DNA from: Cellulosilyticum lentocellum DSM 5427
GTDB taxonomy: Bacteria; Bacillota; Clostridia; Lachnospirales; Cellulosilyticaceae
Direction of reading: 5' to 3'
Length of the DNA: 64,000 nt
Assembly: GCF_000178835.2 (NCBI RefSeq)
Contig: NC_015275.1
Coordinates: 1,013,001-1,077,000 of the forward strand
Position 1 is the first letter of the stretch. Each line of letters starts with the position of its first letter. The notes beneath the pieces were generated by a model that searched no databases, was not told the origin of the DNA, and worked only from the letters and a program-made list of their open reading frames with translations. Made by a program: the position numbers and the translations under genes. This document shows, in pieces, positions 1-64,000 of the stretch.

Positions 1-915
1 CTTATAATTGTCGATTTCCAGTTAACAAAACAAGTAAGTTTATCAGGGGCACTTTTGAGAGAATTGGTAGCAGCAAAAAGTGCTGCTAATGCAAACTATA
101 TGAATGAAGCCGATTGGAGCGCACCAAGTGGTTATGTTGTAGAAAAAACGAATCTAGGAAGTTTGCCTATAGAAAAGCTTTCTAAAGAAGAGAGTAATAG
201 TCAAAGAGTGATCTTGCAACTACACGGTGGTGCTTATGTTATGCCTTTAATTAATTCTTATCGAGATATAGCTATTAAATACTCACAAGCTAATGAAGAT
301 TGTGATGTAGTTACTATTGATTATAGAGTAGCACCTAAGGATATTTATCCAGCAGCACTCGAGGATGCAGTTGCAGCATATAAATGGTTAATGGAGCAAG
401 GCTATAGTAATGAAAATATTATAATTGCAGGTGATTCAGCAGGAGGTGGATTAGCATTAGCAACTACTCTTTATTTAAGAGATGATGAAGTACCTTTACC
501 TAAAGCAGTGATTGTGATGTCACCTTGGGCTAATCTAGAGAATACCTCACCTTCACGAACTGACAATTATGATAAAGATCCGTGTCTTGGACAAGGTTTA
601 CAAGGCATAGCTCTTCAAATTAGTAATCCTGACTATGTAGGGGAGCATGATATAAAGGATCCTTATATATCTCCTGTTTATGGTGATTATAAAGATTTTC
701 CACCTTTACTTGTACAAGTAGGGACGCATGAAATACTTTATGATGATGCTATAGATGTAGCAAAAAAAGCAGAAGCAGCTGGAGTTAAGGTGCAAGAAAC
801 CACTTATAATGGAATGTTTCATGTTTTTCAAATGGCATGGCAAGTAGTACCTGAAGGAAAGAAGGCATGGAATGAAGTACAAACATTCATAAAAGATGTT
901 TATGCAGGACAATAA
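1..915 (+). CDS. alpha/beta hydrolase (HSL-type esterase/lipase), 5' end missing
   Basis: The frame is open from base 1, so the gene begins outside the window; a TTG at 55 lies inside the open frame and has no clear ribosome site. About 304 residues are visible. The oxyanion-hole motif HGGAY, the nucleophile elbow GDSAGGG and a late histidine in MFHVFQ are those of the hormone-sensitive-lipase branch of alpha/beta hydrolases, which hydrolyse short acyl esters; the acid residue is probably the Asp in the YDDAIDV stretch. No signal peptide can be judged because the N-terminus is absent. The substrate is unknown. The family call is firm, the physiological role is not. Confidence 0.85.
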   Translation, partial: LIIVDFQLTKQVSLSGALLRELVAAKSAANANYMNEADWSAPSGYVVEKTNLGSLPIEKLSKEESNSQRVILQLHGGAYVMPLINSYRDIAIKYSQANEDCDVVTIDYRVAPKDIYPAALEDAVAAYKWLMEQGYSNENIIIAGDSAGGGLALATTLYLRDDEVPLPKAVIVMSPWANLENTSPSRTDNYDKDPCLGQGLQGIALQISNPDYVGEHDIKDPYISPVYGDYKDFPPLLVQVGTHEILYDDAIDVAKKAEAAGVKVQETTYNGMFHVFQMAWQVVPEGKKAWNEVQTFIKDVYAGQ

Positions 916-968
916 AATAGAAAAGAGTAAGAAAGATACTATAAATTGGATGAAAGGAAGAACATGAG

Positions 969-2492
969 ATGGAGCAAATTAATGATGAAGTTAAGAAGGT
1001 AACATTATTACATAATGCAACGATGGATTATGCAGAAAGTAGAAAAAGTGTTAATAAAATAGTACTAGTTAATTTAGCTATATTAGAAGGATTAATTGCA
1101 TTTGGTGTGTTAGGAATCATAAAGGATATTAATCCTATATATACGACGTTAGTATGGGGATCAATTTTCTTAAGCATGAGTCTATCTATCTTTAAGTATA
1201 AGCAAAATCCGGAGAATCAATCTTTAAGGTGGATTAATTTCAGTAGTTTCTTTATTATGTATACAATCACCATGTTTACTTGTAACATGAAAATGCTTTA
1301 TACATATATCATCCCTTTAATCGTTATTTATTATTTATACTACGATTATAAGCTGATTAAGATCATAGGAATCAGTACTATTTTATGTAATTTGATTTAT
1401 GTGATAGTTTCGGGAGTACTTCATCCTATTGTAGACCAAGCAAGTTTTAGAGATTTATTTATGCAGGTCATATCCATTAGTGCTGTTTGTATTACAGTTA
1501 TGCTAGGTACCAAAATTGCTATACTTCTTAATGATAGTCAGACGTATCATATTCAAGAAGGTGCCGACAAACAGCAAGAATTATTAAAAGAAGTGTTAAC
1601 AACAGCGAGAGTGTTAGATACAAATGCAAAGGATGTTTATGATATTGTTTCAGAACTAGAGTTATCTAGTGATATTATAAATAATGCAGTAAGTGATATT
1701 TCTAAAGGGGTTGTTAATACCGTAGGCAATATTCAAAGTCAAACAGAGCTTACCAGTAAAATAGGGGATATGATTGAAGAAACCAAAACAGCCTCAGAAT
1801 GTATGAGACAGATTTCAGAGGATACCATCGAATCTATGAACAAAGGAGTAAGCATAGTTGACGAGTTAGGGAGTCAAACAGACCTTTTAAATGAAAATAG
1901 TGATAATGTATATAAGTCAATGATTAATTTAAACGAAAAGGTTATAGAGATTCAACGTCTTACCAAAAATATAACGTCTATATCTGAACAAACTAATATT
2001 CTTTCTCTTAATGCAACTATTGAAAGTGCTCGTGTTGGAGAAGCTGGTAAAGGTTTTGCTGTAGTGGCTAATGAAGTAAGAAATCTAGCAACACAAAGTG
2101 GTGAATTAACAAGAAATATTACTCAGATTGTAAATGAGTTACAAGAGATGGCAAATGAGTCTGTGAAAATGATGATGAACTTTAGACAAACTAATGAAAA
2201 GCAGAATGAAAGTATTAAAGATACCGAAAAGATATTTAAAGAAACAATTGGAAATATGAGTCAGGTTAATGATAATATCAAGCTTGTATCTAATAAAGTA
2301 GAAGAGGTTTTTGAGTCTAACCAACAAATTGTTAATAGCATACATGAAATCTCGGCGGTTAGTGAAGAAACGATGGCAGGTGTAGAAGAAACAAATTTAA
2401 CAACTGAGAAAAATAAAGCACGTACAAAGCAAACCAAAGCTATTGCTGAAGTACTACTAAGTACTTCTAATGAAATGAAAAAGTATCTATAG
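969..2492 (+). CDS. methyl-accepting chemotaxis protein with multi-TM N-terminus
   Basis: The 507-residue product has about six hydrophobic helices in residues 35-190, no large extracellular sensor domain and no obvious HAMP domain. A long coiled-coil signalling domain follows, with the conserved hairpin tip around residues 345-380 ([18 protein letters not shown], then [12 protein letters not shown]). It should signal to CheA/CheW, but because the sensor is buried in the membrane it may read a membrane-linked or intracellular cue. The ATG at 969 has an AAAGGAAG ribosome site about 10 bases upstream. It lies directly before a flagellin gene, consistent with motility. Confidence 0.88.
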
Positions 2493-2592
2493 ATGCAAAG
2501 TTCTATAGTTGTGATAGCAGTGATGAAAATTCTAATGTTGTCCATGATATTTTCAAGAGATAAAGAAAAGAGATAAAAATCTAATTATTCCG

Positions 2593-2619
2593 TTATGTTT
2601 TTAGCTGAAATGCCGATAA
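2593..2619 (+). promoter_or_regulatory. candidate sigma-28 (SigD/FliA) promoter for flagellin
   Basis: GCCGATAA at 2612-2619 matches the flagellar sigma -10 consensus (GCCGATAA/T) exactly and lies about 80 bases before the flagellin start. The -35 position, 15 bases upstream, reads TTAT rather than TAAA, so only half of the promoter is convincing. Confidence 0.45.
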
Positions 2620-2699
2620 TAATAATATAGACTAACTAATGAGTATAAAAACATGACTTAGTAAAGAAAGTCCTTATAAGAGAATTGGGGGAGATAGGG

Positions 2700-3551
2700 A
2701 TGATTATTAATCATAATATAGCTGCACTACGGGCTTTTAGATATGGTAAGCAAATTTCGGCTCAGCAAATGAAAGTCATGACACAGTTATCAAGTGGACT
2801 TAGAATTAATTCAGCAGCTGATGATGCAGCTGGCTTAGCTATATCCGAAAGAATGAGAGCTCAAATTAGAGGACTCAATCAAGCAAGTCGTAATGCCCAA
2901 GATGGTATTTCATTAATTCAAACAGCTGAAGGTGCTACGAATGAAGTGCATAGCATATTAAATAGAATAAGGGAACTAGCTGTTCAATCTGCTAATGGTA
3001 CTTATACGGATGAAGAAAGAAATAATATGCAATTTGAAGTAGATGAATTACTTAAGGAAATAGGGAATATCTCTAAAAACACTGAGTTTAATAAGATGTC
3101 ATTGCTTGATGGAACTACCAATAATAATGGTACAGATAATAATTCACGTATTACACTGCAAGTGGGAGCAAATAAAGGGCAGATTATGGAGTTAGAAATA
3201 GGTAGTATGACAACGAATGCTTTGGGAATTAATGGGTTAAGCATAGCAACAGCAGGAGATGCACAAAATGCCATTGATGTGATTGATGAAGCTGTCAACA
3301 GAACCTCTAAAACTAGATCAAAATTAGGAGCGTATCAAAATCGCTTAGAGCACACCATTAATAACCTAGAAAATCAAGCAGAGAATTTAACGGCTGCAGA
3401 AAGCCGCATTAGAGATGTGGATATGGCAAAAGCAATGATGGAGTATGCTAGACTAGAGATTCTGTCTCAAGCCAATACCTTTATTCAAATGCAGAGTATT
3501 AAGCAAGGTGAGCGTGTATTAGCATTGTTAAAAAGTTTAGAAAGATCATAA
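2700..3551 (+). CDS. flagellin (short type)
   Basis: This is the filament subunit, exported by the flagellar type III system. The ATG at 2700 starts the classical MIINHNIAALRA sequence and is preceded by a GGGGGAG ribosome site at 2687-2693; a TTG at 2685 in the same frame is not needed. The 283-residue protein has the conserved N-terminal D0/D1 region (SGLRINSAADDAAGLAISERMR), a very short variable centre (about residues 140-185) and a C-terminal D1 helix (ESRIRDVDMAKAMMEY). The last 30 residues (FIQMQSIKQGERVLALLKS) differ from the usual alanine/glutamine-rich end. It may be one of several flagellins in the genome. Confidence 0.93.
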   Translation: MIINHNIAALRAFRYGKQISAQQMKVMTQLSSGLRINSAADDAAGLAISERMRAQIRGLNQASRNAQDGISLIQTAEGATNEVHSILNRIRELAVQSANGTYTDEERNNMQFEVDELLKEIGNISKNTEFNKMSLLDGTTNNNGTDNNSRITLQVGANKGQIMELEIGSMTTNALGINGLSIATAGDAQNAIDVIDEAVNRTSKTRSKLGAYQNRLEHTINNLENQAENLTAAESRIRDVDMAKAMMEYARLEILSQANTFIQMQSIKQGERVLALLKSLERS

Positions 3552-3639
3552 GTGATGAATGCCTAGTAAAATCATAAATAACTATTGTAATCTTTAGTAT
3601 TCTATTTTATAATAGATGCAAATCTTATAAAATAATAGC

Positions 3640-3870
3640 GATGATAAAAGAAAAGCTTAAGATGTATTTTTCAGAGAACTAGTGGTTGGTGAGAACTAGT
3701 AAATAGACTTTGGCGGTCCGCTTTTGGAGCTACTGGTGATGAATCAGAGGGAGCAGCCCTTTATAGCAGCGTTGGAGGTTAATAACTTCGGTTATTAATA
3801 AATGAAGGTGGCACCACGGGAGAGTCTCGTCCTTTTTATTCACAAAACGTTGAATAGAAGGACGTTTTTT
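3640..3870 (+). promoter_or_regulatory. T-box leader controlling serS
   Basis: The T-box signature GGTGGCACCACGGG lies at 3807-3820, followed by a terminator hairpin (3828-3870: CGTCCTT stem, GAAGGACG return arm and T6 run). Stem I material fills 3675-3770. A candidate specifier AGC (serine) is at 3728-3730, though UAC overlaps the neighbouring position and the stem was not folded. Uncharged tRNA-Ser would stabilise the antiterminator and allow serS transcription. The next gene is seryl-tRNA synthetase, which supports serine specificity. The 5' boundary is approximate. Confidence 0.9.
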
Positions 3871-3968
3871 ATTGGATAAAAATTCTATTTAGCGTATGGT
3901 TCTATAGTAGTCGGAGCCAGTTTTGTGAAGCGTAAGACTATATATTATACTTTCATGAGGTGAAGAAA

Positions 3969-5252
3969 ATGTTAGATATCAAATTATTACGTGAAGACTT
4001 AGAAGGCGTTAAAGCAGCACTTGCTAAGAGAAGTGGTAACTACAATTTAGATGAATTTACAGAGTTAGATGTAAAAAGAAGAACCCTTCTTCAAGAAGTA
4101 GAAGCTCACAAAAGTAGACAAAATGCAGTATCTAAACAAATTCCAGCTATGAAAAAAGCAGGGGAAGATACAACTGCAATCTTTGCAGAAATGAAACAGC
4201 TTTCTGATGAAGTAAAAGTATTAGACGCAGAAGTAAAGGAAATTGATGAGAAAATCTCAAATATTGTTATGAGACTTCCAAACCTTCCTAATCCACTTGT
4301 GCCAGTTGGTAAAGATGATACAGAAAACTTTGAAATGCGTAAAATAGGAGAGCCAAGAAACTTTGACTTTGAAATCAAAGCACACTGGGATCTTGGTGAA
4401 AACTTAGATATTCTTGACTTTGAAAAAGCAGCTAAAGTAACAGGTTCTCGTTTTGTATTTTATAAAGGGCTTGGTGCTAGACTTGAACGCGCGATTATGA
4501 ACTTTATGCTTGATATGCATGTAGATAAGCATGGTTATACAGAGGTATTTCCACCACTTATGGTTAATCGCGCAAGTATGACAGGTACAGGTCAGCTTCC
4601 TAAGTTTGAAGAAGACGCTTTTAAAGTAGTAGATACAGATTACTTCCTTATTCCAACAGCTGAAGTACCAGTAACCAATATGTATAGAGATCAAATTTTA
4701 GATGGTAAAGACTTAGTGATTAAACACTGTGCGTACACACCTTGCTTTAGAGCAGAAGCTGGTTCAGCAGGTCGTGATACAAGAGGAATCATTCGTCAAC
4801 ACCAATTCAATAAAGTAGAAATGGTTAAATTCACAAAGCCAGAAGATTCTTATGATGAACTTGAAAAACTAACAAATGATGCTGAAGATATCTTAAAAAC
4901 ACTTGGTCTTCCATATAGAGTAGTTAGACTTTGTACAGGAGATTTAGGTTTTAGTTCAGCTATGACGTACGATATTGAAGTTTGGATGCCAAGCTATGGT
5001 CGTTATGTAGAGATTTCAAGCTGTTCTGACTTTGAAGATTTCCAAGCAAGAAGAGCTAATATCAAATTCAAAGATAACAAAGAAGATAAAGCAAGATTTG
5101 TTCATACTTTAAATGGTAGTGGTCTTGCAGTTGGACGTACTACAGCAGCAATCTTAGAGAACTTCCAACAAGCAGATGGTTCTGTTATTATTCCGGAAGC
5201 ACTTCGTCCATATATGGGTGGGATAGAAAAGATTGAAGCCCCTCAAAAATAA
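3969..5252 (+). CDS. serS: serine--tRNA ligase
   Basis: This class II aminoacyl-tRNA synthetase charges tRNA-Ser with serine. The 427-residue product has the N-terminal helical tRNA-binding arm (about residues 1-110), motif 2 ([20 protein letters not shown]) and motif 3 ([18 protein letters not shown]). The length is normal for bacterial SerRS. The ATG at 3969 has AGGTGA at 3957-3962, six bases upstream, so it is preferred over the in-frame GTG at 3960. Expression is governed by the T-box leader upstream and ends at the strong hairpin at 5304-5355. It is monocistronic. Confidence 0.97.
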
Positions 5253-5303
5253 AGTTAGGTAGTTAATGAAGGTTATAGTTCGAAAAATAATATAAAATTT
5301 TAC

Positions 5304-5355
5304 AAAAAGAAGTGTCATACAACTTGTGGATGTGAGTTGTATGACACTTCTTTTT
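5304..5355. terminator. bidirectional terminator after serS and after the minus-strand RNA
   Basis: A perfect 21-bp inverted repeat (5304-5324 and 5335-5355) with a 10-base loop has A5 on one side and T5 on the other, so it can stop transcription from both strands. The 11-mer TATGACACTTC of its right arm (5340-5350) recurs at 5409-5419 inside the neighbouring RNA element. Confidence 0.88.
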
Positions 5356-5373
5356 GTGCCGCTAGGCATTGAT

Positions 5374-5587
5374 CTATAAATTTCTTGCTAACAAGCCAAT
5401 GATTAGGTTATGACACTTCAGCGTAGCGCCACTACTGTCACATAACCGCAGGATAGGTTTTAAATGTGCACAGTAGTGGCAGCGTAGCGAATTGCGCAGA
5501 GCCTAGTGAAGTATGTAAGCTATATGACGCACCACGGCGAAACACCGTAGCATAAAGGCCAAGAAATTTATAGTACACAATTTGGAT
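5374..5587 (-). ncRNA. candidate structured RNA downstream of the reverse transcriptase (msr-msd-like)
   Basis: The element is bounded by a perfect 14-bp inverted repeat, CTATAAATTTCTTG at 5374-5387 and its complement at 5560-5573, like the a1/a2 pair of retron RNAs. Inside is a hairpin of about 20 bp (5428-5447 with 5456-5480, two small interruptions). The hairpin is flanked by a perfect 10-bp direct repeat, CAGCGTAGCG at 5419-5428 and 5480-5489. A short ACGG/CCGT stem-loop lies near the other end (5534-5548). There is no ORF. A minus-strand promoter precedes it and a terminator follows, giving a transcript of about 280 nt. Known retron RNAs lie upstream of the RT; this one is downstream. 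It could instead be a dispersed palindromic repeat. Confidence 0.55.
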
Positions 5588-5593
5588 AGTAAA

Positions 5594-5622
5594 ACTATAA
5601 CATGAAAAGTGATGGAATTCAA
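5594..5622 (-). promoter_or_regulatory. sigma-A-type promoter for the RNA downstream of the RT
   Basis: On the minus strand, TTGAAT (5617-5622) and TATAGT (5594-5599) are separated by exactly 17 bases. The start point would be near 5587, about 14 bases before the 14-bp inverted repeat. It lies after the RT stop codon, so it would serve the RNA independently of the operon. Confidence 0.5.
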
Positions 5623-5681
5623 TAATAATTGTAAAAAGTGTATAATTATTTAACGTGTAATGTAAGAAAAATGATATAGTG

Positions 5682-7169
5682 TTAGAAATGAGCTATTACA
5701 CTTAAACCAGCTTCAATAATAGTTTTGTAGCGTTCAGGATTGACACTTTTAAGCCAAGAGGTTTTACCTTGAATTTCTTGTGATAACGAAGTAGGAATAG
5801 GCTGACCTGTTTGGTTAAGGAGTTTGGCGTGATGAATGGCAGCACGAAGATTTTTGACCCACTTTTTAGGAACGCCTATTTCTTCATTATTAATAACGAT
5901 GCCTGTTAAACATTGCCTGTTATGAGGACGAAGTATTTTCGTTTTTGAAGCTTTAATATGAAACCCTTCATCTTCTACAATGAGACTTACTAATCCTAGA
6001 AACTGCCCTAACTTAAGATTTTCCTCAGCTTCGTTATAGCTAAAGCTCATATCATCAGCATATCTAGAATAGGTCAGCTGATAGGTAGCTGATAGGCCCT
6101 TTAAACGATGGTCTAGATTTTTACAAATAATATTGGTAATCATAGGGCTTGCAGGAGAGCCTTGAGGAAGTATGCGAGGTGAAGTTTTTACATATTTAGT
6201 AGTTCCACTTACTTCAATAGTCATGCGCTCACAATAGGTGCAAAGCATAGCTAGTAAAGAAGCGATATAACCTGAGTAGCCAAAGCTTTTATACATACCT
6301 CTTACTCGCTCAAAGGTAAGGGTAGGAAAGAAGTTTTCTAGGTCCATGGTAATCAATAATGTAGGCGCTTTTATGTGGGCCTCGGCACTAGAAACAACAG
6401 AGCGATTTTTAATAAACCCATGAGCTTCTTCAGCAATAGGTAATTTTTCTAGTATTTCTACTAGAATTTTTCTTTGAACCTGTTTTAAAAGGGGCTTAGG
6501 GGCAGCTATTTGGCGAAATCCGCCTTTTTTCTTAGGTATTTCATAGCGATAGTAATGGTCAGAGGTGACCACATCACGATGATAAGTAAGGAATCTTAGC
6601 TCTGTATAGGTAAGTCCCAGAAAACTAGCTAACTGATGATCTGTTTCGATAAGGGGGAGACCTAAACTTTCTAATTTGCTAGTATGGGTCAATTTGTCTT
6701 GCAGACCACTAGAGTAACCTTTACCGATAAAAACAATGTTTTCAGTTTTTGCTTTTTGCCAAGCGGCTGATTTTTCAGCTTGGGCTACTTCGCGTTCTTT
6801 TTTACGCTCAGCTCGTCTAGCTATTGACTCTGCCATAATAGTTTTGGCAATGTCTTGGCGGATTTTTTCATAATCCCAGGTGGCAGTATATTTCTTTTTT
6901 AATTCCTGAAGCTTAAGATTAATGGCCTCTTTTTCTCCATAAAGATTGGCCAGGTCATTACTAAGCTTGTCGTATTCTTTTAATAGTGCTTTTCGCTTTT
7001 CATAATCTTCTTTAGTTTCAGCTTTTTGCTTTTCATATGGTGTAGGTAAATTTTTAGGCCAAAAGCCGTATTCCTGCATTTTTAATAAAGTAAATTCCTT
7101 TTTACCTTTTTGACTTACTTCACTTCGATAACTTTGTCTTTGATTTTGTGAATGTGTTTGATCTATCAT
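5682..7169 (-). CDS. retron-type reverse transcriptase with N-terminal extension
   Basis: This 495-residue RNA-directed DNA polymerase would synthesise cDNA from a cognate RNA. Residues 1-165 are a charged, coiled-coil-rich extension. The RT core follows: HGFIKNRS near 250, motif A TMDLENFFP near 275, LPQGSPASPMITN near 335 and YADDM near 370. Two retron marks are recognisable in variant form: AEAH (NAxxH motif) near 262 and LTGIVIN (VTG motif) near 421. The C-terminal thumb has the family-like GKTSWLKSVNPERY. There is no maturase, HNH or DGR feature. Its ATG overlaps the stop of the SWIM gene by 4 bases, so translation is coupled. I infer a defence system. Confidence 0.9.
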   Translation of the reverse strand: MIDQTHSQNQRQSYRSEVSQKGKKEFTLLKMQEYGFWPKNLPTPYEKQKAETKEDYEKRKALLKEYDKLSNDLANLYGEKEAINLKLQELKKKYTATWDYEKIRQDIAKTIMAESIARRAERKKEREVAQAEKSAAWQKAKTENIVFIGKGYSSGLQDKLTHTSKLESLGLPLIETDHQLASFLGLTYTELRFLTYHRDVVTSDHYYRYEIPKKKGGFRQIAAPKPLLKQVQRKILVEILEKLPIAEEAHGFIKNRSVVSSAEAHIKAPTLLITMDLENFFPTLTFERVRGMYKSFGYSGYIASLLAMLCTYCERMTIEVSGTTKYVKTSPRILPQGSPASPMITNIICKNLDHRLKGLSATYQLTYSRYADDMSFSYNEAEENLKLGQFLGLVSLIVEDEGFHIKASKTKILRPHNRQCLTGIVINNEEIGVPKKWVKNLRAAIHHAKLLNQTGQPIPTSLSQEIQGKTSWLKSVNPERYKTIIEAGLSVIAHF

Positions 7170-8974
7170 AATAACGTCTCCATAATATCATTTATTTTAT
7201 AAACCTTATGATATTCTAAATCTAGCTTTAAAAATTTTGAGGACATCATATATAAAGCAAGAATATGAGCACAAGGCGCAGAGATATTTCTAGGACCTTT
7301 TTGGAAAACTCTACAGTTGCAGTTTACCATGCAAATCTCACCATCATTATTAATAGAAAGAGTTGTATCCGTTAAATCAAATTCTCTTTCATAGTCAGGG
7401 GTATTTCTAAAATTCCAGCGGTGATATTTTTCATTAGGCATTTGAAGATGATGGGTAAAAGTAAAGATTTGTTCTGGATTAAGCTGAGCCGTAAAATAAT
7501 CCATTCCTTCATTTAAATGATTTTGTACCTTTGTTTCAATAGGTGTTGTCTCATATAAGGCTAGAGGAATAGGTGTATTACAAAGCTGTCTAAAACGAAT
7601 AAGACCATGGACTAAGTCAAAGTAGCCCTCACCACGTTTTAAGAGGCTACCAATGCCAGCTTTGCAAAGCGATTTAGAGTCTTCCGGAATCAAGTGATAG
7701 ATTTGATCAAAGCTTAAGGCACGCTTTTCTTTTAAAAGCTTGTAGATTTTTGGATAATTACCTTCACCAATAAAACCTGCCATAACATTAAAGGCTGTCC
7801 CTTTGACCCAATCATTACTAGACCAAGAGGATAAACCGATTGTAAGTTTCATAGTACCTAAGTCAGCTGTAATAAACTGAGGCATACCAAAGCCCAGAAG
7901 TTTCACTTTAAAGCTTTTGGCTAAAGGAATTAATTTTTCGGCCACCAGAAAACGGCGTCTGCCCCAAATCTTTTCCTCGCGTTTTTTGCTTCCAGTATAA
8001 TAGGTTTGTAAAGTAAGAACTGTTTTAAAAGGTTCAAAGACAATTTCAATAGGCTTATTAGGTGTCAAAACCCATTTCATATAACGAGGACTTTTATGAG
8101 CTTTATGTCTTTTCAAAAAGCTACAAATGTCATAAAAATCAATAGGTGATAAGTCTAGTTCTAAACCATCTAAGCTAGCAGCTGCAGAGACCTGATTAAA
8201 GCCTTTAATCCAAGTTTCAGGTAAGTCAATTTTCTTTTCTAAATGTTCAGGTAGGACACCGCTAGCTACAGTAAAGCCACCAGGATTAACAGAAAGAACT
8301 ACATCATTATAGGTTCGAAAGCGTTCCATTTCCTGAGCAAGTTTGTAAGAAAAGTCAATATTGGTAGTGCCCAGCTTAGGAGGTGCTAAGAGTTCAAATT
8401 CCTCTTTGTCTATGGATAAGATACCATAAATAGATTCATCTAAAGAAAAAGCCTCGAAAGATACTTGATCTTCATGAACTGTAATAACAGGATCTAAAAC
8501 AAACCAGAGGTCTAAATCCTTGTTTTTGATATATTGCCAAAAGCTACGTTCTAGCTTATAGTAGTCTTTCCAAGTATCAGAAGCATCAATTTCTTTCTTT
8601 AAAGCAGCTTTTACCTCTAGTAATTTAGCAATTTCATCATCTTTTGAACCAAGTGCTTCTATGGTTTCATCAATATCTTGAGAAAGAGAAGCTCTTAACT
8701 GAGGGGCATATTGGTCATGTAATACAACACGGCGTTCAATTTCTCTATCTAACCAGTCAAAAAATTCTACACGCTCTTTTTTAGCGGGCCTTGCATCTGA
8801 AATAACAATTTGTCTAAGCATAAGCATAGCATCACGAAAAATGAGAGGGTGCTTTAAACGTCCTAAAAAGGAAACTTGCTCACTTCTTGAAAGATCAGGA
8901 CTAAGGCCTAGAGTTGTTTGATTATTTTCTTGGGTGCAAAGAGAAGGACTTGCATAATCATAATTAACTTTCAT
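7166..8974 (-). CDS. winged-helix / SWIM zinc-finger protein of the RT operon
   Basis: The 602-residue protein ends with a SWIM zinc finger: Cys552-x-Cys554-x13-Cys568-x-His570. Upstream, around residues 420-470, the stretch from LSFDQIYHLIPEDSK to GLIRFRQL reads like a winged helix. The N-terminal two thirds has no motif I recognise. SWIM fingers bind DNA or protein partners and occur with AAA/VWA or RT modules. The start overlaps the end of the preceding helical-repeat gene by 11 bases and its stop overlaps the RT start by 4, so the three genes form a tight operon. The likely role is partner or effector for the RT and its RNA/DNA product; this is inference. Confidence 0.8.
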   Translation of the reverse strand: MKVNYDYASPSLCTQENNQTTLGLSPDLSRSEQVSFLGRLKHPLIFRDAMLMLRQIVISDARPAKKERVEFFDWLDREIERRVVLHDQYAPQLRASLSQDIDETIEALGSKDDEIAKLLEVKAALKKEIDASDTWKDYYKLERSFWQYIKNKDLDLWFVLDPVITVHEDQVSFEAFSLDESIYGILSIDKEEFELLAPPKLGTTNIDFSYKLAQEMERFRTYNDVVLSVNPGGFTVASGVLPEHLEKKIDLPETWIKGFNQVSAAASLDGLELDLSPIDFYDICSFLKRHKAHKSPRYMKWVLTPNKPIEIVFEPFKTVLTLQTYYTGSKKREEKIWGRRRFLVAEKLIPLAKSFKVKLLGFGMPQFITADLGTMKLTIGLSSWSSNDWVKGTAFNVMAGFIGEGNYPKIYKLLKEKRALSFDQIYHLIPEDSKSLCKAGIGSLLKRGEGYFDLVHGLIRFRQLCNTPIPLALYETTPIETKVQNHLNEGMDYFTAQLNPEQIFTFTHHLQMPNEKYHRWNFRNTPDYEREFDLTDTTLSINNDGEICMVNCNCRVFQKGPRNISAPCAHILALYMMSSKFLKLDLEYHKVYKINDIMETLL

Positions 8975-11924
8975 AAGCTGAGAACTCCTTTCTGATTTGG
9001 GCGAGACTCATTAATGCACGCTCACTGTCTCGTTTAATATTTGAACCACCAATGGCTAAAAGTTCGGCTTCAACGACTTCCTTAAAACTAGGATTTTGTA
9101 AAACAAATGAAGGAAGCAGCTTGTAGATGATATCTTTACTTTTTGAAATCTTATTAGGTAGTAGCAAAAGGGTTTTTACATAATACATGAAGGTCTCAGC
9201 ATTTTCTGTACTTAAGTCCTCTAGAATAGCATCTATTTTATGACTGATATAAGCTTTGACTTCACTACTAGGATGTTCTAAAAGCTGAAGGATAAAAGTC
9301 TTAGGAATAAAATCACCATACAGCTTATCTAAATTTAAAAGTCCATAGTTATAGACCTTAGGCAGAGGCGAATCAATGATAAGCTGATGTGGTAATACAG
9401 AAGCTTCTTGAGGCAAGGCTTCAAATACACTAGTAGCTAAATCATTAAGTACGACCACGTCAGACTCCAGCATAAGAAGTAAAAGCGTAGGTCTCTGCGG
9501 TAAGGTGCTTTGTAATTTTTCTAATAAAGTAAGTAAGGTTTTTATCATAGGGGGATTACCTTCTTCTAAAATGAGCTTGAATGCTGCATCAGAAGGTAAG
9601 GTTTGCTCCTTAATAGCGGTTAATAAAGCTAATAGATGCTTTTGACGCTGAGCTACAGGCAAGGCGGTTTCTAGATTTCCGTCACCTTTAAGAAGTACTT
9701 CTAAGGTATCTTCATTAAAGGAGAAAAGGAGGCATTCAAAATAATTTAAGAAGCTAGAAGAAAGCTTTGGTACCTGACTAAGTACATTTCTTATATGCAT
9801 CATAACATAGCTGGCTTTTTCGAAAGATAAGCTTTCTAGCTTGTGAGCTGATAGCAGAAGGAGTTCTTCAAGTTCGCTTGTAAGCTTTGGTGTTTCGTCT
9901 TTAAAAGTAATGAGCTTTTCGGTTAAAGCGACGATGAAATCTGCATACTGATTCATATCTAATGCCATTAGCTCACCTTGAAGGGTCTCTAACCAGCCAT
10001 CAGCGTGTTCTAATAAAATACATTCTGTTAGCAAAAGAGGAGAGAAAGAGCCGTTAATTTGTGATATATATTGAAGTGCAAGCGCTTTGATTTTTTCGTT
10101 AGATGTATCCATTAAAGCTAGCAGCAACTTTGGTTCACAAGTGGTACAAGCATTAAGTCTTTCATTTAAATACTGCATAAATAATTCTGCCAAAGGTAAA
10201 AAAGCTGACTGGCTAAGAAGAATAAGCTGCTGATGAGAAAGAGTGGTTACTAGCTCAGTTGTAGTAGGAGATTCTTTTATGATGTAGTAACAGGCTTTCT
10301 GAATAGAAGGAATTTGTGCATGACTAGCAATGTAAAGGACATCTTCTAAGTGCTGATCCCATAGCTCCTTCATCATTTCATAACGTCCATTTAGTTTCAT
10401 CAGCTGATCTTCACTAAACCAACTATATCTATTGCGCCAATTGGTAGGTGGCTTTTCAGTGAAGTCATGATAAAGGTAACGGCGAATAAAATAGTTAAAC
10501 TGAAAATTACCAGGGAATCTACAAAGATAATCATCACAGGTATAGCTAGGCAGTAAGGATTTCATAGCAGCTATAAATAAGTCAGGTTGGTTTTTAGCAT
10601 AATCATCTAAGGTGCGCCTTACACTTCCAATAAGATAGTTATAAGCTTTTGTTTTACCTGAGCCTTTAAAGTAATATCTAAGTCTAGGTGCATCTAGGTA
10701 ATAGGCTAATTTCCCAACTACATCAGCTAAGTCATAGGAAATGGCTTCTTGAAGTGTATTTTTAAAAGCTAAAATATTAAGATCATAGCCATCGGTATAA
10801 GGGCCTACTTTATAAAAGGCGGGATAAGTCCTTTTAATAGAGGTACGAAGCTCCCGGTCATATGTCCAGTAATCTTTCTTAAAAACACCTTGATTAGCAA
10901 ATGTATGATATTGAGCACCAGAGAAACGTTTACCTTCAGCAACTGGTTTGCCTTGAATATTGATTAAATGCAAATCTGCATCAGGCAGCATCTTATAAAT
11001 AGTTTGGAGGCGTGCTTGTTTTAACTTAGGATCTAATGTGTGAACATAAATATTAGCACAACGCAAAACACCTTGACTGTAGCTTGTACTTTCAAAGTTA
11101 ATAGGATTTTTAAGAAGTTCCTTGGTTTCTTCTATTAAGATAGGATTTTTACGTTTTGCAAGTTCTAGGCAAAGTCCTGAAATAAGCTCGGAGTTCCCAA
11201 TTTTAAATAGCAATTGTAAAAGCTCAGCAGGTGGATTTTGATCAAGCAACGCATTTAAATATTTTTTTCTCATATACAAAAGCGGATGGGAAAGGATTTG
11301 GGACATCTCAGAATAATATTTAAAGGTATCACCTGAAAGTTTTAGAAAATCATTAGGGTGCTTAGCTAAGGTGAAATTAGAAAATACTAACCCTTGTTTT
11401 TCTAACTGCACCACATAGTATTCATAAGGTGGTGGATTAAAGTAAGTGAAAGTTGTAGGAGCCTCTAGTGGCTTAAAACTTTCTACAAGGCTATTAGCAT
11501 CTGTATGGTAACGCCAGTCATAAGATACACCTTTTTTATAATACATTTTTTTCTGCTCATTCTCAGTAAGTATTTTTAAAGCCTCAAAGCTAGGTAAGTG
11601 ACCTTCATGGCCTTTAAAAATAGCATAGTGAGTATAAGTCACTTGTTCGTCTAGAAAAGAGGATTGAGTCGGGATAATAGCCTTAGGTGGATCAGGGTTC
11701 TGAGTGGCAGAGGAGCTAAATAAAGATTTGAATAAAGAACCGAGAAATCCTGTTTTGTCGGAGGAGATGGTAGAAGTAGCCGCAGGTGAGCTAGTAGTTT
11801 CATACTGATGTTCCCCATAGAGCACTAAGAAGCTAGGATTATGATTATTATCCCAACCCCATAGAATCAGGTTTCTAATGGGAAGATAAGGTTTATTCCA
11901 TTGTTTACGATTTGGATTTGACAT
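8964..11924 (-). CDS. large HEAT-like helical-repeat protein of the RT operon
   Basis: The 986-residue, mostly helical, leucine-rich protein has no signal peptide or membrane segment. Residues 1-40 (LILWGWDNNHNPSFLVLYG) are followed by a serine/alanine-rich low-complexity linker (about 45-85). From about 230 to the end there are successive amphipathic helix pairs, as in HEAT/ARM solenoids. No nuclease or ATPase motif is visible. Such proteins act as scaffolds or sensors; with the SWIM protein and retron-type RT it may form a toxin or sensor complex. It is first in the operon, with the promoter at 11973-12001 and a weak AAGGTAGG ribosome site. The repeat assignment is by eye. Confidence 0.7.
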   Translation of the reverse strand: MSNPNRKQWNKPYLPIRNLILWGWDNNHNPSFLVLYGEHQYETTSSPAATSTISSDKTGFLGSLFKSLFSSSATQNPDPPKAIIPTQSSFLDEQVTYTHYAIFKGHEGHLPSFEALKILTENEQKKMYYKKGVSYDWRYHTDANSLVESFKPLEAPTTFTYFNPPPYEYYVVQLEKQGLVFSNFTLAKHPNDFLKLSGDTFKYYSEMSQILSHPLLYMRKKYLNALLDQNPPAELLQLLFKIGNSELISGLCLELAKRKNPILIEETKELLKNPINFESTSYSQGVLRCANIYVHTLDPKLKQARLQTIYKMLPDADLHLINIQGKPVAEGKRFSGAQYHTFANQGVFKKDYWTYDRELRTSIKRTYPAFYKVGPYTDGYDLNILAFKNTLQEAISYDLADVVGKLAYYLDAPRLRYYFKGSGKTKAYNYLIGSVRRTLDDYAKNQPDLFIAAMKSLLPSYTCDDYLCRFPGNFQFNYFIRRYLYHDFTEKPPTNWRNRYSWFSEDQLMKLNGRYEMMKELWDQHLEDVLYIASHAQIPSIQKACYYIIKESPTTTELVTTLSHQQLILLSQSAFLPLAELFMQYLNERLNACTTCEPKLLLALMDTSNEKIKALALQYISQINGSFSPLLLTECILLEHADGWLETLQGELMALDMNQYADFIVALTEKLITFKDETPKLTSELEELLLLSAHKLESLSFEKASYVMMHIRNVLSQVPKLSSSFLNYFECLLFSFNEDTLEVLLKGDGNLETALPVAQRQKHLLALLTAIKEQTLPSDAAFKLILEEGNPPMIKTLLTLLEKLQSTLPQRPTLLLLMLESDVVVLNDLATSVFEALPQEASVLPHQLIIDSPLPKVYNYGLLNLDKLYGDFIPKTFILQLLEHPSSEVKAYISHKIDAILEDLSTENAETFMYYVKTLLLLPNKISKSKDIIYKLLPSFVLQNPSFKEVVEAELLAIGGSNIKRDSERALMSLAQIRKEFSAYES

Positions 11925-11972
11925 AATAATAACCTACCTTGTATGAGTAATTTGTAAAAGATTATTTAGAAT

Positions 11973-12001
11973 ATTTTAACATATGTATAGAGGATATACA
12001 A
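11973..12001 (-). promoter_or_regulatory. promoter of the RT operon
   Basis: On the minus strand, TTGTAT (11996-12001) and TAAAAT (11973-11978) are 17 bases apart, about 50 bases before the first ATG of the operon. Confidence 0.55.
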
Positions 12002-12033
12002 TTTTTAAAACTAGAATAATAGTGGTACTAACA

Positions 12034-12063
12034 TTGAAAAGATAAAACCAATCATGGTAAAAT
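12034..12063 (+). promoter_or_regulatory. candidate promoter for the TM2-domain gene
   Basis: TTGAAA (12034-12039) and TAAAAT (12058-12063) are separated by 18 bases and lie 37 bases upstream of the start codon, divergent from the RT operon promoter. Confidence 0.45.
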
Positions 12064-12099
12064 GAAAGTAATATGAGATAGGAAAAGAGAGGAAAACCT

Positions 12100-12555
12100 A
12101 TGAAATGTAAAAATTGTGGGCAAGAGCTAGGGGAACGAGTAAAGGTTTGTCCTATATGCCAAGCAGAACAAGGAATAAATGAAGTAGGCAATAGGTCACA
12201 AGAACAAATGCAAGAGGACTTAATGAATGAGCAAGAAGGAATTAATAAAATATTCCAGCAAGATTATTTAAACAAAGTAAGCCTTCAAAATGAAATGAGT
12301 GGTCATGAAAAGGAAGTTTTAGAGGAAGAAGTTTATGAACATCAAAAGTCTAGATTAATCGCTGGGTTACTTCAACTTTTTTTAGGTGGATTTGGAGTGG
12401 GAAGATTTTATTTGGGTTACACAGGAGTAGCAGTAGGCCAGTTATGTACCCTACCTTTGTTTGGAATCGGATATATTTGGGGATTTATTGATGGTATTTT
12501 AATTTTATGTGGGCAACTAGATTTAGATGCAGATGGGGTGCCACTAAAAGGCTAA
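12100..12555 (+). CDS. zinc-ribbon / TM2-domain membrane protein
   Basis: The 151-residue protein starts with a zinc ribbon (CKNCG and CPICQ, residues 3-21), continues with a charged, glutamine-rich coiled region (about 25-82) and ends with a TM2 domain. That domain is two hydrophobic helices around RLIAGLLQLFLGGFGVGRFYLG and an IWGFIDGILIL segment. TM2 proteins are small membrane proteins of unclear function. An AGAGG ribosome site precedes the ATG. It is divergent from the RT operon and followed by a PHO-box-like region, with no operon partner. Confidence 0.85.
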   Translation: MKCKNCGQELGERVKVCPICQAEQGINEVGNRSQEQMQEDLMNEQEGINKIFQQDYLNKVSLQNEMSGHEKEVLEEEVYEHQKSRLIAGLLQLFLGGFGVGRFYLGYTGVAVGQLCTLPLFGIGYIWGFIDGILILCGQLDLDADGVPLKG

Positions 12556-12589
12556 TAGGCAAAATCAATCATCAATTGGGTTAGGCATC

Positions 12590-12655
12590 TTAATGGTGTC
12601 TTAACAGTACCTTAACGAAATCTTAACACCCATTAACAGATAAAAGTGTTATATT
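12590..12655 (+). promoter_or_regulatory. tandem 11-bp repeats resembling PhoP (PHO-box) sites plus -10
   Basis: Five hexamers of the form TTAAyr start at 12590 (TTAATG), 12601 (TTAACA), 12612 (TTAACG), 12623 (TTAACA) and 12633 (TTAACA), spaced 11, 11, 11 and 10 bases. Gram-positive PhoP binds such direct repeats (TT-A/T/C-ACA with about 5-base gaps). A TATATT -10 at 12650-12655 follows the last repeat at the spacing expected of a PhoP-activated promoter. The only thing directly downstream is a terminator, then the ammonium transporter. Confidence 0.6.
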
Positions 12656-12670
12656 AATAAGTAATAGCAA

Positions 12671-12706
12671 AGGCGCTATAGATGAAAAATCTATAGCGCC
12701 TTTTTT
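12671..12706 (+). terminator. hairpin terminator between PHO-box promoter and amt
   Basis: A 13-bp perfect inverted repeat (12671-12683 with 12689-12701) is followed by T6. It lies only a few bases beyond the predicted start point of the PHO-box promoter. It is therefore either an attenuator or the end of the TM2 transcript. Confidence 0.88.
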
Positions 12707-12827
12707 ATTTTTCTTTAAATCACTCACAATAGGCAAGAAAGTAACAAGCATTCACTTACTAGAAAACTACAAGGGAGTGAAGGAAGAATTAATAAGAAAA
12801 TAGATTCGATATAAGGGGGAAATGAGT

Positions 12828-14528
12828 ATGTATTCATCAGTAAGTGTCATTTGGGTATTAGTAGCAGCAGCATTAGTATTTTTTATGCAAGCAGGATTCG
12901 CTATGGTTGAAACAGGTTTTACAAGAGCTAAAAATGCAGGAAACATTATTATGAAGAATTTAATGGACTTTGCCATTGGTACACCCATTTATTGGCTATT
13001 TGGCTTTGGATTAATGTTTGCCGGAAGTAGTGCCCTTGTGGGGGGAATTGACCTATTTAGTATGGGGGATTATGCTTCGGTTCTACCAGAAGGTATCCCT
13101 AAGTATGTATTTTTTATTTTCCAAACCGTTTTTTGTGCCACAGCAGCAACGATTGTATCTGGTGCCATGGCAGAGAGAACGAAATTTATTTCATACTGTA
13201 TTTACAGTGCAGTCATTAGTGCAGTTATTTACCCTATATCTGGTCATTGGATTTGGGGTGGGGGTTGGCTGTCACAATTAGGTTTCCATGATTTTGCTGG
13301 ATCTACAGCAGTTCATATGGTGGGAGGTGTTGCAGCACTTGTTGGTGCTAAGATATTAGGACCACGAATAGGTAAGTACGCTAAAGATGGTACAGCTAAG
13401 GCAATACCAGGGCATAGTATTACCCTTGGGGCATTAGGAGTTTTCATTCTTTGGTTCTGCTGGTTTGGATTTAATGGTGGGTCTACGGTGAGTGCAGAAG
13501 GTGATGAAGCACTTATGGCTATGGGATCTATTTTTACAACTACTAACTTAGCAGCAGCAGTAGCAACAGTAACAACTATGATTATTACTTGGATTCGTTA
13601 TAAAAAACCGGATGTATCCATGACATTAAATGGTTCTTTAGCAGGGCTTGTAGCTATTACAGCAGGATGTGATGTGGTAGATCCTATGGGGGCATTCTTT
13701 ATTGGTATTATTGCAGGCTTTGTCGTAGTTTTTGGTATTGAGTTTATTGATAAGGTATTAAAGATTGATGATCCTGTTGGTGCCATTGGGGTTCATGGCT
13801 GTTGTGGTGCAGTAGGAACTATTTTGACAGGGCTTTTCTCTACTTCAGAAGGACTTTTTTACGGACATGGCGCTAAATTTTTAGGTATTCAATTATTAGG
13901 CGTTGTATCAGTCTTTTTCTGGGTAGCCATTACCATGACGATTGTATTTTTGGTTTTAAAACACACAGTTGGTTTAAGAGTAGCACCAGAAGAAGAGATT
14001 AGTGGTCTAGATTTACCAGAACATGGTCTAGTTAGTGCTTATGCAGATTTTTATACTATGAATGGGGGGGCTATGGGAGAAGTTGCTGCAACAAAAGACA
14101 AAGCGAAAGTTAGTCCTGAGGTGGCTGTTCCTGTAGAGCGTGCATTAAAACCTACAGAAGTAGGCTCTGATGTAAAAATGACTCAAATTAGAATTATAAC
14201 TAAAGAAAGTCAATTTGAAGCTTTAAAAGCAGCCATGAATACTATTGGTATAACAGGAATGACAGTTAATCATGTATTAGGATGTGGTATGCAAAAAGGT
14301 GCTACTGAATATTATCGTGGTGTACCTTTGGAAATTAACTTACTTCCTAAAATCCAAGTAGACATTGTAGTATGTAAAATTCCAGTAAGTACAGTGGTTG
14401 AAGAAGCTAAACGGGTATTATACACAGGACATATTGGAGATGGTAAGATTTTTGTTTATGATGTAGAAAATGTTATCAAGGTTCGTACAGGTGAAGAAGG
14501 ATATGAGGCCCTCCAAGATGTACAATAA
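12828..14528 (+). CDS. amt: ammonium transporter fused to a C-terminal PII (GlnB) domain
   Basis: Residues 1 to about 400 are an Amt channel of about 11 membrane helices, with the twin histidines in GSTAVHMVGG and IGVHGCCGAVG. Residues about 448-566 are a complete PII domain: MTQIRIIT start, T-loop with YYRG, and the signature TGHIGDGKIFVYDVENV. PII normally is a separate protein that plugs AmtB in response to 2-oxoglutarate and ATP/ADP; here the regulator is tethered to the channel. The ATG at 12828 is seven bases after AAGGGGGA; an ATG at 12822 is in frame but only one base from that site. A terminator follows. Confidence 0.93.
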   Translation: MYSSVSVIWVLVAAALVFFMQAGFAMVETGFTRAKNAGNIIMKNLMDFAIGTPIYWLFGFGLMFAGSSALVGGIDLFSMGDYASVLPEGIPKYVFFIFQTVFCATAATIVSGAMAERTKFISYCIYSAVISAVIYPISGHWIWGGGWLSQLGFHDFAGSTAVHMVGGVAALVGAKILGPRIGKYAKDGTAKAIPGHSITLGALGVFILWFCWFGFNGGSTVSAEGDEALMAMGSIFTTTNLAAAVATVTTMIITWIRYKKPDVSMTLNGSLAGLVAITAGCDVVDPMGAFFIGIIAGFVVVFGIEFIDKVLKIDDPVGAIGVHGCCGAVGTILTGLFSTSEGLFYGHGAKFLGIQLLGVVSVFFWVAITMTIVFLVLKHTVGLRVAPEEEISGLDLPEHGLVSAYADFYTMNGGAMGEVAATKDKAKVSPEVAVPVERALKPTEVGSDVKMTQIRIITKESQFEALKAAMNTIGITGMTVNHVLGCGMQKGATEYYRGVPLEINLLPKIQVDIVVCKIPVSTVVEEAKRVLYTGHIGDGKIFVYDVENVIKVRTGEEGYEALQDVQ

Positions 14529-14542
14529 ATAGACAATAAAGT

Positions 14543-14580
14543 AAAAAGCTGTAGGCACTAACAATGTCTACAGCTTTTTT
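14543..14580 (+). terminator. terminator after amt
   Basis: An AAAAAGCTGTAG arm pairs with CTACAGCTTTTTT across a short loop and ends in T6. Confidence 0.85.
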
Positions 14581-14731
14581 ATTCTATTTAGCTAGAGATG
14601 ATTATACGATTAAAGGACAGTGCCAATCACTTCTCTTTTATACGATAACATATTAATTTTTATATTAATGAATAGCACATGTCGTTATGAGGTAAGACTG
14701 AATAGTTATCATGGTTTCTAACTAGTTGCTA

Positions 14732-16084
14732 TTAAGATACTGGTAAACCATAGGAATCATAGCGATTAATAATAGCATTAACTTTTGAAACAATACATAG
14801 GGCGTTTTCATAAGATAAAGGTTCGTTAGGACCAAAATAACCATTTTCATTAATACTCATAATACCTATATCTACACAAAATTGAATAGCTTTTGCATAG
14901 GAATCAGTGGTTTGGTCTAGATCAACAATAGTTTTTGAAGGTAAGATATTAGCTAAATCTAATTGGCTTAAAAATTGATAAAGGACTTTGGCGGCTTCAC
15001 CCCTGGTAGTTTTAAGGTTTTCTTTGTAAATAGAAGAACCATTAAACTGAATTATATTTTCTAAAAGTGAATTGTAGCTTGTAGGGGTAGCACTCTTGAG
15101 TAAAGTCACAAATTCACGTTTTGTAATAGGAGAGAGGTAGTTATGAGTGGTATTAGTAATCCAACCTTCTTGTAATGCCTGAGTTACATAGGGCTTTGCC
15201 CAGTTAGAATACGTATGGTTAGTAAGATAGTCGAAGCCCTTTACATGAGTAGATAAAGTAAAGTTACTAGCACCATACTCAAAGAGTTTATTCATATCCT
15301 CAAACTGATTAGGCGCATCGGTTCTCATAACCACACCAATGAGTTCAATATTATCATAAACAGCCTTTGCCACTAAAGTACGCCCTGCAGGTGTGTGATA
15401 GCCAGTCTTTGAAGCCACTACATGAGAATTATAGTAAGGGCTATTTTTATCTAATAAAGCAGAGGTATGTGTAAGGGGAATGACCACATCACTATTAGCT
15501 ACTTTAAAATTGTAGCTGCTCGTTCCAGCAATTTTAGTTAAAATAGGGTCATCAAAAGCTGCCTTAGCAATTTGGGATAAATCATAAGGTGTCGTATAGT
15601 GATCAGGATCGTGATAGCCATGAGGGTTAATAAAATGGGAGAATAGAGCATTACTGTCAATAGCTAACCCATTCATTCGCTTAGCAAAAGTAGAGATATT
15701 CCCCTTATCTGCTAAAGCAAGATCATAACAAACATAATTATCTGAAGCCATAAGTACAGCATACAAACCATCTAAAACAGTATATTGATCACCTACCTTT
15801 AAACCAATTTGACTACTATCAGCAGGAACCTCATCTGCAGCAGTTTGTGTTTTAGTAATAATCATATCTGTAGGTAAATCCTGAAGTACTGCAAGAGCAG
15901 TGAGAATTTTAGTGGTACTAGCAGGATAAAAGGTTTGATACATATTTTTAGAATAAATAATGGTATTGGTTTTAGGTTCTATAAGAATTGCACCATCGGC
16001 ACTAATATCAGGTAGAGCTGATGCAAATAATGAATTCGAAAAAATAATAAAGCAAAGTAAGAAAGATAAATATTTTTTTTGCAT
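14732..16084 (-). CDS. D-alanyl-D-alanine carboxypeptidase (S11) with SLH-type C-terminus
   Basis: This secreted low-molecular-weight penicillin-binding protein trims peptidoglycan stem peptides. A signal peptide (about residues 1-23, ending ASA) is followed by the serine motif STTK near 57, SDN near 113 and KTG near 223. After residue 300 come SLH-like repeats (WAKPYVTQALQEGWI, RGEAAKVLYQFLS, NEPLSYENALCIVSKV), which would hold it on secondary cell-wall polymer; S11 enzymes more often end with an amphipathic membrane anchor. An AAAGGGG ribosome site precedes the ATG. It is convergent with amt. Confidence 0.92.
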   Translation of the reverse strand: MQKKYLSFLLCFIIFSNSLFASALPDISADGAILIEPKTNTIIYSKNMYQTFYPASTTKILTALAVLQDLPTDMIITKTQTAADEVPADSSQIGLKVGDQYTVLDGLYAVLMASDNYVCYDLALADKGNISTFAKRMNGLAIDSNALFSHFINPHGYHDPDHYTTPYDLSQIAKAAFDDPILTKIAGTSSYNFKVANSDVVIPLTHTSALLDKNSPYYNSHVVASKTGYHTPAGRTLVAKAVYDNIELIGVVMRTDAPNQFEDMNKLFEYGASNFTLSTHVKGFDYLTNHTYSNWAKPYVTQALQEGWITNTTHNYLSPITKREFVTLLKSATPTSYNSLLENIIQFNGSSIYKENLKTTRGEAAKVLYQFLSQLDLANILPSKTIVDLDQTTDSYAKAIQFCVDIGIMSINENGYFGPNEPLSYENALCIVSKVNAIINRYDSYGLPVS

Positions 16085-16284
16085 TTAGGGCCCCTTTCAA
16101 AAAAATAACCATAAATCTTCTAACATTATATACTAATAGAATGTAAACATCAAACTTTATAAAAGAAAACTAAAAAATGATATTATTTTTAATAATTTTT
16201 TTTGCAAAAATGTATAAGAACCTCAAAATGGACCATACTTTAGAAGAATATAAAATGTAAAATTTGAGAGGAGATATATTTATT

Positions 16285-16929
16285 ATGATGTATCAATCAT
16301 TAGAGAATTTTTCACTAAGGAAAATTAACTATGTTAAAACTAGAACCACTATATTAAAAACAGCAGCTAACCTTTTGAAACAAAAGGAGTTTTCTGAGAT
16401 TACAGTTGATGAGATTTGTCAAAAGGCACAGATTTCAAGAGGTACATTCTTTAATTACTTTTCAACGAAAGAGCATATTTTTCACTACTTCATTAGAATT
16501 TTTACAGTTAAAATTGCACTTCGTATGAAGCAGTGGAAAGAGGATATGGCTTTTGAAGACAAGCTAAAAGAAGTTTACCAGTGGTTTTTAGAAGAAAAGC
16601 AATATACTGAGTTCACTAGCAGCTATATTAACTTCTTATTAACCGTAGGTGAAGAAGCTAATGAAATGAAACTTATTGATGCTGAGTTTGTTTATTTTTT
16701 TAATGGCATCAAGGAAGAAGAGTACCCTTATTATAATGAATTAACCTTAGGCAAGCTTTTTGAAGAAATGTGTGAAAAAGCTAAGGCTAGAGGTGAGATT
16801 ACTTTACCAGGTACTAAAAAAGAACTAAGTGCATTAGTGATAGGTGTTATTACAGGTACTTATTTGAGTGATCATGTAGTCCCTGAAAAAGAGCATTTAG
16901 CTATTATGAATCGTATTTGGAAATCTTAA
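16285..16929 (+). CDS. TetR/AcrR family transcriptional regulator
   Basis: The N-terminal TetR helix-turn-helix is clear (residues about 20-65: TILKTAANLLKQKEFSEITV then ISRGTFFNYFSTKEHI). The C-terminal ligand domain is unassignable. The ATG at 16285 follows GAGAGGAGA at 16266-16274, so the in-frame TTG at 16264 is rejected. It is divergent from the carboxypeptidase gene and precedes two secreted-protein genes after a terminator, so its target is not evident from context; autoregulation is likely. Confidence 0.9.
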   Translation: MMYQSLENFSLRKINYVKTRTTILKTAANLLKQKEFSEITVDEICQKAQISRGTFFNYFSTKEHIFHYFIRIFTVKIALRMKQWKEDMAFEDKLKEVYQWFLEEKQYTEFTSSYINFLLTVGEEANEMKLIDAEFVYFFNGIKEEEYPYYNELTLGKLFEEMCEKAKARGEITLPGTKKELSALVIGVITGTYLSDHVVPEKEHLAIMNRIWKS

Positions 16930-16980
16930 AAAGGCGCTGCAATTACACTATAGAAGAATTCAAAATAGTATAGGAGTTAA

Positions 16981-17018
16981 GAATAGGTCTAAGTGATGCT
17001 TAGGCTTATTTTTTTTGA
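16981..17018 (+). terminator. terminator after the TetR gene
   Basis: An imperfect hairpin (AATAGGTCTAAG with CTTAGGCTTATT) is followed by a run of eight T. Confidence 0.65.
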
Positions 17019-17082
17019 AATATAAGTATGAATATTTTTAAAATTTGATATAATAAAAACAAGTAAAATAAAGGGGGAAACT

Positions 17083-18582
17083 ATGTCTAGTATATGGGGG
17101 ATATTATTAAGTGCTTTACTTATTTTTTCATCATCTACACCAGAGCAAAAAGCCTTATTTGATGATTTAACTAAAGTGCTCACATGGGAAGTCATGAAGA
17201 TTCATTCAAGTGGGGAGATTACAACGAAAGAAGACACTTCAAACAGTAATATATTATACGGAGGTTTTGACGACCTATTTGAAGAAAGTCAAATAGAAGT
17301 AACAACTATTAAGTATGAAGTAGATGGCTACTTCAATCAAAGTAATGGGGAAGCATATGTAAAGGGCTACTTTGCACAAAACGAGAAGAAGGTACCTATT
17401 GAAATCTATTTGAAGGAAGGACTAGCATATGTTAATAAAGAACTTCTAGTTTATGTATATCCATCAGGTGGATATCATCAGGCCCCTGAACCATACATTG
17501 CGTATCCATTTGATTTAAAGGAGATGATAAGTCCAGAAGAGATGACAAGCTCCCAAGAATATAAGCCTCTTACAGACCTTATACAAATCCAAGTGCCATT
17601 AACAAAAGTAAAGGATACATATAACTTTGAAATGGATTATAAGACATTTGGAGAATTTTTTGAGAAGACAGCAAACAAGGTGTTAAATAATATAGAGCCC
17701 CTTGCAAAAGAGTATATTAAAATAGCATATAGTGACTTAACAATATCTAAGTATGATGAAAAAACAGGAGAATACATAGATAAAACTTATGATAATGTAG
17801 ATGCTTTTTATAATGGGGAAATGAAGTCAGAAATGGATGAGATCATAAGCTATGCCAAAGAAAAGCACATGATTGAAAGAATAAGTTGTTTTATAAAAGG
17901 TGCACTATGTGGTTCTCAGATCAAGATGCAGACAACCATTATAGAAGATGCCTTTAGCAATGAAATAAATGCCAAATTGAATTTTGTAAATAGTTACCTA
18001 ATAGAGGCTAAGCTTCAAACAAATATAGAAAAAGTAGCAAAACAAGAGGTATCCATACCTACCAAGGTAATATTGATTGGGGATAAAGAGGACTATGCTT
18101 ATACAAGACCAAGTTATTATAAAATAATGGAGGGGTCCAAAATAGATGATTTTACAGAGGATGAAATAAAGGAGCTAAGGTATGAACGGTACGCTTTTAC
18201 TGATGGCAAGACCTACTATATTCCTTGTTTTATTGATGACCCATACAATAATTATGTGGGAGATAAAATGATTTGCTATGACAATAAAACCAAGAAATGC
18301 TATGTTATTTCGAAAGATAATATGGACAGAGAGGCTTATGAGGAGGCACAAATTCTTTTGTGTGAAGAAGGAGAAATAGTAGACACAGAGGAAAATGACA
18401 GGTCTATAAGGGTCATAGATTATATTATCGATCCAAGTAAAATAGTTTATCTAGAGGTAATAGCTAAGGATGAAATATGTTTGATTCCTATAGATGAACT
18501 TAAAAAAGCAGGTTTGATTTATGAAATAGAGCAAAACAAGGACGAAAAGCAGCTTAAAATCTATAAGAAAATGTTTGAATAG
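17083..18582 (+). CDS. secreted protein of unknown function, paralogue of the next gene
   Basis: The 499-residue protein has an N-terminal hydrophobic segment (residues 3-16) and aligns by eye with the following lipoprotein: KALFDDLTKVLTWEVMKIHSSGEI against KALIDQLTQLVNWPYMGINFSGKI. It lacks the lipobox cysteine of its neighbour; the corresponding place reads FSSSTPEQ. The C-terminal 130 residues have alternating strand-like segments ending LKKAGLIYEIEQNKDEKQLKIYK, like the N-terminal stalk domain of copper amine oxidase found in many clostridial surface proteins. No enzyme motif is seen. The ribosome site is AAGGGGGAAA. The downstream gene starts 12 bases after its stop. Confidence 0.7.
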   Translation: MSSIWGILLSALLIFSSSTPEQKALFDDLTKVLTWEVMKIHSSGEITTKEDTSNSNILYGGFDDLFEESQIEVTTIKYEVDGYFNQSNGEAYVKGYFAQNEKKVPIEIYLKEGLAYVNKELLVYVYPSGGYHQAPEPYIAYPFDLKEMISPEEMTSSQEYKPLTDLIQIQVPLTKVKDTYNFEMDYKTFGEFFEKTANKVLNNIEPLAKEYIKIAYSDLTISKYDEKTGEYIDKTYDNVDAFYNGEMKSEMDEIISYAKEKHMIERISCFIKGALCGSQIKMQTTIIEDAFSNEINAKLNFVNSYLIEAKLQTNIEKVAKQEVSIPTKVILIGDKEDYAYTRPSYYKIMEGSKIDDFTEDEIKELRYERYAFTDGKTYYIPCFIDDPYNNYVGDKMICYDNKTKKCYVISKDNMDREAYEEAQILLCEEGEIVDTEENDRSIRVIDYIIDPSKIVYLEVIAKDEICLIPIDELKKAGLIYEIEQNKDEKQLKIYKKMFE

Positions 18583-18594
18583 GGGGAAAACAAA

Positions 18595-19983
18595 ATGAAA
18601 AAAGTGACTTGGATGATGCTCGTTATTCTAGTAGTAAGCTGCATAACAGGCTGTAATACCACAGAGAAAGCATTAATAGACCAGTTAACACAACTAGTCA
18701 ATTGGCCTTATATGGGTATAAATTTTAGTGGTAAAATAGTGTTAGAAGATTCAATGTATTTCGGGGATAATGAGAGTCATAAAGGTGAAGAGATTACGGT
18801 TAAATATAAAGTTACAGCTTATTTAGACTTAGAAGAGCAAATGGGCCATTTTATAGTAGATGTAACTAATTCTGCTAATGAGGACCCCTTTCACTTAGAA
18901 GGCTACTTAAAAGAAGATCAGCTGATTTTAGATAAAGCCTATTACATTTCAAACTATCCTCATCAACAGTATGAGAAATTAGGAGAGGATTATATTGGTG
19001 AAACTATGCCAAGTGATCTAGAGTTTTATTTTGAACTACTTAAGAGTGGTAGAACAGTTGGAGCGAAAGCCTTAGACTTACTCAGTAATGAAAAGGTAGA
19101 TATTCCTCTTCAAGGTGATGGAAAGAATTTTACAATGAATTTAGATGAAGAAAGCTTTAGTAAAGGTAGTATTTCTTTACTAAAAGCTTGTTTAAATCAT
19201 ACAGGTGAACTTTATGATTTAGTAGCAGATGAATTTGGTAAAGAGGTAGACGCTACAGAACTAGCAGATACCAGAGAACAGCTTATAAAAGCAGTAGAAG
19301 AAAAATTTAAGGATGGACAGCTGTATGAGATGTATTACTATTTCTTAAAGGGTGCAATTTATGGTAGTGAATGTGAAACTAAAATGAAATTTGACAATAA
19401 TACAGCACACTTTTCAGCTAAAGGCAACCTAGATTATATGACTATGGAAAATATAGCATTTGATTTTAAACTAGATTTAGTTAAAACAGAAAAACAAGCA
19501 CTTATATTACCAAAAAGTTTAAGGTATTTGTCAGATGCAGAAAAACGTTATTATGATGAAAAGTTTTATAGAGCATTTTCAAAGAATTCGGATAAGTATG
19601 CCTATAATGGCATAATCGAAAAGAATGGGAAGCAATACTTCCCACTAAGCTGGCTCGATTGCGCCATCAAAGAAGAAGGTGGGACCTATTACTTAATACC
19701 AGGTTCATTTAATAGCTATGCACATTTGACGAGTGGCATTAAAAGTAAGAAACTTAAAAATAGGACAGCGGATGAATTGGTACCGGAAATTAAATGTAAT
19801 CCCATTAATGTAGATGAAGAATATTATCTGTCAAAGCAAGATTTAGAAAAATTGGGCTTTGAAATAGTAAACTATAACGAGGAAACTGTTGTAGTATACT
19901 ACAATATACCAATTTCCTATTTTGAGGACCCCAATTATGATGAAAATTTTATGAACTTTCTAGCTCATACTGATTATGAGTAG
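18595..19983 (+). CDS. lipoprotein of unknown function, paralogue of the preceding gene
   Basis: The 462-residue protein has a lipoprotein signal peptide with lipobox (VSCITGC, Cys20), so it should be tethered to the outer face of the membrane. The body resembles the preceding gene along its length, including the KGAIYGSECETKMKF segment (compare KGALCGSQIKMQ) and a C-terminal amine-oxidase-stalk-like region (KNGKQYFPLSWLD, then LSKQDLEKLGFEIVNYNEET). The pair is an operon created by tandem duplication. A GGGGGAAAA ribosome site lies before the ATG. The function is unknown; a cell-envelope role is inferred. Confidence 0.75.
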   Translation: MKKVTWMMLVILVVSCITGCNTTEKALIDQLTQLVNWPYMGINFSGKIVLEDSMYFGDNESHKGEEITVKYKVTAYLDLEEQMGHFIVDVTNSANEDPFHLEGYLKEDQLILDKAYYISNYPHQQYEKLGEDYIGETMPSDLEFYFELLKSGRTVGAKALDLLSNEKVDIPLQGDGKNFTMNLDEESFSKGSISLLKACLNHTGELYDLVADEFGKEVDATELADTREQLIKAVEEKFKDGQLYEMYYYFLKGAIYGSECETKMKFDNNTAHFSAKGNLDYMTMENIAFDFKLDLVKTEKQALILPKSLRYLSDAEKRYYDEKFYRAFSKNSDKYAYNGIIEKNGKQYFPLSWLDCAIKEEGGTYYLIPGSFNSYAHLTSGIKSKKLKNRTADELVPEIKCNPINVDEEYYLSKQDLEKLGFEIVNYNEETVVVYYNIPISYFEDPNYDENFMNFLAHTDYE

Positions 19984-20043
19984 AAAGCGAAAAGGTCTAA
20001 ATCATAGCCTAAAATGATTTAGACAAGGCTTCTACAAATCATC

Positions 20044-20081
20044 AAAAAGAGACAAATATGAAAATGATATTTGTCTCTTTT
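20044..20081 (+). terminator. terminator after the paralogous pair
   Basis: AAAAGAGACAAATAT pairs with ATATTTGTCTCTTTT across a short loop. A second hairpin without a U-run (19992-20022) lies just before it. Confidence 0.75.
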
Positions 20082-20135
20082 GTGATTAAGGCTAGTACTA
20101 AAAGGGGAGAAAAGGTAATAAAGCCTCTGATTGGA

Positions 20136-21086
20136 TTATATTTTCAACAAAAGGGCAAAGCCAAGTGTAAGTACATAACAACTATTAAGTATTAAGAAAT
20201 TTTTAATAGCAAAGATAAAAGTATCTTTCTTTGTTTGAAGTACTTTAAAAGCTGCTATATTTTTATAAATAGGAATAAGTGTGATTAAGGTAAGTAGGCA
20301 AATCCAAGGAAGGTAGCCTGTTATGACACTTATAACGATAGCAATATAACTTAAATAATAAAGGACTTCCCATAGAACAAGCCCGGATTTTTTTCCTATA
20401 TATATAGGTAAGGTGTAGCGCTTATTAACGAGGTCTTCTTTCATATCACACAGATTATTAGCAAGCATAATATTAGCAATACAGTTTATAAGAGGTACAC
20501 AAGCTAAAAAGATACCTATAAGTATTTTTAAATTAAAGTTTAGGTTAACCTGCCAATCACTAAAGCTTAAATTTAAAAGGTTTTGATCAAATACATGAAT
20601 GTAAATGGTGATAAAAGTAAGCACTAGTCCCATAGTAAGTCCTGAAAAAACTTCGCCAAAGGGTGTCCTAGAAATAGGTAAAGGCCCAGAAGTATATAAA
20701 ATACCAATGGCAAAACAAAGTATCCCAAAGGCTAATACTGTTAAATTGGTTCGATAAACTAGGCAAAGACCTAAAACAGTAGATAGAGCAAGCATAATGT
20801 AAATAAGGCTACGAACTAATCGTGGACTAAGATCATAAGCACCCATAGCATTATGTATTTCATAACCGTAGCCATCTTTTTTACGAGCAGTCATAAAATC
20901 AATATAATTGTTAATAGCTGTAGTAGTCATATCAAAAATAAGCATAGCTAAAAACATAAGTACGGCATTTTTCCAGTCAAAGCTGTCAAAAGCATAAAGG
21001 GTATAAAGTGTCCCGAATAAGAAGGGAATAATACTAGCTACTTTAGTAGGTAGTTCAACTAATTTAAGGAAAACTGCAATCGACAT
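20136..21086 (-). CDS. UbiA-family prenyltransferase (MenA/DmkA-like)
   Basis: This integral membrane enzyme attaches a polyprenyl chain to an aromatic acceptor, in this subfamily usually 1,4-dihydroxy-2-naphthoate to make demethylmenaquinone. The 316-residue protein has eight or nine helices and both Asp-rich motifs: NNYIDFMTARKKD near residue 60 and NNLCDMKED near 210. It also has the GPLPISRTPFGEVFSG loop seen in MenA. No other quinone gene lies nearby, but the window has a flavin-based electron-transfer locus at 48-54 kb with a polyprenyl synthase, and this would be the matching DmkA-type step. That link is inference. Confidence 0.85.
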   Translation of the reverse strand: MSIAVFLKLVELPTKVASIIPFLFGTLYTLYAFDSFDWKNAVLMFLAMLIFDMTTTAINNYIDFMTARKKDGYGYEIHNAMGAYDLSPRLVRSLIYIMLALSTVLGLCLVYRTNLTVLAFGILCFAIGILYTSGPLPISRTPFGEVFSGLTMGLVLTFITIYIHVFDQNLLNLSFSDWQVNLNFNLKILIGIFLACVPLINCIANIMLANNLCDMKEDLVNKRYTLPIYIGKKSGLVLWEVLYYLSYIAIVISVITGYLPWICLLTLITLIPIYKNIAAFKVLQTKKDTFIFAIKNFLILNSCYVLTLGFALLLKI

Positions 21087-21229
21087 AGATATCCTCCTAA
21101 TACTAAAGAAATTATAGGTAATAGTATAAAGGATAATAATTAGTTTAACAATGTACAGAAATAATAGGTATAAAATTTAAATATTATGAATTTGATGCAA
21201 CTTAAAGTGAAAACTAATAGAGGTGAAAA

Positions 21230-22147
21230 ATGGAAAAAGGATATAAAAAGTTTATTGTAGCAACAATTATTTTCTTTGCACTTGCAATTCTTTTAGCAGT
21301 TGTATTTCCGATTCAAGAGGTGGAGAGTTTTATTGCAGCCATGGTACTACTAGGAGTTATGATGATGATTCTTACGGCATTAAGAATGAAAGAAAGCAGT
21401 GCTAAGATACAAGATTGGATTCAAAGCAAGGTACATATTAGACCAACCATTACAAAAATTGGTTTAGTGTTGATTTTGATTGGAGGAGGTATGATACTAC
21501 TTAGAAAAGGAGAGAATCCTAATTATATGATGTGGGAAGCTAGTATAGTTGTGATGGGGGGCTTGCTTTTTTTAATAGGAATCTTCTCTAAGCACTTTTT
21601 ATTTAAAAATTTAATCATAGCAACATTAATGGTATTCTTTACAATAGTATATGTGCAGAAGTCTCAACAACCGATACAGTTAAGAAGCATTGTATTAACT
21701 AGTGCTTTCTGGGTAGTAACAGCCATAAGTGAAATAAAGAGGATAAAAGCTAAGGAGAAAAGCACTATATTTAAATCAGATTTTTGTAAAGTAGAGTACC
21801 ATAAAAATGAAAAGGTGGTTTTCTTACAGTGGAAACAGTTTTGTAGGGGTGAAGATTATAGAGCCCCTGTTAAATGTGCTATAGAGCTTGCAAGAACCAA
21901 CAAAGGGTGTAATTTTATTGTTGATGCCAGAAATGGTTTTGAAGATGACCCAGCAGATGTAGAATGGGGCTTTAAGGAGTTCTTACCACAAATGAGCGAA
22001 ACAGGTTGTAAGCAGGTGGTATTCATCATGAATGAAGTAAATGATATTGAAGGTGAAATGGATATGTGGACCAAGGAATTTATGAAATACTTTACCGTAA
22101 AGAGAGTAACTAGCTATGATGAAGCTATTACTGCATTAACCTATTGA
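21230..22147 (+). CDS. membrane protein with C-terminal STAS-like domain, unknown function
   Basis: The 305-residue protein has about six hydrophobic segments in residues 8-170. A soluble domain of about 125 residues follows (FCKVEYHKNEKVVFLQWK to DEAITALTY) whose strand/helix order and GCNFIVDARNGF and GCKQVVFIMNE strands resemble SpoIIAA/STAS-like folds. This suggests a sensor or regulatory role at the membrane, but no family is recognised. A GAGGTGAAAA ribosome site precedes the ATG. It is the last chromosomal gene before the tRNA-Arg and prophage. Confidence 0.6.
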   Translation: MEKGYKKFIVATIIFFALAILLAVVFPIQEVESFIAAMVLLGVMMMILTALRMKESSAKIQDWIQSKVHIRPTITKIGLVLILIGGGMILLRKGENPNYMMWEASIVVMGGLLFLIGIFSKHFLFKNLIIATLMVFFTIVYVQKSQQPIQLRSIVLTSAFWVVTAISEIKRIKAKEKSTIFKSDFCKVEYHKNEKVVFLQWKQFCRGEDYRAPVKCAIELARTNKGCNFIVDARNGFEDDPADVEWGFKEFLPQMSETGCKQVVFIMNEVNDIEGEMDMWTKEFMKYFTVKRVTSYDEAITALTY

Positions 22148-22191
22148 ACTGACTACTAAAAAGTGGTACAATAAACAAGCTAACAAAAAAA

Positions 22192-22265
22192 GCACGCGTA
22201 GTTCAGCTGGATAGAGCGTCTGACTTCGGATCAGAATGTCGTGGGTTCGAATCCTACCGCGTGCG
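22192..22265 (+). tRNA. tRNA-Arg (anticodon UCG), 3' half rebuilt by the prophage
   Basis: The acceptor arm GCACGCG pairs with CGCGTGC (22258-22264). The D arm TTCAGCTGGATAGAGC, anticodon stem TCTGA/TCAGA with loop CTTCGGA (anticodon TCG) and the GGTTCGAATCC T-arm are all in place. No CCA is encoded. The 3' part coincides with the att core. Confidence 0.95.
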
Positions 22266-22269
22266 TAAA
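22230..22269. other. attL, 40-bp att core
   Basis: Forty bases, from the anticodon stem through the 3' end of tRNA-Arg plus four bases, are identical to 37778-37817. The adjacent integrase gene identifies this as the attachment site. Confidence 0.95.
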
Positions 22270-22272
22270 TTG

Positions 22273-22321
22273 AATTCTCTAGGCTTTGAGTATCAATAGA
22301 TACAAGCTTAGAGAATTTTTT
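22273..22321. terminator. terminator just inside attL
   Basis: AATTCTCTAGGCTT pairs with AAGCTTAGAGAATTTTTT around a loop containing GTATCAATAGATAC. It can end the tRNA transcript and is nearly duplicated beyond attR. Confidence 0.75.
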
Positions 22322-22407
22322 ATTTCGGGTTGCAATAAGCCAAAAGGTTGCAGTAGGGTTGCAGTAAGATTTCTGACAATTAAAAAGCCACGGTTCTATG
22401 GCCATGG

Positions 22408-23631
22408 CTAAAGGTTGAAAATCTTATTCAGTTTTTGCACTTCATCAGTCATCTGCTGAGGTGTAACATGAGTGTAAATATTCATTGTAGTAGTAATATC
22501 GTTATGTCCCATAAGTGATTGCACGGTCTTGATGGGAACATCATTTTCGAATAGCCTGGTCGCATAAGTATGTCGCATAGAGTGAAATTTTTTATGCTCA
22601 ATGCCTGCATTGGCCAGAGCACGAGCATATGATCTTGTTAAATTTCTAGTGTCTAAGTATCCGCCTAAATCGGTACAGAACACTAGATTATTTTTTTGGT
22701 ATAAATCACCATACTTTAATATTAACTTGTCCTGTTCTGCCTTATGCTTTTTTAATTCTTTTATAATCTTAGTTGGCAAAGGGATGATCCTGGTACTGCT
22801 TTTAGTCTTGGGATCATGTTCCAATACTGACCATGTCCTAGAACCGTCTTTTCCTACCTTGGATAATCTTGAAATAGCATGAGTTACACTCAAAGTATTG
22901 TTTACCATGTCCACATTATCCCATTTCAGGGCCATCAACTCTCCAAGTCGTAGGCCGCTGCCTAATGCTAGTATAAATAGCATCCTGTTTTTGTTTTTCT
23001 CTAAAGAACCTATAAACGTTTTTTGTTCTTCAGGTGTGAAGAAAGTAATGTCATTATCCTTATCAGTACCAGCTGCACCCTCACACTTAGGCATAGTTAC
23101 CAATGAACAATAGTTCCTTACAATATAGCCTTGTTTTACAGCGTCATTAAGGCATGTTTTAAGCGTTTTATTTAATACCTTGATTGTGTTAGTGGTCTTG
23201 CCCTGCTCAGCTAGAGCGTTGTAATAGGATTGTATATGGGCGGTTCTAATATCGACAAGTTTCCTTTTTCCTAGCGCTGAGCCTTTTATATAATTTCTAT
23301 AGATTCCTTCATATCGTTCAAAAGATGTATCCTTTAGCTCATTAATCCTAAATTCAAATAACCAAGTATAAAACCATTGATTTAATGTGATCTTATCATT
23401 ACTTGAGGTTAAACCACTATTGGACTGAGTCCTATATTCCGCCATACGGTCAATAACTTCTTGCTTCTTATAGGAGCAGAAGGACTTCCTAATCAGTTTT
23501 CCATCCTCATTGGTACCAACTGTAAGGGTAGCCTTATAGTACGTCTTACCGTTCTTTGTGGTGGCATATATGGTACCCTCACCGTTAGCCTTAGATCGTG
23601 GCTTGCGTTTCTTTGGTTGATCTGTAGCCAT
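22408..23631 (-). CDS. int: tyrosine-recombinase phage integrase
   Basis: The enzyme catalyses site-specific recombination at the tRNA-Arg att site. The 407-residue product has an N-terminal arm-binding AP2-like region (residues 15-60), a core-binding SAM-like domain (about 80-190) and a catalytic domain. Its catalytic residues are Arg in SGLRLGELMAL, HSMRHTYATRLF (HxxR), MGHNDITTT and the nucleophile Tyr in NIYTHV. It is next to attL, pointing toward it, as usual. The stop lies 140 bases from the att core. The upstream repressor gene is separated by two bases, so the two are probably cotranscribed. Confidence 0.96.
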   Translation of the reverse strand: MATDQPKKRKPRSKANGEGTIYATTKNGKTYYKATLTVGTNEDGKLIRKSFCSYKKQEVIDRMAEYRTQSNSGLTSSNDKITLNQWFYTWLFEFRINELKDTSFERYEGIYRNYIKGSALGKRKLVDIRTAHIQSYYNALAEQGKTTNTIKVLNKTLKTCLNDAVKQGYIVRNYCSLVTMPKCEGAAGTDKDNDITFFTPEEQKTFIGSLEKNKNRMLFILALGSGLRLGELMALKWDNVDMVNNTLSVTHAISRLSKVGKDGSRTWSVLEHDPKTKSSTRIIPLPTKIIKELKKHKAEQDKLILKYGDLYQKNNLVFCTDLGGYLDTRNLTRSYARALANAGIEHKKFHSMRHTYATRLFENDVPIKTVQSLMGHNDITTTMNIYTHVTPQQMTDEVQKLNKIFNL

Positions 23632-23633
23632 GA

Positions 23634-24089
23634 CTATTCACCTTCTTTTTTAGATTCAGCAATCATATTGATATAAGACTCATATATAGAGTTAAATGTT
23701 CCTGATAATAGAGTAACAAGAAATGATAGATCATTGTCAGATAAATTACAGATTATAGAATTATATTTAAAAGTTTTGTTAAAAAGCAATAGTGCGCCTA
23801 TTACATTTTCTATTTCATCAGAATTCCTAATCATATCTATAAGTTCATCATCACATTTTTGTGGTTTGTCAATCTCTTTGCGGAGTATATTTTCTAACGT
23901 ATCTACAAACAATTCGTTAACACGTATATTTAATGCATCTGCAATTTTTTTTAATGTCTCTATGCTAGGATTTTTAGTTCCAGCCTCTAGTTGTTGAATA
24001 TATGCACCGCTTACACCTACAAGTGAACCTAATGCTGATTGAGATAATTTCATTTCTTTCCTTTTTGTTTTTAAAAGTACATTATTCAA
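23634..24089 (-). CDS. phage repressor (CI-like, HTH_XRE)
   Basis: This 151-residue regulator has a canonical N-terminal XRE helix-turn-helix (LSQSALGSLVGVSGAYIQQLE, residues about 14-34), and the rest is a helical oligomerisation region. There is no Ser/Lys peptidase motif, so induction would not be by LexA-type self-cleavage. The start is TTG, seven bases after AGGAGG (24097-24102). It lies opposite a Cro-like gene, with three palindromic operators between them. The neighbouring integrase is downstream on the same strand. Confidence 0.88.
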   Translation of the reverse strand: MNNVLLKTKRKEMKLSQSALGSLVGVSGAYIQQLEAGTKNPSIETLKKIADALNIRVNELFVDTLENILRKEIDKPQKCDDELIDMIRNSDEIENVIGALLLFNKTFKYNSIICNLSDNDLSFLVTLLSGTFNSIYESYINMIAESKKEGE

Positions 24090-24119
24090 ATCTATTCCTC
24101 CTAAAATTTATTTCTTATT

Positions 24120-24148
24120 ATTATAAACCAATATGATAAAAAAATAAA
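24120..24148 (-). promoter_or_regulatory. candidate leftward repressor promoter
   Basis: On the minus strand TATAAT (24120-24125) has a weak TTTATT 17 bases upstream (24143-24148), overlapped by the first operator. This would transcribe the repressor and integrase. Confidence 0.45.
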
Positions 24149-24220
24149 CAAATAGTTTACAAAAAGCATTGACTAAACATATAGTTTATATTATACTACG
24201 AAATATAAACAAATAGTTTA
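24145..24220. promoter_or_regulatory. three repressor operators (O1-O3)
   Basis: TAAACAAATAGTTTA occurs at 24145-24159 and 24206-24220, and TAAACATATAGTTTA at 24174-24188. Each has perfect TAAAC/GTTTA half-sites. They lie at 29- and 32-base intervals between the CI-like and Cro-like genes and overlap the promoters, as in lambdoid switches. Confidence 0.85.
24169..24197 (+). promoter_or_regulatory. rightward early promoter (PR)
   Basis: TTGACT (24169-24174), 17 bases, TATACT (24192-24197). The middle operator fills the spacer, so bound repressor would block RNA polymerase. Confidence 0.85.
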
Positions 24221-24246
24221 TAAATTTACATATTGGTGGTGATAGC

Positions 24247-24450
24247 ATGAATGTTAATGTGGAAAAGTTGAAAAGTCTAATCTATAACAACGGATTTACT
24301 TATACTGACCTTTCTAATGTTTCAGGGGTTAGTAGAACGTCAATTAATAGAATTGTTAATAATGGATTTATTCCAAGGCCTTCTACTGTTGGAAAACTTT
24401 GCAAAGCGTTAAATTGTAAAGTTGAAGATTTACTTAAAGAGGATAGATAG
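24247..24450 (+). CDS. Cro-like XRE regulator
   Basis: This 67-residue protein is little more than a helix-turn-helix (FTYTDLSNVSGVSRTSINRI, residues about 15-34) with a C-terminal KALNCKVEDLL helix. It is first in the rightward early operon behind PR and the three operators. An unusual but usable GGTGGTGATAGC ribosome site precedes the ATG. It is expected to compete with the repressor for the TAAAC-GTTTA operators. Confidence 0.85.
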   Translation: MNVNVEKLKSLIYNNGFTYTDLSNVSGVSRTSINRIVNNGFIPRPSTVGKLCKALNCKVEDLLKEDR

Positions 24451-24490
24451 GCAAAAAATTTGACTTACCTTTTTTAGAAAGGATGATTGA

Positions 24491-24658
24491 ATGAAAAGAG
24501 ATACTTTAATTTGGAAGATAGTCAATAGGTTACATGATGAAAGAGCACTTGAACTAGACAATTACATGAACTACATTGAACAGGCCAACGACATATATAA
24601 GATTATAGAGAGAGAACTTAAAGACTTTACTTTAATCCAAGGGGAGGTAATGGAATGA
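24491..24658 (+). CDS. small early prophage protein (55 aa), unknown
   Basis: An ATG-initiated frame of 55 residues (MKRDTLIWKIVNRLHDERAL at the start) follows a GAAAGGATG ribosome site at 24475-24483. Its stop overlaps the ATG of the next gene (ATGA-type coupling). It is helical and charged, with no recognised domain. The tight packing and coupling argue that it is a real gene. Confidence 0.7.
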   Translation: MKRDTLIWKIVNRLHDERALELDNYMNYIEQANDIYKIIERELKDFTLIQGEVME

Positions 24659-24891
24659 GTGAAACAGTAAGAGACCTTACAGAAATGGTCAAAGAACACA
24701 GAAGGAAAGTTGAAGAAAAAACAATAGGAGTAAAAGAGTTTGCAGAAATTATGGGAGTTGGCGAAAGTACAGCTAGAGAAATGCTTAGGAGTAGCAATCC
24801 ACCACCATATATTAAGGTCGGCAACAGGTACCGCATTATTATTTCAAGGATTGACGAATGGCTAAATAAATTAATCGGCCAAGAGTTTTAG
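24655..24891 (+). CDS. excisionase-like HTH protein
   Basis: The 78-residue protein has a MerR/Xis-type winged helix in residues 22-75: the pattern TIGVKEFAEIMGVGES, then PPPYIKVGNRYRI and a terminal DEWLNK. Such proteins bend DNA at att sites and promote excision, or act as small regulators. It is translated from an ATG that overlaps the previous stop, behind GGGGAGG. Its position early in the rightward operon agrees with an Xis or regulator role, and I cannot tell which. Confidence 0.8.
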   Translation: MSETVRDLTEMVKEHRRKVEEKTIGVKEFAEIMGVGESTAREMLRSSNPPPYIKVGNRYRIIISRIDEWLNKLIGQEF

Positions 24892-24905
24892 GCGGTGATA
24901 CATAA

Positions 24906-25694
24906 ATGGACAGAGACTTTACTCAAATACATAATGCAATAATACGAGCCAATAACCTTAATCCGTATCAAAAAAGTCTTATATGCAACATATTAAGCAA
25001 TGAAGCAGGGTTCAAGATTTCGATTAGTATGTTAATGCAGCGTATACCATGTGGACAAACAAAGGTCAAGGCAACTATTAATGAGCTTAAACAAATGAAT
25101 ATCATAAAAGTATTCAGAGGTAAGTCTCAAAACAATACATGGGATACTAATTCATATGAGATTGACCTTAAATACTTACTCGAATATATTTCGGTTGGTC
25201 GTGATACGACTAACAGTACGTCATTATACGACCAACCTATTGGTCACGACACGCCTAAGGGTTATGTTTTATACGACCGAGGGGTTGGTTGTAATACGAC
25301 TAAAAAGAATACTAATAAGAATACTAAAGAGAATACCAATAAGAATATATATGCTCAGCAAGCAGAGCAGCTATGGAGTTCATACCCAAATAAGAAGGGT
25401 AAGGATAAAGCAATTAAGAAATTACCTAAACTTATTCATCAATATGGATATGAGCAATTAGAAAGATGTATTGACAGATATGTTCAAGATATTGAAGCCA
25501 AACAAACATCAAAGGAATATATAAAGCATGGAAGTACATTCTTTAATGGTGGTTTTATAGATTACTTAGATGAAAATTATCAAGAAGCACATAAGGAAGA
25601 ATTGAAAGAGGTGATAAATGGTGGAGAGCCAAAACCAACAATTGACCCAAGCAAGTTCTATAGTGATGAATATGTCAACAACTTGCCATACTGA
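24906..25694 (+). CDS. phage replication initiator / replisome organiser
   Basis: The 262-residue product has an N-terminal winged HTH (FTQIHNAIIRANNLNPYQKS, GQTKVKATINELKQMNIIKV). A low-complexity threonine/asparagine-rich linker around 135-150 is made of tandem ATACTAATAAGAATACTAAAG-like repeats. The C-terminal segment (AEQLWSSYPNKKGKDKAIKK, then FFNGGFIDYLDENY) is typical of phage replisome organisers. It would bind the origin, possibly the repeat-rich region of its own gene, and recruit the helicase loader encoded immediately downstream, whose frame overlaps it by 77 bases. Confidence 0.85.
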   Translation: MDRDFTQIHNAIIRANNLNPYQKSLICNILSNEAGFKISISMLMQRIPCGQTKVKATINELKQMNIIKVFRGKSQNNTWDTNSYEIDLKYLLEYISVGRDTTNSTSLYDQPIGHDTPKGYVLYDRGVGCNTTKKNTNKNTKENTNKNIYAQQAEQLWSSYPNKKGKDKAIKKLPKLIHQYGYEQLERCIDRYVQDIEAKQTSKEYIKHGSTFFNGGFIDYLDENYQEAHKEELKEVINGGEPKPTIDPSKFYSDEYVNNLPY

Positions 25695-26493
25695 TGTAAA
25701 GTTAACGGATGATGAAGGAAACCCATATTATTACTATATGAAAAATGAGCCTATAGAAACACCGTTTAATATTCATAATGTTCAAGAGGGCAAAACGTAT
25801 CATATAAGACGCAAAGACGGTGGAATTAATGAGTATGCAGTCCTTAAAGAGAATTATGATAGAACAGCATTAAGTACAGGGATTCCACAAGCATATAGGT
25901 ATGCAAGGACAAAGGAATTTGATTATGAAAGATATACTAATTTATTAGTTGCAAAAGAAGCAAGACAAAAAAGCATTAACTTTATTCAGCACTTTAATAA
26001 GTTTAAAGACAAGGGAGTTGGTCTCTACATACATAGCCCTAGTACTGGCTCAGGAAAGACCTTGCTTGCATGTATTATAGCAAATGGATTAATAAGACAG
26101 TATAAAGAGCAGCCCCGCTTTATAGATGCTTCTAGCCTATTTTGCGAGTCGAGAAAGGCAAACCGATATTCAAACAATGAAGATATTAGAAGTGAGGACA
26201 GGCTAAGGAGTATTGAGAATGCAAATATATTGATTATAGATGACTTAGGAGCCGACAAGGCAACAGATTATACAAGTTCAATTTTATATGGACTTATAAA
26301 TAAAAGAACTTGCCTTAGAAAAATAACCATAATAACAAGTAGAAAGACTTTAGATGAATTAAAGTACAATACTTCAACTGTTAATCAAATCAGGAACTCT
26401 ACAAGAGTTATAGAGCTACCCAATGAGAATGTCGGGGCTAAAGTGGCAGATGAAGCAAATAAGGATTTAGATAATCTATTAAACCAAGTGTAG
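25618..26493 (+). CDS. DnaC/IstB-like helicase loader ATPase
   Basis: This AAA+ ATPase loads the host replicative helicase on phage DNA. The 291-residue product has Walker A STGSGKT near residue 145 and Walker B ILIIDDLGA near 205, with a sensor-1-like TIITSRKTLDEL. The ATG at 25618 has AAAGAGGTGA four bases upstream and overlaps the end of the initiator gene by 77 bases in another frame. That is a long but plausible overlap; a later start would remove the N-terminal region without affecting the ATPase core. Confidence 0.88.
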   Translation: MVESQNQQLTQASSIVMNMSTTCHTDVKLTDDEGNPYYYYMKNEPIETPFNIHNVQEGKTYHIRRKDGGINEYAVLKENYDRTALSTGIPQAYRYARTKEFDYERYTNLLVAKEARQKSINFIQHFNKFKDKGVGLYIHSPSTGSGKTLLACIIANGLIRQYKEQPRFIDASSLFCESRKANRYSNNEDIRSEDRLRSIENANILIIDDLGADKATDYTSSILYGLINKRTCLRKITIITSRKTLDELKYNTSTVNQIRNSTRVIELPNENVGAKVADEANKDLDNLLNQV

Positions 26494-26508
26494 AAAGAAG
26501 ATGATGAA

Positions 26509-27324
26509 ATGATAAGAAGAGATACAGATAAACATCTGCTTTATGTGAAGATGTATGAATCAGCAAAAGAGAGCAATGATAAAGACCACTTCTTGAAGGG
26601 GGTTTTTAATGGAGTGAGGGCAGTTGATACATTGTTATATGAAAATACATATACCAAGGAGCAACTTGAAACAGGATGTAAATTATCTGATGAAGTCCAG
26701 GAGCTTCTCAAACAAGCTACGCCAAGACAGATTATGCAGCTATTCCCAATACATAAAGAGTATGATGGAGAAAAGTGGTCACAGAAAGATTATTTTTCTA
26801 CTATGAAGTATTTAAAAGGGTTAGAGTTAGATAAGTCTATAGGGGATAATTTAGAGGAATTCTTATGGCATTACTATCATTGGGATATAATGCAGTTTTA
26901 TATCATATATGACACTTATCATAGGGAAAGAGAATACCAAGAATACCAAAATAAAGCAGAGAGGTTTCATAAAGAAATTAAAGCAAAGGCCAAGGAAATA
27001 AATCATATAGGTGAACTTGTGATGAATGGATTAGAAATTATTAAAGATAGTGATAGAAGGATAGCAGCCATTAAAGAAAAGATACAAAGTAAATCTAGTA
27101 TAGTGAATTTCATAGAAAGAATTAAGTTAAAGAAAATGGAACACCGAAGATATGTAGATTGGGTATATTGTAAATTTTTAAGTGATTATAAAGAGGATCT
27201 TTTGGTTGAATATGCAAGTATTGAAGGATGGGACGAGTATATCGAAGAACTTGCCAAGGCAGATAGAGGTAAAGCTAATGAAGCTATTGGTGTAAGAAAT
27301 AGATTACTAAACAAATGCTATTAG
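26509..27324 (+). CDS. hypothetical prophage protein (271 aa)
   Basis: This long helical, charged protein has a coiled-coil-like segment around residues 145-215 (YQNKAERFHKEIKAKAKEI and following). No signal peptide, membrane segment or catalytic motif is recognised. It belongs to the replication-module operon: it starts 15 bases after the helicase-loader stop with a GAAAGAAGATG ribosome site, and the next gene follows 17 bases later. Function unknown. Confidence 0.7.
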   Translation: MIRRDTDKHLLYVKMYESAKESNDKDHFLKGVFNGVRAVDTLLYENTYTKEQLETGCKLSDEVQELLKQATPRQIMQLFPIHKEYDGEKWSQKDYFSTMKYLKGLELDKSIGDNLEEFLWHYYHWDIMQFYIIYDTYHREREYQEYQNKAERFHKEIKAKAKEINHIGELVMNGLEIIKDSDRRIAAIKEKIQSKSSIVNFIERIKLKKMEHRRYVDWVYCKFLSDYKEDLLVEYASIEGWDEYIEELAKADRGKANEAIGVRNRLLNKCY

Positions 27325-27341
27325 GATAGGAGCTGATACAT

Positions 27342-27743
27342 ATGAAACTATTAAATATTAAGTCAATAGAAAAGGCATTAACACCATGGGAATACCTAAG
27401 AGACCTTAAACATTTAAGAAAGCTAGCTGAATGTGATGAGTGTACTGAAGCCATATATGCTTTTAATTATGGACGTATAATTGGTATACAGCAAGAAAGG
27501 GCGCGCCGTAGAGGAGAAAAATACGAGAAAGCATTTTTAGTTGGTGATTTATTTCTTGATTTATATGAAGTGGTCAGTAAAGGTAGTGAGAATATTCCAA
27601 CAGAAGATTTAGATGATTATTTTGAGTATCTCAATGACTATGTAAATGCTGAAATGAGAGAATCAGTCCAAGATAAGGTAAGAGGGCTATTAAAAGGCAT
27701 TAAGGAATTGGAGTTCTTAAAAAGAAAAGAAGCCAATAGGTAA
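27342..27743 (+). CDS. hypothetical prophage protein (133 aa)
   Basis: A small helical protein; residues 45-70 (AFNYGRIIGIQQERARRRGE) look like a basic helix that could touch nucleic acid. Strong ribosome site GATAGGAGCTGA before the ATG. It is last in the replication-module gene string. No family recognised. Confidence 0.7.
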   Translation: MKLLNIKSIEKALTPWEYLRDLKHLRKLAECDECTEAIYAFNYGRIIGIQQERARRRGEKYEKAFLVGDLFLDLYEVVSKGSENIPTEDLDDYFEYLNDYVNAEMRESVQDKVRGLLKGIKELEFLKRKEANR

Positions 27744-27841
27744 ACGGAAAATCCGTTCACTAAAGGCTTACATGATAACTTAAATTCGCACCTTAATTTT
27801 ATCGTGTGAGCCTGAATAAATCAATAGGAGCGTGATAAATT

Positions 27842-27982
27842 ATGATTAAGATTAGAATTTCATATACAGATACAGAAGATATGCCAAGGGTACTGGAAGC
27901 ATTAAAAGGGTTCAAAATCGTGCATATAAGTAAGCCTTATGATAAGAAAAATCGCAAGAATATGTACTTAGAACTTGAATAA
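27842..27982 (+). CDS. small phage protein, DUF3970-like (46 aa)
   Basis: The ATG at 27842 follows AGGAG at 27826-27830. The product is a short beta-alpha-beta protein beginning MIKIRISYTDTEDMPRVLEA and ending YLELE, which resembles the DUF3970 phage proteins. It is too short to have been picked by length alone, but the ribosome site and family resemblance support it. It sits between the replication genes and the candidate small RNA. Confidence 0.7.
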   Translation: MIKIRISYTDTEDMPRVLEALKGFKIVHISKPYDKKNRKNMYLELE

Positions 27983-28085
27983 ATAGCACTAAAACAGGGG
28001 TTTTCTGATATGAAAGCCCCTAAAATTATGCTTGAAAGTGATATATAGAAATAGCATTGAAGCTTTGATAATCATAGGAAATAGC

Positions 28086-28114
28086 TTGTATACCTCCTAT
28101 GGATATGATATAAT
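28086..28114 (+). promoter_or_regulatory. strong promoter before the prophage small RNA
   Basis: TTGTAT (28086-28091), 17 bases, and a perfect TATAAT (28109-28114). No ribosome site or start codon follows; a structured, terminated stretch does. Confidence 0.75.
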
Positions 28115-28120
28115 ATAACT

Positions 28121-28242
28121 AAGTAAATATGGTGTAAGTACCCTCTACTAACCTTTCATAGTAGGGAAACTGTTAAAAAACGGTGTGGGAATAATTTGTG
28201 GCGAACTGTCAGCGTCATAAGTTATACTTGCACCGTTTTTAT
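28121..28242 (+). ncRNA. candidate prophage small RNA (about 120 nt)
   Basis: After a consensus promoter, a hairpin (CCCTCTACTA with TAGTAGGG, 28141-28166) is followed by a second domain. That domain is closed by a perfect 10-bp stem, AAAAACGGTG 28176-28185 with CACCGTTTTT 28231-28240, and ends in T-rich sequence. There is no ORF with a ribosome site inside. I do not recognise an Rfam-type family. It could regulate prophage or host genes, or act in packaging or interference. Boundaries are estimated. Confidence 0.6.
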
Positions 28243-28302
28243 TTATCTTCTTTTTTCATATCATTTATCCTTTAGGTTGTGGCATGATTTACCCTACCTT
28301 TG

Positions 28303-28399
28303 ACACCTAGGTAAGTGTATAAACTACCCAAACTCACTCTCCCGAAGGAGTTTTAGGGAATGACACCCAACACACCTAGGTACGTGTAGAAACTGCCCA
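28303..28399 (+). repeat. imperfect 28-bp direct repeat before the scaffold gene
   Basis: ACACCTAGGTA opens both copies (28303-28330 and 28372-28399). The copies agree at 25 of 28 positions and lie 69 bases apart, a multiple of three. In one frame they read HLGKCINYP and HLGTCRNCP, but a stop precedes the first copy. This may be the remnant of a lost gene end or a cis-acting site. Confidence 0.75.
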
Positions 28400-28438
28400 T
28401 ATTAGTCTAACCAAGACGTTAAACAGGAGGTATATATT

Positions 28439-28894
28439 ATGAAAAAGCAATTTTTACCACTTAATCTACAATTCTTTGCAGATGATCCAGCAGGTGACCC
28501 AACACCAAAAAGCGGGGATAAAACCTTTAGTCAAGATGATGTCAATAGGATAGTTGGCGAAAGATTATCAAGGGAAAAAGCTAAGTATGATGACGAGTAT
28601 AAGGCAAAATATGAGACTAAAGAAGTTGAACTAAAAACTAGAGAAACCGAGCTTAATAAAAGAGAACTTAGATATAAGGCAGCTGACTTGTTATCTGAGA
28701 AGAACTTACCTAATGAGTTATTAGAAGTTTTAAATTATTCATCAGAAGAAGAGATGTGTAAGAATATAGAGGTATTACAGAAGGCATTCAGTAATACTAC
28801 AAGCGAGAAAAAGGTACCAACCATCACTATACCAAGTAATACAAATCCAAAACCAGAAAAAAGTGATGCCTTTTTAAAAGGCCTAAAACATTAA
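28439..28894 (+). CDS. phage scaffolding protein (DUF4355-like)
   Basis: The 151-residue protein starts with the phrase MKKQFLPLNLQFFA typical of this scaffold family. It continues with an acidic proline-rich segment, then a long charged coiled coil (residues 40-90), and ends with a basic SDAFLKGLKH tail. Scaffold proteins direct capsid assembly and are encoded immediately before the major capsid gene, as here (16-base gap). Strong AGGAGG ribosome site. Portal and terminase genes that normally precede it are absent. Confidence 0.85.
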   Translation: MKKQFLPLNLQFFADDPAGDPTPKSGDKTFSQDDVNRIVGERLSREKAKYDDEYKAKYETKEVELKTRETELNKRELRYKAADLLSEKNLPNELLEVLNYSSEEEMCKNIEVLQKAFSNTTSEKKVPTITIPSNTNPKPEKSDAFLKGLKH

Positions 28895-28910
28895 TAAAGG
28901 AGTGAAGTGA

Positions 28911-29747
28911 ATGTCAGTAGATTATGCAACAAAATATGCAAAAGAAGTTGATGAAAGATTTAAGGCTATGAGTAGATCTAGCGAATGTGTTAATGATGAT
29001 TATGACTTTACAGGAAGTAAAACGGTAAAGGTTTATACTGTTAATACAGCATCTATGAATGACTATAATAGGGCAAAAGTAGACGGAACCAGTAGATATG
29101 GAAATGTAGAAAATTTATCTGCTACTACACAAGAACTAACAATGTCAAAAGACCGTTCTTTTACATTTGCGATTGATAAGGCGGATTTAGACGAGACCCA
29201 ATTAGCCTTAGAGGCAGGTAAAGCCTTAGATCGTCAGCTGAGAGAAGTAGTAAAACCAGAAGTGGATTTATATAGATTTACTAAGATGTGTGCAAATGCA
29301 GGAACTGTAGCCACGGCTGAAGAGATAACAGCCGCTAATGTATATACATTAATAACAACGGGAACTGAGGTTTTAGATGATAAGGAAGTTCCGGAGGATA
29401 ATAGATTTATTATCGTCACACCTGAAACATACAAGTTCATGAAGCTAAACGATGATTTAGTACTAGATACCAATGTAGGGCAAGAGATGAGATTAAAAGG
29501 AGTAGTTGCCTATGTTGATGGTATGAAAGTTATTAAGGTACCATCTAATAGATTACCTTTAAACTCAGGATTTTTAATAGGTCATACTATAGCAACAACA
29601 GCACCTATTAAGTTAGCAGAGTATAAAATTCACGAAAACCCACCAGGTATAAGTGGATATTTAGTAGAGGGCCGTATTTATTATGATGCTTTTGTATTAG
29701 ATAATAAAAAGAACGCTTTGTACTTACAGCCAATAGCTGCCCAATAG
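28911..29747 (+). CDS. major capsid protein (HK97-fold type)
   Basis: The 278-residue product has the arrangement of coat proteins of clostridial siphophages: N-terminal arm (DYATKYAKEVDERF), central strand-rich domain and C-terminal VEGRIYYDAFVLDNKKNALY. It would form the head shell with the upstream scaffold. AAAGGAGTGA precedes the ATG. Head-completion, connector and tail-tube genes that normally follow are missing; the tape-measure gene comes next after only 51 bases. No frameshift is seen, so the gene appears intact. Confidence 0.85.
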   Translation: MSVDYATKYAKEVDERFKAMSRSSECVNDDYDFTGSKTVKVYTVNTASMNDYNRAKVDGTSRYGNVENLSATTQELTMSKDRSFTFAIDKADLDETQLALEAGKALDRQLREVVKPEVDLYRFTKMCANAGTVATAEEITAANVYTLITTGTEVLDDKEVPEDNRFIIVTPETYKFMKLNDDLVLDTNVGQEMRLKGVVAYVDGMKVIKVPSNRLPLNSGFLIGHTIATTAPIKLAEYKIHENPPGISGYLVEGRIYYDAFVLDNKKNALYLQPIAAQ

Positions 29748-29798
29748 ATAAAAATTAGGTACGCAGAGCCAGTACCACTAAAAAGGGGGTGAGGACAT

Positions 29799-32700
29799 TT
29801 GGCAGATGGTTCTATTATTATTGATACCCAGTTAAACAATAAAGGTTTTAAAGATGGACTTAACGGATTAAAAGGGTTAGCAGATAAAGGGCTAGGGGGA
29901 CTTAAAGACCTAGCCGGTGGTGTAGCAAAAGCATTAGCGGCAGTAGGAGCAGCCTTAGCCACTGCGGCTGGCTTTGCAATCAAGGCAGGTATAGAGTTCG
30001 AGAGTGCTTTCGCTGGTGTTAAAAAGACTGTAAATGGAACAGAAGAACAGCTTGCAAGTCTAGAAGGTGCTATTCGGAACATGGCTAAAGAAATGCCCCA
30101 AAGTGCTGCTGAAATAGCAGGAGTAGCAGAAGCAGCTGGACAATTAGGTATAAGCATAGATAAGATAGATAGCTTTACTAAGACAATGGTTCAATTAGGT
30201 GATGCTACAAACTTATCTAGTGAAGAAGCAGCTACTAGTCTAGCAAGACTAGCTAATATTACAGGAATGAGCCAGGACGATTTTGATAAGCTAGGAAGTA
30301 CAATTGTAGCACTAGGTAATAATTTAGCTACTACAGAGTCAGAAATTACTGCTATGAGCTTAAGACTTGCAGGAGCAGGTAAACAAGTGGGTATGAGTGA
30401 GGCACAAATCTTATCTCTAGCCGGAGGTTTATCTTCTGTAGGTATAGAGGCGGAAGCTGGTGGTAGCGCATTTAGTAAAGTAATGTCTGATATGGCATTA
30501 GCGGTAGAGACAGGTAACAGCTCTTTAGGTCAATTTGCAGCAGTAGCAGGCATGAGCAGTGAGCAGTTTAAAAAGGCATTTAAAGATGATGCTGCTGGTG
30601 CAATAATGAGCTTTATCCAAGGCTTAGGCACTGCTGAGGATAGGGGAATAAGTGCTATTAAAGTGCTTGATGACATGGGTATCACAGAGATAAGGCTTAA
30701 GGATGCTTTGCTAAGAGCTAGTAGCGCAAGTGATGTGTTTGCTAAGTCTATGGATATCGGTAACACAGCATGGAAAGAAAATACTGCTTTAGCTAAAGAG
30801 GCTAGCGCTCGTTACGCCACTATGGAAAGCCAGATAGGCATATTAAAGAATAAGCTTACAGACCTAGGTATTACTTTTTATAAAGATGTACGTAACCCCA
30901 TGGTTGAGGTTGTAAAGACCGCTAATGATATGCTAGATAAATTAGCTAGTGCATTCGAGAAAAACGGTCTAGAAGGTTTAGTTGTAGCTTTAGGTGATGT
31001 ATTTAGTGAGATAGTTGTAAAAGTGGCAGAGGCAGCGCCTAAAATGATTGAAGCAGCCTCTGATTTGATACAGTCATTTATACAGGGACTGAGTGATAAT
31101 TTAGAGACCATATCAGGAGCTGCTATAGAAATGGGGATGTCACTCGTAAGAGGCATAGGTGAAATCACTCCAAAGCTATTAACCTTAGGTGTAGACATTA
31201 TAAAAGCGTTGGGTAAAGGCATACAAGAGAACATAGCCGAAATAGTTGGCATAGCAAAAAATATTATAATGTCTTTGGTAGACTCTTTTGTACAAATTAT
31301 GCCTACACTATTGCAAACAGGTCTAGCTATCATCTTGGAACTAGGTAAAGGTATTGCTGAAGCATTGCCTAAGTTAATACCTACAGCAGTAGAGACTATA
31401 TTAAATTTTATTGACTATATCTTAGAAGAAGATAATATCGAAAAACTGCTTAAGTGCGCAGAAGACATTATAATAGGCCTAGCTGATGGGATTGTTAAGG
31501 CATTGCCTAAGTTAGCAGATAAGGCACCGGAGATTATAGGTAAATTAGTAAATGCGCTTATTTCAGCAGCTATTGCACTTGTACAATGTGCAGATGAAGT
31601 TATGAATAAATTTAAAGATGGGATAATGGCGATAGATTGGGCTGGAGTAGGCAAAGATATTATAGATGAAATAGGCGAAGGGATACTTGGGGCAGGACAA
31701 GATTTGCCGGGAATATTGGCGAAGGGTATAAGGCTAAACTTGAAGCAGTTTGGGCTTATAGGCTTGCTCGCCGATAAAGGATTAGATGCATTAGGGATTG
31801 GAAAAGATACAATCGACTCTACATTGCATAAATCTTCTAGTGGTAGGTACCATGGTGGTAGTGGAACGAGTTTTGATGATCCTAAATACAAAACATTGGA
31901 TGATGGTGTTGATAATGGCATGAAAATGCCTGGTGATATTATTGATTTAACTGAGTATGATAAGAACGCTCAAGGCTACCTAAAGCATATTCAGGACATC
32001 ATGGATAAGGGTGCCAAAGAATATCAGAAAAAGGTTGAAGAAAAGGCAAAAGAGAACCAAGAAGCAACAGATCAAGCTGCTAATGATGCAGCATTGAAGT
32101 TAACAGATGCCTCAGAGGAATACGCAAGGTTGGAACAAGACCTAGAAGTTAAACGTTCAGAGGAGTACCTAGCCCTAAAAGAAAAGCTATCTGCAGAAGA
32201 ATTAAAGCAACTTGAAAAGGAACTAGCAGAAAAAGAAACTATAGGAGTTGCCGGAGTACAAAAAGCCTATAACAAGTATATTGCCATCGAAAAATCAAAG
32301 GTAGTCGAAAAGGAAAAAGCTATTACTGATTTAGAGGCTAAATTAGATAAGCAGAATAAAGCTATGTCTATAGCAAGTGAGTCCAAAGATTTAGAAGGCG
32401 CATACAAGGTATTAGCTAAGCTAGAATTAGATCTCATGGAGGACTTAGATGAAGAAACTAAGGCCCAAAAACTTAAGGATATTGAGGCGAAGGCTAAAAG
32501 TGTAACAGAAAAAGAGTTGAACGCTTTAGCTGAGTCTAATCAATCTAAACTAGAACTTACTAAACAAGGTTTAGAGGATGAAAAGGCGTTGCAGGAGCAA
32601 TACATCAAGAACTATGAAAGTACTTATTCTGGGATGATTTCAGCATATGAGAGCGCATACCAAACTATCATGAGTAAGCAGACGTCTCTCGAAGAAAAGT

Positions 32701-33425
32701 TTAAAGCTTTTGGAGACTTGTTTGACAAGTTTACGGAAGATGACATAGAGTACATGAAGCTCGGAGATCTTCAAAACGATATAAATCAGCTTACCTTATT
32801 TGGTAAAAGTATAGAAGCTCTTAAGCAAAAAGGTGTGAGCCAAACATTTTTAGATGAGTTGATTTCCAAGAATAGCATGGAGGATGCTATAGACTTTACA
32901 GAGCTGTTATTGAATCAACCAGAAGAAAACCTTACTAGCTATTTAGCATTATGGGAAGAAAAACAAAGGTTAGCTGGAGAGTTGGCCGGAAACTTCTATA
33001 AAGATGAGTTTGACAACCTTAAAACCGAATTTACAGACAAGGTAAGAAATGATCTAAGTATATTACCTGAGGAAGCTAATCAAATAGGTCAAGATACTAC
33101 TACTGCCTTAGCCGAAGGATTATTAAATGGTGTTGGAACTGTGAGAAATGCGGTAGGTGAGTTAGTAGCACAGATGCAAGCAGCAGTTGCAGGGGAAACA
33201 GCCTCTATCGGTGCTAATCTTTCCACATCTAGCACGGTTACACAAAATGTAAATACTAAAGATAATAGCGTAATTAGTGCTTTAGGTGCTATCTATGGGG
33301 CGTTAACTGAAGAAGCAGGAGCTCCTATTATTGTTAATATGAATGCAGATAAAGTAGGAGAAGGTTCTGTAGATGGTATGTTAAGGGAACTTAGGAGAAG
33401 AGGGGTGACTTTTGATGTTGATTGA
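29799..33425 (+). CDS. phage tail tape-measure protein
   Basis: This 1208-residue protein sets tail length. The TTG start follows AGGGGGTGAGG closely. The N-terminal third carries the TP901-type tape-measure domain (FESAFAGVKKTVNGTEEQLA and ATSLARLANITGMS). The middle is a series of hydrophobic helical repeats (residues about 350-640), then long coiled coils (720-960) and a glycine/alanine-rich C-terminus. It is full length and unbroken although other tail genes are missing. It follows the capsid gene directly, which is not a normal phage order and marks a deletion or a satellite-type arrangement. Confidence 0.9.
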   Translation: MADGSIIIDTQLNNKGFKDGLNGLKGLADKGLGGLKDLAGGVAKALAAVGAALATAAGFAIKAGIEFESAFAGVKKTVNGTEEQLASLEGAIRNMAKEMPQSAAEIAGVAEAAGQLGISIDKIDSFTKTMVQLGDATNLSSEEAATSLARLANITGMSQDDFDKLGSTIVALGNNLATTESEITAMSLRLAGAGKQVGMSEAQILSLAGGLSSVGIEAEAGGSAFSKVMSDMALAVETGNSSLGQFAAVAGMSSEQFKKAFKDDAAGAIMSFIQGLGTAEDRGISAIKVLDDMGITEIRLKDALLRASSASDVFAKSMDIGNTAWKENTALAKEASARYATMESQIGILKNKLTDLGITFYKDVRNPMVEVVKTANDMLDKLASAFEKNGLEGLVVALGDVFSEIVVKVAEAAPKMIEAASDLIQSFIQGLSDNLETISGAAIEMGMSLVRGIGEITPKLLTLGVDIIKALGKGIQENIAEIVGIAKNIIMSLVDSFVQIMPTLLQTGLAIILELGKGIAEALPKLIPTAVETILNFIDYILEEDNIEKLLKCAEDIIIGLADGIVKALPKLADKAPEIIGKLVNALISAAIALVQCADEVMNKFKDGIMAIDWAGVGKDIIDEIGEGILGAGQDLPGILAKGIRLNLKQFGLIGLLADKGLDALGIGKDTIDSTLHKSSSGRYHGGSGTSFDDPKYKTLDDGVDNGMKMPGDIIDLTEYDKNAQGYLKHIQDIMDKGAKEYQKKVEEKAKENQEATDQAANDAALKLTDASEEYARLEQDLEVKRSEEYLALKEKLSAEELKQLEKELAEKETIGVAGVQKAYNKYIAIEKSKVVEKEKAITDLEAKLDKQNKAMSIASESKDLEGAYKVLAKLELDLMEDLDEETKAQKLKDIEAKAKSVTEKELNALAESNQSKLELTKQGLEDEKALQEQYIKNYESTYSGMISAYESAYQTIMSKQTSLEEKFKAFGDLFDKFTEDDIEYMKLGDLQNDINQLTLFGKSIEALKQKGVSQTFLDELISKNSMEDAIDFTELLLNQPEENLTSYLALWEEKQRLAGELAGNFYKDEFDNLKTEFTDKVRNDLSILPEEANQIGQDTTTALAEGLLNGVGTVRNAVGELVAQMQAAVAGETASIGANLSTSSTVTQNVNTKDNSVISALGAIYGALTEEAGAPIIVNMNADKVGEGSVDGMLRELRRRGVTFDVD

Positions 33426-33705
33426 AGCAGTCGTTAAAATTAAAGATATAGTGCAAAAAACAGAGAAAGGACATACTCTTTTATTCTCTATTATTACTCC
33501 AAAAGGAATTGAATTACAGTGCACTTCTTTAAATGAACAAGTAGCTAGTAGTAAGCTTATTAGAAAAGGTAAGCGCGTAGTTATTAAAGGTTATCTCAGT
33601 AAAAATCTTTTTGTATCAGTTAAGAGCATAAGAAAGCCTAAACCTTTTGTCGTAGGATTTACTCAAGGATTTATAGAAGGATTAAGGAAGCAAGGGTCAC
33701 TTTAA
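33415..33705 (+). CDS. hypothetical prophage protein (96 aa), OB-fold-like
   Basis: The ATG at 33415 overlaps the tape-measure stop by 11 bases and lies seven bases after GAGGGGTGA, so it is preferred to the in-frame TTG at 33412. The beta-rich sequence (HTLLFSIITPKGIELQCTS, KRVVIKGYLSKNLFVSVKSI) looks like a small OB-type barrel, so single-stranded nucleic-acid binding is possible. Translationally coupled to the tape-measure gene. Unknown function. Confidence 0.65.
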   Translation: MLIEAVVKIKDIVQKTEKGHTLLFSIITPKGIELQCTSLNEQVASSKLIRKGKRVVIKGYLSKNLFVSVKSIRKPKPFVVGFTQGFIEGLRKQGSL

Positions 33706-33739
33706 TTAGTGGCCTTTATTTGTAAGGAGAGTGACAGGT

Positions 33740-33964
33740 ATGACCTACATAGATAAACTAATAAGTAAGGCCAAGAATGTAAATAGAGCAGATCGCGAAG
33801 AGGGGGCACTTCTCAAAAATCTAGATGACTATTTAGATGCTAATGTTCCTCTTGTAGATATTGCTTATATAAATGAAAATAAGGAGTCCATAAAATGTGA
33901 TTATCCTACTAATATACTGGAAGGGTGGGAAGCAAATGGAGAAGAAAAAGAAAATAAAACTTAA
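33740..33964 (+). CDS. hypothetical prophage protein (74 aa)
   Basis: The ATG at 33740 follows AAGGAGAGTGA. The short acidic, helical product (MTYIDKLISKAKNVNRADRE at the start) has no recognised domain. It overlaps the next gene by 29 bases in another frame, typical of compact phage operons. Confidence 0.6.
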   Translation: MTYIDKLISKAKNVNRADREEGALLKNLDDYLDANVPLVDIAYINENKESIKCDYPTNILEGWEANGEEKENKT

Positions 33965-34157
33965 ATTAGATTCTCCTACAAACATTAGAAAGAGCCTTAG
34001 CAAAATAGGGAATATGGTAGCTAATGGAGAGATAGCCACAGGGCAAGCCAATACTATTATTCTAGCGTGTAATGCTATTCTAGGTTGTATTAGAACGGAT
34101 GAACAGGACAAGAAGATTAGAGAGCTTCAAGAGCTACTAGAAGAAATACAAAAATAA
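33936..34157 (+). CDS. hypothetical prophage protein (73 aa)
   Basis: The ATG at 33936 lies five bases after AGGGTGGGA. The product starts with a lysine-rich stretch and continues DSPTNIRKSLSKIGNMVANG, then a helical hairpin ending in a coiled coil (IRELQELLEEIQK). It resembles small basic phage DNA-associated proteins in composition only. A short hairpin (34163-34188) follows it. Confidence 0.6.
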   Translation: MEKKKKIKLKLDSPTNIRKSLSKIGNMVANGEIATGQANTIILACNAILGCIRTDEQDKKIRELQELLEEIQK

Positions 34158-34211
34158 TAATGGGGCGGTCAATTTAGACCGTCTTTTAATATAAAGTAGG
34201 TGGTGAATATC

Positions 34212-35036
34212 ATGACCAATGAAGAGTTGGTTAAGTTATATCAATGTGGAGATAGTAAAGCCTTAGAAAGGCTATTAGAAGCTAATAAGGGGTTAATATA
34301 CAAAGTGTCTATGAAGTTTTATACAGAACGTGACAATGCAATAGATCAGGATGATTTAGTCCAGGAGGGGCGAATAGGTTTAATAGTAGCAGCTGAAAAG
34401 TATGATATTAATGGAGACGTTCCATTTGCTTCATATGCGTATTACTGGATATATCAGAAGATGCATAGGTTTATGTATCCAAAAAGAAACATGATCAAAA
34501 GTAGCCTTAAATTTGTTAGCCTTAATACACCTATTGGAGAAGATGGAGAGATGGAATTAGGAGATACATTAGGAGAAGAGCAGGAAGAGTTTTGCAGTGT
34601 AGAAGATAGTATTTATCATCAAGAACTAGCAGAAGAATTAAGACAGGCTATGAATGATAATTTAACATTACAGCAAAGGCAAGTTTTACTTTTTAGATTT
34701 GGTTTTGAGTGTAACGTACATACACTAGAAGAGACAGGTAAAGAAATAGGGGTAACTCGTGAGAGAGTAAGGCAAATAGAAGTAAATAGCCTTAGAAAGT
34801 TAAGGTCATGTAGATGGGCTAGGATGAGGTATTTAGAATTTAGGCAAGAGCATGGTCGAAATGCTACTAGCTCCAGTATTCACGGGGAAAATGCTAGGCA
34901 TAAAGAAGAACAGGAAAAAGACTATAATTGGGGTACTAGATTAGTTGAACAATATGGGGGGATTGATGGGTATATTAAGCATATGCGAGAAGAGCAAGAG
35001 AAGATATTAAAGAAGATGCAGTTAAAACTAGGGTAG
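34212..35036 (+). CDS. prophage sigma-70-type RNA polymerase sigma factor
   Basis: The 274-residue product has region 2 (LVQEGRIGLIVAAEKYD, FASYAYYWIYQKMHRF) and region 4 (LTLQQRQVLLFRFGF, EIGVTRERVRQIEVNSLRKL), with a short linker instead of a full region 3. It would direct host polymerase to specific promoters, plausibly late phage or satellite genes. The ATG at 34212 has AGGTGGTGA just upstream; the GTG at 34200 is rejected. A charged C-terminal tail (about 60 residues) is unusual. It is the last element gene before the IS630 insertion. Confidence 0.88.
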   Translation: MTNEELVKLYQCGDSKALERLLEANKGLIYKVSMKFYTERDNAIDQDDLVQEGRIGLIVAAEKYDINGDVPFASYAYYWIYQKMHRFMYPKRNMIKSSLKFVSLNTPIGEDGEMELGDTLGEEQEEFCSVEDSIYHQELAEELRQAMNDNLTLQQRQVLLFRFGFECNVHTLEETGKEIGVTRERVRQIEVNSLRKLRSCRWARMRYLEFRQEHGRNATSSSIHGENARHKEEQEKDYNWGTRLVEQYGGIDGYIKHMREEQEKILKKMQLKLG

Positions 35037-35079
35037 GGCATGAAGCCTTACCTTATTTTATGTATAAAATGTAGAGTTA

Positions 35080-36341
35080 TTTATAGATAAACCATTTATA
35101 AAACTAAATAATGTTGTAATATTTCAGGAAATAAGTAGGACTAAAATACCTACTTATATTCTGGACTTGAAGTAGTAATTTCTGGGATTAACGATGTTTT
35201 TAATTAGCCCTTTATCATCATTGAATTGATTATATAGATGATTAACTTCTTCAAAGAGTGCATCAGTACTCTCTTTAGCACCTACTGTATACACTTTATT
35301 CTTAAGCAAGTTCCAAATGTTTTCTTGTGGATTAAGTTGTGGTGAATAAACGGGGGTATTAATAAGTACTAACCTATTAGTATTTTGACTCCAGAACTCT
35401 TGAATCTCATGATTATTATGTGTTTTAGCATTATCTAAAACAACATACACCTTCTTTCCAAGATTACGTTCTAATAGTTCACTTAAAAATTCTTTTATTT
35501 CTTTACCTTTGATAGTATGTGCTGCATCATATATATCGGCTATTGTATCAAAGTTTTTGGTTATTTCTGTTGCACCAATAATATTAACCCCTTGATGAGA
35601 ACCATTGCTTTCTAAGATAGGGGACACCCCAACTGGACTCCAAGTTCTCCTGTTATCAGATTCTGTTCTTAGGGCAGTTTCGTCCATAACATACAAAACA
35701 CTATCAGAATCGTTTTCTACAGTACTCGTAGTTTCTATCATTTTTTTAAACGATTCTTGCTCAGATTTTACACCTTTACTTGGTCTTTTTTGAGCTCGTT
35801 TGAAGCTATAGTTGTTTTTATGAAGTGTATCTCTAATACATTGTGGGCATAGCCTTATCCCGTAGTTTTGATTAAGATAATCTGATAAAAGCTTGGCAGT
35901 CCAAACATTGCCTAGAAACTCAAAATCATTAGGGATATTATGCTGAACCACTTCTAAAAGATCATGTTCCATTTCAGCTGTCATTTTGCAATTAGAAGGG
36001 GTTCTACCTCTATAGTCTTCTAAAGAAGAAATACCAAGCTCATTCCAACGATTTATATAGGTATAAACAGTAATTAAACGTACTGCAAGAAAATCTGCAA
36101 TTTGTTTAACTGAATTGCCTTCTATAAGCATAACAACTGTCGTAAGAACATTCCTACCTATCTCTGTAGAATAAGATCTTCTTAATTTTTTAGTTCTTCT
36201 AACGAGTATCCATGAAGTTCAGCTGTTACGGAAGTTGTTCTGCTCATAAATGTCATCTCCTAATCCTTTTTTACTTAGGATATGAAAAATAACAGAAATC
36301 ATACAAACATATAACAGTATTTAAAATGGTTTATCTATAAA
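35080..36341. mobile_element. IS630-family insertion sequence (1262 bp)
   Basis: Perfect 18-bp terminal inverted repeats, TTTATAGATAAACCATTT at 35080-35097 and its complement at 36324-36341, enclose a transposase pointing left. IS630 elements insert at TA; the exact target duplication is ambiguous because the ends are T/A-rich. It separates the prophage sigma gene from the PIN-domain gene. Confidence 0.9.
35154..36247 (-). CDS. IS630 transposase, -1 frameshift at an A6 run
   Basis: The DDE enzyme has catalytic acids in VLYVMDETAL, VYVVLDNAKTHN and NPQENIWN, after an N-terminal helix-turn-helix. The main frame has an ATG at 36131. But a short frame starting at 36247 behind AGGAGATGA encodes MSRTTSVTAELHGYSLEELK and then stops. 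It joins the main frame in phase (KLRRSYSTEIGRNVLTTVV) if the ribosome slips back one base at the A6 run (36186-36191 on this strand), in the heptamer A AAA AAT. This suggests programmed -1 frameshifting or a single-base loss. Confidence 0.85.
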
Positions 36342-36430
36342 ACAAAGTAGTGTTAAAATATTTAAAATAGTATATTATATTAGATAGTGTTTTGTGAAAT
36401 AGTAATATTATTCGGTTAGGAGATGATAAA

Positions 36431-37606
36431 ATGATATACATCTACATAGATACAAATATCTATATCAAGCATCTTATACATGAAGTGAATTTCATGAAAA
36501 CTTCACTCAATAGTGAGATAGAAGAAATTAATAGAATAATGAATAGACAAAACCCATTACATGAACTAGATGATTTAATAATTTTATGTAAGGTAGGTAT
36601 TGTTAAATTATTAGTTCCAGAAGTAACGATGTTAGAGTTGCAAAAGCAAAATAAGAATATTTTAGAAGCATTTAATCATAATTATTCCAAAGTGCAGATT
36701 GCAGTTGAAGAGCGGACAAAAAAAGATGATTTTTGGAATGAAGTTAAAGATATTACAGGCAAAATAACTAATTTAATAAATCAAGAACGTATACAAAGGC
36801 AAGATTATTGGGAGAGATCATACAGAAAATTATTCGAGTTATTTTCAGAGGACTATGTACAAATAATTAATCTAACACCAATAACAATGAGTAATGCTTA
36901 CAAGAAAAAAATAAGTGGAGATGTTTCTGATACACAAATGAACGATGTTTTAATAATAGAGGGTATTTATGAATATTTAGGCCTAAACCTAAGCAGTTGG
37001 GATATTGATAATGATATGCTGATTATCGTATCTGATGATAGAAAAGATTTCTTTGACACCAAAGGTCCTAAACTATCATTAAATGCTTATTCATTACAAA
37101 AGAGATTTGTAAATGAAACATATAGACCATTAGGTATGAATAATCTTAAACAAGTATATGGAAATATAAACGCCGATTATGATATCAAAATAAATAAAGA
37201 TAACTATTTTGTTGAATTTAATAAAAAATACATACATTACATTAATGATGAGTATTTTATTCCTTTTACTACTGAAGCGGAAGATAGACGTAGGGAAGAA
37301 GAATATCAAGAAATTACAAATCAAATTCAAAAGGATAAGAATAAAAAATTTGCAGAAAAACATCTTGAAAAAATTAATGAATTACCTCTTTATATTAGAG
37401 ATTTAAGGAAACAATTAATTGATAAAATATTATCTCTTTTAAATGAGTGTCGAAATACTCATTCGTGGAATAATAAAAGTGAGCTAAAATTACCTAATGA
37501 ACTTCAAGGAGAGGAACAACTAGAGATTTATACATGTACTATAAGTAGATTGTTAACTCTTAAAGAAGAATTGGAACAAGATTTATTAATTCATATTAAA
37601 ATGTAA
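36431..37606 (+). CDS. PIN-domain protein (DUF4935-like), prophage cargo
   Basis: This 391-residue protein begins with a PIN-like ribonuclease fold: YIDTNIYIKHL at residues 4-14 with the first acidic residue, later acidic positions around SGDVSDTQMNDVLI and IIVSDDRKDFF near 200. A charged helical C-terminal half follows. PIN enzymes cleave RNA; stand-alone large PIN proteins of this kind occur as cargo or defence genes in mobile elements. It sits alone between the IS and attR, with its own TTAGGAGATGA ribosome site, in the usual place for lysogenic-conversion genes. The nearby AT content is higher than in the core element. Confidence 0.7.
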   Translation: MIYIYIDTNIYIKHLIHEVNFMKTSLNSEIEEINRIMNRQNPLHELDDLIILCKVGIVKLLVPEVTMLELQKQNKNILEAFNHNYSKVQIAVEERTKKDDFWNEVKDITGKITNLINQERIQRQDYWERSYRKLFELFSEDYVQIINLTPITMSNAYKKKISGDVSDTQMNDVLIIEGIYEYLGLNLSSWDIDNDMLIIVSDDRKDFFDTKGPKLSLNAYSLQKRFVNETYRPLGMNNLKQVYGNINADYDIKINKDNYFVEFNKKYIHYINDEYFIPFTTEAEDRRREEEYQEITNQIQKDKNKKFAEKHLEKINELPLYIRDLRKQLIDKILSLLNECRNTHSWNNKSELKLPNELQGEEQLEIYTCTISRLLTLKEELEQDLLIHIKM

Positions 37607-37777
37607 TATAATAAGTATTGTAGAGATAAAGGTATTCATTTAGGTTGCAATAGGGTTGCAGTAAAATAAAAAAGTTGCAGTAGAATATTTTTTGATATAA
37701 GTATAAAAAACAATATAACCGTTGACTATCAATAAAGTTAACAACTGATAGTATGATAAAAATAAGTACTCTCACTA
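37607..37777. other. non-coding end of the prophage before attR
   Basis: AT-rich sequence with no ORF or ribosome site. It contains the short repeat GTTGCAGTA twice (37653-37661 and 37674-37682), also seen near attL as GTTGCAGTA (22343-22351 and 22355-22363). These may be integrase arm-type binding sites. Confidence 0.45.
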
Positions 37778-37817
37778 ATCAGAATGTCGTGGGTTCGAAT
37801 CCTACCGCGTGCGTAAA
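37778..37817. other. attR, 40-bp att core
   Basis: A 40-base perfect copy of 22230-22269, containing the 3' part of tRNA-Arg without its 5' half. It marks the right boundary of the element. Confidence 0.95.
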
Positions 37818-37866
37818 AAAAGACCTAGACTTAAGTATCAATTGATACAAGTCTAGGTCTTTTTTG
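37816..37866 (+). terminator. original tRNA-Arg terminator beyond attR
   Basis: AAAAAGACCTAGACTT pairs with AAGTCTAGGTCTTTTTT around a GTATCAATTGATAC loop. This loop matches that of the terminator inside attL, although the stems differ. Confidence 0.85.
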
Positions 37867-37867
37867 G

Positions 37868-38440
37868 TTACAGTCTCATGGGAGAAACTCACATAGCCTT
37901 CCTAATTGGCCTAATTCTAGGCATAAAATGGCTCCTCAGCATGTTTATGTAGTTAGAAACAGGCATTAAGGATAGCTATTAAAGTTAAACCAATGAGTGA
38001 GGAGCTCCTATAGTCTTAGCCGGTGCACCCTTATGATAGGAAACTAAGACTTTAAGACTCTGATTTAGAACTTTATTTGGTACTACTAGATGTAAAAATG
38101 TATTTAGCAACTTATAGATGGACCTCTACTGCTAGCGCGTCAAGTTGATGCTACCTAGACTAAAGCCGAGGAAGTTGCTTATTTTGTTTTACATCTATGT
38201 ATATGTGATGAACCAGGGGAATCCCTAATGAAAATTAAAAAATTTTAAAAATCAATTGTATGCGGTAAAAAGTCTAGTATCTGTCCACAACATAAAAAAG
38301 AAAAGTGTAGGGCGTATGTGGACACAAAAAAAGGAAAAGACATCGAAAAACTAGTAAAAATATTAAGAAATAAAGTCATTAATAAGATTGTCCATTTCAT
38401 AGAATTGATATGGAATAAGGTTTAGTTAAATCTAAAAATA
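37868..38440. other. long non-coding region with several inverted repeats
   Basis: No credible ORF. Paired segments include GCTCCTCA 37931-37938 with TGAGGAGC 37998-38005 and AGTCTTA 38012-38018 with TAAGACT 38045-38051. The stem TAGATGTAAAA 38087-38097 / TTTTACATCTA 38187-38197 is continued by AGCAACTT 38106-38113 / AAGTTGCT 38172-38179. I recognise no riboswitch. The last structure is a 111-bp palindromic element. Confidence 0.6.
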
Positions 38441-38470
38441 TTGACAAAGTAAAAATAATAAGAGTATACT
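38441..38470 (+). promoter_or_regulatory. promoter of the amino-acid ABC operon
   Basis: Consensus TTGACA (38441-38446) and TATACT (38465-38470) with an 18-base spacer, 63 bases before the first start codon. Confidence 0.75.
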
Positions 38471-38532
38471 GAATAAAATAAAAAACAAAACAAATAGGAA
38501 TACTAGGAAATGAAATCAAAGGAGGGACGAAG

Positions 38533-39192
38533 ATGGATATAAGTGCTATAGAAAGATATGTTCCCTTGTACGTTGAAGCAGCTAAACTGACTTTAACCTT
38601 AGGAGGAGTAGGAATTGTTCTAGCTGTTCTAGTAGGGTTTATATGTGCCATGATTAGATACTATAAGATTCCAATTGCGAAGCAAGTGGTGGGAGCTTAC
38701 ATAGAATTATCTAGAAATACACCCTTACTAATACAACTTTTCTTTTTATACTATGGGTTACCAAAGTTGGGAGTAAAGATAAGTGCGGAAACCTGTGCAG
38801 TGATAGGACTAACTTTTCTAGGTGGAAGCTATATGGCGGAAGCCTTCAGATCAGGATTAGAAGCTGTTAGTAAGTCTCAAATTGAATCAGGCTTAAGTAT
38901 CGGACTAAATGAATGGCAACTGATACAACATGTTATTTTACCTCAAGCGTTTGCAGTTGCTATGCCAGGTATAGGTGCTAATATTATTTTTTTATTAAAG
39001 GAAACATCTATATTTAGTGCAGTTGCTTTAGCTGATTTAATGTTTGTTGCTAAAGATTTAATTGGTATGTATTACAAGACAGATGAAGCCCTTTTTCTAT
39101 TAGTGATTGCATATTTAATTATTTTATTGCCACTTTCCATATTATTTACTTGGATTGAAAGGAGGATGAGATATGCAGGATTTGGGAATTAA
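38533..39192 (+). CDS. polar amino-acid ABC transporter permease 1
   Basis: A HisM/GlnP-type permease of 219 residues with about five membrane helices. It has the family hallmark IELSRNTPLLIQLFFLYYGL near residue 60 and the ATPase-contacting loop SGLSIGLNEWQLIQHVILPQ (EAA motif). It pairs with the next gene, whose start overlaps its end by 20 bases. GGAGGG ribosome site. The four-gene operon (permease, permease, ATPase, binding protein) is a complete uptake system for a polar amino acid; the substrate is not readable from sequence. Confidence 0.92.
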   Translation: MDISAIERYVPLYVEAAKLTLTLGGVGIVLAVLVGFICAMIRYYKIPIAKQVVGAYIELSRNTPLLIQLFFLYYGLPKLGVKISAETCAVIGLTFLGGSYMAEAFRSGLEAVSKSQIESGLSIGLNEWQLIQHVILPQAFAVAMPGIGANIIFLLKETSIFSAVALADLMFVAKDLIGMYYKTDEALFLLVIAYLIILLPLSILFTWIERRMRYAGFGN

Positions 39193-39850
39193 CGTGCTTT
39201 TCCAAGGCAGGAACCTGATTAGACTTATAGGTGGCTTGGGAGTAGCTATGAAAGTAGCGCTCATTGCAATGATTTTATCTGGTGTACTGGGTATTGTGTT
39301 AGGCATATTGATGACTTCCAAGCACAAGGCAGTAAAAGTGATTTGTAGGATTTATTTAGAAGCTATTCGAATTATTCCTATCTTGGTATGGCTTTTTATC
39401 TTTTATTTTGGTTTAACAAAGCTCATTGGTTATCATATAGAGGCAGAGATTATTTCGATTATTGTCTTTACTTTATGGGGAACAGCTGAGATGGGAGATA
39501 TAGTAAGAGGAGCCATTACTTCCATGCCTAAGGCACAAAGTGATAGTGGCAGGGCTATTGGGTTAAGCGAAATTCAAATTTATCGTTATATTATCATCCC
39601 ACAAGCTATAAGAAGAATGCTGCCGACAGCTATTAACTTAGCAACTCGTATGGTTAAAACTACTTCGTTAATTGTACTAATTGGTGTTGTAGAGGTATTG
39701 AAGGTAGGTCAACAGATTATAGAAGCCTCAATTTTAAAAGTGCCTAGTGCTCCTCTGTGGGTATATGGCTTTATCTTTATCTTGTATTTTATTATTTGTT
39801 ACCCCATTTCTATTTTCTCTAAAAAATTAGAAATGAAGTGGCAATCATAA
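39173..39850 (+). CDS. polar amino-acid ABC transporter permease 2
   Basis: The second HisM/GlnP-type permease has 225 residues. Its hallmark is YLEAIRIIPILVWLFIFYFGL and its EAA loop is SGRAIGLSEIQIYRYIIIPQ. It begins with ATG behind GGAGG inside the end of permease 1, so the two subunits are translationally coupled and should form a heterodimeric channel. The ATPase gene follows after 12 bases. Confidence 0.92.
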   Translation: MQDLGINVLFQGRNLIRLIGGLGVAMKVALIAMILSGVLGIVLGILMTSKHKAVKVICRIYLEAIRIIPILVWLFIFYFGLTKLIGYHIEAEIISIIVFTLWGTAEMGDIVRGAITSMPKAQSDSGRAIGLSEIQIYRYIIIPQAIRRMLPTAINLATRMVKTTSLIVLIGVVEVLKVGQQIIEASILKVPSAPLWVYGFIFILYFIICYPISIFSKKLEMKWQS

Positions 39851-39862
39851 GGAGACATACAT

Positions 39863-40618
39863 ATGGCAGAAATGTTATTAGAAATAGAACACTTATATAA
39901 AAGTTATGATAACAATCCACCTGTTTTAAAGGATATTTCTTTTCAAATTCAAAAGGGAGAAGTAATTGTCATCTTAGGACCATCAGGATGTGGAAAAAGT
40001 ACCTTATTACGCTGCTTAAATGGTTTAGAGGTTTTTCAAGCAGGAAACATTAAATTAGATGGTGAAAGTATTACTAGGAGTAAGAAGGATTGGCCCCAAA
40101 TTAGGCAAAAGATTGGCATGGTATTTCAAAGTTATGATTTATTTGCGCATATGACAGTGATGGAAAACATATTATTAGGACCTATAAAAGTGCAAAAAAG
40201 GAATAAGGAAGAGGCGTCTTTGCAAGCTGAGAAATTGCTTGAACGGGTCGGATTAAGCGATAAAAAAGATGCGTATCCTCGTCAACTTTCAGGAGGACAG
40301 AAACAAAGGGTAGCTATTGTAAGAGCTCTGTGTATGAACCCGGAGATTTTACTTTTCGATGAAGTGACGGCTGCACTTGACCCAGAAATGGTAAGAGAGG
40401 TATTAGATGTTATTTTGGAACTTGCTAAAGCAGGAACAACCATGGCTATTGTGACTCATGAAATGAAATTTGCAAAGGCTGTGGCAGACCGAATTTTATT
40501 TATAGACCAAGGTGAAATTATAGAAGAAAACACACCAAAAGCGTTTTTTGAAAACCCTAGTACTTTAAGAGCAAAACAATTTTTAAATATCTTTAATTTT
40601 GAGGAGGAAACAAAATGA
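39863..40618 (+). CDS. polar amino-acid ABC transporter ATPase
   Basis: The 251-residue nucleotide-binding subunit (GlnQ/HisP type) has Walker A GPSGCGKST, Q-loop VFQSYDLF, signature LSGGQKQRVAI, Walker B ILLFDEVTAALDP and the switch histidine in VTHEM. It energises uptake by the two adjacent permeases. It overlaps the binding-protein start by four bases (ATGA). It has no C-terminal regulatory domain. Confidence 0.95.
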   Translation: MAEMLLEIEHLYKSYDNNPPVLKDISFQIQKGEVIVILGPSGCGKSTLLRCLNGLEVFQAGNIKLDGESITRSKKDWPQIRQKIGMVFQSYDLFAHMTVMENILLGPIKVQKRNKEEASLQAEKLLERVGLSDKKDAYPRQLSGGQKQRVAIVRALCMNPEILLFDEVTAALDPEMVREVLDVILELAKAGTTMAIVTHEMKFAKAVADRILFIDQGEIIEENTPKAFFENPSTLRAKQFLNIFNFEEETK

Positions 40619-41481
40619 AACAACGTTTAAGAGTATTAAGTATATTAGTAGGTTTATTAGTGATTTTAGGAAGTTTAACAGCTTGCTCAAATAATAAGCA
40701 GGCAAGTAGTAATGGGGAAAGTGCTTCTGGTATAGAAGCTATTAAGGAAAGAGGTAAGATAAGAATTGGCGTCTTTAGTGATAAACCACCTTTTGGTTAT
40801 GTAGATGAAAATGGAGTAAACCAAGGTTATGATGTTTACTTTGCTAAGCGTATTGCTAAAGACTTATTAGGCGATGAAAATGCTGTAGAGTTTGTTTTAG
40901 TAGAAGCAGCAAGTAGGGTGGAATATCTGCAGTCAGGTAAGGTAGATATTATTTTAGCTAACTTTACAGTAACAAAAGATCGTGCTGAAGTTGTAGATTT
41001 TGCATTACCTTATATGAAGGTAGCTCTTGGTGTTGTATCACCTGATGGGGCCATTATTACAGATGTTTCTCAGCTTGAAGGAAAGCAATTAATTGTAAAT
41101 AAAGGAACGACAGCAGAGACTTACTTTACAGAAAACTATCCTAATATTGAACTTCTTAAATATGATGAGAATACAGAAGCCTTTAATGCACTAAAAGATG
41201 GTAGAGGAGCTGCACTTGCACATGATAATACTTTAGTATTTGCATGGGCTATTCAAAATCCAGGTTTTACAACAGGTATTGAGTCACTGGGTGGTCTAGA
41301 TACGATTGCACCTGCTGTTCAAAAGGGTAATACAGAATTACTAAACTGGATTAATGATGAAATTAAAGCCCTAGCTAAAGAGAATTTTTTCCATTCAGCT
41401 TATGAAGCTACTTTATTACCTGTTTATGGTGACAGCGTAGATCCTGAGAGCGTTGTTGTAGAAGGTGGAGAAGTTAAATAG
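40615..41481 (+). CDS. amino-acid ABC transporter substrate-binding lipoprotein
   Basis: This extracellular SBP_bac_3 family receptor is anchored as a lipoprotein (lipobox LTAC, Cys24). The 288-residue product contains IKERGKIRIGVFSDKPPFGY, the family start of lobe 1, and the aspartate-rich KVDIILANFTVTKDRAEVVDF stretch common to glutamate/aspartate/cystine receptors. The RxEVVDF arginine would hold the substrate carboxylate. It is the last gene of the operon, with a short terminator hairpin (41554-41582) after it. Confidence 0.93.
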   Translation: MKQRLRVLSILVGLLVILGSLTACSNNKQASSNGESASGIEAIKERGKIRIGVFSDKPPFGYVDENGVNQGYDVYFAKRIAKDLLGDENAVEFVLVEAASRVEYLQSGKVDIILANFTVTKDRAEVVDFALPYMKVALGVVSPDGAIITDVSQLEGKQLIVNKGTTAETYFTENYPNIELLKYDENTEAFNALKDGRGAALAHDNTLVFAWAIQNPGFTTGIESLGGLDTIAPAVQKGNTELLNWINDEIKALAKENFFHSAYEATLLPVYGDSVDPESVVVEGGEVK

Positions 41482-41553
41482 ATTAAAAATGATGATAAGT
41501 TAAAGCTTTAAAAAAGCCATTAAGTAATAGGTGATGGAAATTAAAGAAATAGG

Positions 41554-41582
41554 AGGAGAGACTATAGAGTTTCTCCTTTTAC
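41554..41582 (+). terminator. terminator after the ABC operon
   Basis: AGGAGAG pairs with TTCTCCT across a ten-base loop and runs into T4. It is a modest hairpin. Confidence 0.6.
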
Positions 41583-41668
41583 TATATTTTTGTGGATTAT
41601 TATAAAGAAATTATGTTAATATAATGGCTATGCGACAACTATGGATATGACGAAGGAGAATAGACATC

Positions 41669-42961
41669 ATGAAAAAAGACAATCAAAAGGGAAATCCCTT
41701 TGCACTCTTGCCGTTAGCAGTATTTCTTGTGCTCTTCCTAGGGGTTGGAATAGCTACGAAAGATTTTTATAAAATGCCTGTACTTGTAGCTTTTATTACA
41801 GCCACAGCTGTAGCACTTATGTTTAATAGGAAGGAACCATTAAATAAGAAGATAGAAGTGTTTTGTGAAGGAGCAGGGCATAGTGATATTATGATGATGT
41901 GCATCATTTTCATTTTAGCAGGGGCCTTTGCTAGTGTAGCAAAAGCCATGGGTGGTGTTGATGCTACTGTTAATTTAAGCTTATCCTTTATACCTTCTCA
42001 GTTTCTGATAGGCGGTTTATTTTTAATAGCATGTTTCATTTCACTATCAATGGGAACTTCAGTTGGAACGATTACTGCTTTAGCACCAATTGGTCTGGGA
42101 ATTGCAGAAACAACAGGTATGCCTATTCCGTTAGTAATTGGTGCCATTATTGGTGGAGGAATGTTTGGCGATAACCTATCTATGATTTCAGATACTACTA
42201 TTACAGCAGCACGTACACAAGGCTGTGAATTAAGAGATAAATTTAAGGTGAATTTCCTTATTGTATTGCCTGCAGCGCTCATTACTATTGTGCTATTAAC
42301 TGTTATGACATGGCAGTATCATCAAGAAATACCAGGAAGATATACTTATGAGTGGGTAAAAGTACTTCCTTATGTGGCCGTTCTAGTAGGCGCATTGGCA
42401 GGTGTTAATGTATTTGTGCTATTAGCAGGTGGCACACTTTTAGCAGGTGCTGTTGGTGTACTAACAGGAAGCCTTGATTTATTTGCAGTAGTAGAAGCAG
42501 CTTCTAATGGAATGATTGGTATGGCAGAAATCGTTATTTTATCCATTATTATTGGAGGAACGCTAGAACTGATTAAGCGAAATGGTGGGATTGACTATTT
42601 GCTTGGCTTTATCAAGCGCCGTATCCATACGAAGAAAGGTGCTGAATTTGGTATTGCAGCTCTTGTAAGTTTAGTGGATATGTGTACAGCGAATAACACG
42701 ATAGCTATTGTTATGGCAGGACCGCTAGCTAAAGACATTGCTGAGGAGTATGATATTGATCCAAGACGTACGGCTAGTATTTTAGATATTTTTTCAGCGT
42801 GTATTCAAGGAATTATTCCTTATGGTGCACAGCTCCTTATAGCAGCAGGTTTAGTAGGTGTATCACCTATGGAGATATTAGGTTACTTACACTATCCTAT
42901 TTTAATGGGCATATGTGGAATTATTGCTATTGTAATAGGCTTTCCAAAGTTAAAAAAATAA
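41669..42961 (+). CDS. Na+/H+ antiporter NhaC-family transporter
   Basis: This 430-residue membrane protein has about 11 helices and the NhaC-family pattern: FCEGAGHSDIMMMCIIFILAG, then SMGTSVGTITALAPIG and GGGMFGDNLSMISDTTI. It probably exchanges a cation or an organic acid for Na+/H+; NhaC members can also move amino acids or malate/lactate, so the substrate is open. An AAGGAG ribosome site lies upstream of the ATG. It is monocistronic with a terminator at 42969-43006. Confidence 0.88.
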   Translation: MKKDNQKGNPFALLPLAVFLVLFLGVGIATKDFYKMPVLVAFITATAVALMFNRKEPLNKKIEVFCEGAGHSDIMMMCIIFILAGAFASVAKAMGGVDATVNLSLSFIPSQFLIGGLFLIACFISLSMGTSVGTITALAPIGLGIAETTGMPIPLVIGAIIGGGMFGDNLSMISDTTITAARTQGCELRDKFKVNFLIVLPAALITIVLLTVMTWQYHQEIPGRYTYEWVKVLPYVAVLVGALAGVNVFVLLAGGTLLAGAVGVLTGSLDLFAVVEAASNGMIGMAEIVILSIIIGGTLELIKRNGGIDYLLGFIKRRIHTKKGAEFGIAALVSLVDMCTANNTIAIVMAGPLAKDIAEEYDIDPRRTASILDIFSACIQGIIPYGAQLLIAAGLVGVSPMEILGYLHYPILMGICGIIAIVIGFPKLKK

Positions 42962-42968
42962 ATAAGTT

Positions 42969-43006
42969 ATCCCCTGAGTGAGTACTAACAATTCAGGGGA
43001 TTTATT
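42969..43006 (+). terminator. terminator after the antiporter gene
   Basis: A perfect 9-bp stem (ATCCCCTGA with TCAGGGGAT) is followed by TTATTT. Confidence 0.75.
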
Positions 43007-43110
43007 TGCAATGAAATTTAAATTATTATAAATAAAAAGATTTAAAATTGAAAATAATTAAAAAATAATGTAGAATCTAAATACATATTCATGACATTAA
43101 GGAGAACTTC

Positions 43111-43878
43111 ATGGAAGAGATAATTAAAAATTTATTCATTGTTTGCCCTCTTGTTTTTATAGCTGGTTTTGTAGATGCAGTAGCAGGTGGCGGCGGACTA
43201 ATTTCTTTGCCTGCTTATATGATGACAGGAATGCCTATTCATATGGCAGCTGGTAGCAATAAATTTTCAGCTAGCTGCGGAACAATTATAGCAGCAGGTA
43301 AGTACATCAAAAGTGGTAAGATTAAGTGGAAAATAGCTATCTATTCAGCCATAGGGGCTATCATCGGTTCAACTATAGGGACTAAGCTAGCTTTGTATAT
43401 TAGTGAAAAACACCTGAAGGTATTGATGCTTGTTGCTCTTCCTTTAGTAGCTCTGTTTATTATGACACAAAAAAATCTTGGGGAACAATTAGAAGAAAGA
43501 AGCTTAGGTGCAATAAAGCTTATAAGTCTATCTGGCATGATTGGAGTTATTATTGGATGCTATGATGGTTTAATTGGACCTGGAACAGGGACTTTTATGA
43601 TACTTGGGTTTTCCGGATTATTGAGACTTGATTTAGTAACTTCTTCTGGATGTGCTAAAGTTTCTAACCTAGCATCTAATTTAACCTCTGTAGTACTCTA
43701 TTTTATAGAAGGCAAAGTCATTTTTATCTTAGCTATTCCAGCTGCAGTCTGTAGCATCGTAGGGGCTTATATGGGGGCTAAATTTGCTATTAAGGGTGGT
43801 GCTAAAAAAGTAAGATATGTTATTTTTGTAGTGATTGGTCTACTATTTGTAAAGCTACTATATGATTTATTAATGTAA
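43111..43878 (+). CDS. TSUP-family (TauE/SafE) membrane permease
   Basis: The 255-residue protein has about eight hydrophobic helices and the two half-repeats of TauE/SafE exporters: GFVDAVAGGGGLISLPAYM near residue 20 and CYDGLIGPGTGTFMILGF near 150. Family members move sulfite, sulfoacetate or other small organosulfur anions. Nothing in the neighbourhood identifies the substrate. AAGGAGAAC ribosome site. The next gene, a zinc-ribbon protein, follows after 38 bases and may be cotranscribed. Confidence 0.9.
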   Translation: MEEIIKNLFIVCPLVFIAGFVDAVAGGGGLISLPAYMMTGMPIHMAAGSNKFSASCGTIIAAGKYIKSGKIKWKIAIYSAIGAIIGSTIGTKLALYISEKHLKVLMLVALPLVALFIMTQKNLGEQLEERSLGAIKLISLSGMIGVIIGCYDGLIGPGTGTFMILGFSGLLRLDLVTSSGCAKVSNLASNLTSVVLYFIEGKVIFILAIPAAVCSIVGAYMGAKFAIKGGAKKVRYVIFVVIGLLFVKLLYDLLM

Positions 43879-43916
43879 GAAAATGAGTTTTAAATAATTA
43901 AATAAGGAGTGGGAGA

Positions 43917-44264
43917 ATGATTATATTTGGATGGGGAAAAGTAACAAAGAAGTTTTTAGGAGCGATTGGAAGATTGCAGTGTGGGAATTGTAACAATGAA
44001 GCGCAGTGGGAATTATGTGTACTTAGGGTATGGTTTACTTTGTTTTTTATTCCAGTTATTCCATATAAAACGACTTATTGCATGATGTGTCCAGTCTGTA
44101 ACAGCTACATAGAAGTAAGCAAAGAGCGTTTTGAGGAATTAAAGGGTGCTTTAAGTGGTGGGATAGATGATGCGATTAAATACGCGGGGAAAACCCCTAC
44201 ACAAATTAGCTATTTAAAAGCCATGGAAGAACAAAGACGAAGAGAAGTAAGTGAAAAAGAATAA
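43917..44264 (+). CDS. zinc-ribbon protein (115 aa)
   Basis: This small protein has two CxxC pairs (LQCGNCNNEAQW and CMMCPVCNSYIEV) flanking a hydrophobic VWFTLFFIPVIPY segment. It is the arrangement of a family of zinc-ribbon membrane-associated proteins of unknown function. AAGGAGTGGGAG ribosome site. A hairpin with a T5 tail (44258-44285) overlaps its end. Confidence 0.75.
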   Translation: MIIFGWGKVTKKFLGAIGRLQCGNCNNEAQWELCVLRVWFTLFFIPVIPYKTTYCMMCPVCNSYIEVSKERFEELKGALSGGIDDAIKYAGKTPTQISYLKAMEEQRRREVSEKE

Positions 44265-44285
44265 TCTTTATAGGTTATTCTTTTT
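44258..44285 (+). terminator. terminator overlapping the zinc-ribbon gene end
   Basis: GAATAA pairs with TTATTC and is followed by T5. Confidence 0.6.
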
Positions 44286-44541
44286 ATATGAGTAACAATA
44301 GTTATAAATAGTTGTGCAAAGGCAGCTTTTGAATTCTAAGTAAGTTAATACAGAAAACGATAAATAGAGATAGATGAAACTTTTTGAGTATTTATTCTGT
44401 CTATATATAGAGAAAGTACTTTTTTTGATACATTTTTAAAACCAGGTTCAAAATAGCTATTAAATACCAAATAAATTGTTAGAGAATAAGGTTTAAAACT
44501 GTATAAAAAGATAGTATACTGGGTAATAAGGAGGGGATAAT

Positions 44542-44847
44542 GTGAAAAGAAACAACTTGCACTTTGGAAAATCAAAAAACAGATTTTACATGACTTTATT
44601 ATGGATTACTGGAGGAGCATGTGTTGTAACGAGTATTTTATTAGGAAGTTTTGTATATACTAATATGAGTCTAAATAAATATCACGTAACAATTAATCAA
44701 TTATCTAGCGAACTAGATAGTATAAAAAGCATGACAGATGAGATGGTACAGCAAGAAAAAGAATATAAAAATCAGCTAGAAGGGCTTAGCCAAGAACTAG
44801 CTAAATATGAACCAATCGTCATACCAGAATCAATGAAGAGTGAATAA
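44542..44847 (+). CDS. single-pass membrane protein with coiled coil
   Basis: The 101-residue protein has a basic N-terminus, one membrane helix (residues about 14-37) and an extracellular coiled coil (about 40-92), a bitopic arrangement resembling FtsL-like or sensor-partner proteins. GTG start after AAGGAGGGG. It lies 35 bases upstream of a polysaccharide deacetylase that has the same membrane-plus-coiled-coil layout. The two may pair through their coiled coils; this is inference. Confidence 0.7.
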   Translation: MKRNNLHFGKSKNRFYMTLLWITGGACVVTSILLGSFVYTNMSLNKYHVTINQLSSELDSIKSMTDEMVQQEKEYKNQLEGLSQELAKYEPIVIPESMKSE

Positions 44848-44882
44848 ACATAAGTTAGCATAGGGATGTAGAAGGTGGAAAA

Positions 44883-45809
44883 ATGGCATATAGGAAAAAG
44901 TCTCGTGTAGGGGCAACACTCGTATTTTTATTTTTATCAATATTTTTTGTATGTACAACTGGTGTGTTAGCATTTAAAATGCCCAATAAAGTACAAGAGC
45001 TTAGTGGGGTGAAGAAAGAACTTGCAGAGATTGAAGCATCTAAGGTAAGTATGCAAGCAGATTTAGAAGATTATAGTGGTAGAATTGAACAAATAAAAGA
45101 GCAAGTAGGACAAGTAAAACTAGATTTAGAAGAAGCACAAAAGAAAAATCCAGAATTAGCAAATTCTTTAGCGGGAGCAACAGAAAAATATGCTTATTTA
45201 ACCTTTGATGATGGACCAAGTGATAACACTGTTAAGATTTTAGACTTCTTAAAAGCAAATCATTTAAAAGCTACCTTTTTTGTATTAGGTAAAGAAAATC
45301 AAGATGATATTTATAAGCGTATTGTAGATGAAGGACATACGCTAGCGATTCATTCTAATACCCATCAATATAATCAAATTTATACAAGCGTAGATAGTTT
45401 TATGCAAGATATTAATGCTTTATCGAATCATCTAGAAAGTGTAACAGGAGTAAAACCAGATGTCATGCGCTTTCCAGGAGGTTCCAATAATACTATTAGT
45501 ATAAAACATGGTGGAAAAGATTTAATGGATCAAATTATTGCGAAGGTTAAAGAAGAAGGATTAGTTTATTTTGACTGGAATGTAGACTCTATGGATGCAT
45601 CGGCTAATAAACAAGATAAAAACGTAATCGTCAATTCTGTACTAAATGGTGCAGAGGGCCAAAAGCATGCTATTATTTTAATGCATGATGCAGCACCTAA
45701 AACAACTACAGTAGAAGCATTGCCAGAAATTGTAGAAGGGCTTAGAAAACAAGGCTTTACATTTGAAAAGTTAACAAGTGAAACAGTACCTGTTCAATTC
45801 AAAAAATAA
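44883..45809 (+). CDS. membrane-anchored polysaccharide deacetylase (NodB domain)
   Basis: One N-terminal membrane helix (residues 9-28) is followed by a coiled coil (about 35-85) and a carbohydrate-esterase-4 domain. The motifs are TFDDGPSD near 112, the metal HSNTH near 160, RFPGGSNN near 200 and a late LMHDAAPK. Such enzymes remove acetyl groups from peptidoglycan or other surface glycans, giving lysozyme resistance or biofilm changes. The enzyme faces outward. Strong GAAGGTGG ribosome site. It is the partner of the preceding coiled-coil gene. Confidence 0.92.
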   Translation: MAYRKKSRVGATLVFLFLSIFFVCTTGVLAFKMPNKVQELSGVKKELAEIEASKVSMQADLEDYSGRIEQIKEQVGQVKLDLEEAQKKNPELANSLAGATEKYAYLTFDDGPSDNTVKILDFLKANHLKATFFVLGKENQDDIYKRIVDEGHTLAIHSNTHQYNQIYTSVDSFMQDINALSNHLESVTGVKPDVMRFPGGSNNTISIKHGGKDLMDQIIAKVKEEGLVYFDWNVDSMDASANKQDKNVIVNSVLNGAEGQKHAIILMHDAAPKTTTVEALPEIVEGLRKQGFTFEKLTSETVPVQFKK

Positions 45810-45836
45810 TGTATATTAATAAGAAAAAAATACTGA

Positions 45837-45867
45837 ACATCCGTCTTTAAATAAGGCGGATGTTTTT
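45837..45867 (+). terminator. terminator after the deacetylase gene
   Basis: AACATCCGTCTT pairs with AAGGCGGATGTT and ends in T5. Confidence 0.8.
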
Positions 45868-45933
45868 GTATATTTTTAGCTTGTTTGTCTAAAAATAAAA
45901 CATAGAGGTTATAACATCTAAGGAGTTGATGAT

Positions 45934-46131
45934 ATGGCAGGATATGTTTGTAAACAATGTGGTTATCGTAAAACAAGTAGACAAGTGTTAGATTATGTAT
46001 TAGAACCACCTATTTATCCGTTTATGACCACTAATTGTATACTTCCTTTTATGGCAATGGACTATATGTGGGGAAGTGAAGAAGTGTGTCCCAATTGTAA
46101 AGCAAACTACAATTGGGAGTTAATGCCATAA
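45934..46131 (+). CDS. small zinc-ribbon protein (65 aa)
   Basis: The protein carries CKQCG at residues 6-10 and CPNC near 52, a treble-clef-like zinc ribbon split by about 40 residues, and ends NYNWELMP. AAGGAGTTGATG ribosome site before the ATG. No larger family is recognised. Monocistronic between two terminated units. Confidence 0.7.
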   Translation: MAGYVCKQCGYRKTSRQVLDYVLEPPIYPFMTTNCILPFMAMDYMWGSEEVCPNCKANYNWELMP

Positions 46132-46240
46132 TTTGTTTATAAGATTCTCATAAAAAAGGTTAGAAGTTATTCTAAAAATAATATATAATATGTCATGAGG
46201 GAATATTTTTTGATTGTATAGTATGAAAGGAGAGGGAACA

Positions 46241-46969
46241 ATGAATAGAGTGTTAAATATTGCTCATAGAGGATTTAGTGGTAAGTATCCAGAAAACACT
46301 AATATCGCCTTTGCAAAAGCTTTAACTGAAGGATACTGTGATGGCATCGAAGTAGATGTGCACATGACAAAAGATGACAAGCTGGTTATTATTCACGACA
46401 GCAAATTAGACCGTACAACTACTGGTACGGGCTATATTAAAGATCATACACTTGATGAACTCCTAGAGTTTGATGCAGGCGTGAAATATGACCCTAAATA
46501 TAAAGGTGAAAAAATTCTATGTATTAAATCAGCACTAGAGCTAGTGAAAAAATATAATGTTAAGCTTTATGTGGAAATCAAAGATAGTGATGAGGACTAT
46601 GAAGCTATTGAAGAACAAGTTCTTGATCGTGTTAAATTAGTAGGTGCAGAGGACAAAGTTATTTTATCTTCTTATAATGTAGAAACATTAAAACGCATTA
46701 AAACTATGGCACCTAATATTCAAACGGCTTTACTTTGTAAAGAAATGCCTTTCGATATCCGTAGCTATCAATATGCAGATTCTATTTCTTGTGATTACAC
46801 AAAAATAGATAAAGCTGCTATTGAAACAGTTCATAGCATTGGTAAAAAAGTAACAGTTTGGGTAGTTGATGATATAGCAGATATGAAACTTATGAAAGAA
46901 TATGGTGTTGATGCAGTAATTACAAATCATCCAGATACTTTCAATGATGTTATTAACGGTTTATGCTAA
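46241..46969 (+). CDS. glycerophosphodiester phosphodiesterase
   Basis: The enzyme hydrolyses deacylated phospholipids to glycerol-3-phosphate and an alcohol. The 242-residue TIM barrel has HRGFSGKYPENT near residue 9, EVDVHMTKDDKLVIIHD near 40 and KLYVEIKD near 120, with the catalytic His/Glu/Asp residues present. The ATG at 46241 follows AAGGAGAGG, so the in-frame upstream codons from 46214 are rejected. No signal peptide, so it is cytosolic. Confidence 0.93.
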   Translation: MNRVLNIAHRGFSGKYPENTNIAFAKALTEGYCDGIEVDVHMTKDDKLVIIHDSKLDRTTTGTGYIKDHTLDELLEFDAGVKYDPKYKGEKILCIKSALELVKKYNVKLYVEIKDSDEDYEAIEEQVLDRVKLVGAEDKVILSSYNVETLKRIKTMAPNIQTALLCKEMPFDIRSYQYADSISCDYTKIDKAAIETVHSIGKKVTVWVVDDIADMKLMKEYGVDAVITNHPDTFNDVINGLC

Positions 46970-46983
46970 GAAAAAGAGTATAG

Positions 46984-47023
46984 GACGTAAGAAAAGCTAG
47001 CTGGCTTTTCTTACGTCTTTTTT
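46984..47023 (+). terminator. terminator after the glycerophosphodiesterase gene
   Basis: A perfect 14-bp stem, GACGTAAGAAAAGC with GCTTTTCTTACGTC, is followed by T6. Confidence 0.88.
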
Positions 47024-47208
47024 ATGCGTTCTTTATATGCATCTTATACACTTCATGATAGGGTATATTATAGCCTTATGGGAGATATATTTATAGTAGG
47101 CCTATGGTATATAGGATAACTTCTAAAGATAGCTAGTCAATAAGGAGGGATTGCTATATAATATAGGTAGAAGATCATATAGGCAAAAGGATAGAGAGGG
47201 GGATGGAT

Positions 47209-48090
47209 ATGGAATCTCCAATTGCAGCAATAGGCTTTTCTGATATAGAAAAAAAATATAATCTTGAGAAGATTGTGAGTGGCATTCTAGATAAGCCAAC
47301 GAAGCAAGTTGCAAGTCGCAAAGCAAATCAAGATATTATCGCAGAGTATTTAAAAGAATTTGGAAAAGATATGTATGTCATGGTTAGGATTGTCGTAAGG
47401 GCAGACCAAAAAGATACTAAGCTTGAAATAGAACAGTGTGAACCTTATTTAAGTAGTCATTATACCGTAAAAGTAGAAGATCTTAGTGTAGAATGCATAG
47501 ACGACGAGTATAATTATTATGCTATTTGTGAAGAAGCAGAGACAGGCATGCAATTCATTTTTTGGCTACAAAATGTAGTAGAATATACAGAAGCAGTAGA
47601 AATGATGCAGACTTTTAATGAAGTTCAGATTGCAGCACTTGCCATGGAAGGTACTGTTGTGCTTCCTATTGAAAAAGATGAGGAAGATGAGGCTGTAGAA
47701 AAAGAAGAAAGAGAAAAAATTAAAGTGATGCTTCAAAAAGCTAGAGAAGGCGATGAAGATGCTAGAGCTAAATTAGAAGAAGAAGAAAAAGAGTTAGATG
47801 ATCAATTAAAAGAGCGTATGTTTGAAGAAGATTTCCTTTCTATTATGAGCGGTTATTTTGTACCGACTACTTTGGTAGATGCTACGTATGCTATATTAGG
47901 AGAAATTACAGATATACAGAATAGAAAAAATACGCAAACAGGAGAAGAATCATATCTTTTCACTTTAGATGTAAATGATATGCCGCTAGAAGTCCTTATT
48001 AATAAAGCTAATCTTGTAGGATATCCAAGCATAGGTATGCGTTTTATGGGTACTTGTTGGCTACAAGGAACTATTGTGACCTCTAAATAG
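47209..48090 (+). CDS. hypothetical protein, DUF3881-like
   Basis: This 293-residue acidic cytosolic protein has an N-terminal mixed domain (IAAIGFSDIEKKYNLEKIV) and a highly charged helical insert (residues about 155-205, mostly Glu/Lys). Its C-terminal domain (YAILGEITDIQNRKN to GTCWLQGTIV) has an OB-like strand pattern. It matches my recollection of the Lachnospiraceae family DUF3881; function unknown. The ATG at 47209 has GAGGGGG six bases upstream, preferred to the ATG at 47203. Confidence 0.7.
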   Translation: MESPIAAIGFSDIEKKYNLEKIVSGILDKPTKQVASRKANQDIIAEYLKEFGKDMYVMVRIVVRADQKDTKLEIEQCEPYLSSHYTVKVEDLSVECIDDEYNYYAICEEAETGMQFIFWLQNVVEYTEAVEMMQTFNEVQIAALAMEGTVVLPIEKDEEDEAVEKEEREKIKVMLQKAREGDEDARAKLEEEEKELDDQLKERMFEEDFLSIMSGYFVPTTLVDATYAILGEITDIQNRKNTQTGEESYLFTLDVNDMPLEVLINKANLVGYPSIGMRFMGTCWLQGTIVTSK

Positions 48091-48151
48091 TACTTGACGA
48101 ATAGCAAATAAAAATGTAGTATAATAATTGCGATAACTTTTAAAGTTATAG

Positions 48152-48225
48152 GTTTCCGTAGCTCAGTAGGATAGAGCGACCGCCTCCTAAGCGGTAGGCC
48201 GCTGGTTCGATTCCAGTCGGGAACG
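48152..48225 (+). tRNA. tRNA-Arg (anticodon CCU)
   Basis: Acceptor arm GTTTCCG pairs with CGGGAAC (48218-48224, one G-U pair). D arm GCTCAGTAGGATAGAGC, anticodon loop CTCCTAA (anticodon CCT) on a CCGC/GCGG stem, and GGTTCGATTCC T arm. No encoded CCA. Confidence 0.95.
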
Positions 48226-48234
48226 TATAAATGC

Positions 48235-48277
48235 AAAAAAACAGCTTATAGGTTTTAGCCTATAAGCTGTTTTTTTA
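48235..48277. terminator. terminator after tRNA-Arg(CCU)
   Basis: A7-CAGCTTATAGG pairs with CCTATAAGCTG-T7, a strong symmetric hairpin. Confidence 0.88.
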
Positions 48278-48456
48278 TTGTAATAAAGGTTTTAGTTAAT
48301 ATACAGAATGTATTTACATATTATTCATAGGATAAAAAACAAAGGTGGAGTAACTGGAAAGAAAAAATTTGATGAAAAGTCGACGTAAATATTGAAATGA
48401 TACAAATATTGCTATATAATGTGGAAGTTACTATTAATATATTTTTGGAGGACAAT

Positions 48457-48942
48457 ATGAAAAAATTCGCAGTATTAGCTTTATTATTAAGCTCAATGTT
48501 AACATTAACAGCTTGTGGTTCTAAAACAGAAGCGCCAGCAGAAACACCAGTTGCTACAGAAGCGCCAGCAGCTTCAGAAACTCCAGCAACAGAAGAAGCT
48601 TTCACAGGTGAAAAAGTTGGTGAAGTAGCAGATGAAGAAGGAAAAACAGTTGCAACTGTAACATTTGAAGCTGGGACACCAGTAAGCGTTAAATTTGATT
48701 ACATTAGTACAAAAGATAACTCAAGTAAATATGAAGCAGCAGCTGCTGGAACATATGACATGGGTGAAGGAAGTACACCTTGGAATGAACAAGTAGATTC
48801 ACTTGCTACATTCTTAGCTGAAAATAACTTCGATTTAGAAAAAGTTACATTAACAGACGAAGATGGTCACACTGATGCTGTAACAGGTGTTTCTATCAAA
48901 GTTCCTGCTTTATTAGAAGCAGTAAAAGCTGCATTAAACTAG
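48457..48942 (+). CDS. FMN-accepting lipoprotein of the electron-transfer locus (PplA-like)
   Basis: The 161-residue lipoprotein has a signal peptide with lipobox LTAC (Cys20), a proline/alanine/threonine-rich spacer (about residues 23-48) and one FMN-binding domain. It ends with DAVTGVS, matching the D-x-x-[TS]-G-x-[ST] flavinylation motif whose last residue receives FMN from ApbE. It should sit outside the membrane and pass electrons to extracellular acceptors. Listeria PplA has two such domains, this has one. The ATG at 48457 follows GGAGGA; the frame upstream from 48397 is not used. Confidence 0.8.
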   Translation: MKKFAVLALLLSSMLTLTACGSKTEAPAETPVATEAPAASETPATEEAFTGEKVGEVADEEGKTVATVTFEAGTPVSVKFDYISTKDNSSKYEAAAAGTYDMGEGSTPWNEQVDSLATFLAENNFDLEKVTLTDEDGHTDAVTGVSIKVPALLEAVKAALN

Positions 48943-48955
48943 TAAAGACACATAT

Positions 48956-49004
48956 AAAACTACCCTAGTATAAGAGGTTACCTCTTATACTAGGGTAGTT
49001 TTTG
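48956..49004. terminator. bidirectional terminator between lipoprotein and ApbE genes
   Basis: AAAACTACCCTAGTATAAGAGG pairs with its near-perfect complement over about 20 bp and ends in T5. It serves convergent genes on both strands. Confidence 0.88.
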
Positions 49005-49042
49005 ATTTGGTAACGGATTAAGAAACGAAGTAGTGATAGATA

Positions 49043-50098
49043 CTAATTAGCTAAAGTAAAAGCATCATTAGTTAGGGTGAAAATATCTTTTAATCCCTCT
49101 GTGATATAGATTTTGTAATCTGTTGTTATAAAAATAGCCTCAACATCAGGTTGGCTTTCAACAAATTCAAGACCTTTTTCTATACCAAGAGCAAAGACAG
49201 AAGTAGAGAGTGCATCCCCATCTGTAGAGGATTTACTGACAATGGTTACACCAGCAATTTCATTTTCATAAGGATAACCTGTTTTAGGGTCTAGAATATG
49301 ATGATACTTATGACCAGCTTCATCTTCGATGTAACGTTCATAAATACCTGATGTAACGATGGAGTGATCAGCAGTCGTTAGGCGCCCAATAATTTTACCT
49401 CTGGGATTAAAAGGATCTTGAACACCAATATTCCATAAAGAGCCATCTACTTTAGTACCTAAGGTATAAAGGTTACCACCTAAGTCTATTAAAGCATGCT
49501 GAACACCTTGTGAGCGAAGTAAGTCAGCAATTTCATCAGCGGCATAGCCTTTACCAATGCCTCCTAAATCTAACTGCATTCCCTTTTCTTTTAAATAAAC
49601 AGTTGAATCTGCAGCATTTAATGTGGCTTTATCAAATCCAACTAAAGGGAGGGTCGCCTTAATTTCCTCAGGACTAGGAATCCTGGCCTCAGGGAAACCA
49701 ATGTTCCAAAGTTTAACAATAGGCCCAACAGTAATATCAAATGCGCCATCAGTAAGATCACTATAAGCTAGACCTCTTTCAATTACCTTAAAAGTATCTT
49801 CATCTACTTGAACAGGTGCGATTCCAGCTTGGTTATTAATTTCATCAATTAAAGTGCCTGTTTTATTGATACTTAAGGTATCTTCTAATTCATGGAGCCT
49901 ATTAGCTGCTAAATCAAGTATTTCTTCAGATTGATGGTCATAAAGAGAGATTTTAGCAACCGTCCCTAAAACAAACTCTGTACGGGATAATGGCTCGACT
50001 GTAGTAGGCGTGGCTTGATTACAGCCTGTTAAATAAATAACACCTATTAAAGAAGATAATATAAGAGACAGCCCAAATTTTTTTAAATAGTTATACAT
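49043..50098 (-). CDS. apbE: ApbE-family FAD:protein FMN transferase (FmnB-like)
   Basis: The enzyme splits FAD and attaches FMN to a Ser/Thr of target proteins outside the cell. The 351-residue product is a lipoprotein (lipobox LTGC near Cys26). Its motifs are FVLGTVAKISLYD near 45, LDLGGIGKGYAADE near 170 and GDALSTSVFALG near 310, as in ApbE. The adjacent convergent gene encodes a lipoprotein with a flavinylation motif, the evident substrate. The ATG at 50098 is preceded by GGAGGAAA; an ATG at 50110 would place that ribosome site inside the gene and is rejected. Confidence 0.93.
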   Translation of the reverse strand: MYNYLKKFGLSLILSSLIGVIYLTGCNQATPTTVEPLSRTEFVLGTVAKISLYDHQSEEILDLAANRLHELEDTLSINKTGTLIDEINNQAGIAPVQVDEDTFKVIERGLAYSDLTDGAFDITVGPIVKLWNIGFPEARIPSPEEIKATLPLVGFDKATLNAADSTVYLKEKGMQLDLGGIGKGYAADEIADLLRSQGVQHALIDLGGNLYTLGTKVDGSLWNIGVQDPFNPRGKIIGRLTTADHSIVTSGIYERYIEDEAGHKYHHILDPKTGYPYENEIAGVTIVSKSSTDGDALSTSVFALGIEKGLEFVESQPDVEAIFITTDYKIYITEGLKDIFTLTNDAFTLAN

Positions 50099-50333
50099 TT
50101 TTTCCTCCATTTAATGACTAAATGAAAGCTTAAAATAAGCTTTCTAGCCTGTATTATACTACAAAATAAATAGAATGGTATACGCTTACCAAGGCTAAAC
50201 TGGAAAAACTATCTATTGAGAAAAATAGCAAACTAATAGTAGACTTCTTAACAAAAATTCGGTATAGTTATTATGTAAAATAAACTAAAATAATTAATTA
50301 CAAAAATGAGACACATTATAAACGAGGTGAAGG

Positions 50334-52217
50334 ATGAGTAAAGTAACGAATATCGTTATACTTGGGGCAGGTTATGCTGGAGTGCATGCCGCAAAAAAAC
50401 TTGCTAAAAAGTACAAGAAAAATAACGATGTACAAATCACACTAATCGATAAAAATCCGTATCATACTCTCATGACAGAACTTCATGAGGTAGCAGGTGG
50501 CCGTGTGCCAGAAGAGTCAGTTAAGGTAGACCTTAGCCAAATCTTCCACAGAACGAAAGTAAAAGTAGTAGTAGACTATATCGATAATGTAGATATAGCT
50601 GCGCAAAAAGTAAAAACAACATATGGTGAGTATGCATATGATTACTTAATGATTGGAATGGGTAATGAACCAGCATCTTTTGGTGTACCAGGTGTTGATG
50701 AGTATGGATTTAGCCTTTGGTCTCTTGAAGATGCCCTTAAAATCCGAGAACATATTGAATACAAATTTAAAGCAGCTTCACTTGAAAGAGATGAAGCTAA
50801 AAGAAGAGAAATGCTTACTTTCGCTGTGGCAGGTTCAGGCTTCACAGGGATTGAGATGGCAGGTGAACTTCTGGAGTGGAAATCAACGCTTGCACGTGAG
50901 TATAGAGTAGATGAAAGCGAAGTATCACTTCTTGTAGTAGAAGCAGCAGGCACTATTCTTAACATGTTAGATAGAAAACAAGCTGATAAAGCTGAAAAAT
51001 ACATGACTAAACATGGTGTACGTATTTTAAAAGATAGCCCAATTACAGAAGTAACACCAGATGCTATTACATTAAAATCAGGTGAAGTGATTAAAACACA
51101 AACACTTATTTGGACTTGTGGTATCCAAAATAACACTGCATGCTTAGCCTATGGATTAGAAACCACTAGAGCTAACCGTCTTCAAGCTAATGAGTACATG
51201 CAATCAACTCATCATGAAAATGTATATCTAATCGGTGACTGTGCATACGTAGAAGAGGAGCCAGGTAAAGGAAATCCTCAAATTGTAGAAGCGGCAGAGC
51301 AAACAGCGACAACAGCAGTGAAAAATATTATTGCTTCTATTGAAAACAAAGAAAAAGTAAAATTCAAATCTAGTTATCATGGTTTCATGGTATCAATAGG
51401 TGGTAAATACTGTGTAGCAAATTTAATGGGTATTAAACTTTCCGGTTTCTTTGCTATGGCAGCAAAACATATTGTAAATATGATTTACTTATTTGGAATA
51501 CTTAATATTCCAGCTGTATATCACTATTTACAACATGAATTCTTTGATATGAAAGAAAATAGAACGATTCTTAGAGGACACTTAGCTTCTAAAGGTAATC
51601 GTTTATGGCTCATTCCACTTAGACTTTATGTGGGCTGTGTATGGTTATTAGAAGGTCTTGCTAAACTCTGTGGTGAAGGTACATGGGAAACTGCAGTAGA
51701 TGCCCTATTCCATAAAGGTGAGTGGCTATTTACAATTGGTGCAGACAGCTGGGTAAAAGCTGGTAATATCAATATGCCATTTTCATGGCTTCAAGATGGT
51801 TTAACAGGTGCTTCATCAGCAGCAGAAGGTGCAGTAGAATATGCAACACCTATTTTAAGTAGTATGCCTAAATTCTATGAATCTATTATGAAAATCATGA
51901 TTCCAAATGAAACTATGGCTAATATTTTCCAAATCATGGTTGTTATTTTAGAAATTGGGATTGGACTTGCGCTTATTGCTGGTTTATTCACATGGCTTGC
52001 TTCAGCAGCATCAGTATTCATGACTATGAACTTTATACTTTCAGCTATGGCTGGATGGGATATTTTATGGTATACTTTTGGTGGAATTGCTTTAATGAGT
52101 GGTGCTGGTAGAACATTTGGTCTTGATTACTATGTAATGCCATGGATTACTAAGCTAGTAGGCAATTGGTGGATTGGTAAGAACAAGCATATTTATAAAG
52201 AAGAAAAAACTGCTTAA
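50334..52217 (+). CDS. ndh2: type II NADH dehydrogenase with C-terminal DoxX-like membrane domain
   Basis: The 627-residue protein has an NDH-2 flavoprotein part (FAD GAGYAGVHAAK at residues 11-21, NAD AVAGSGFTGIEMAGEL near 165, YLIGDCAYVEEE near 300). It is followed from about 420 by four or more membrane helices resembling DoxX/QoxD-like proteins (RLYVGCVWLLEGLAKL, then MAGWDILWYTFGGIALMSGAGR). Listeria Ndh2 of the extracellular electron-transfer system has a similar membrane tail and length. It passes electrons from NADH to a (demethyl)menaquinone. AGGTGA ribosome site. First gene of a rightward cluster with eetA, eetB and dmkB-like genes. Confidence 0.92.
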   Translation: MSKVTNIVILGAGYAGVHAAKKLAKKYKKNNDVQITLIDKNPYHTLMTELHEVAGGRVPEESVKVDLSQIFHRTKVKVVVDYIDNVDIAAQKVKTTYGEYAYDYLMIGMGNEPASFGVPGVDEYGFSLWSLEDALKIREHIEYKFKAASLERDEAKRREMLTFAVAGSGFTGIEMAGELLEWKSTLAREYRVDESEVSLLVVEAAGTILNMLDRKQADKAEKYMTKHGVRILKDSPITEVTPDAITLKSGEVIKTQTLIWTCGIQNNTACLAYGLETTRANRLQANEYMQSTHHENVYLIGDCAYVEEEPGKGNPQIVEAAEQTATTAVKNIIASIENKEKVKFKSSYHGFMVSIGGKYCVANLMGIKLSGFFAMAAKHIVNMIYLFGILNIPAVYHYLQHEFFDMKENRTILRGHLASKGNRLWLIPLRLYVGCVWLLEGLAKLCGEGTWETAVDALFHKGEWLFTIGADSWVKAGNINMPFSWLQDGLTGASSAAEGAVEYATPILSSMPKFYESIMKIMIPNETMANIFQIMVVILEIGIGLALIAGLFTWLASAASVFMTMNFILSAMAGWDILWYTFGGIALMSGAGRTFGLDYYVMPWITKLVGNWWIGKNKHIYKEEKTA

Positions 52218-52229
52218 TATAAATGATTT

Positions 52230-52262
52230 TATTTCGCCTTACCTTTGTGTAAGGCGAAATTT
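52230..52262 (+). terminator. weak terminator or attenuator between ndh2 and the eetA-like gene
   Basis: ATTTCGCCTTAC pairs with GTAAGGCGAAAT, but only TTTG follows, so read-through into the next genes is likely. Confidence 0.55.
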
Positions 52263-52298
52263 GTATGTAAAAGTTGTTGGTAAAAAGAGGGTAACGCC

Positions 52299-52682
52299 AT
52301 GAAAAAATGGGATAAAATAATTATTGGAGTGTTATTGCTCATTTCCTTCTTACCGTATCTATTATTTAAAGTGTTTTTGTTAGGAGACTTTAATGGTACC
52401 TATGCTTATATTACGGTAGGAGGTAAGCCTTATATGGATATTCCTTTAACGGGACAAGTTACGTCTAAGGAATATACGATTAAATCGTCAATAGGAACAA
52501 ATGTGTTAGTGGTAGAGAATGAAAGCATCAGAGTAGAAGAAGCAGATTGTCCAGATCATCTTTGTGAGGAGTTTGGGGCAAAAAACCAAGTTGGTGATGT
52601 GATTGTTTGTTTACCACACCAAGTTTATATAGAAATAAAGGGTACTGACCATAATAATGAAGTAGATGGCAGAATTTATTAG
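52299..52682 (+). CDS. eetA: NusG-domain-II protein, EetA-like
   Basis: The 127-residue protein has one N-terminal membrane helix (residues 7-27) and an extracytoplasmic NusG-domain-II-like barrel. Its conserved EADCPDHLCEEFG near 87 has two cysteines. In Listeria, EetA sits beside Ndh2, EetB and DmkB in the flavin-based electron-transfer cluster, where it is needed for electron export. Same order here. The ribosome site is a modest GGTAACG. Its stop overlaps the ribosome site of the next gene. Confidence 0.82.
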   Translation: MKKWDKIIIGVLLLISFLPYLLFKVFLLGDFNGTYAYITVGGKPYMDIPLTGQVTSKEYTIKSSIGTNVLVVENESIRVEEADCPDHLCEEFGAKNQVGDVIVCLPHQVYIEIKGTDHNNEVDGRIY

Positions 52683-52692
52683 GAGGAGAAAT

Positions 52693-53235
52693 ATGCAAAA
52701 AACAAGACATTTAATTTATATGTCCCTCCTTGTAGCTCTTGCATTAGTGCTACATTTGATTGAAAGAAATATTCCTGTTCCTTTTATGACGCCGGGTGCT
52801 AAATTAGGCTTAGCCAATTTGATTACTGTATTAGCACTTTATACCTTACCAAAGAAAAGCGATGTTATTAAAGTGATAGTTGCTAGACTTTTTCTTAGTA
52901 GTATTTTTGGCGGAAGTGTATCGGGGCTAATGTATGGTAGTATGGGTGCAGTACTTAGTTTTTTGATTATGGTAGTGATTAAGGACGGATTAAAAGAAAA
53001 AGTAAGTATTATAGGAGTAAGTGCGGCAGGTGCAGTATTCCATAATATTGGTCAGCTCTTAGTAGCGGCATTTATTGTGAGAAATATAGGCGTTATGCTA
53101 TATTTGCCATTCTTGTCCTTGGCAGGAATTGTAACTGGTATTTTTGTGGGAATGGCAGCGAATTATGTAATAGGGCACATGAATAAACTTACTATATTTA
53201 GAGATATCATGGAAATAGAAAAGAGGAATCATTAA
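52693..53235 (+). CDS. eetB: Gx transporter family / EetB-like membrane protein
   Basis: The 180-residue protein has about five membrane helices and an ECF-type substrate-binding-subunit character: LIERNIPVPFMTPGAKLGLANLITVLALY and LFLSSIFGGSVSGLMYG. In Listeria the neighbour EetB is part of the electron-transfer cluster, presumably with EetA. The ATG at 52693 has AGGAGGAG directly upstream; an earlier in-frame start at 52666 would overlap the previous gene. It ends TAATG, overlapping the next start by one base. Confidence 0.85.
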   Translation: MQKTRHLIYMSLLVALALVLHLIERNIPVPFMTPGAKLGLANLITVLALYTLPKKSDVIKVIVARLFLSSIFGGSVSGLMYGSMGAVLSFLIMVVIKDGLKEKVSIIGVSAAGAVFHNIGQLLVAAFIVRNIGVMLYLPFLSLAGIVTGIFVGMAANYVIGHMNKLTIFRDIMEIEKRNH

Positions 53236-54200
53236 TGCATAAACTCTGGGATAGTTATCCAGAAATCAAAAAAGAGCTAGAAGTAGTTATAGACCTTATG
53301 GATGAAAATGCTTATTGCAAAGATAAGGTAATTGAAAGTTCTATTAAGGATATGATTCATTCAAATGGGAAAATGATTCGACCAGGCTTTTCTATCATTG
53401 CAGCAAAGTTTGGTGAGTACGAAGAAGAGCGAACAAGGGTGTTAGCCGCAGTCATGGAGTTTTTCCATATGGCGACACTTGTACATGATGATGTGATTGA
53501 TGATGCAAAGCTTCGTAGAGGAAAAGAGACGGTCCAATCAAAATATGGGAAGGACTATGCAGTTTATATTGGTGATTATCTATTTTGTATCTGCTTTAAG
53601 CTTTTAGCAAGCACGGCCTCTCTGCAAAGCATTCAAATAGATAGTAAGGCTATGTCTAGAATTTGCTTAGGAGAAGTAGAACAACTTAACTCACGTTTTG
53701 ATAAAAATGTATCAGTTAAAAATTATTTAAAGCGTGTTTCAGGAAAAACAGCAGAATTATTTTCACTAAGCCTTTATATAGGAGCTGCAGAAAGTAATTG
53801 TGATAAAAAACTGAGTAGACTATTTTGGAATATCGGACATAATATAGGAATGGCTTTTCAAATTATTGATGATATCTTAGATTATGTTAGTGATACGAAT
53901 ACATTAGGCAAAGATAGTGCCAATGACCTTAAGGATGGGTTGTATACCTTGCCTCTCATTTATGTGTTAGAGAAACAGCCAAAGGAGCTTTTAACTATTC
54001 TAGATAAAGAAATATATGAGGATGAAGATATTGCAGCTATTTTTAAGCTAACTCATGAATTAGGCGGAATAGAGAGTGCTAGAAACTTAGCTAAAAAATA
54101 TACTGATAAAGCTTATAAATTAATAGGTCAATTACCAGATAATGAATATAAAAGCATGCTCAAGGAAATGAGTAGGGTGCTTTTAGAAAGAGCATATTAA
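53235..54200 (+). CDS. dmkB: polyprenyl diphosphate synthase, DmkB-like
   Basis: This trans-isoprenyl diphosphate synthase extends IPP chains to the side chain of a (demethyl)menaquinone. The 321-residue product has the first Asp-rich motif DDVIDDAKLRRG near 88 and the second QIIDDILDY near 215, which bind Mg-diphosphate, and the GKMIRPGF pattern near 50. Start ATG overlaps the previous stop (TAATG), so it is cotranslated with eetB. With the UbiA-type enzyme at 20-21 kb it could make the quinone used by Ndh2. Confidence 0.9.
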   Translation: MHKLWDSYPEIKKELEVVIDLMDENAYCKDKVIESSIKDMIHSNGKMIRPGFSIIAAKFGEYEEERTRVLAAVMEFFHMATLVHDDVIDDAKLRRGKETVQSKYGKDYAVYIGDYLFCICFKLLASTASLQSIQIDSKAMSRICLGEVEQLNSRFDKNVSVKNYLKRVSGKTAELFSLSLYIGAAESNCDKKLSRLFWNIGHNIGMAFQIIDDILDYVSDTNTLGKDSANDLKDGLYTLPLIYVLEKQPKELLTILDKEIYEDEDIAAIFKLTHELGGIESARNLAKKYTDKAYKLIGQLPDNEYKSMLKEMSRVLLERAY

Positions 54201-54224
54201 TAACTGGGTAGGAATAAATACATG

Positions 54225-54263
54225 AAAAGGTGTAGCAAGTTTTAAGTTTGCTACACCTTTTTT
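54225..54263 (+). terminator. terminator closing the electron-transfer cluster
   Basis: AAAAGGTGTAGCAA pairs with TTGCTACACCTTTT around a short loop, ending in T6. Confidence 0.88.
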
Positions 54264-54456
54264 GTATTGAGACGAAATAATTATTCAGTGAATAAATTGT
54301 AGGCATTTCAAATGACTTATTAAGGAAGAGAATCATGCCTTTACTTGAAATATGGTGTATACTAAAAAGAATAGTAAGGTTTACAAAGAATAAAATACTC
54401 ACTATATACGATGAGAGCCATTTAACCATTAATAAAGAAGAGAAGGGAGCATAATA

Positions 54457-55167
54457 ATGGACAAAGTACTTTTAACTATAGACTGGGATTATTTTATTAA
54501 TGTACATAGTCAGCACTATATGTCTTATAGAGAAAATCAAGTTAACTTATTAGAAGAGTGGTATAGGCGTCATTTAATTTGCTTACAAAGAAATGAACAC
54601 TTGGAGAACTTTTATAATTTGACACCTTTTTACAAAACGTTTTGGAAGCAAGCTAAAAAAGCTCTGAAGCTAAAGAAGACGATAACTATTATCGTAACTG
54701 AGGGGCATGAAGAAGCCTATAAGATTGCTAAAGAGTGGGATTGCACAGAAGTATATTCTTTAGATGCTCACAGTGATTTGGGCTATGGTGGTTTGGCAGC
54801 ATTAGAGTTTGAAATAAACTGTGCCAATTGGTTAGGAAAGTTACTAAAGGAAAAGTATATAAATAAGGCTAATATTATTTACAGTCCCTATACGAAAGAA
54901 GATGCAGAAGATTTTAAGGAAATAATGGATGCTTATGAAGTACACTTTCTTAGTTTAGAGGAATTATTTACAAGGGAAATAGACGTAGCAGCTATTCATA
55001 TATGTCGTTCAGGTCCTTGGACTCCTCCATGGTATGACGAAGCGCTAGATGAGTTTATCAAGCAAATCAGTGAATCGCCAGTATTGCAAATAGAAGTAAA
55101 GAGAAGCTGGCAACCTAAGGCACTAAACTTAGCAGACCAAATTAATTGTTTTATGGGGATTCTTTAA
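54457..55167 (+). CDS. arginase/deacetylase-like metal protein (UPF0489-type)
   Basis: The 236-residue product starts with TIDWDYFINVH, has a DAHSDLGYGG motif near residue 108 and GPWTPPWYDE near 190. Asp/His clusters of this kind bind two metals in the ureohydrolase fold. It is related to uncharacterised UPF0489 proteins; the hydrolysed substrate is unknown. GAGAAGGGAGC ribosome site. No cotranscribed partner is evident; a FUSC-like gene follows after 91 bases. Confidence 0.65.
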   Translation: MDKVLLTIDWDYFINVHSQHYMSYRENQVNLLEEWYRRHLICLQRNEHLENFYNLTPFYKTFWKQAKKALKLKKTITIIVTEGHEEAYKIAKEWDCTEVYSLDAHSDLGYGGLAALEFEINCANWLGKLLKEKYINKANIIYSPYTKEDAEDFKEIMDAYEVHFLSLEELFTREIDVAAIHICRSGPWTPPWYDEALDEFIKQISESPVLQIEVKRSWQPKALNLADQINCFMGIL

Positions 55168-55258
55168 AAGGTAAAAAGCTCAGAGATATAGATGTAATAA
55201 GAATAAGAATAAGATATGAAAAAATAACCAAACTATCCTTAAGAATATAAGGGTAGGA

Positions 55259-56986
55259 ATGAAACTAATGATGAACTCTTTATTATCAAAAAGTAAAATA
55301 GATGTACCAGATACGCTTTTAAAAGGAACAGTGATGGTCTTAGTAACTTTTATAGCAGGATTTTTATTTGGAAAAAGTAGTATGATGATTGCTTTTGTTA
55401 TTTTATTGGGGGCAAATACTTTTGAAAAGCAAAATTTAAGAGTACAAACAGTAAGGAAGATTGCAAAACTGATTTTAATAGATACCCTGATTGTTTGTTT
55501 AGCCTTTCTAGCATCCCAAAATAGGTGGTGGGGAATACCTATTAATATGGCTACTTTGTTTGTTATTACTTATTATTTTGTTTCACCCTATGATCAAATG
55601 GCATATAAAACCTTTATCATGCTTTATGTGTTTTCACAGTATAATACTATAGAACTTAGTGCATTACCTAGTAGGTTATTATTAGTCGTATTTGTCTTAG
55701 TGGTTATGTTGGGAACTACTTTAATTAAACAGCACAAGAATAAGGCACTTTTAGATCCCAATATCGGTAAGGCTTGGGAAGTAATTAATGAACAACTAAA
55801 GTGTATTCTAGAAGGACATTATGATGAAGCACTTAGTTCTACTTGCAATAAGTATATGAATGAAGTAGCACATAGCATTTATTTAACAGGCTATAGGCGA
55901 TATTTAACCACTTATGTAGGAAAGATACAGTTTCAATTCTATATGAATATTAGCTATTTTAATGTTCTCTTAGTGCAGCTATCATGTGAGTATCAAAGAG
56001 GGCGCTTTGACAAAAAGGCATTGCAGAAACTTATAGGTATTACAGAAGTTATTGATAGCTATTTTAAAAGACAAATAACACGAACAAAAGTGATTAGAAT
56101 TTTATGGCGCTTTTTAGAAGAACATAGCGTAGCTAATGGATTTGAAGAAGAAATAGTAGATATGATTTATGGGATTTATAGCAATTTCGTTGAACTAAAT
56201 ATTTTAGATTATAAGACAAGAGATAAACTCTATTATAATTGGCAGCGGTCTAATCTAGAGCATGTACAAATGAGTATAAAAACCATTTGCAATCCTAAGA
56301 GTATAAGCTTTAATTTTGCTATGCGTATGTCTTTTATTTTATCTGTAAGTCTATCTTTAGCAGATTTATTAGGCTTTTATAAAATCATTTGGGTGGTTAT
56401 TCCCATTATTTCTATTACAGCACCTTACTATGAGGATACTATTAGGAAGAAGAAGGATAGGATAAAAAGTAATGTATTAGCAGCTATTATTGTAGGCATA
56501 GTCATTAATGTCATAGGAACCTGGTGGATTAATTTAGTACTTTTAATAGGTGGCTATTATTTGATCTATGCTTTTAATGACTATTATCGCATCTCATTCT
56601 TTTTAACTATTGTCTCCATGAGTTTATCGGCATTTAGTAGTGGGGTTAATGTCCTAGTTTTTTACCGAATCATTTATGTGATAATAGGTGCTACTGTAGC
56701 AGAGTTAAGTGCTAGGCTGGTGCCTTATAAAATAGAGGATGGTATTAAGGAGTTAATTAAGGAAATTGACAAGCTTAATACTGTATTAGAACAGCAAAGT
56801 ATTGCTAGTTTAGAAGGAAAAGAAAATAAGCATTATATAAGAGATACGATTATTCATTCGGCAGTTTTATGCCAAAAACTTTCTATGAAAAATGAAAGCT
56901 ACAAAGACCCTAAGGTAGCAGCCATTATTAATGTTAATACAGAATTTGCTATAAGGCTGGGCCATAAGCTTTTAAGGAATACTTAG
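55259..56986 (+). CDS. FUSC-family membrane protein (aromatic acid exporter-like)
   Basis: The 575-residue protein has two groups of about five membrane helices (residues about 20-155 and 355-500). They surround a cytoplasmic helical domain, followed by a C-terminal cytoplasmic tail. The halves carry similar FUSC signatures (MMIAFVILLGANTFEKQNLR; IIWVVIPIISITAPYYEDTIRKKKDR). Such proteins export aromatic carboxylic acids or drugs in other bacteria; here the substrate is unknown. The start may be 55259 or the ATGs at 55268/55271, which are better spaced from AAGGGTAGG. Confidence 0.85.
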   Translation: MKLMMNSLLSKSKIDVPDTLLKGTVMVLVTFIAGFLFGKSSMMIAFVILLGANTFEKQNLRVQTVRKIAKLILIDTLIVCLAFLASQNRWWGIPINMATLFVITYYFVSPYDQMAYKTFIMLYVFSQYNTIELSALPSRLLLVVFVLVVMLGTTLIKQHKNKALLDPNIGKAWEVINEQLKCILEGHYDEALSSTCNKYMNEVAHSIYLTGYRRYLTTYVGKIQFQFYMNISYFNVLLVQLSCEYQRGRFDKKALQKLIGITEVIDSYFKRQITRTKVIRILWRFLEEHSVANGFEEEIVDMIYGIYSNFVELNILDYKTRDKLYYNWQRSNLEHVQMSIKTICNPKSISFNFAMRMSFILSVSLSLADLLGFYKIIWVVIPIISITAPYYEDTIRKKKDRIKSNVLAAIIVGIVINVIGTWWINLVLLIGGYYLIYAFNDYYRISFFLTIVSMSLSAFSSGVNVLVFYRIIYVIIGATVAELSARLVPYKIEDGIKELIKEIDKLNTVLEQQSIASLEGKENKHYIRDTIIHSAVLCQKLSMKNESYKDPKVAAIINVNTEFAIRLGHKLLRNT

Positions 56987-57061
56987 GTGCAAGAAAAGTG
57001 AAGTAGGCAGAAGAGAAGGGATAAGCTATAATAGACTTATAGAGAGAAGGGAAGGTGCATC

Positions 57062-57901
57062 ATGAATAAAAAAGCCATTTTTTTAGATATAGATGGAACA
57101 CTTGTTAATCATCATGGGAAAATACCAGACTCAGCTAGAGAAGCTATTGCAGCAGCAAGAAAAAAAGGACATGTTATTTTTGTGTGTACAGGACGCTCTA
57201 GAGCTGAGATACCTGAAGAAATTTTTAAAATGAATCTAGATGGCATTATAGGAGCAGCAGGTGGTTATGTAGAATTAGAAGGAAAAGCTATTCATGAAGT
57301 TTATATTCCTAAGGAAGAAGTCACACATATTGTGAACTTTTTTGAGGCCAACCATATTGAATTTTATTTAGAGGCCACTAGTCAGGTTTATGCCAGTAAA
57401 GGTGGAAAAGCCTATTTGATGGCGATGATGAATGCTAATATCGCCCGTTATCCAGATGCTAAAGAAGATCTTGAAAAAAATATGCTTTCTTTTATTGCAC
57501 ATATGCAAGATGAGGGAGATATCATAAGAGAAGATATTAATAAAGTCACTTTTATGGGAGCTCAATTGTCTTTAAAAGAAGTGCAAGAAGAGTTTAAAGA
57601 GAACTTCGTAGCTATTCCAGGGTCTTATGGACGAGAAGGAGAACTATGCGGTGAACTTATGCTAAAAGAAGTGCATAAAGCAACAGGAATAGAGATTGTA
57701 CTCAAAGCGCTAGGTATTGAGCAGAAGGATACTTATGCTTATGGGGATAGTTATAATGATATAGAGATGCTACAATATGTAGCTTGTGGTGTGGCAATGT
57801 CAAATGGTGCAGAGGCTCTAAAGAAAGTGGCGGATGATATCACAGATTCTCCTGATGAGGATGGTTTATATAAAAGCTTTAAGAAATATGGATTAATTTA
57901 A
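57062..57901 (+). CDS. Cof-type HAD phosphatase
   Basis: The 279-residue hydrolase belongs to the HAD superfamily, class IIB. Motif I is FLDIDGTLVN near residue 8, motif II CTGRSR near 41, and the late motif YGDSYNDIEML near 230 contains the Mg-binding Asp pair. It dephosphorylates sugar phosphates or nucleotides/flavin phosphates; the substrate is not predictable. GAGAAGGGAAGGTG ribosome site. Single gene with a convergent terminator after it. Confidence 0.92.
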   Translation: MNKKAIFLDIDGTLVNHHGKIPDSAREAIAAARKKGHVIFVCTGRSRAEIPEEIFKMNLDGIIGAAGGYVELEGKAIHEVYIPKEEVTHIVNFFEANHIEFYLEATSQVYASKGGKAYLMAMMNANIARYPDAKEDLEKNMLSFIAHMQDEGDIIREDINKVTFMGAQLSLKEVQEEFKENFVAIPGSYGREGELCGELMLKEVHKATGIEIVLKALGIEQKDTYAYGDSYNDIEMLQYVACGVAMSNGAEALKKVADDITDSPDEDGLYKSFKKYGLI

Positions 57902-57907
57902 GTAAGA

Positions 57908-57958
57908 AAATGCTGGACAGCCACAGATGGTACATTGATGTGGCCGTTCAGCATTTTT
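57908..57958. terminator. bidirectional terminator between HAD and anti-sigma genes
   Basis: AAATGCTG-AC-GCCACA pairs with TGTGGC-GT-CAGCATTTTT with two mismatches. The genes on either side converge. Confidence 0.85.
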
Positions 57959-57973
57959 ATTGTTAGAGTAATT

Positions 57974-58798
57974 TTATAACCTTTTATTTTTTAAAATGCA
58001 CCAAAGGATAATGGTTATGACAAAGCCAATCCAGTAAACAATACCTGTCTGTAAGCACAATAACGTATATCCTTCTATACTAGACAGGGTTTTTAAAATT
58101 CGATAAAATCCTATAGACATACATATAAGGCTAATCGAATGAGAACACAAAAAATAGTAAGCAAAAGATTTTTTTAAAATTTGGAGAGCTCCATAGAAAA
58201 AGACTACAGCCCCAATGCCTATACCAAGATATAAAAATCTAGCTACAAATGGTCCTATTTCATACGCCTGTAACCCCAAAGGGTAAGTATGGTTATTTAC
58301 CCATGAATAAGAAAGGTACATAATTAAAATGACTATTATTGCCGTGGTTAATACGAGTATCTGACCGAGCCATAAATCCCAGTTTCTTTGTCTGCTTTTT
58401 TCAAACCTTCTATAGCATAAAAAACCACCGGTTAAAATAACTAATGGAAGCACCACATAAGATAACTTTACGCTTGTATGAATATTTCCGATGTTATTCC
58501 ACGCAATCATAAGTAATAATGCAGTAATACATACGAATACAATGAGGCTAATGACTGATTTTCGATCGCAATTTTTTCTAATCTTACCCAGATATTTCAA
58601 ATCACTTTTATTCTTCTCTTCATTATCCATCTGCAGGTTTTTGGGTAGGAGGATCTCCTGTTTCATATCTGAATAAAGTTTTTTGCACCTTTCACATTCA
58701 ATAAAATGTTCTTGAATATCCTTAGAGGTATTTTCATTAGTTAGATTTTCAATATAGGAAGGCATTAAATCCTCAACAATATAACAATTTAATTTCAT
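57974..58798 (-). CDS. anti-sigma factor with zinc finger (zf-HC2-like) and membrane helices
   Basis: The 274-residue protein has an N-terminal H-x3-C-x2-C motif (EHFIECERCKKLY, residues 30-42) with an upstream cysteine and histidine, typical of zf-HC2 anti-sigma domains. A linker and about six membrane helices (residues 80-265) follow. It lies five bases after the ECF sigma gene on the same strand and should hold that sigma inactive at the membrane until a signal arrives. An extended multi-helix membrane domain is less common than a single helix and could itself be the sensor. Confidence 0.85.
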   Translation of the reverse strand: MKLNCYIVEDLMPSYIENLTNENTSKDIQEHFIECERCKKLYSDMKQEILLPKNLQMDNEEKNKSDLKYLGKIRKNCDRKSVISLIVFVCITALLLMIAWNNIGNIHTSVKLSYVVLPLVILTGGFLCYRRFEKSRQRNWDLWLGQILVLTTAIIVILIMYLSYSWVNNHTYPLGLQAYEIGPFVARFLYLGIGIGAVVFFYGALQILKKSFAYYFLCSHSISLICMSIGFYRILKTLSSIEGYTLLCLQTGIVYWIGFVITIILWCILKNKRL

Positions 58799-58803
58799 GA
58801 CTT

Positions 58804-59310
58804 TTAGCTCCTTTCCATTTCTTTGATGTATTCTTGTAGCTTTCGCTTGGCTCTAAAGAAATTAGTTCTAGCCCATGTTTCACTTTTTCCTAGTAATTCC
58901 CCAATCTCTGCAAAACTTAGTTCGGATGTAATTCGGAGGATGACAACCTCTCTCATGTCGTTTGGTAATTTTTGCAGCATGTGATAAAAAGTGTTTTTTT
59001 CCTCTTTTAGAATATAAGTCTTTAATGGATCAAATAAGTTTATATTGGTCAAAGGTATTGCGATCTCTTCTATGGAGTATAAATCCTTTTTTTTACGCAA
59101 GTACTGTAGCCACACATGCCTAGCAATTTGACATAGCCAAGTAGATGCTTTACATTCTCCACGAAAATGGGCATAGGATAAAAATGCTTGGTAAAAGGTT
59201 TCTTGCGTTAATTCTTCTGCGAGTTCATGGCTTCCTGTCATTCGAAAAAGGAAGAGGTAAACCATTTTGCTATGCCTTTCGTAGAGTTTATTCATATCAT
59301 TATTTTGCAA
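58804..59310 (-). CDS. ECF-type RNA polymerase sigma factor
   Basis: The 168-residue sigma has region 2 (HSKMVYLFLFRMTGSHELAEELTQETF) and region 4 (LPNDMREVVILRITSELSFAEIGELLGKSETWARTNFFRAKRKL) without region 3. It directs an unknown regulon together with the adjacent anti-sigma. The TTG at 59308-59310 is the best start: it lies four bases after AAGGTGA, while the ATG at 59334 has no ribosome site. A promoter that it reads itself is likely but I could not identify one. Confidence 0.9.
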   Translation of the reverse strand: MQNNDMNKLYERHSKMVYLFLFRMTGSHELAEELTQETFYQAFLSYAHFRGECKASTWLCQIARHVWLQYLRKKKDLYSIEEIAIPLTNINLFDPLKTYILKEEKNTFYHMLQKLPNDMREVVILRITSELSFAEIGELLGKSETWARTNFFRAKRKLQEYIKEMERS

Positions 59311-59334
59311 TACATCACCTTCTTTCCGAAACAT

Positions 59335-59582
59335 GTTTCTATTTCATTAGTGTAATTTCTTTTTGATTCGTGACAATTTATTTTTCGGCTTTTTATTAAA
59401 AAGAGGTCAACTTACTTGTTTGTTGAACAGGAGATCCTTTTAAAGGTATTAATTAAGAAGGCAATTAATAAATATGATAAAATACTTATAATAATACGTG
59501 ATCAAGGGTGGAAATATTCTATCTATTCCGATATAATGTAAAGGTATGTGATATACATATAATGATTTAAGGGGGAACGAAG
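59335..59582. other. intergenic region between divergent sigma and surface-protein genes
   Basis: An AT-rich stretch that should hold promoters for both sides; no ORF, RNA or clear consensus promoter could be assigned. Confidence 0.4.
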
Positions 59583-61184
59583 TTGGAAGAAAATAATCAA
59601 AATGAAGTAATGAGCACAAAAAATAGTGAAAAGGGTAATAAGAAGATTGTAGTACTCATTGCATGTATTGTGGGAGTATTAGCAATAACAGTAGGTTTAT
59701 TAGCTATGGGTGGTTTAGGAAATAATGGTTCTAAAGTTAAATTGAGAACGTTAAAGGGTACACCACAAGAAATAGTACATACAGCGCTTCTTAATACACA
59801 AGACAAGTTAGCTAGTGAGATGACATTACTTGAAGAAAGAAATGGTGGCAAGGTTTTAGCTGATATTTTAAAATCAGAAGCGGCTGATATGAACTTTAAT
59901 GTAAAAATTAAAGGTGTAAGCGGCATGGAAAATGAGAGCATTATTAATGCAGTTGTAAAAGATCTAGCTGTTCAAGGTGATTTGGCTTATACTAAAGACG
60001 GAAAGTACTGGAATGCTGATTTAAAAGCAAAGCAAGGTGATTTAGAATTGGTTGGTGCGACGCTTTATAAAGCTGACCAAGAATTAGGAATTGATATTCC
60101 TAAAGTACTAGGAAATCCATATGCTATTAAATTAGATACTTTATTTGAAGACTTACAAGACTCACCGATATATGCACTAGGGGGCGGAGAAAGTATTGAT
60201 GAAGCACAAATAGAAGAAGTTAAAGAAATGTTTACTGCTATAGGTGACTATTTTAATGGCATTTTAGGCATGGCAGATAATAAAGAGTATATTGACAAGG
60301 TTAATAAATTATATGAAGATACCATTAAAGGCTTGGATATAGAAAAGCTTAATGAAAAAGTAGAAGGCTACGATGTTTATGAGGTTACTTTAACTGGTGA
60401 GCAAATGGCCAATTTTAATAAAGAACAAATGGCTATTATTATGGAACTAGATTTTGCTGACCGCCTATTTAATTTAGTAGCAAAATACTCAGGTGTTACT
60501 CAAGAAGAATTATTAGAACAAATAGCACAAGGCAGTACATATGGTGATGTAGATGTAAAATTTGAACTTCATGTAGATGATTATTTTATTCGATCAGGAG
60601 TGTGCACTATTATTGATAATGCATATGATGAAGAGATGATAAGTGTTGAATTTAATTTGGGTGATAAAGAAAATTTACTTAATGAGATTGGCTTTTCGTT
60701 TGGAGTAAATGATGAGGCTCAAGTAGAAGTGGCATTTAATAATAATTTGGGTGAAAAAGGTAGTGTATTCGAACAAGCTTTCAAAGTAAGCATTACATCT
60801 GATGGAGAAACAGGTTTTATTAGCTATAATACGTCTTATGATTCAAAAGCTAAGGATAATAACTTTGAAGTTAACTTCGAAGCAACACTTCCTTACACAG
60901 GGTCAGCTACTATAGCAGGAAAAGGAACCAAAGTAGTAAGTGCAAAAGAAATATCTACTACTATAGATGAATTAACTTGTAAAGTAAGTGATGATTACAG
61001 TAATGAAATGCAAGTTAATTTTGCAGTAGAATATGGTGCAAAGGCTATTAAAGCAAAAGATGTTAAGTTTGAAAGTAAAGAAGAAGTAAAATATGTTTTG
61101 GAACTTACTACAGCAGAATTAATGGCTATAGCTCAAAGTATACAAAATAATATTCAATCAATAGGATCAGCTTTCTTACAATAA
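59583..61184 (+). CDS. membrane-anchored extracellular protein, DUF6583-like
   Basis: The 533-residue protein has an N-terminal cytoplasmic tail, one membrane helix (residues about 22-46) and a large extracellular part. That part is made of repeated mixed alpha/beta segments (DLAVQGDLAYTKDGKYWNAD) and a long acidic, strand-rich C-terminal half. No catalytic motif is visible. Some segments recall the paralogous envelope proteins at 17-20 kb. TTG start with AAGGGGGAACG before it. The next small gene, 25 bases later, may be its operon partner. Confidence 0.65.
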   Translation: MEENNQNEVMSTKNSEKGNKKIVVLIACIVGVLAITVGLLAMGGLGNNGSKVKLRTLKGTPQEIVHTALLNTQDKLASEMTLLEERNGGKVLADILKSEAADMNFNVKIKGVSGMENESIINAVVKDLAVQGDLAYTKDGKYWNADLKAKQGDLELVGATLYKADQELGIDIPKVLGNPYAIKLDTLFEDLQDSPIYALGGGESIDEAQIEEVKEMFTAIGDYFNGILGMADNKEYIDKVNKLYEDTIKGLDIEKLNEKVEGYDVYEVTLTGEQMANFNKEQMAIIMELDFADRLFNLVAKYSGVTQEELLEQIAQGSTYGDVDVKFELHVDDYFIRSGVCTIIDNAYDEEMISVEFNLGDKENLLNEIGFSFGVNDEAQVEVAFNNNLGEKGSVFEQAFKVSITSDGETGFISYNTSYDSKAKDNNFEVNFEATLPYTGSATIAGKGTKVVSAKEISTTIDELTCKVSDDYSNEMQVNFAVEYGAKAIKAKDVKFESKEEVKYVLELTTAELMAIAQSIQNNIQSIGSAFLQ

Positions 61185-61209
61185 AATAGACGTAAAAGGA
61201 GGATAAGGA

Positions 61210-61482
61210 ATGAATGTAGAATCTCGTATGGATGAATTTGAAAAAGTGTCACACAAGACTACTAAGCAAGATGTTAAAGAACGTATGGGTGAATTTGATC
61301 CAGTAGATAAAGTACAAAAGCAACTTACGAAAGAAAAATCTAGCACATTACCTTATAGCCTCAAACGCTACAAAACTTGTCCTCACTGTGGGGAGTTCAT
61401 GGAAATTCATGAGCTAAAAGAAACAGAAGCGACTTATATTTGCAAAAGCTGTGAACAAAGAACGACTATAAAAATAAAATAA
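61210..61482 (+). CDS. zinc-ribbon protein (90 aa)
   Basis: Acidic/lysine-rich N-terminal half, then a zinc ribbon (CPHCGEFMEIHE at 57-68 and CKSCEQRT near 80). AAAGGAGGATAAGG ribosome site. Cytosolic, unknown role, possibly tied to the preceding surface-protein gene. Confidence 0.7.
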   Translation: MNVESRMDEFEKVSHKTTKQDVKERMGEFDPVDKVQKQLTKEKSSTLPYSLKRYKTCPHCGEFMEIHELKETEATYICKSCEQRTTIKIK

Positions 61483-61484
61483 TA

Positions 61485-61528
61485 AAAACATCCTCTTATT
61501 TGAAGTATTAAAGATAAGAGGATGTTTT
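61485..61528 (+). terminator. terminator after the zinc-ribbon gene
   Basis: AAAACATCCTCTTAT pairs perfectly with ATAAGAGGATGTTTT. Confidence 0.8.
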
Positions 61529-61628
61529 ACTATCTACCTCTATAGGCAATGTTGAGTATGAAAAGGATGTATGATAAAGTGAATATATTGGATACGTTTA
61601 GTAACTTAAACAGCAAGGAGGAGTAAAT

Positions 61629-63080
61629 TTGATTTTTTCTACACTAATACTTAATCAAGATACCCCTATTTATGAGCAAATAGAAAACCATATAGAAAAA
61701 GCGGTAAAAGCAGGAGCATTAATTAAGGATAGTAAATTGCCCTCTACCAGAGAAGCTAGTAGTGTACTGAGGATTAGTAGAAATACAGTTTTAACAGCTT
61801 ATGAAAACTTAGAGAGCAGAGGCATCATTTATAGTATTAAGGGAAAAGGCTCTTTTGTAAAAGAAGAAGCTAAAAATGATTGGCAAGAAGTGAACATAAA
61901 GTGGAAACAGCGGATTAATAGCTATGGTCAAACATGTGAACAAATGGATATTATTAAAACAGAACCCCACTATGAAAAAGGAATGATTTCTTTTAAAAGC
62001 ATTGCACCAGAAGGAAATTTGTTTGATGTAGAAGAGTTTAAAAGAGCGTTTTTAGATGTTATGGCACTAGAGGGAGAAAAATTACTTAATTATGGTTATG
62101 CAAAAGGTTATAGAGGTTTAATAGAGTATTTAATGAATTACATGGAAGGTAAAGGAGTAGGTGGGAGTAAAAAAGATATTTTAATCACCAATGGTTTTAC
62201 AGAAGGGTTAGATCTTATTTTAAGTACGTATACTCAGCCAGGAGATGTTATTGTATGTGAAAGTCCAACTCACCATACAACGTTAAAAATGATGAAGGCT
62301 TATGGCTTGCAAGTAGTAGGGGTGCCTATGGATGAACAAGGCATATTACCAGAGGAGTTAGAAGCTACTATAATTAAACATAGACCTAAATGGGTATATC
62401 TCACACCTTCTTATCAGAATCCTACTGGAATTGTAATGAGCGGAGAAAGAAGAAGAATGGTGTATGGTATATTAAGTGACTATCATACACCTTGTATAGA
62501 AGATGGATTTAACGAAGAGCTTTTATATTCTAGTTCGCATATTATGCCACTTATGGCACTGACCGGTGAAAGTAATCATATTATTTATATAGGAAGCCTT
62601 TCTAAAATACTATTTCCTGGATTAAGGTTGGGTTGGATTATGGCAGACTCAGCCTGCATTGATACTTTGGAAAGTGTAAAGAGGGCAAAAACGATTCATA
62701 CTTCCTTCGTAGATCAAGCTGTTTTTGTACAATATATGAAAAGTGGTGCCTTTGAACGCTATGTAAAAAAAGCAAAAAAATATTATCGAGAAAAATATTT
62801 ATATACAGTAGAGCAAATCAAAGAATATATACCCTATGAGAAGCTTTGGGGAGAGGGAGGACTTCATATTTTTATTGAGTTAAATCATAAGATAGATACG
62901 AGGGAACTACTAAAGCAGTGCTATAGGAGAGGCGTACTATTTATGCCAGGTGATATTTTTGAACCTAGTATGAAAGTAACTTCTAGCCTTCGTATAGGAT
63001 TTGCAAGGCTGAAGAAAGAAGAGATTTCTAAAGGGTTAAAAATAATAGGTGAAGAGATAAGTAAGAATATTATTCCATGA
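61629..63080 (+). CDS. MocR/PdxR-type regulator (GntR HTH + aminotransferase domain)
   Basis: The 483-residue protein joins an N-terminal GntR winged HTH (residues 8-75: YEQIENHIEKAV, DSKLPSTREASSVL, RNTVLTAYENLE) to a type-I aminotransferase fold. The fold has the cofactor motif TPSYQNPTG and PLP lysine in IGSLSKILFPGLRLGW near residue 325. MocR proteins sense PLP or amines and regulate vitamin B6, GABA or transport genes. The start is TTG after AAGGAGGAG. No divergent partner is present, so the target is not clear. Confidence 0.93.
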   Translation: MIFSTLILNQDTPIYEQIENHIEKAVKAGALIKDSKLPSTREASSVLRISRNTVLTAYENLESRGIIYSIKGKGSFVKEEAKNDWQEVNIKWKQRINSYGQTCEQMDIIKTEPHYEKGMISFKSIAPEGNLFDVEEFKRAFLDVMALEGEKLLNYGYAKGYRGLIEYLMNYMEGKGVGGSKKDILITNGFTEGLDLILSTYTQPGDVIVCESPTHHTTLKMMKAYGLQVVGVPMDEQGILPEELEATIIKHRPKWVYLTPSYQNPTGIVMSGERRRMVYGILSDYHTPCIEDGFNEELLYSSSHIMPLMALTGESNHIIYIGSLSKILFPGLRLGWIMADSACIDTLESVKRAKTIHTSFVDQAVFVQYMKSGAFERYVKKAKKYYREKYLYTVEQIKEYIPYEKLWGEGGLHIFIELNHKIDTRELLKQCYRRGVLFMPGDIFEPSMKVTSSLRIGFARLKKEEISKGLKIIGEEISKNIIP

Positions 63081-63202
63081 TATAGGAAATTATGGTATAA
63101 TCTTAAAGTAAAGTATAAAACTAAAGTATAAAACTAAAGAAATCGACTTATTATTACGAAATAAGAAGAAAGATTAAAGACTAGATATATGAGGTGAAAC
63201 AA

Positions 63203-63565
63203 ATGGCAGGAAGAATATTGGTGGTAGATGATGCAGCATTCATGAGAATGATGTTAAAAGATATCTTAACAAAGAATGGGTTTGAAGTAGCTGGTGAAGC
63301 AGAAAATGGTCTAAGAGCAATTGAACGTTATAAAGAAGTATCCCCGGACTTAGTATTAATGGATATTACAATGCCTGAATTAGATGGGATTGGTGCTGTA
63401 AAGCAAATTAAAGCTGAAGATCCAAATGCCAAAATTATTATGTGCTCAGCTATGGGACAACAAGCAATGGTACTAGAGTCTATTCAAGCAGGAGCCAGAG
63501 ACTTTATTGTTAAGCCTTTTCAAGCCGATAGAATAGTAGAAGCAATTAATAAATGCTTAAAATGA
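63203..63565 (+). CDS. cheY: CheY-like response regulator
   Basis: A stand-alone 120-residue receiver domain: acidic pair VVDDAAF, phosphoacceptor Asp in LMDITMPELDG, switch Ser in MCSAMGQQ and the conserved Lys in VKPF. It would be phosphorylated by CheA and bind the flagellar switch, in line with the flagellin and MCP in the window. The ATG at 63203 follows GAGGTGA; the GTG at 63194 is inside that ribosome site. A terminator (63587-63616) follows. Confidence 0.92.
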   Translation: MAGRILVVDDAAFMRMMLKDILTKNGFEVAGEAENGLRAIERYKEVSPDLVLMDITMPELDGIGAVKQIKAEDPNAKIIMCSAMGQQAMVLESIQAGARDFIVKPFQADRIVEAINKCLK

Positions 63566-63586
63566 TAGATGGATATAGTAAGTGAG

Positions 63587-63616
63587 ATGTTACCCAAAGG
63601 GGTAACATTTTTTTTG
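63587..63616 (+). terminator. terminator after cheY
   Basis: ATGTTACCC pairs with GGGTAACAT and is followed by T7. Confidence 0.88.
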
Positions 63617-63694
63617 TTTAAATACAAATAAGTTTAGACTCTAATAGAAAACTTAAATTATTAAAAAATATTTACTGTAAAATAATAATTATTA

Positions 63695-63723
63695 TTTACA
63701 AAACGAAATTCATATAGTATAAT
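63695..63723 (+). promoter_or_regulatory. promoter of pyruvate formate-lyase
   Basis: TTTACA (63695-63700), exactly 17 bases, TATAAT (63718-63723). The start point would be near 63730. Confidence 0.8.
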
Positions 63724-63739
63724 GAATTCAAGTTAGAAG

Positions 63740-63754
63740 TGTATACAGTATACA
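63740..63754 (+). promoter_or_regulatory. palindromic operator candidate in the pfl leader
   Basis: TGTATACAGTATACA is a perfect 15-bp palindrome (TGTATAC / GTATACA around one A) lying about 10 bases after the predicted start point, where a bound repressor would block transcription. The regulator is unknown. Confidence 0.55.
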
Positions 63755-63791
63755 AAGTCAAAATTCACTAATCAAAGGGGGTGTAGTAAAG

Positions 63792-64000
63792 GTGGAGCAC
63801 AAAGCATCTACTTTTACAGCGCATATGACACATTGGAGAAACTTTAAATCAGGCAAATGGGAAAACGAAATTAATGTAAGAGATTTCATCGTTAACAACT
63901 ATACAGAATATACAGGTGACGATAGTTTCTTAGCTGGTCCTACACAAGATACATTAGATCTTTGGAGTGAACTTAGCGAACTTATGGTAAAAGAAAGAGA
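63792..64000 (+). CDS. pflB: pyruvate formate-lyase (formate C-acetyltransferase), 3' end outside window
   Basis: The reading frame is open to the window end with 69 codons visible. The start is GTG behind AAAGGGGGTG (63774-63783); the ATG at 63825 would be a later alternative without a ribosome site. The visible N-terminus, with HWRNFKSGKWENEINVRDFI and later NNYTEYTGDDSFLAGPT, matches the amino end of glycyl-radical pyruvate formate-lyase. That enzyme converts pyruvate and CoA to acetyl-CoA and formate in anaerobes. The activase gene would lie downstream. Confidence 0.88.
   Translation, partial: MEHKASTFTAHMTHWRNFKSGKWENEINVRDFIVNNYTEYTGDDSFLAGPTQDTLDLWSELSELMVKER

Follow-up and report, generated by a model that had tools for sequence, protein, structure and literature searches.

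Eco1 (Ec86) is an example of the standard retron cassette. The division of retrons into types, type XIII included, is said to come from Mestre et al. in 2020. We know of no RNA of the DRT defence systems that has an msr-msd anatomy bounded by a1 and a2 ends. In the standard cassette the msr-msd sequence lies upstream of the reverse transcriptase (RT), as outlined in an account of retron RTs (PMC6868368); this layout, on the same strand as the RT, is typical rather than defining.

We have analyzed a stretch of 64 000 nucleotides of Cellulosilyticum lentocellum DSM 5427 (NC_015275.1), here called the window. It contains an element that is very probably the msr-msd template RNA of a type XIII retron, lying behind the RT gene with a promoter of its own. 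Like the RNA of a standard cassette it has paired a1 and a2 ends, an msr hairpin, a long msd hairpin and a dedicated RT. Unlike that RNA it follows the RT on the 3′ side and has a promoter to itself, or in relatives precedes the operon on the other strand, and it sometimes forms arrays. We describe a retron whose RNA may be able to move and is sometimes multiplied, and make no claim that the layout is unpublished. A literature search of titles and abstract openings, with the type-defining papers outside its range, found nothing on a type XIII RNA, on retron RNA arrays or on Asgard retrons, and a text search with the same limit gave no joint mention of 'retrons' and 'type XIII'; five papers do mention both retrons and Asgard. 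The type XIII RNA and its 3′ place may already be recorded in the literature.

The operon and the structure of its RNA

The operon is transcribed on the minus strand in the order ARM-SWIM-RT, and matches all three PADLOC protein families of retron type XIII. It therefore shares with that type the same three families in one operon, and a retron-type RT. The RT (495 aa, 5682–7169) has a YADD motif, and RT_XIII is the top match among 56 PADLOC families (518 bits, E 6e-156). NCBIfam gave five matches to it, each below its cut-off. The SWIM protein (602 aa, 7166–8974) matches SWIM_XIII over nearly its whole length (572 bits) as well as the Pfam SWIM family. The third protein (986 aa, 8964–11924) is a HEAT/ARM-like alpha-solenoid protein, here termed ARM, and differs from the described type in matching WGR_XIII only in part (78 bits). 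It has no match in Pfam; its assignment draws on a structural model (pLDDT 86.8), for which Foldseek returned generic alpha-solenoids with low TM scores. The model of the SWIM protein has a pLDDT of 80.5, and the best 50 of its 488 Foldseek matches (E ≤ 0.001) are all PCNA or 9-1-1 sliding-clamp entries (best E 5e-8, target TM 0.18–0.63, rmsd 6.6–24.7). Since the matches listed are all clamps, part of the SWIM protein may be clamp-like, and a partner of this kind would suit the sensing of replication or the holding of msDNA.

Retron RTs are marked by the motifs NAxxH in region X and VTG in region Y, with substitutions of the N and the V known in validated retrons, according to PMC6868368. We aligned the window RT with 33 of 52 relatives, the sequences judged full-length; alignments made on the same basis hold the window and 34 of 52 SWIM proteins, and the window and 32 of 47 ARM proteins. 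In all 34 rows of the RT alignment A262 and H265 of region X and T422 and G423 of region Y are invariant. The N of NAxxH is replaced by S or G and the V of VTG by L or I, which we count against the preferred reading.

The RNA and its transcription signals lie between 5622 and 5302 on the minus strand, which is that of the RT, behind the RT stop. The first-pass annotation had read from the letters alone a promoter with a 17-nt spacer at this place, a perfect 14-bp end pair, a long hairpin with 10-nt direct repeats, and a terminator, and each of these is present. The −35-like TTGAAT (5617–5622) is followed after 17 nt by the −10-like TATAGT (5594–5599). The a1 end (5560–5573) forms a perfect 14-bp pair with the a2 end (5374–5387), and 13 of the 14 pairs of this helix show two-sided change over 51 sequences. 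Next to a1 lies G5559, the candidate branching guanosine by comparison with retrons in general, which is G in 51 of 51 aligned elements. There follows an msr-like hairpin (helix 2, 5531–5551), paired in 98.0% of cells and with two-sided change in five of its nine pairs. The basal msd helix (helix 3) pairs 5494–5503 with 5406–5416 and is paired in 97.4% of cells over 51 rows; the window's own copy has two mismatches here, and these we also count against the preferred reading. Above it stands the msd-like hairpin (5428–5480), made of 11 perfect base pairs (5470–5480 with 5428–5438), a bulged G5469, a further 5 bp (5464–5468 with 5439–5443) and a loop. A terminator-like inverted repeat of 23 perfect base pairs (5302–5357), with T-runs on both sides, separates the RNA on the minus strand from serS on the plus strand, and could be used in both directions. 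A T-box leader (Rfam RF00230, 102 bits) lies at 3632–3837 on the plus strand, upstream of what is apparently the seryl-tRNA synthetase gene.

Folding of 5290–5640, terminator included, gives −112 kcal/mol (z = −9.3), and none of 100 shuffled sequences was equally stable, so the hairpins exceed what chance would give; the element alone (5370–5577) has z = −6.1. The direct repeats CAGCGTAGCG (5419–5428 and 5480–5489) make sense in the light of the relatives, since by eye GCTNCGC is present on both arms of the msd-like stem in many clostridial copies, where the pair could form a symmetric internal loop. The 11 nt TATGACACTTC are common to the terminator stem (5340–5350) and to the conserved 3′ part of the msd (5409–5419), through chance or duplication. 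No Rfam 15 family reaches its gathering score on the window element, and the 14 sub-threshold matches all fall inside 5280–5404, on or beside the terminator.

Conservation beside the reverse transcriptase and rival explanations

How general is this RNA beside related RTs? A profile seeded with 14 elements (the window and 13 loci), chosen by their inverted ends, found it beside 44 of 55 homologous RT loci, including 31 of the 42 loci that were not seeds; many of the elements so recovered had been overlooked by an initial inverted-repeat scan. SWIM is present in 54 and ARM in 52 of the 55 loci. The absences are contig-end cuts, and in L007 the ARM match is partial and displaced. A covariance model built on 51 elements recovers the identical 44 loci, and spans the window element from end to end at 177 bits, the window being one of the 51 training rows. 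The alignment comprises 51 of 56 elements, with the omission of L050 (a near-copy of L024), L020 and L045 (cut by contig ends), L042 (an odd 3′ end) and L011:7491 (a poor copy). Over these sequences the 36 consensus pairs hold in 97.1% of cells, and 27 of them show two-sided change, compared with a mean of 16.1 in shuffled alignments (none of 500 as high) and 11–16 in slid controls. The variable msd stem lies mostly outside the 36 consensus pairs. Nevertheless the msd region folds as a long hairpin in 51 of 51 cases, with a mean of 26 bp and a mean z of −6.3 (range −11.7 to −2.6).

The first-pass annotation had advised searching for conservation next to homologous RTs and for further copies in the genome. 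The former was found in abundance, as above, with strong covariation. On the latter, the host genome (4.71 Mb, one contig) holds a single copy, the other match being to the terminator palindrome on the opposite strand only. Among 391 genomes of the class the model matches six, five of them strongly (175–202 bits), and those five are exactly the five that have SWIM_XIII (E ≤ 1e-20). Three of the five (G068, G372 and G389) are training loci (L001, L013 and L009) and G000 is the window, leaving G168 as the sole independent positive, so this comparison speaks mainly for specificity, through the 386 genomes that lack SWIM. The sixth genome (G249) has a match of 33 bits over 89 nt and no SWIM. In the covariance-model search 12 of the 68 matches score 11.8–20.4 bits, one of them in the window at 48236–48276; these and the G249 match are probably chance hairpins.

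The annotation had favoured a cognate msr-msd on the 3′ side of the RT, with a genomic palindromic repeat as the competing idea, and its preference is largely supported. Inverted ends and an inner palindrome could belong to a REP, a MITE or a similar repeat that happens to lie near an RT, but the element has one genomic copy, is kept with the operon and changes in a compensatory manner. For these reasons we reject the repeat, which has practically no probability left, and regard the cognate msr-msd as the best reading. We also rejected, as very improbable, the idea that the element acts in cis as the leader or terminator structure of an adjacent gene. The element does stand between two genes and ends in a terminator, but the neighbours in the window converge on it; in 21 loci the RNA precedes ARM, is encoded on the other strand and has a separate promoter-like site, and three genomes carry it on a contig where neither ARM nor RT was found.

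That the RNA might be a needed partner of the RT without 2′-5′ branched copying, serving as a scaffold or as a template like those of the DRT defence RTs, is unlikely but has more in its favour. Structured RNAs associated with RTs are reported outside retrons, in work on DRT systems (PMC12039810 and PMC12483538), and the DRT systems resemble our locus in having an RT with a structured RNA beside it; moreover, reverse transcription from the window RNA is a prediction. Against this, the RT family differs, with 518 bits to RT_XIII compared with 31.8 bits to Drt2 (cut-off 390), and the paired ends, the invariant G and the residues of the X and Y motifs are retron features.

With the msr-msd reading preferred, the retron anatomy, in which the a1 and a2 ends pair, the G following a1 is invariant and an msr hairpin is succeeded by a long msd hairpin, suggests how the system might work. 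The RT would bind the RNA and prime from the 2′-OH of G5559 next to a1. Copying of the msd would be expected to start at GUUAG (5392–5388), just 5′ of a2, and to proceed through the hairpin, giving a branched 2′-5′ RNA-DNA hybrid (msDNA) that carries a long hairpin of DNA. By analogy with retrons already studied, a complex of RT and msDNA would hold the ARM and SWIM proteins inactive, as putative toxic effectors, and interference by a phage with the msDNA or with replication would set them free. By the same analogy the retron is likely to be an anti-virus system.

Layout, transcription and multiplication of the RNA

The usual retron layout does not occur here. In 23 loci and the window the RNA shares the strand of the RT and follows it on the 3′ side, in most cases 18–300 nt past the stop, so that this layout is common within this branch of type XIII. 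The distance is 0.8–3.2 kb in L001, L021 and L040. In L043 it is 168 nt if measured from the end of the long ORF and 825 nt if measured from where the RT match stops, and the figure of 1193 nt for L015 results from a broken frame and is spurious. In the other 21 loci the nearest copy starts 169–316 nt upstream of ARM, on the opposite strand. On an RT tree of 55 rows, made by a quick method, a single change of layout is needed when the eight rows of unknown layout are left out and L026 is scored as opposite-strand, and it maps to a mainly Lachnospiraceae clade with a support of 100; nine changes are needed if unknown layout is treated as a third state. Rooted on L158, which has a very long branch and at most a candidate RNA, the 3′ layout looks ancestral.

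Seven further genomes have the RNA outside the stretch examined at the RT locus, and together with the 44 loci this brings the RNA to 51 of the 55 genomes. L026 has it on the operon's contig but on the other strand, ∼2.6 kb before the start of ARM. In the genomes of L023 and L028 it is on another contig, divergent from an ARM gene, and in that of L051 it follows an RT fragment on another contig; a split assembly would give either result. The genomes of L014, L038 and L049 hold it on contigs with neither ARM nor RT in 12.4 kb (the whole contig), 15.0 of 35.0 kb and 10.4 kb (the whole contig), respectively. These contigs (L169, L170 and L171) may reflect true detachment or faulty binning, and an RNA on another contig in three genomes whose RT locus has none is what a trans-acting RNA could produce. 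No RNA was found genome-wide for L016, whose flanks are complete, and L039, where 3.2 kb past the RT were covered, which are real negatives, nor for L019 and L047, where contig ends cut the expected side.

Considered by itself the window promoter is weak, with a score of 10 where shuffled sequences average 9.1; the recurrence of comparable sites in front of the related RNAs lends it weight. The 26 elements placed 3′ score 8–12, where shuffled means over all rows are 8.2–9.7, and TTGAA(T/A) with TATA(A/C)T is found in 11 of the 25 besides the window. Five of them (three of L011 and one each of L021 and L040) score no better than shuffles. In each of the 21 opposite-strand loci a strong promoter-like site precedes the first copy (11–13 of a possible 13), while none of the nine later array copies measured has one (8–10). 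The RNAs are thus probably transcribed apart from the operon, and an array as one unit.

Such arrays are found in several genomes. Counted genome-wide there are six copies for L044, four for L053, three for L011 and two each for L035 and L046, in tandem arrays that share a common frame (L044:59–1201, L053:285–1198, L011:7491–8215, L035:864–1294 and L046:802–1257). The L040 genome has three copies on three contigs, and in the genomes of L038 and L028 two copies lie side by side. Named carriers are Clostridium sp. MD294 (ASF356), with four copies, and Clostridium uliginosum DSM 12992. In the arrays of L044 (five of the six copies measured), L053 and L035 the stem arms are only 29–43% identical between copies, whereas the a1, msr, frame and a2 segments are 79–100% identical, the linkers 60–92% and the loop 60–76%. 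The alignment behind these identities, made with MAFFT, does not always keep the stems in register, and the L011 copies are outside the measurement. The msd stems of an array differ yet stay paired. The L046 array has stems that are 73–79% identical.

The distinct stems are retained, as shown by L044 and L053, whose RTs are 96.7% identical and whose four common copies nearly match, with 34 of 42 to 39 of 40 stem letters the same. Unusually fast change of the stems between strains was considered and rejected on the same comparison, only the copies within an array being different. In the window's own branch the stems are ∼80% identical, like the frame, and the diversity is therefore limited to some lineages.

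A bolder and much more tentative suggestion, to which we would give rather less than an even chance, is that the RNA gene acts in trans as an independent module, which has been moved, detached and multiplied. One RT would then serve a co-transcribed array of up to six RNAs as a repertoire of DNA baits, each directed against a different phage nuclease, methyltransferase or DNA-binding protein, and this would work in Asgard archaea also. Two other retrons are triggered by a methyltransferase, with a GATC site on their RNAs, as reported in PMC12548924. Arrays whose copies keep the frame but vary in their paired stems offer a direct test of the msd stem as a sensor. A search for retron RNAs that is confined to the region upstream of the RT will miss those that are 3′, on the opposite strand or unlinked, and will leave type XIII without a template; the covariance model built here detects the type XIII RNA.

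Asgard archaea and distant relatives

Two of the type XIII operons with RNAs, L011 and L040, are assigned to Candidatus Lokiarchaeota. SWIM_XIII occurs in six of 195 genomes of that Asgard phylum, and is strong and full-length in three, those of L011, L040 and G593. The G593 operon (L166:5014–11911, contig G593:C3) is on a contig of 1.48 Mb, adjoins genes for a Ras-family GTPase and a ferredoxin-oxidoreductase, and contains all three type XIII proteins, with an RT 37.5% identical to that of the window. It is followed by three tandem RNAs, much diverged from the others, the first of which begins 9 nt past the RT stop. Their model scores of 25, 22 and 16 bits are near noise, and the case for them is made instead by their place, by 214-nt repeats that are 88–90% identical, by paired ends and an msr-like hairpin, and by stems that differ with compensation (22–29 of 34 letters common in the stems, and 159–169 of 180 in the remainder).

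Viral contigs contain 58 relatives of the RT, the best being 35% identical over part of its length, and among phage records 43 have an RT match, none of which covers 80% of the RT. A distant type XIII operon is found in Methylobacterium bullatum (L158). The covariance model has no match there; at 77 nt past the end of the RT stands a 12-bp inverted pair (L158:10867–10999), which has a fold z of only −2.4 and is possibly a diverged 3′ RNA. Plasmids contain two relatives of the SWIM protein. On an Asticcacaulis plasmid (L159:4782–9070) a SWIM zinc finger gene stands beside a DUF6493 gene with no RT annotated nearby, and this gene pair is perhaps an RT-free relative of the protein pair.
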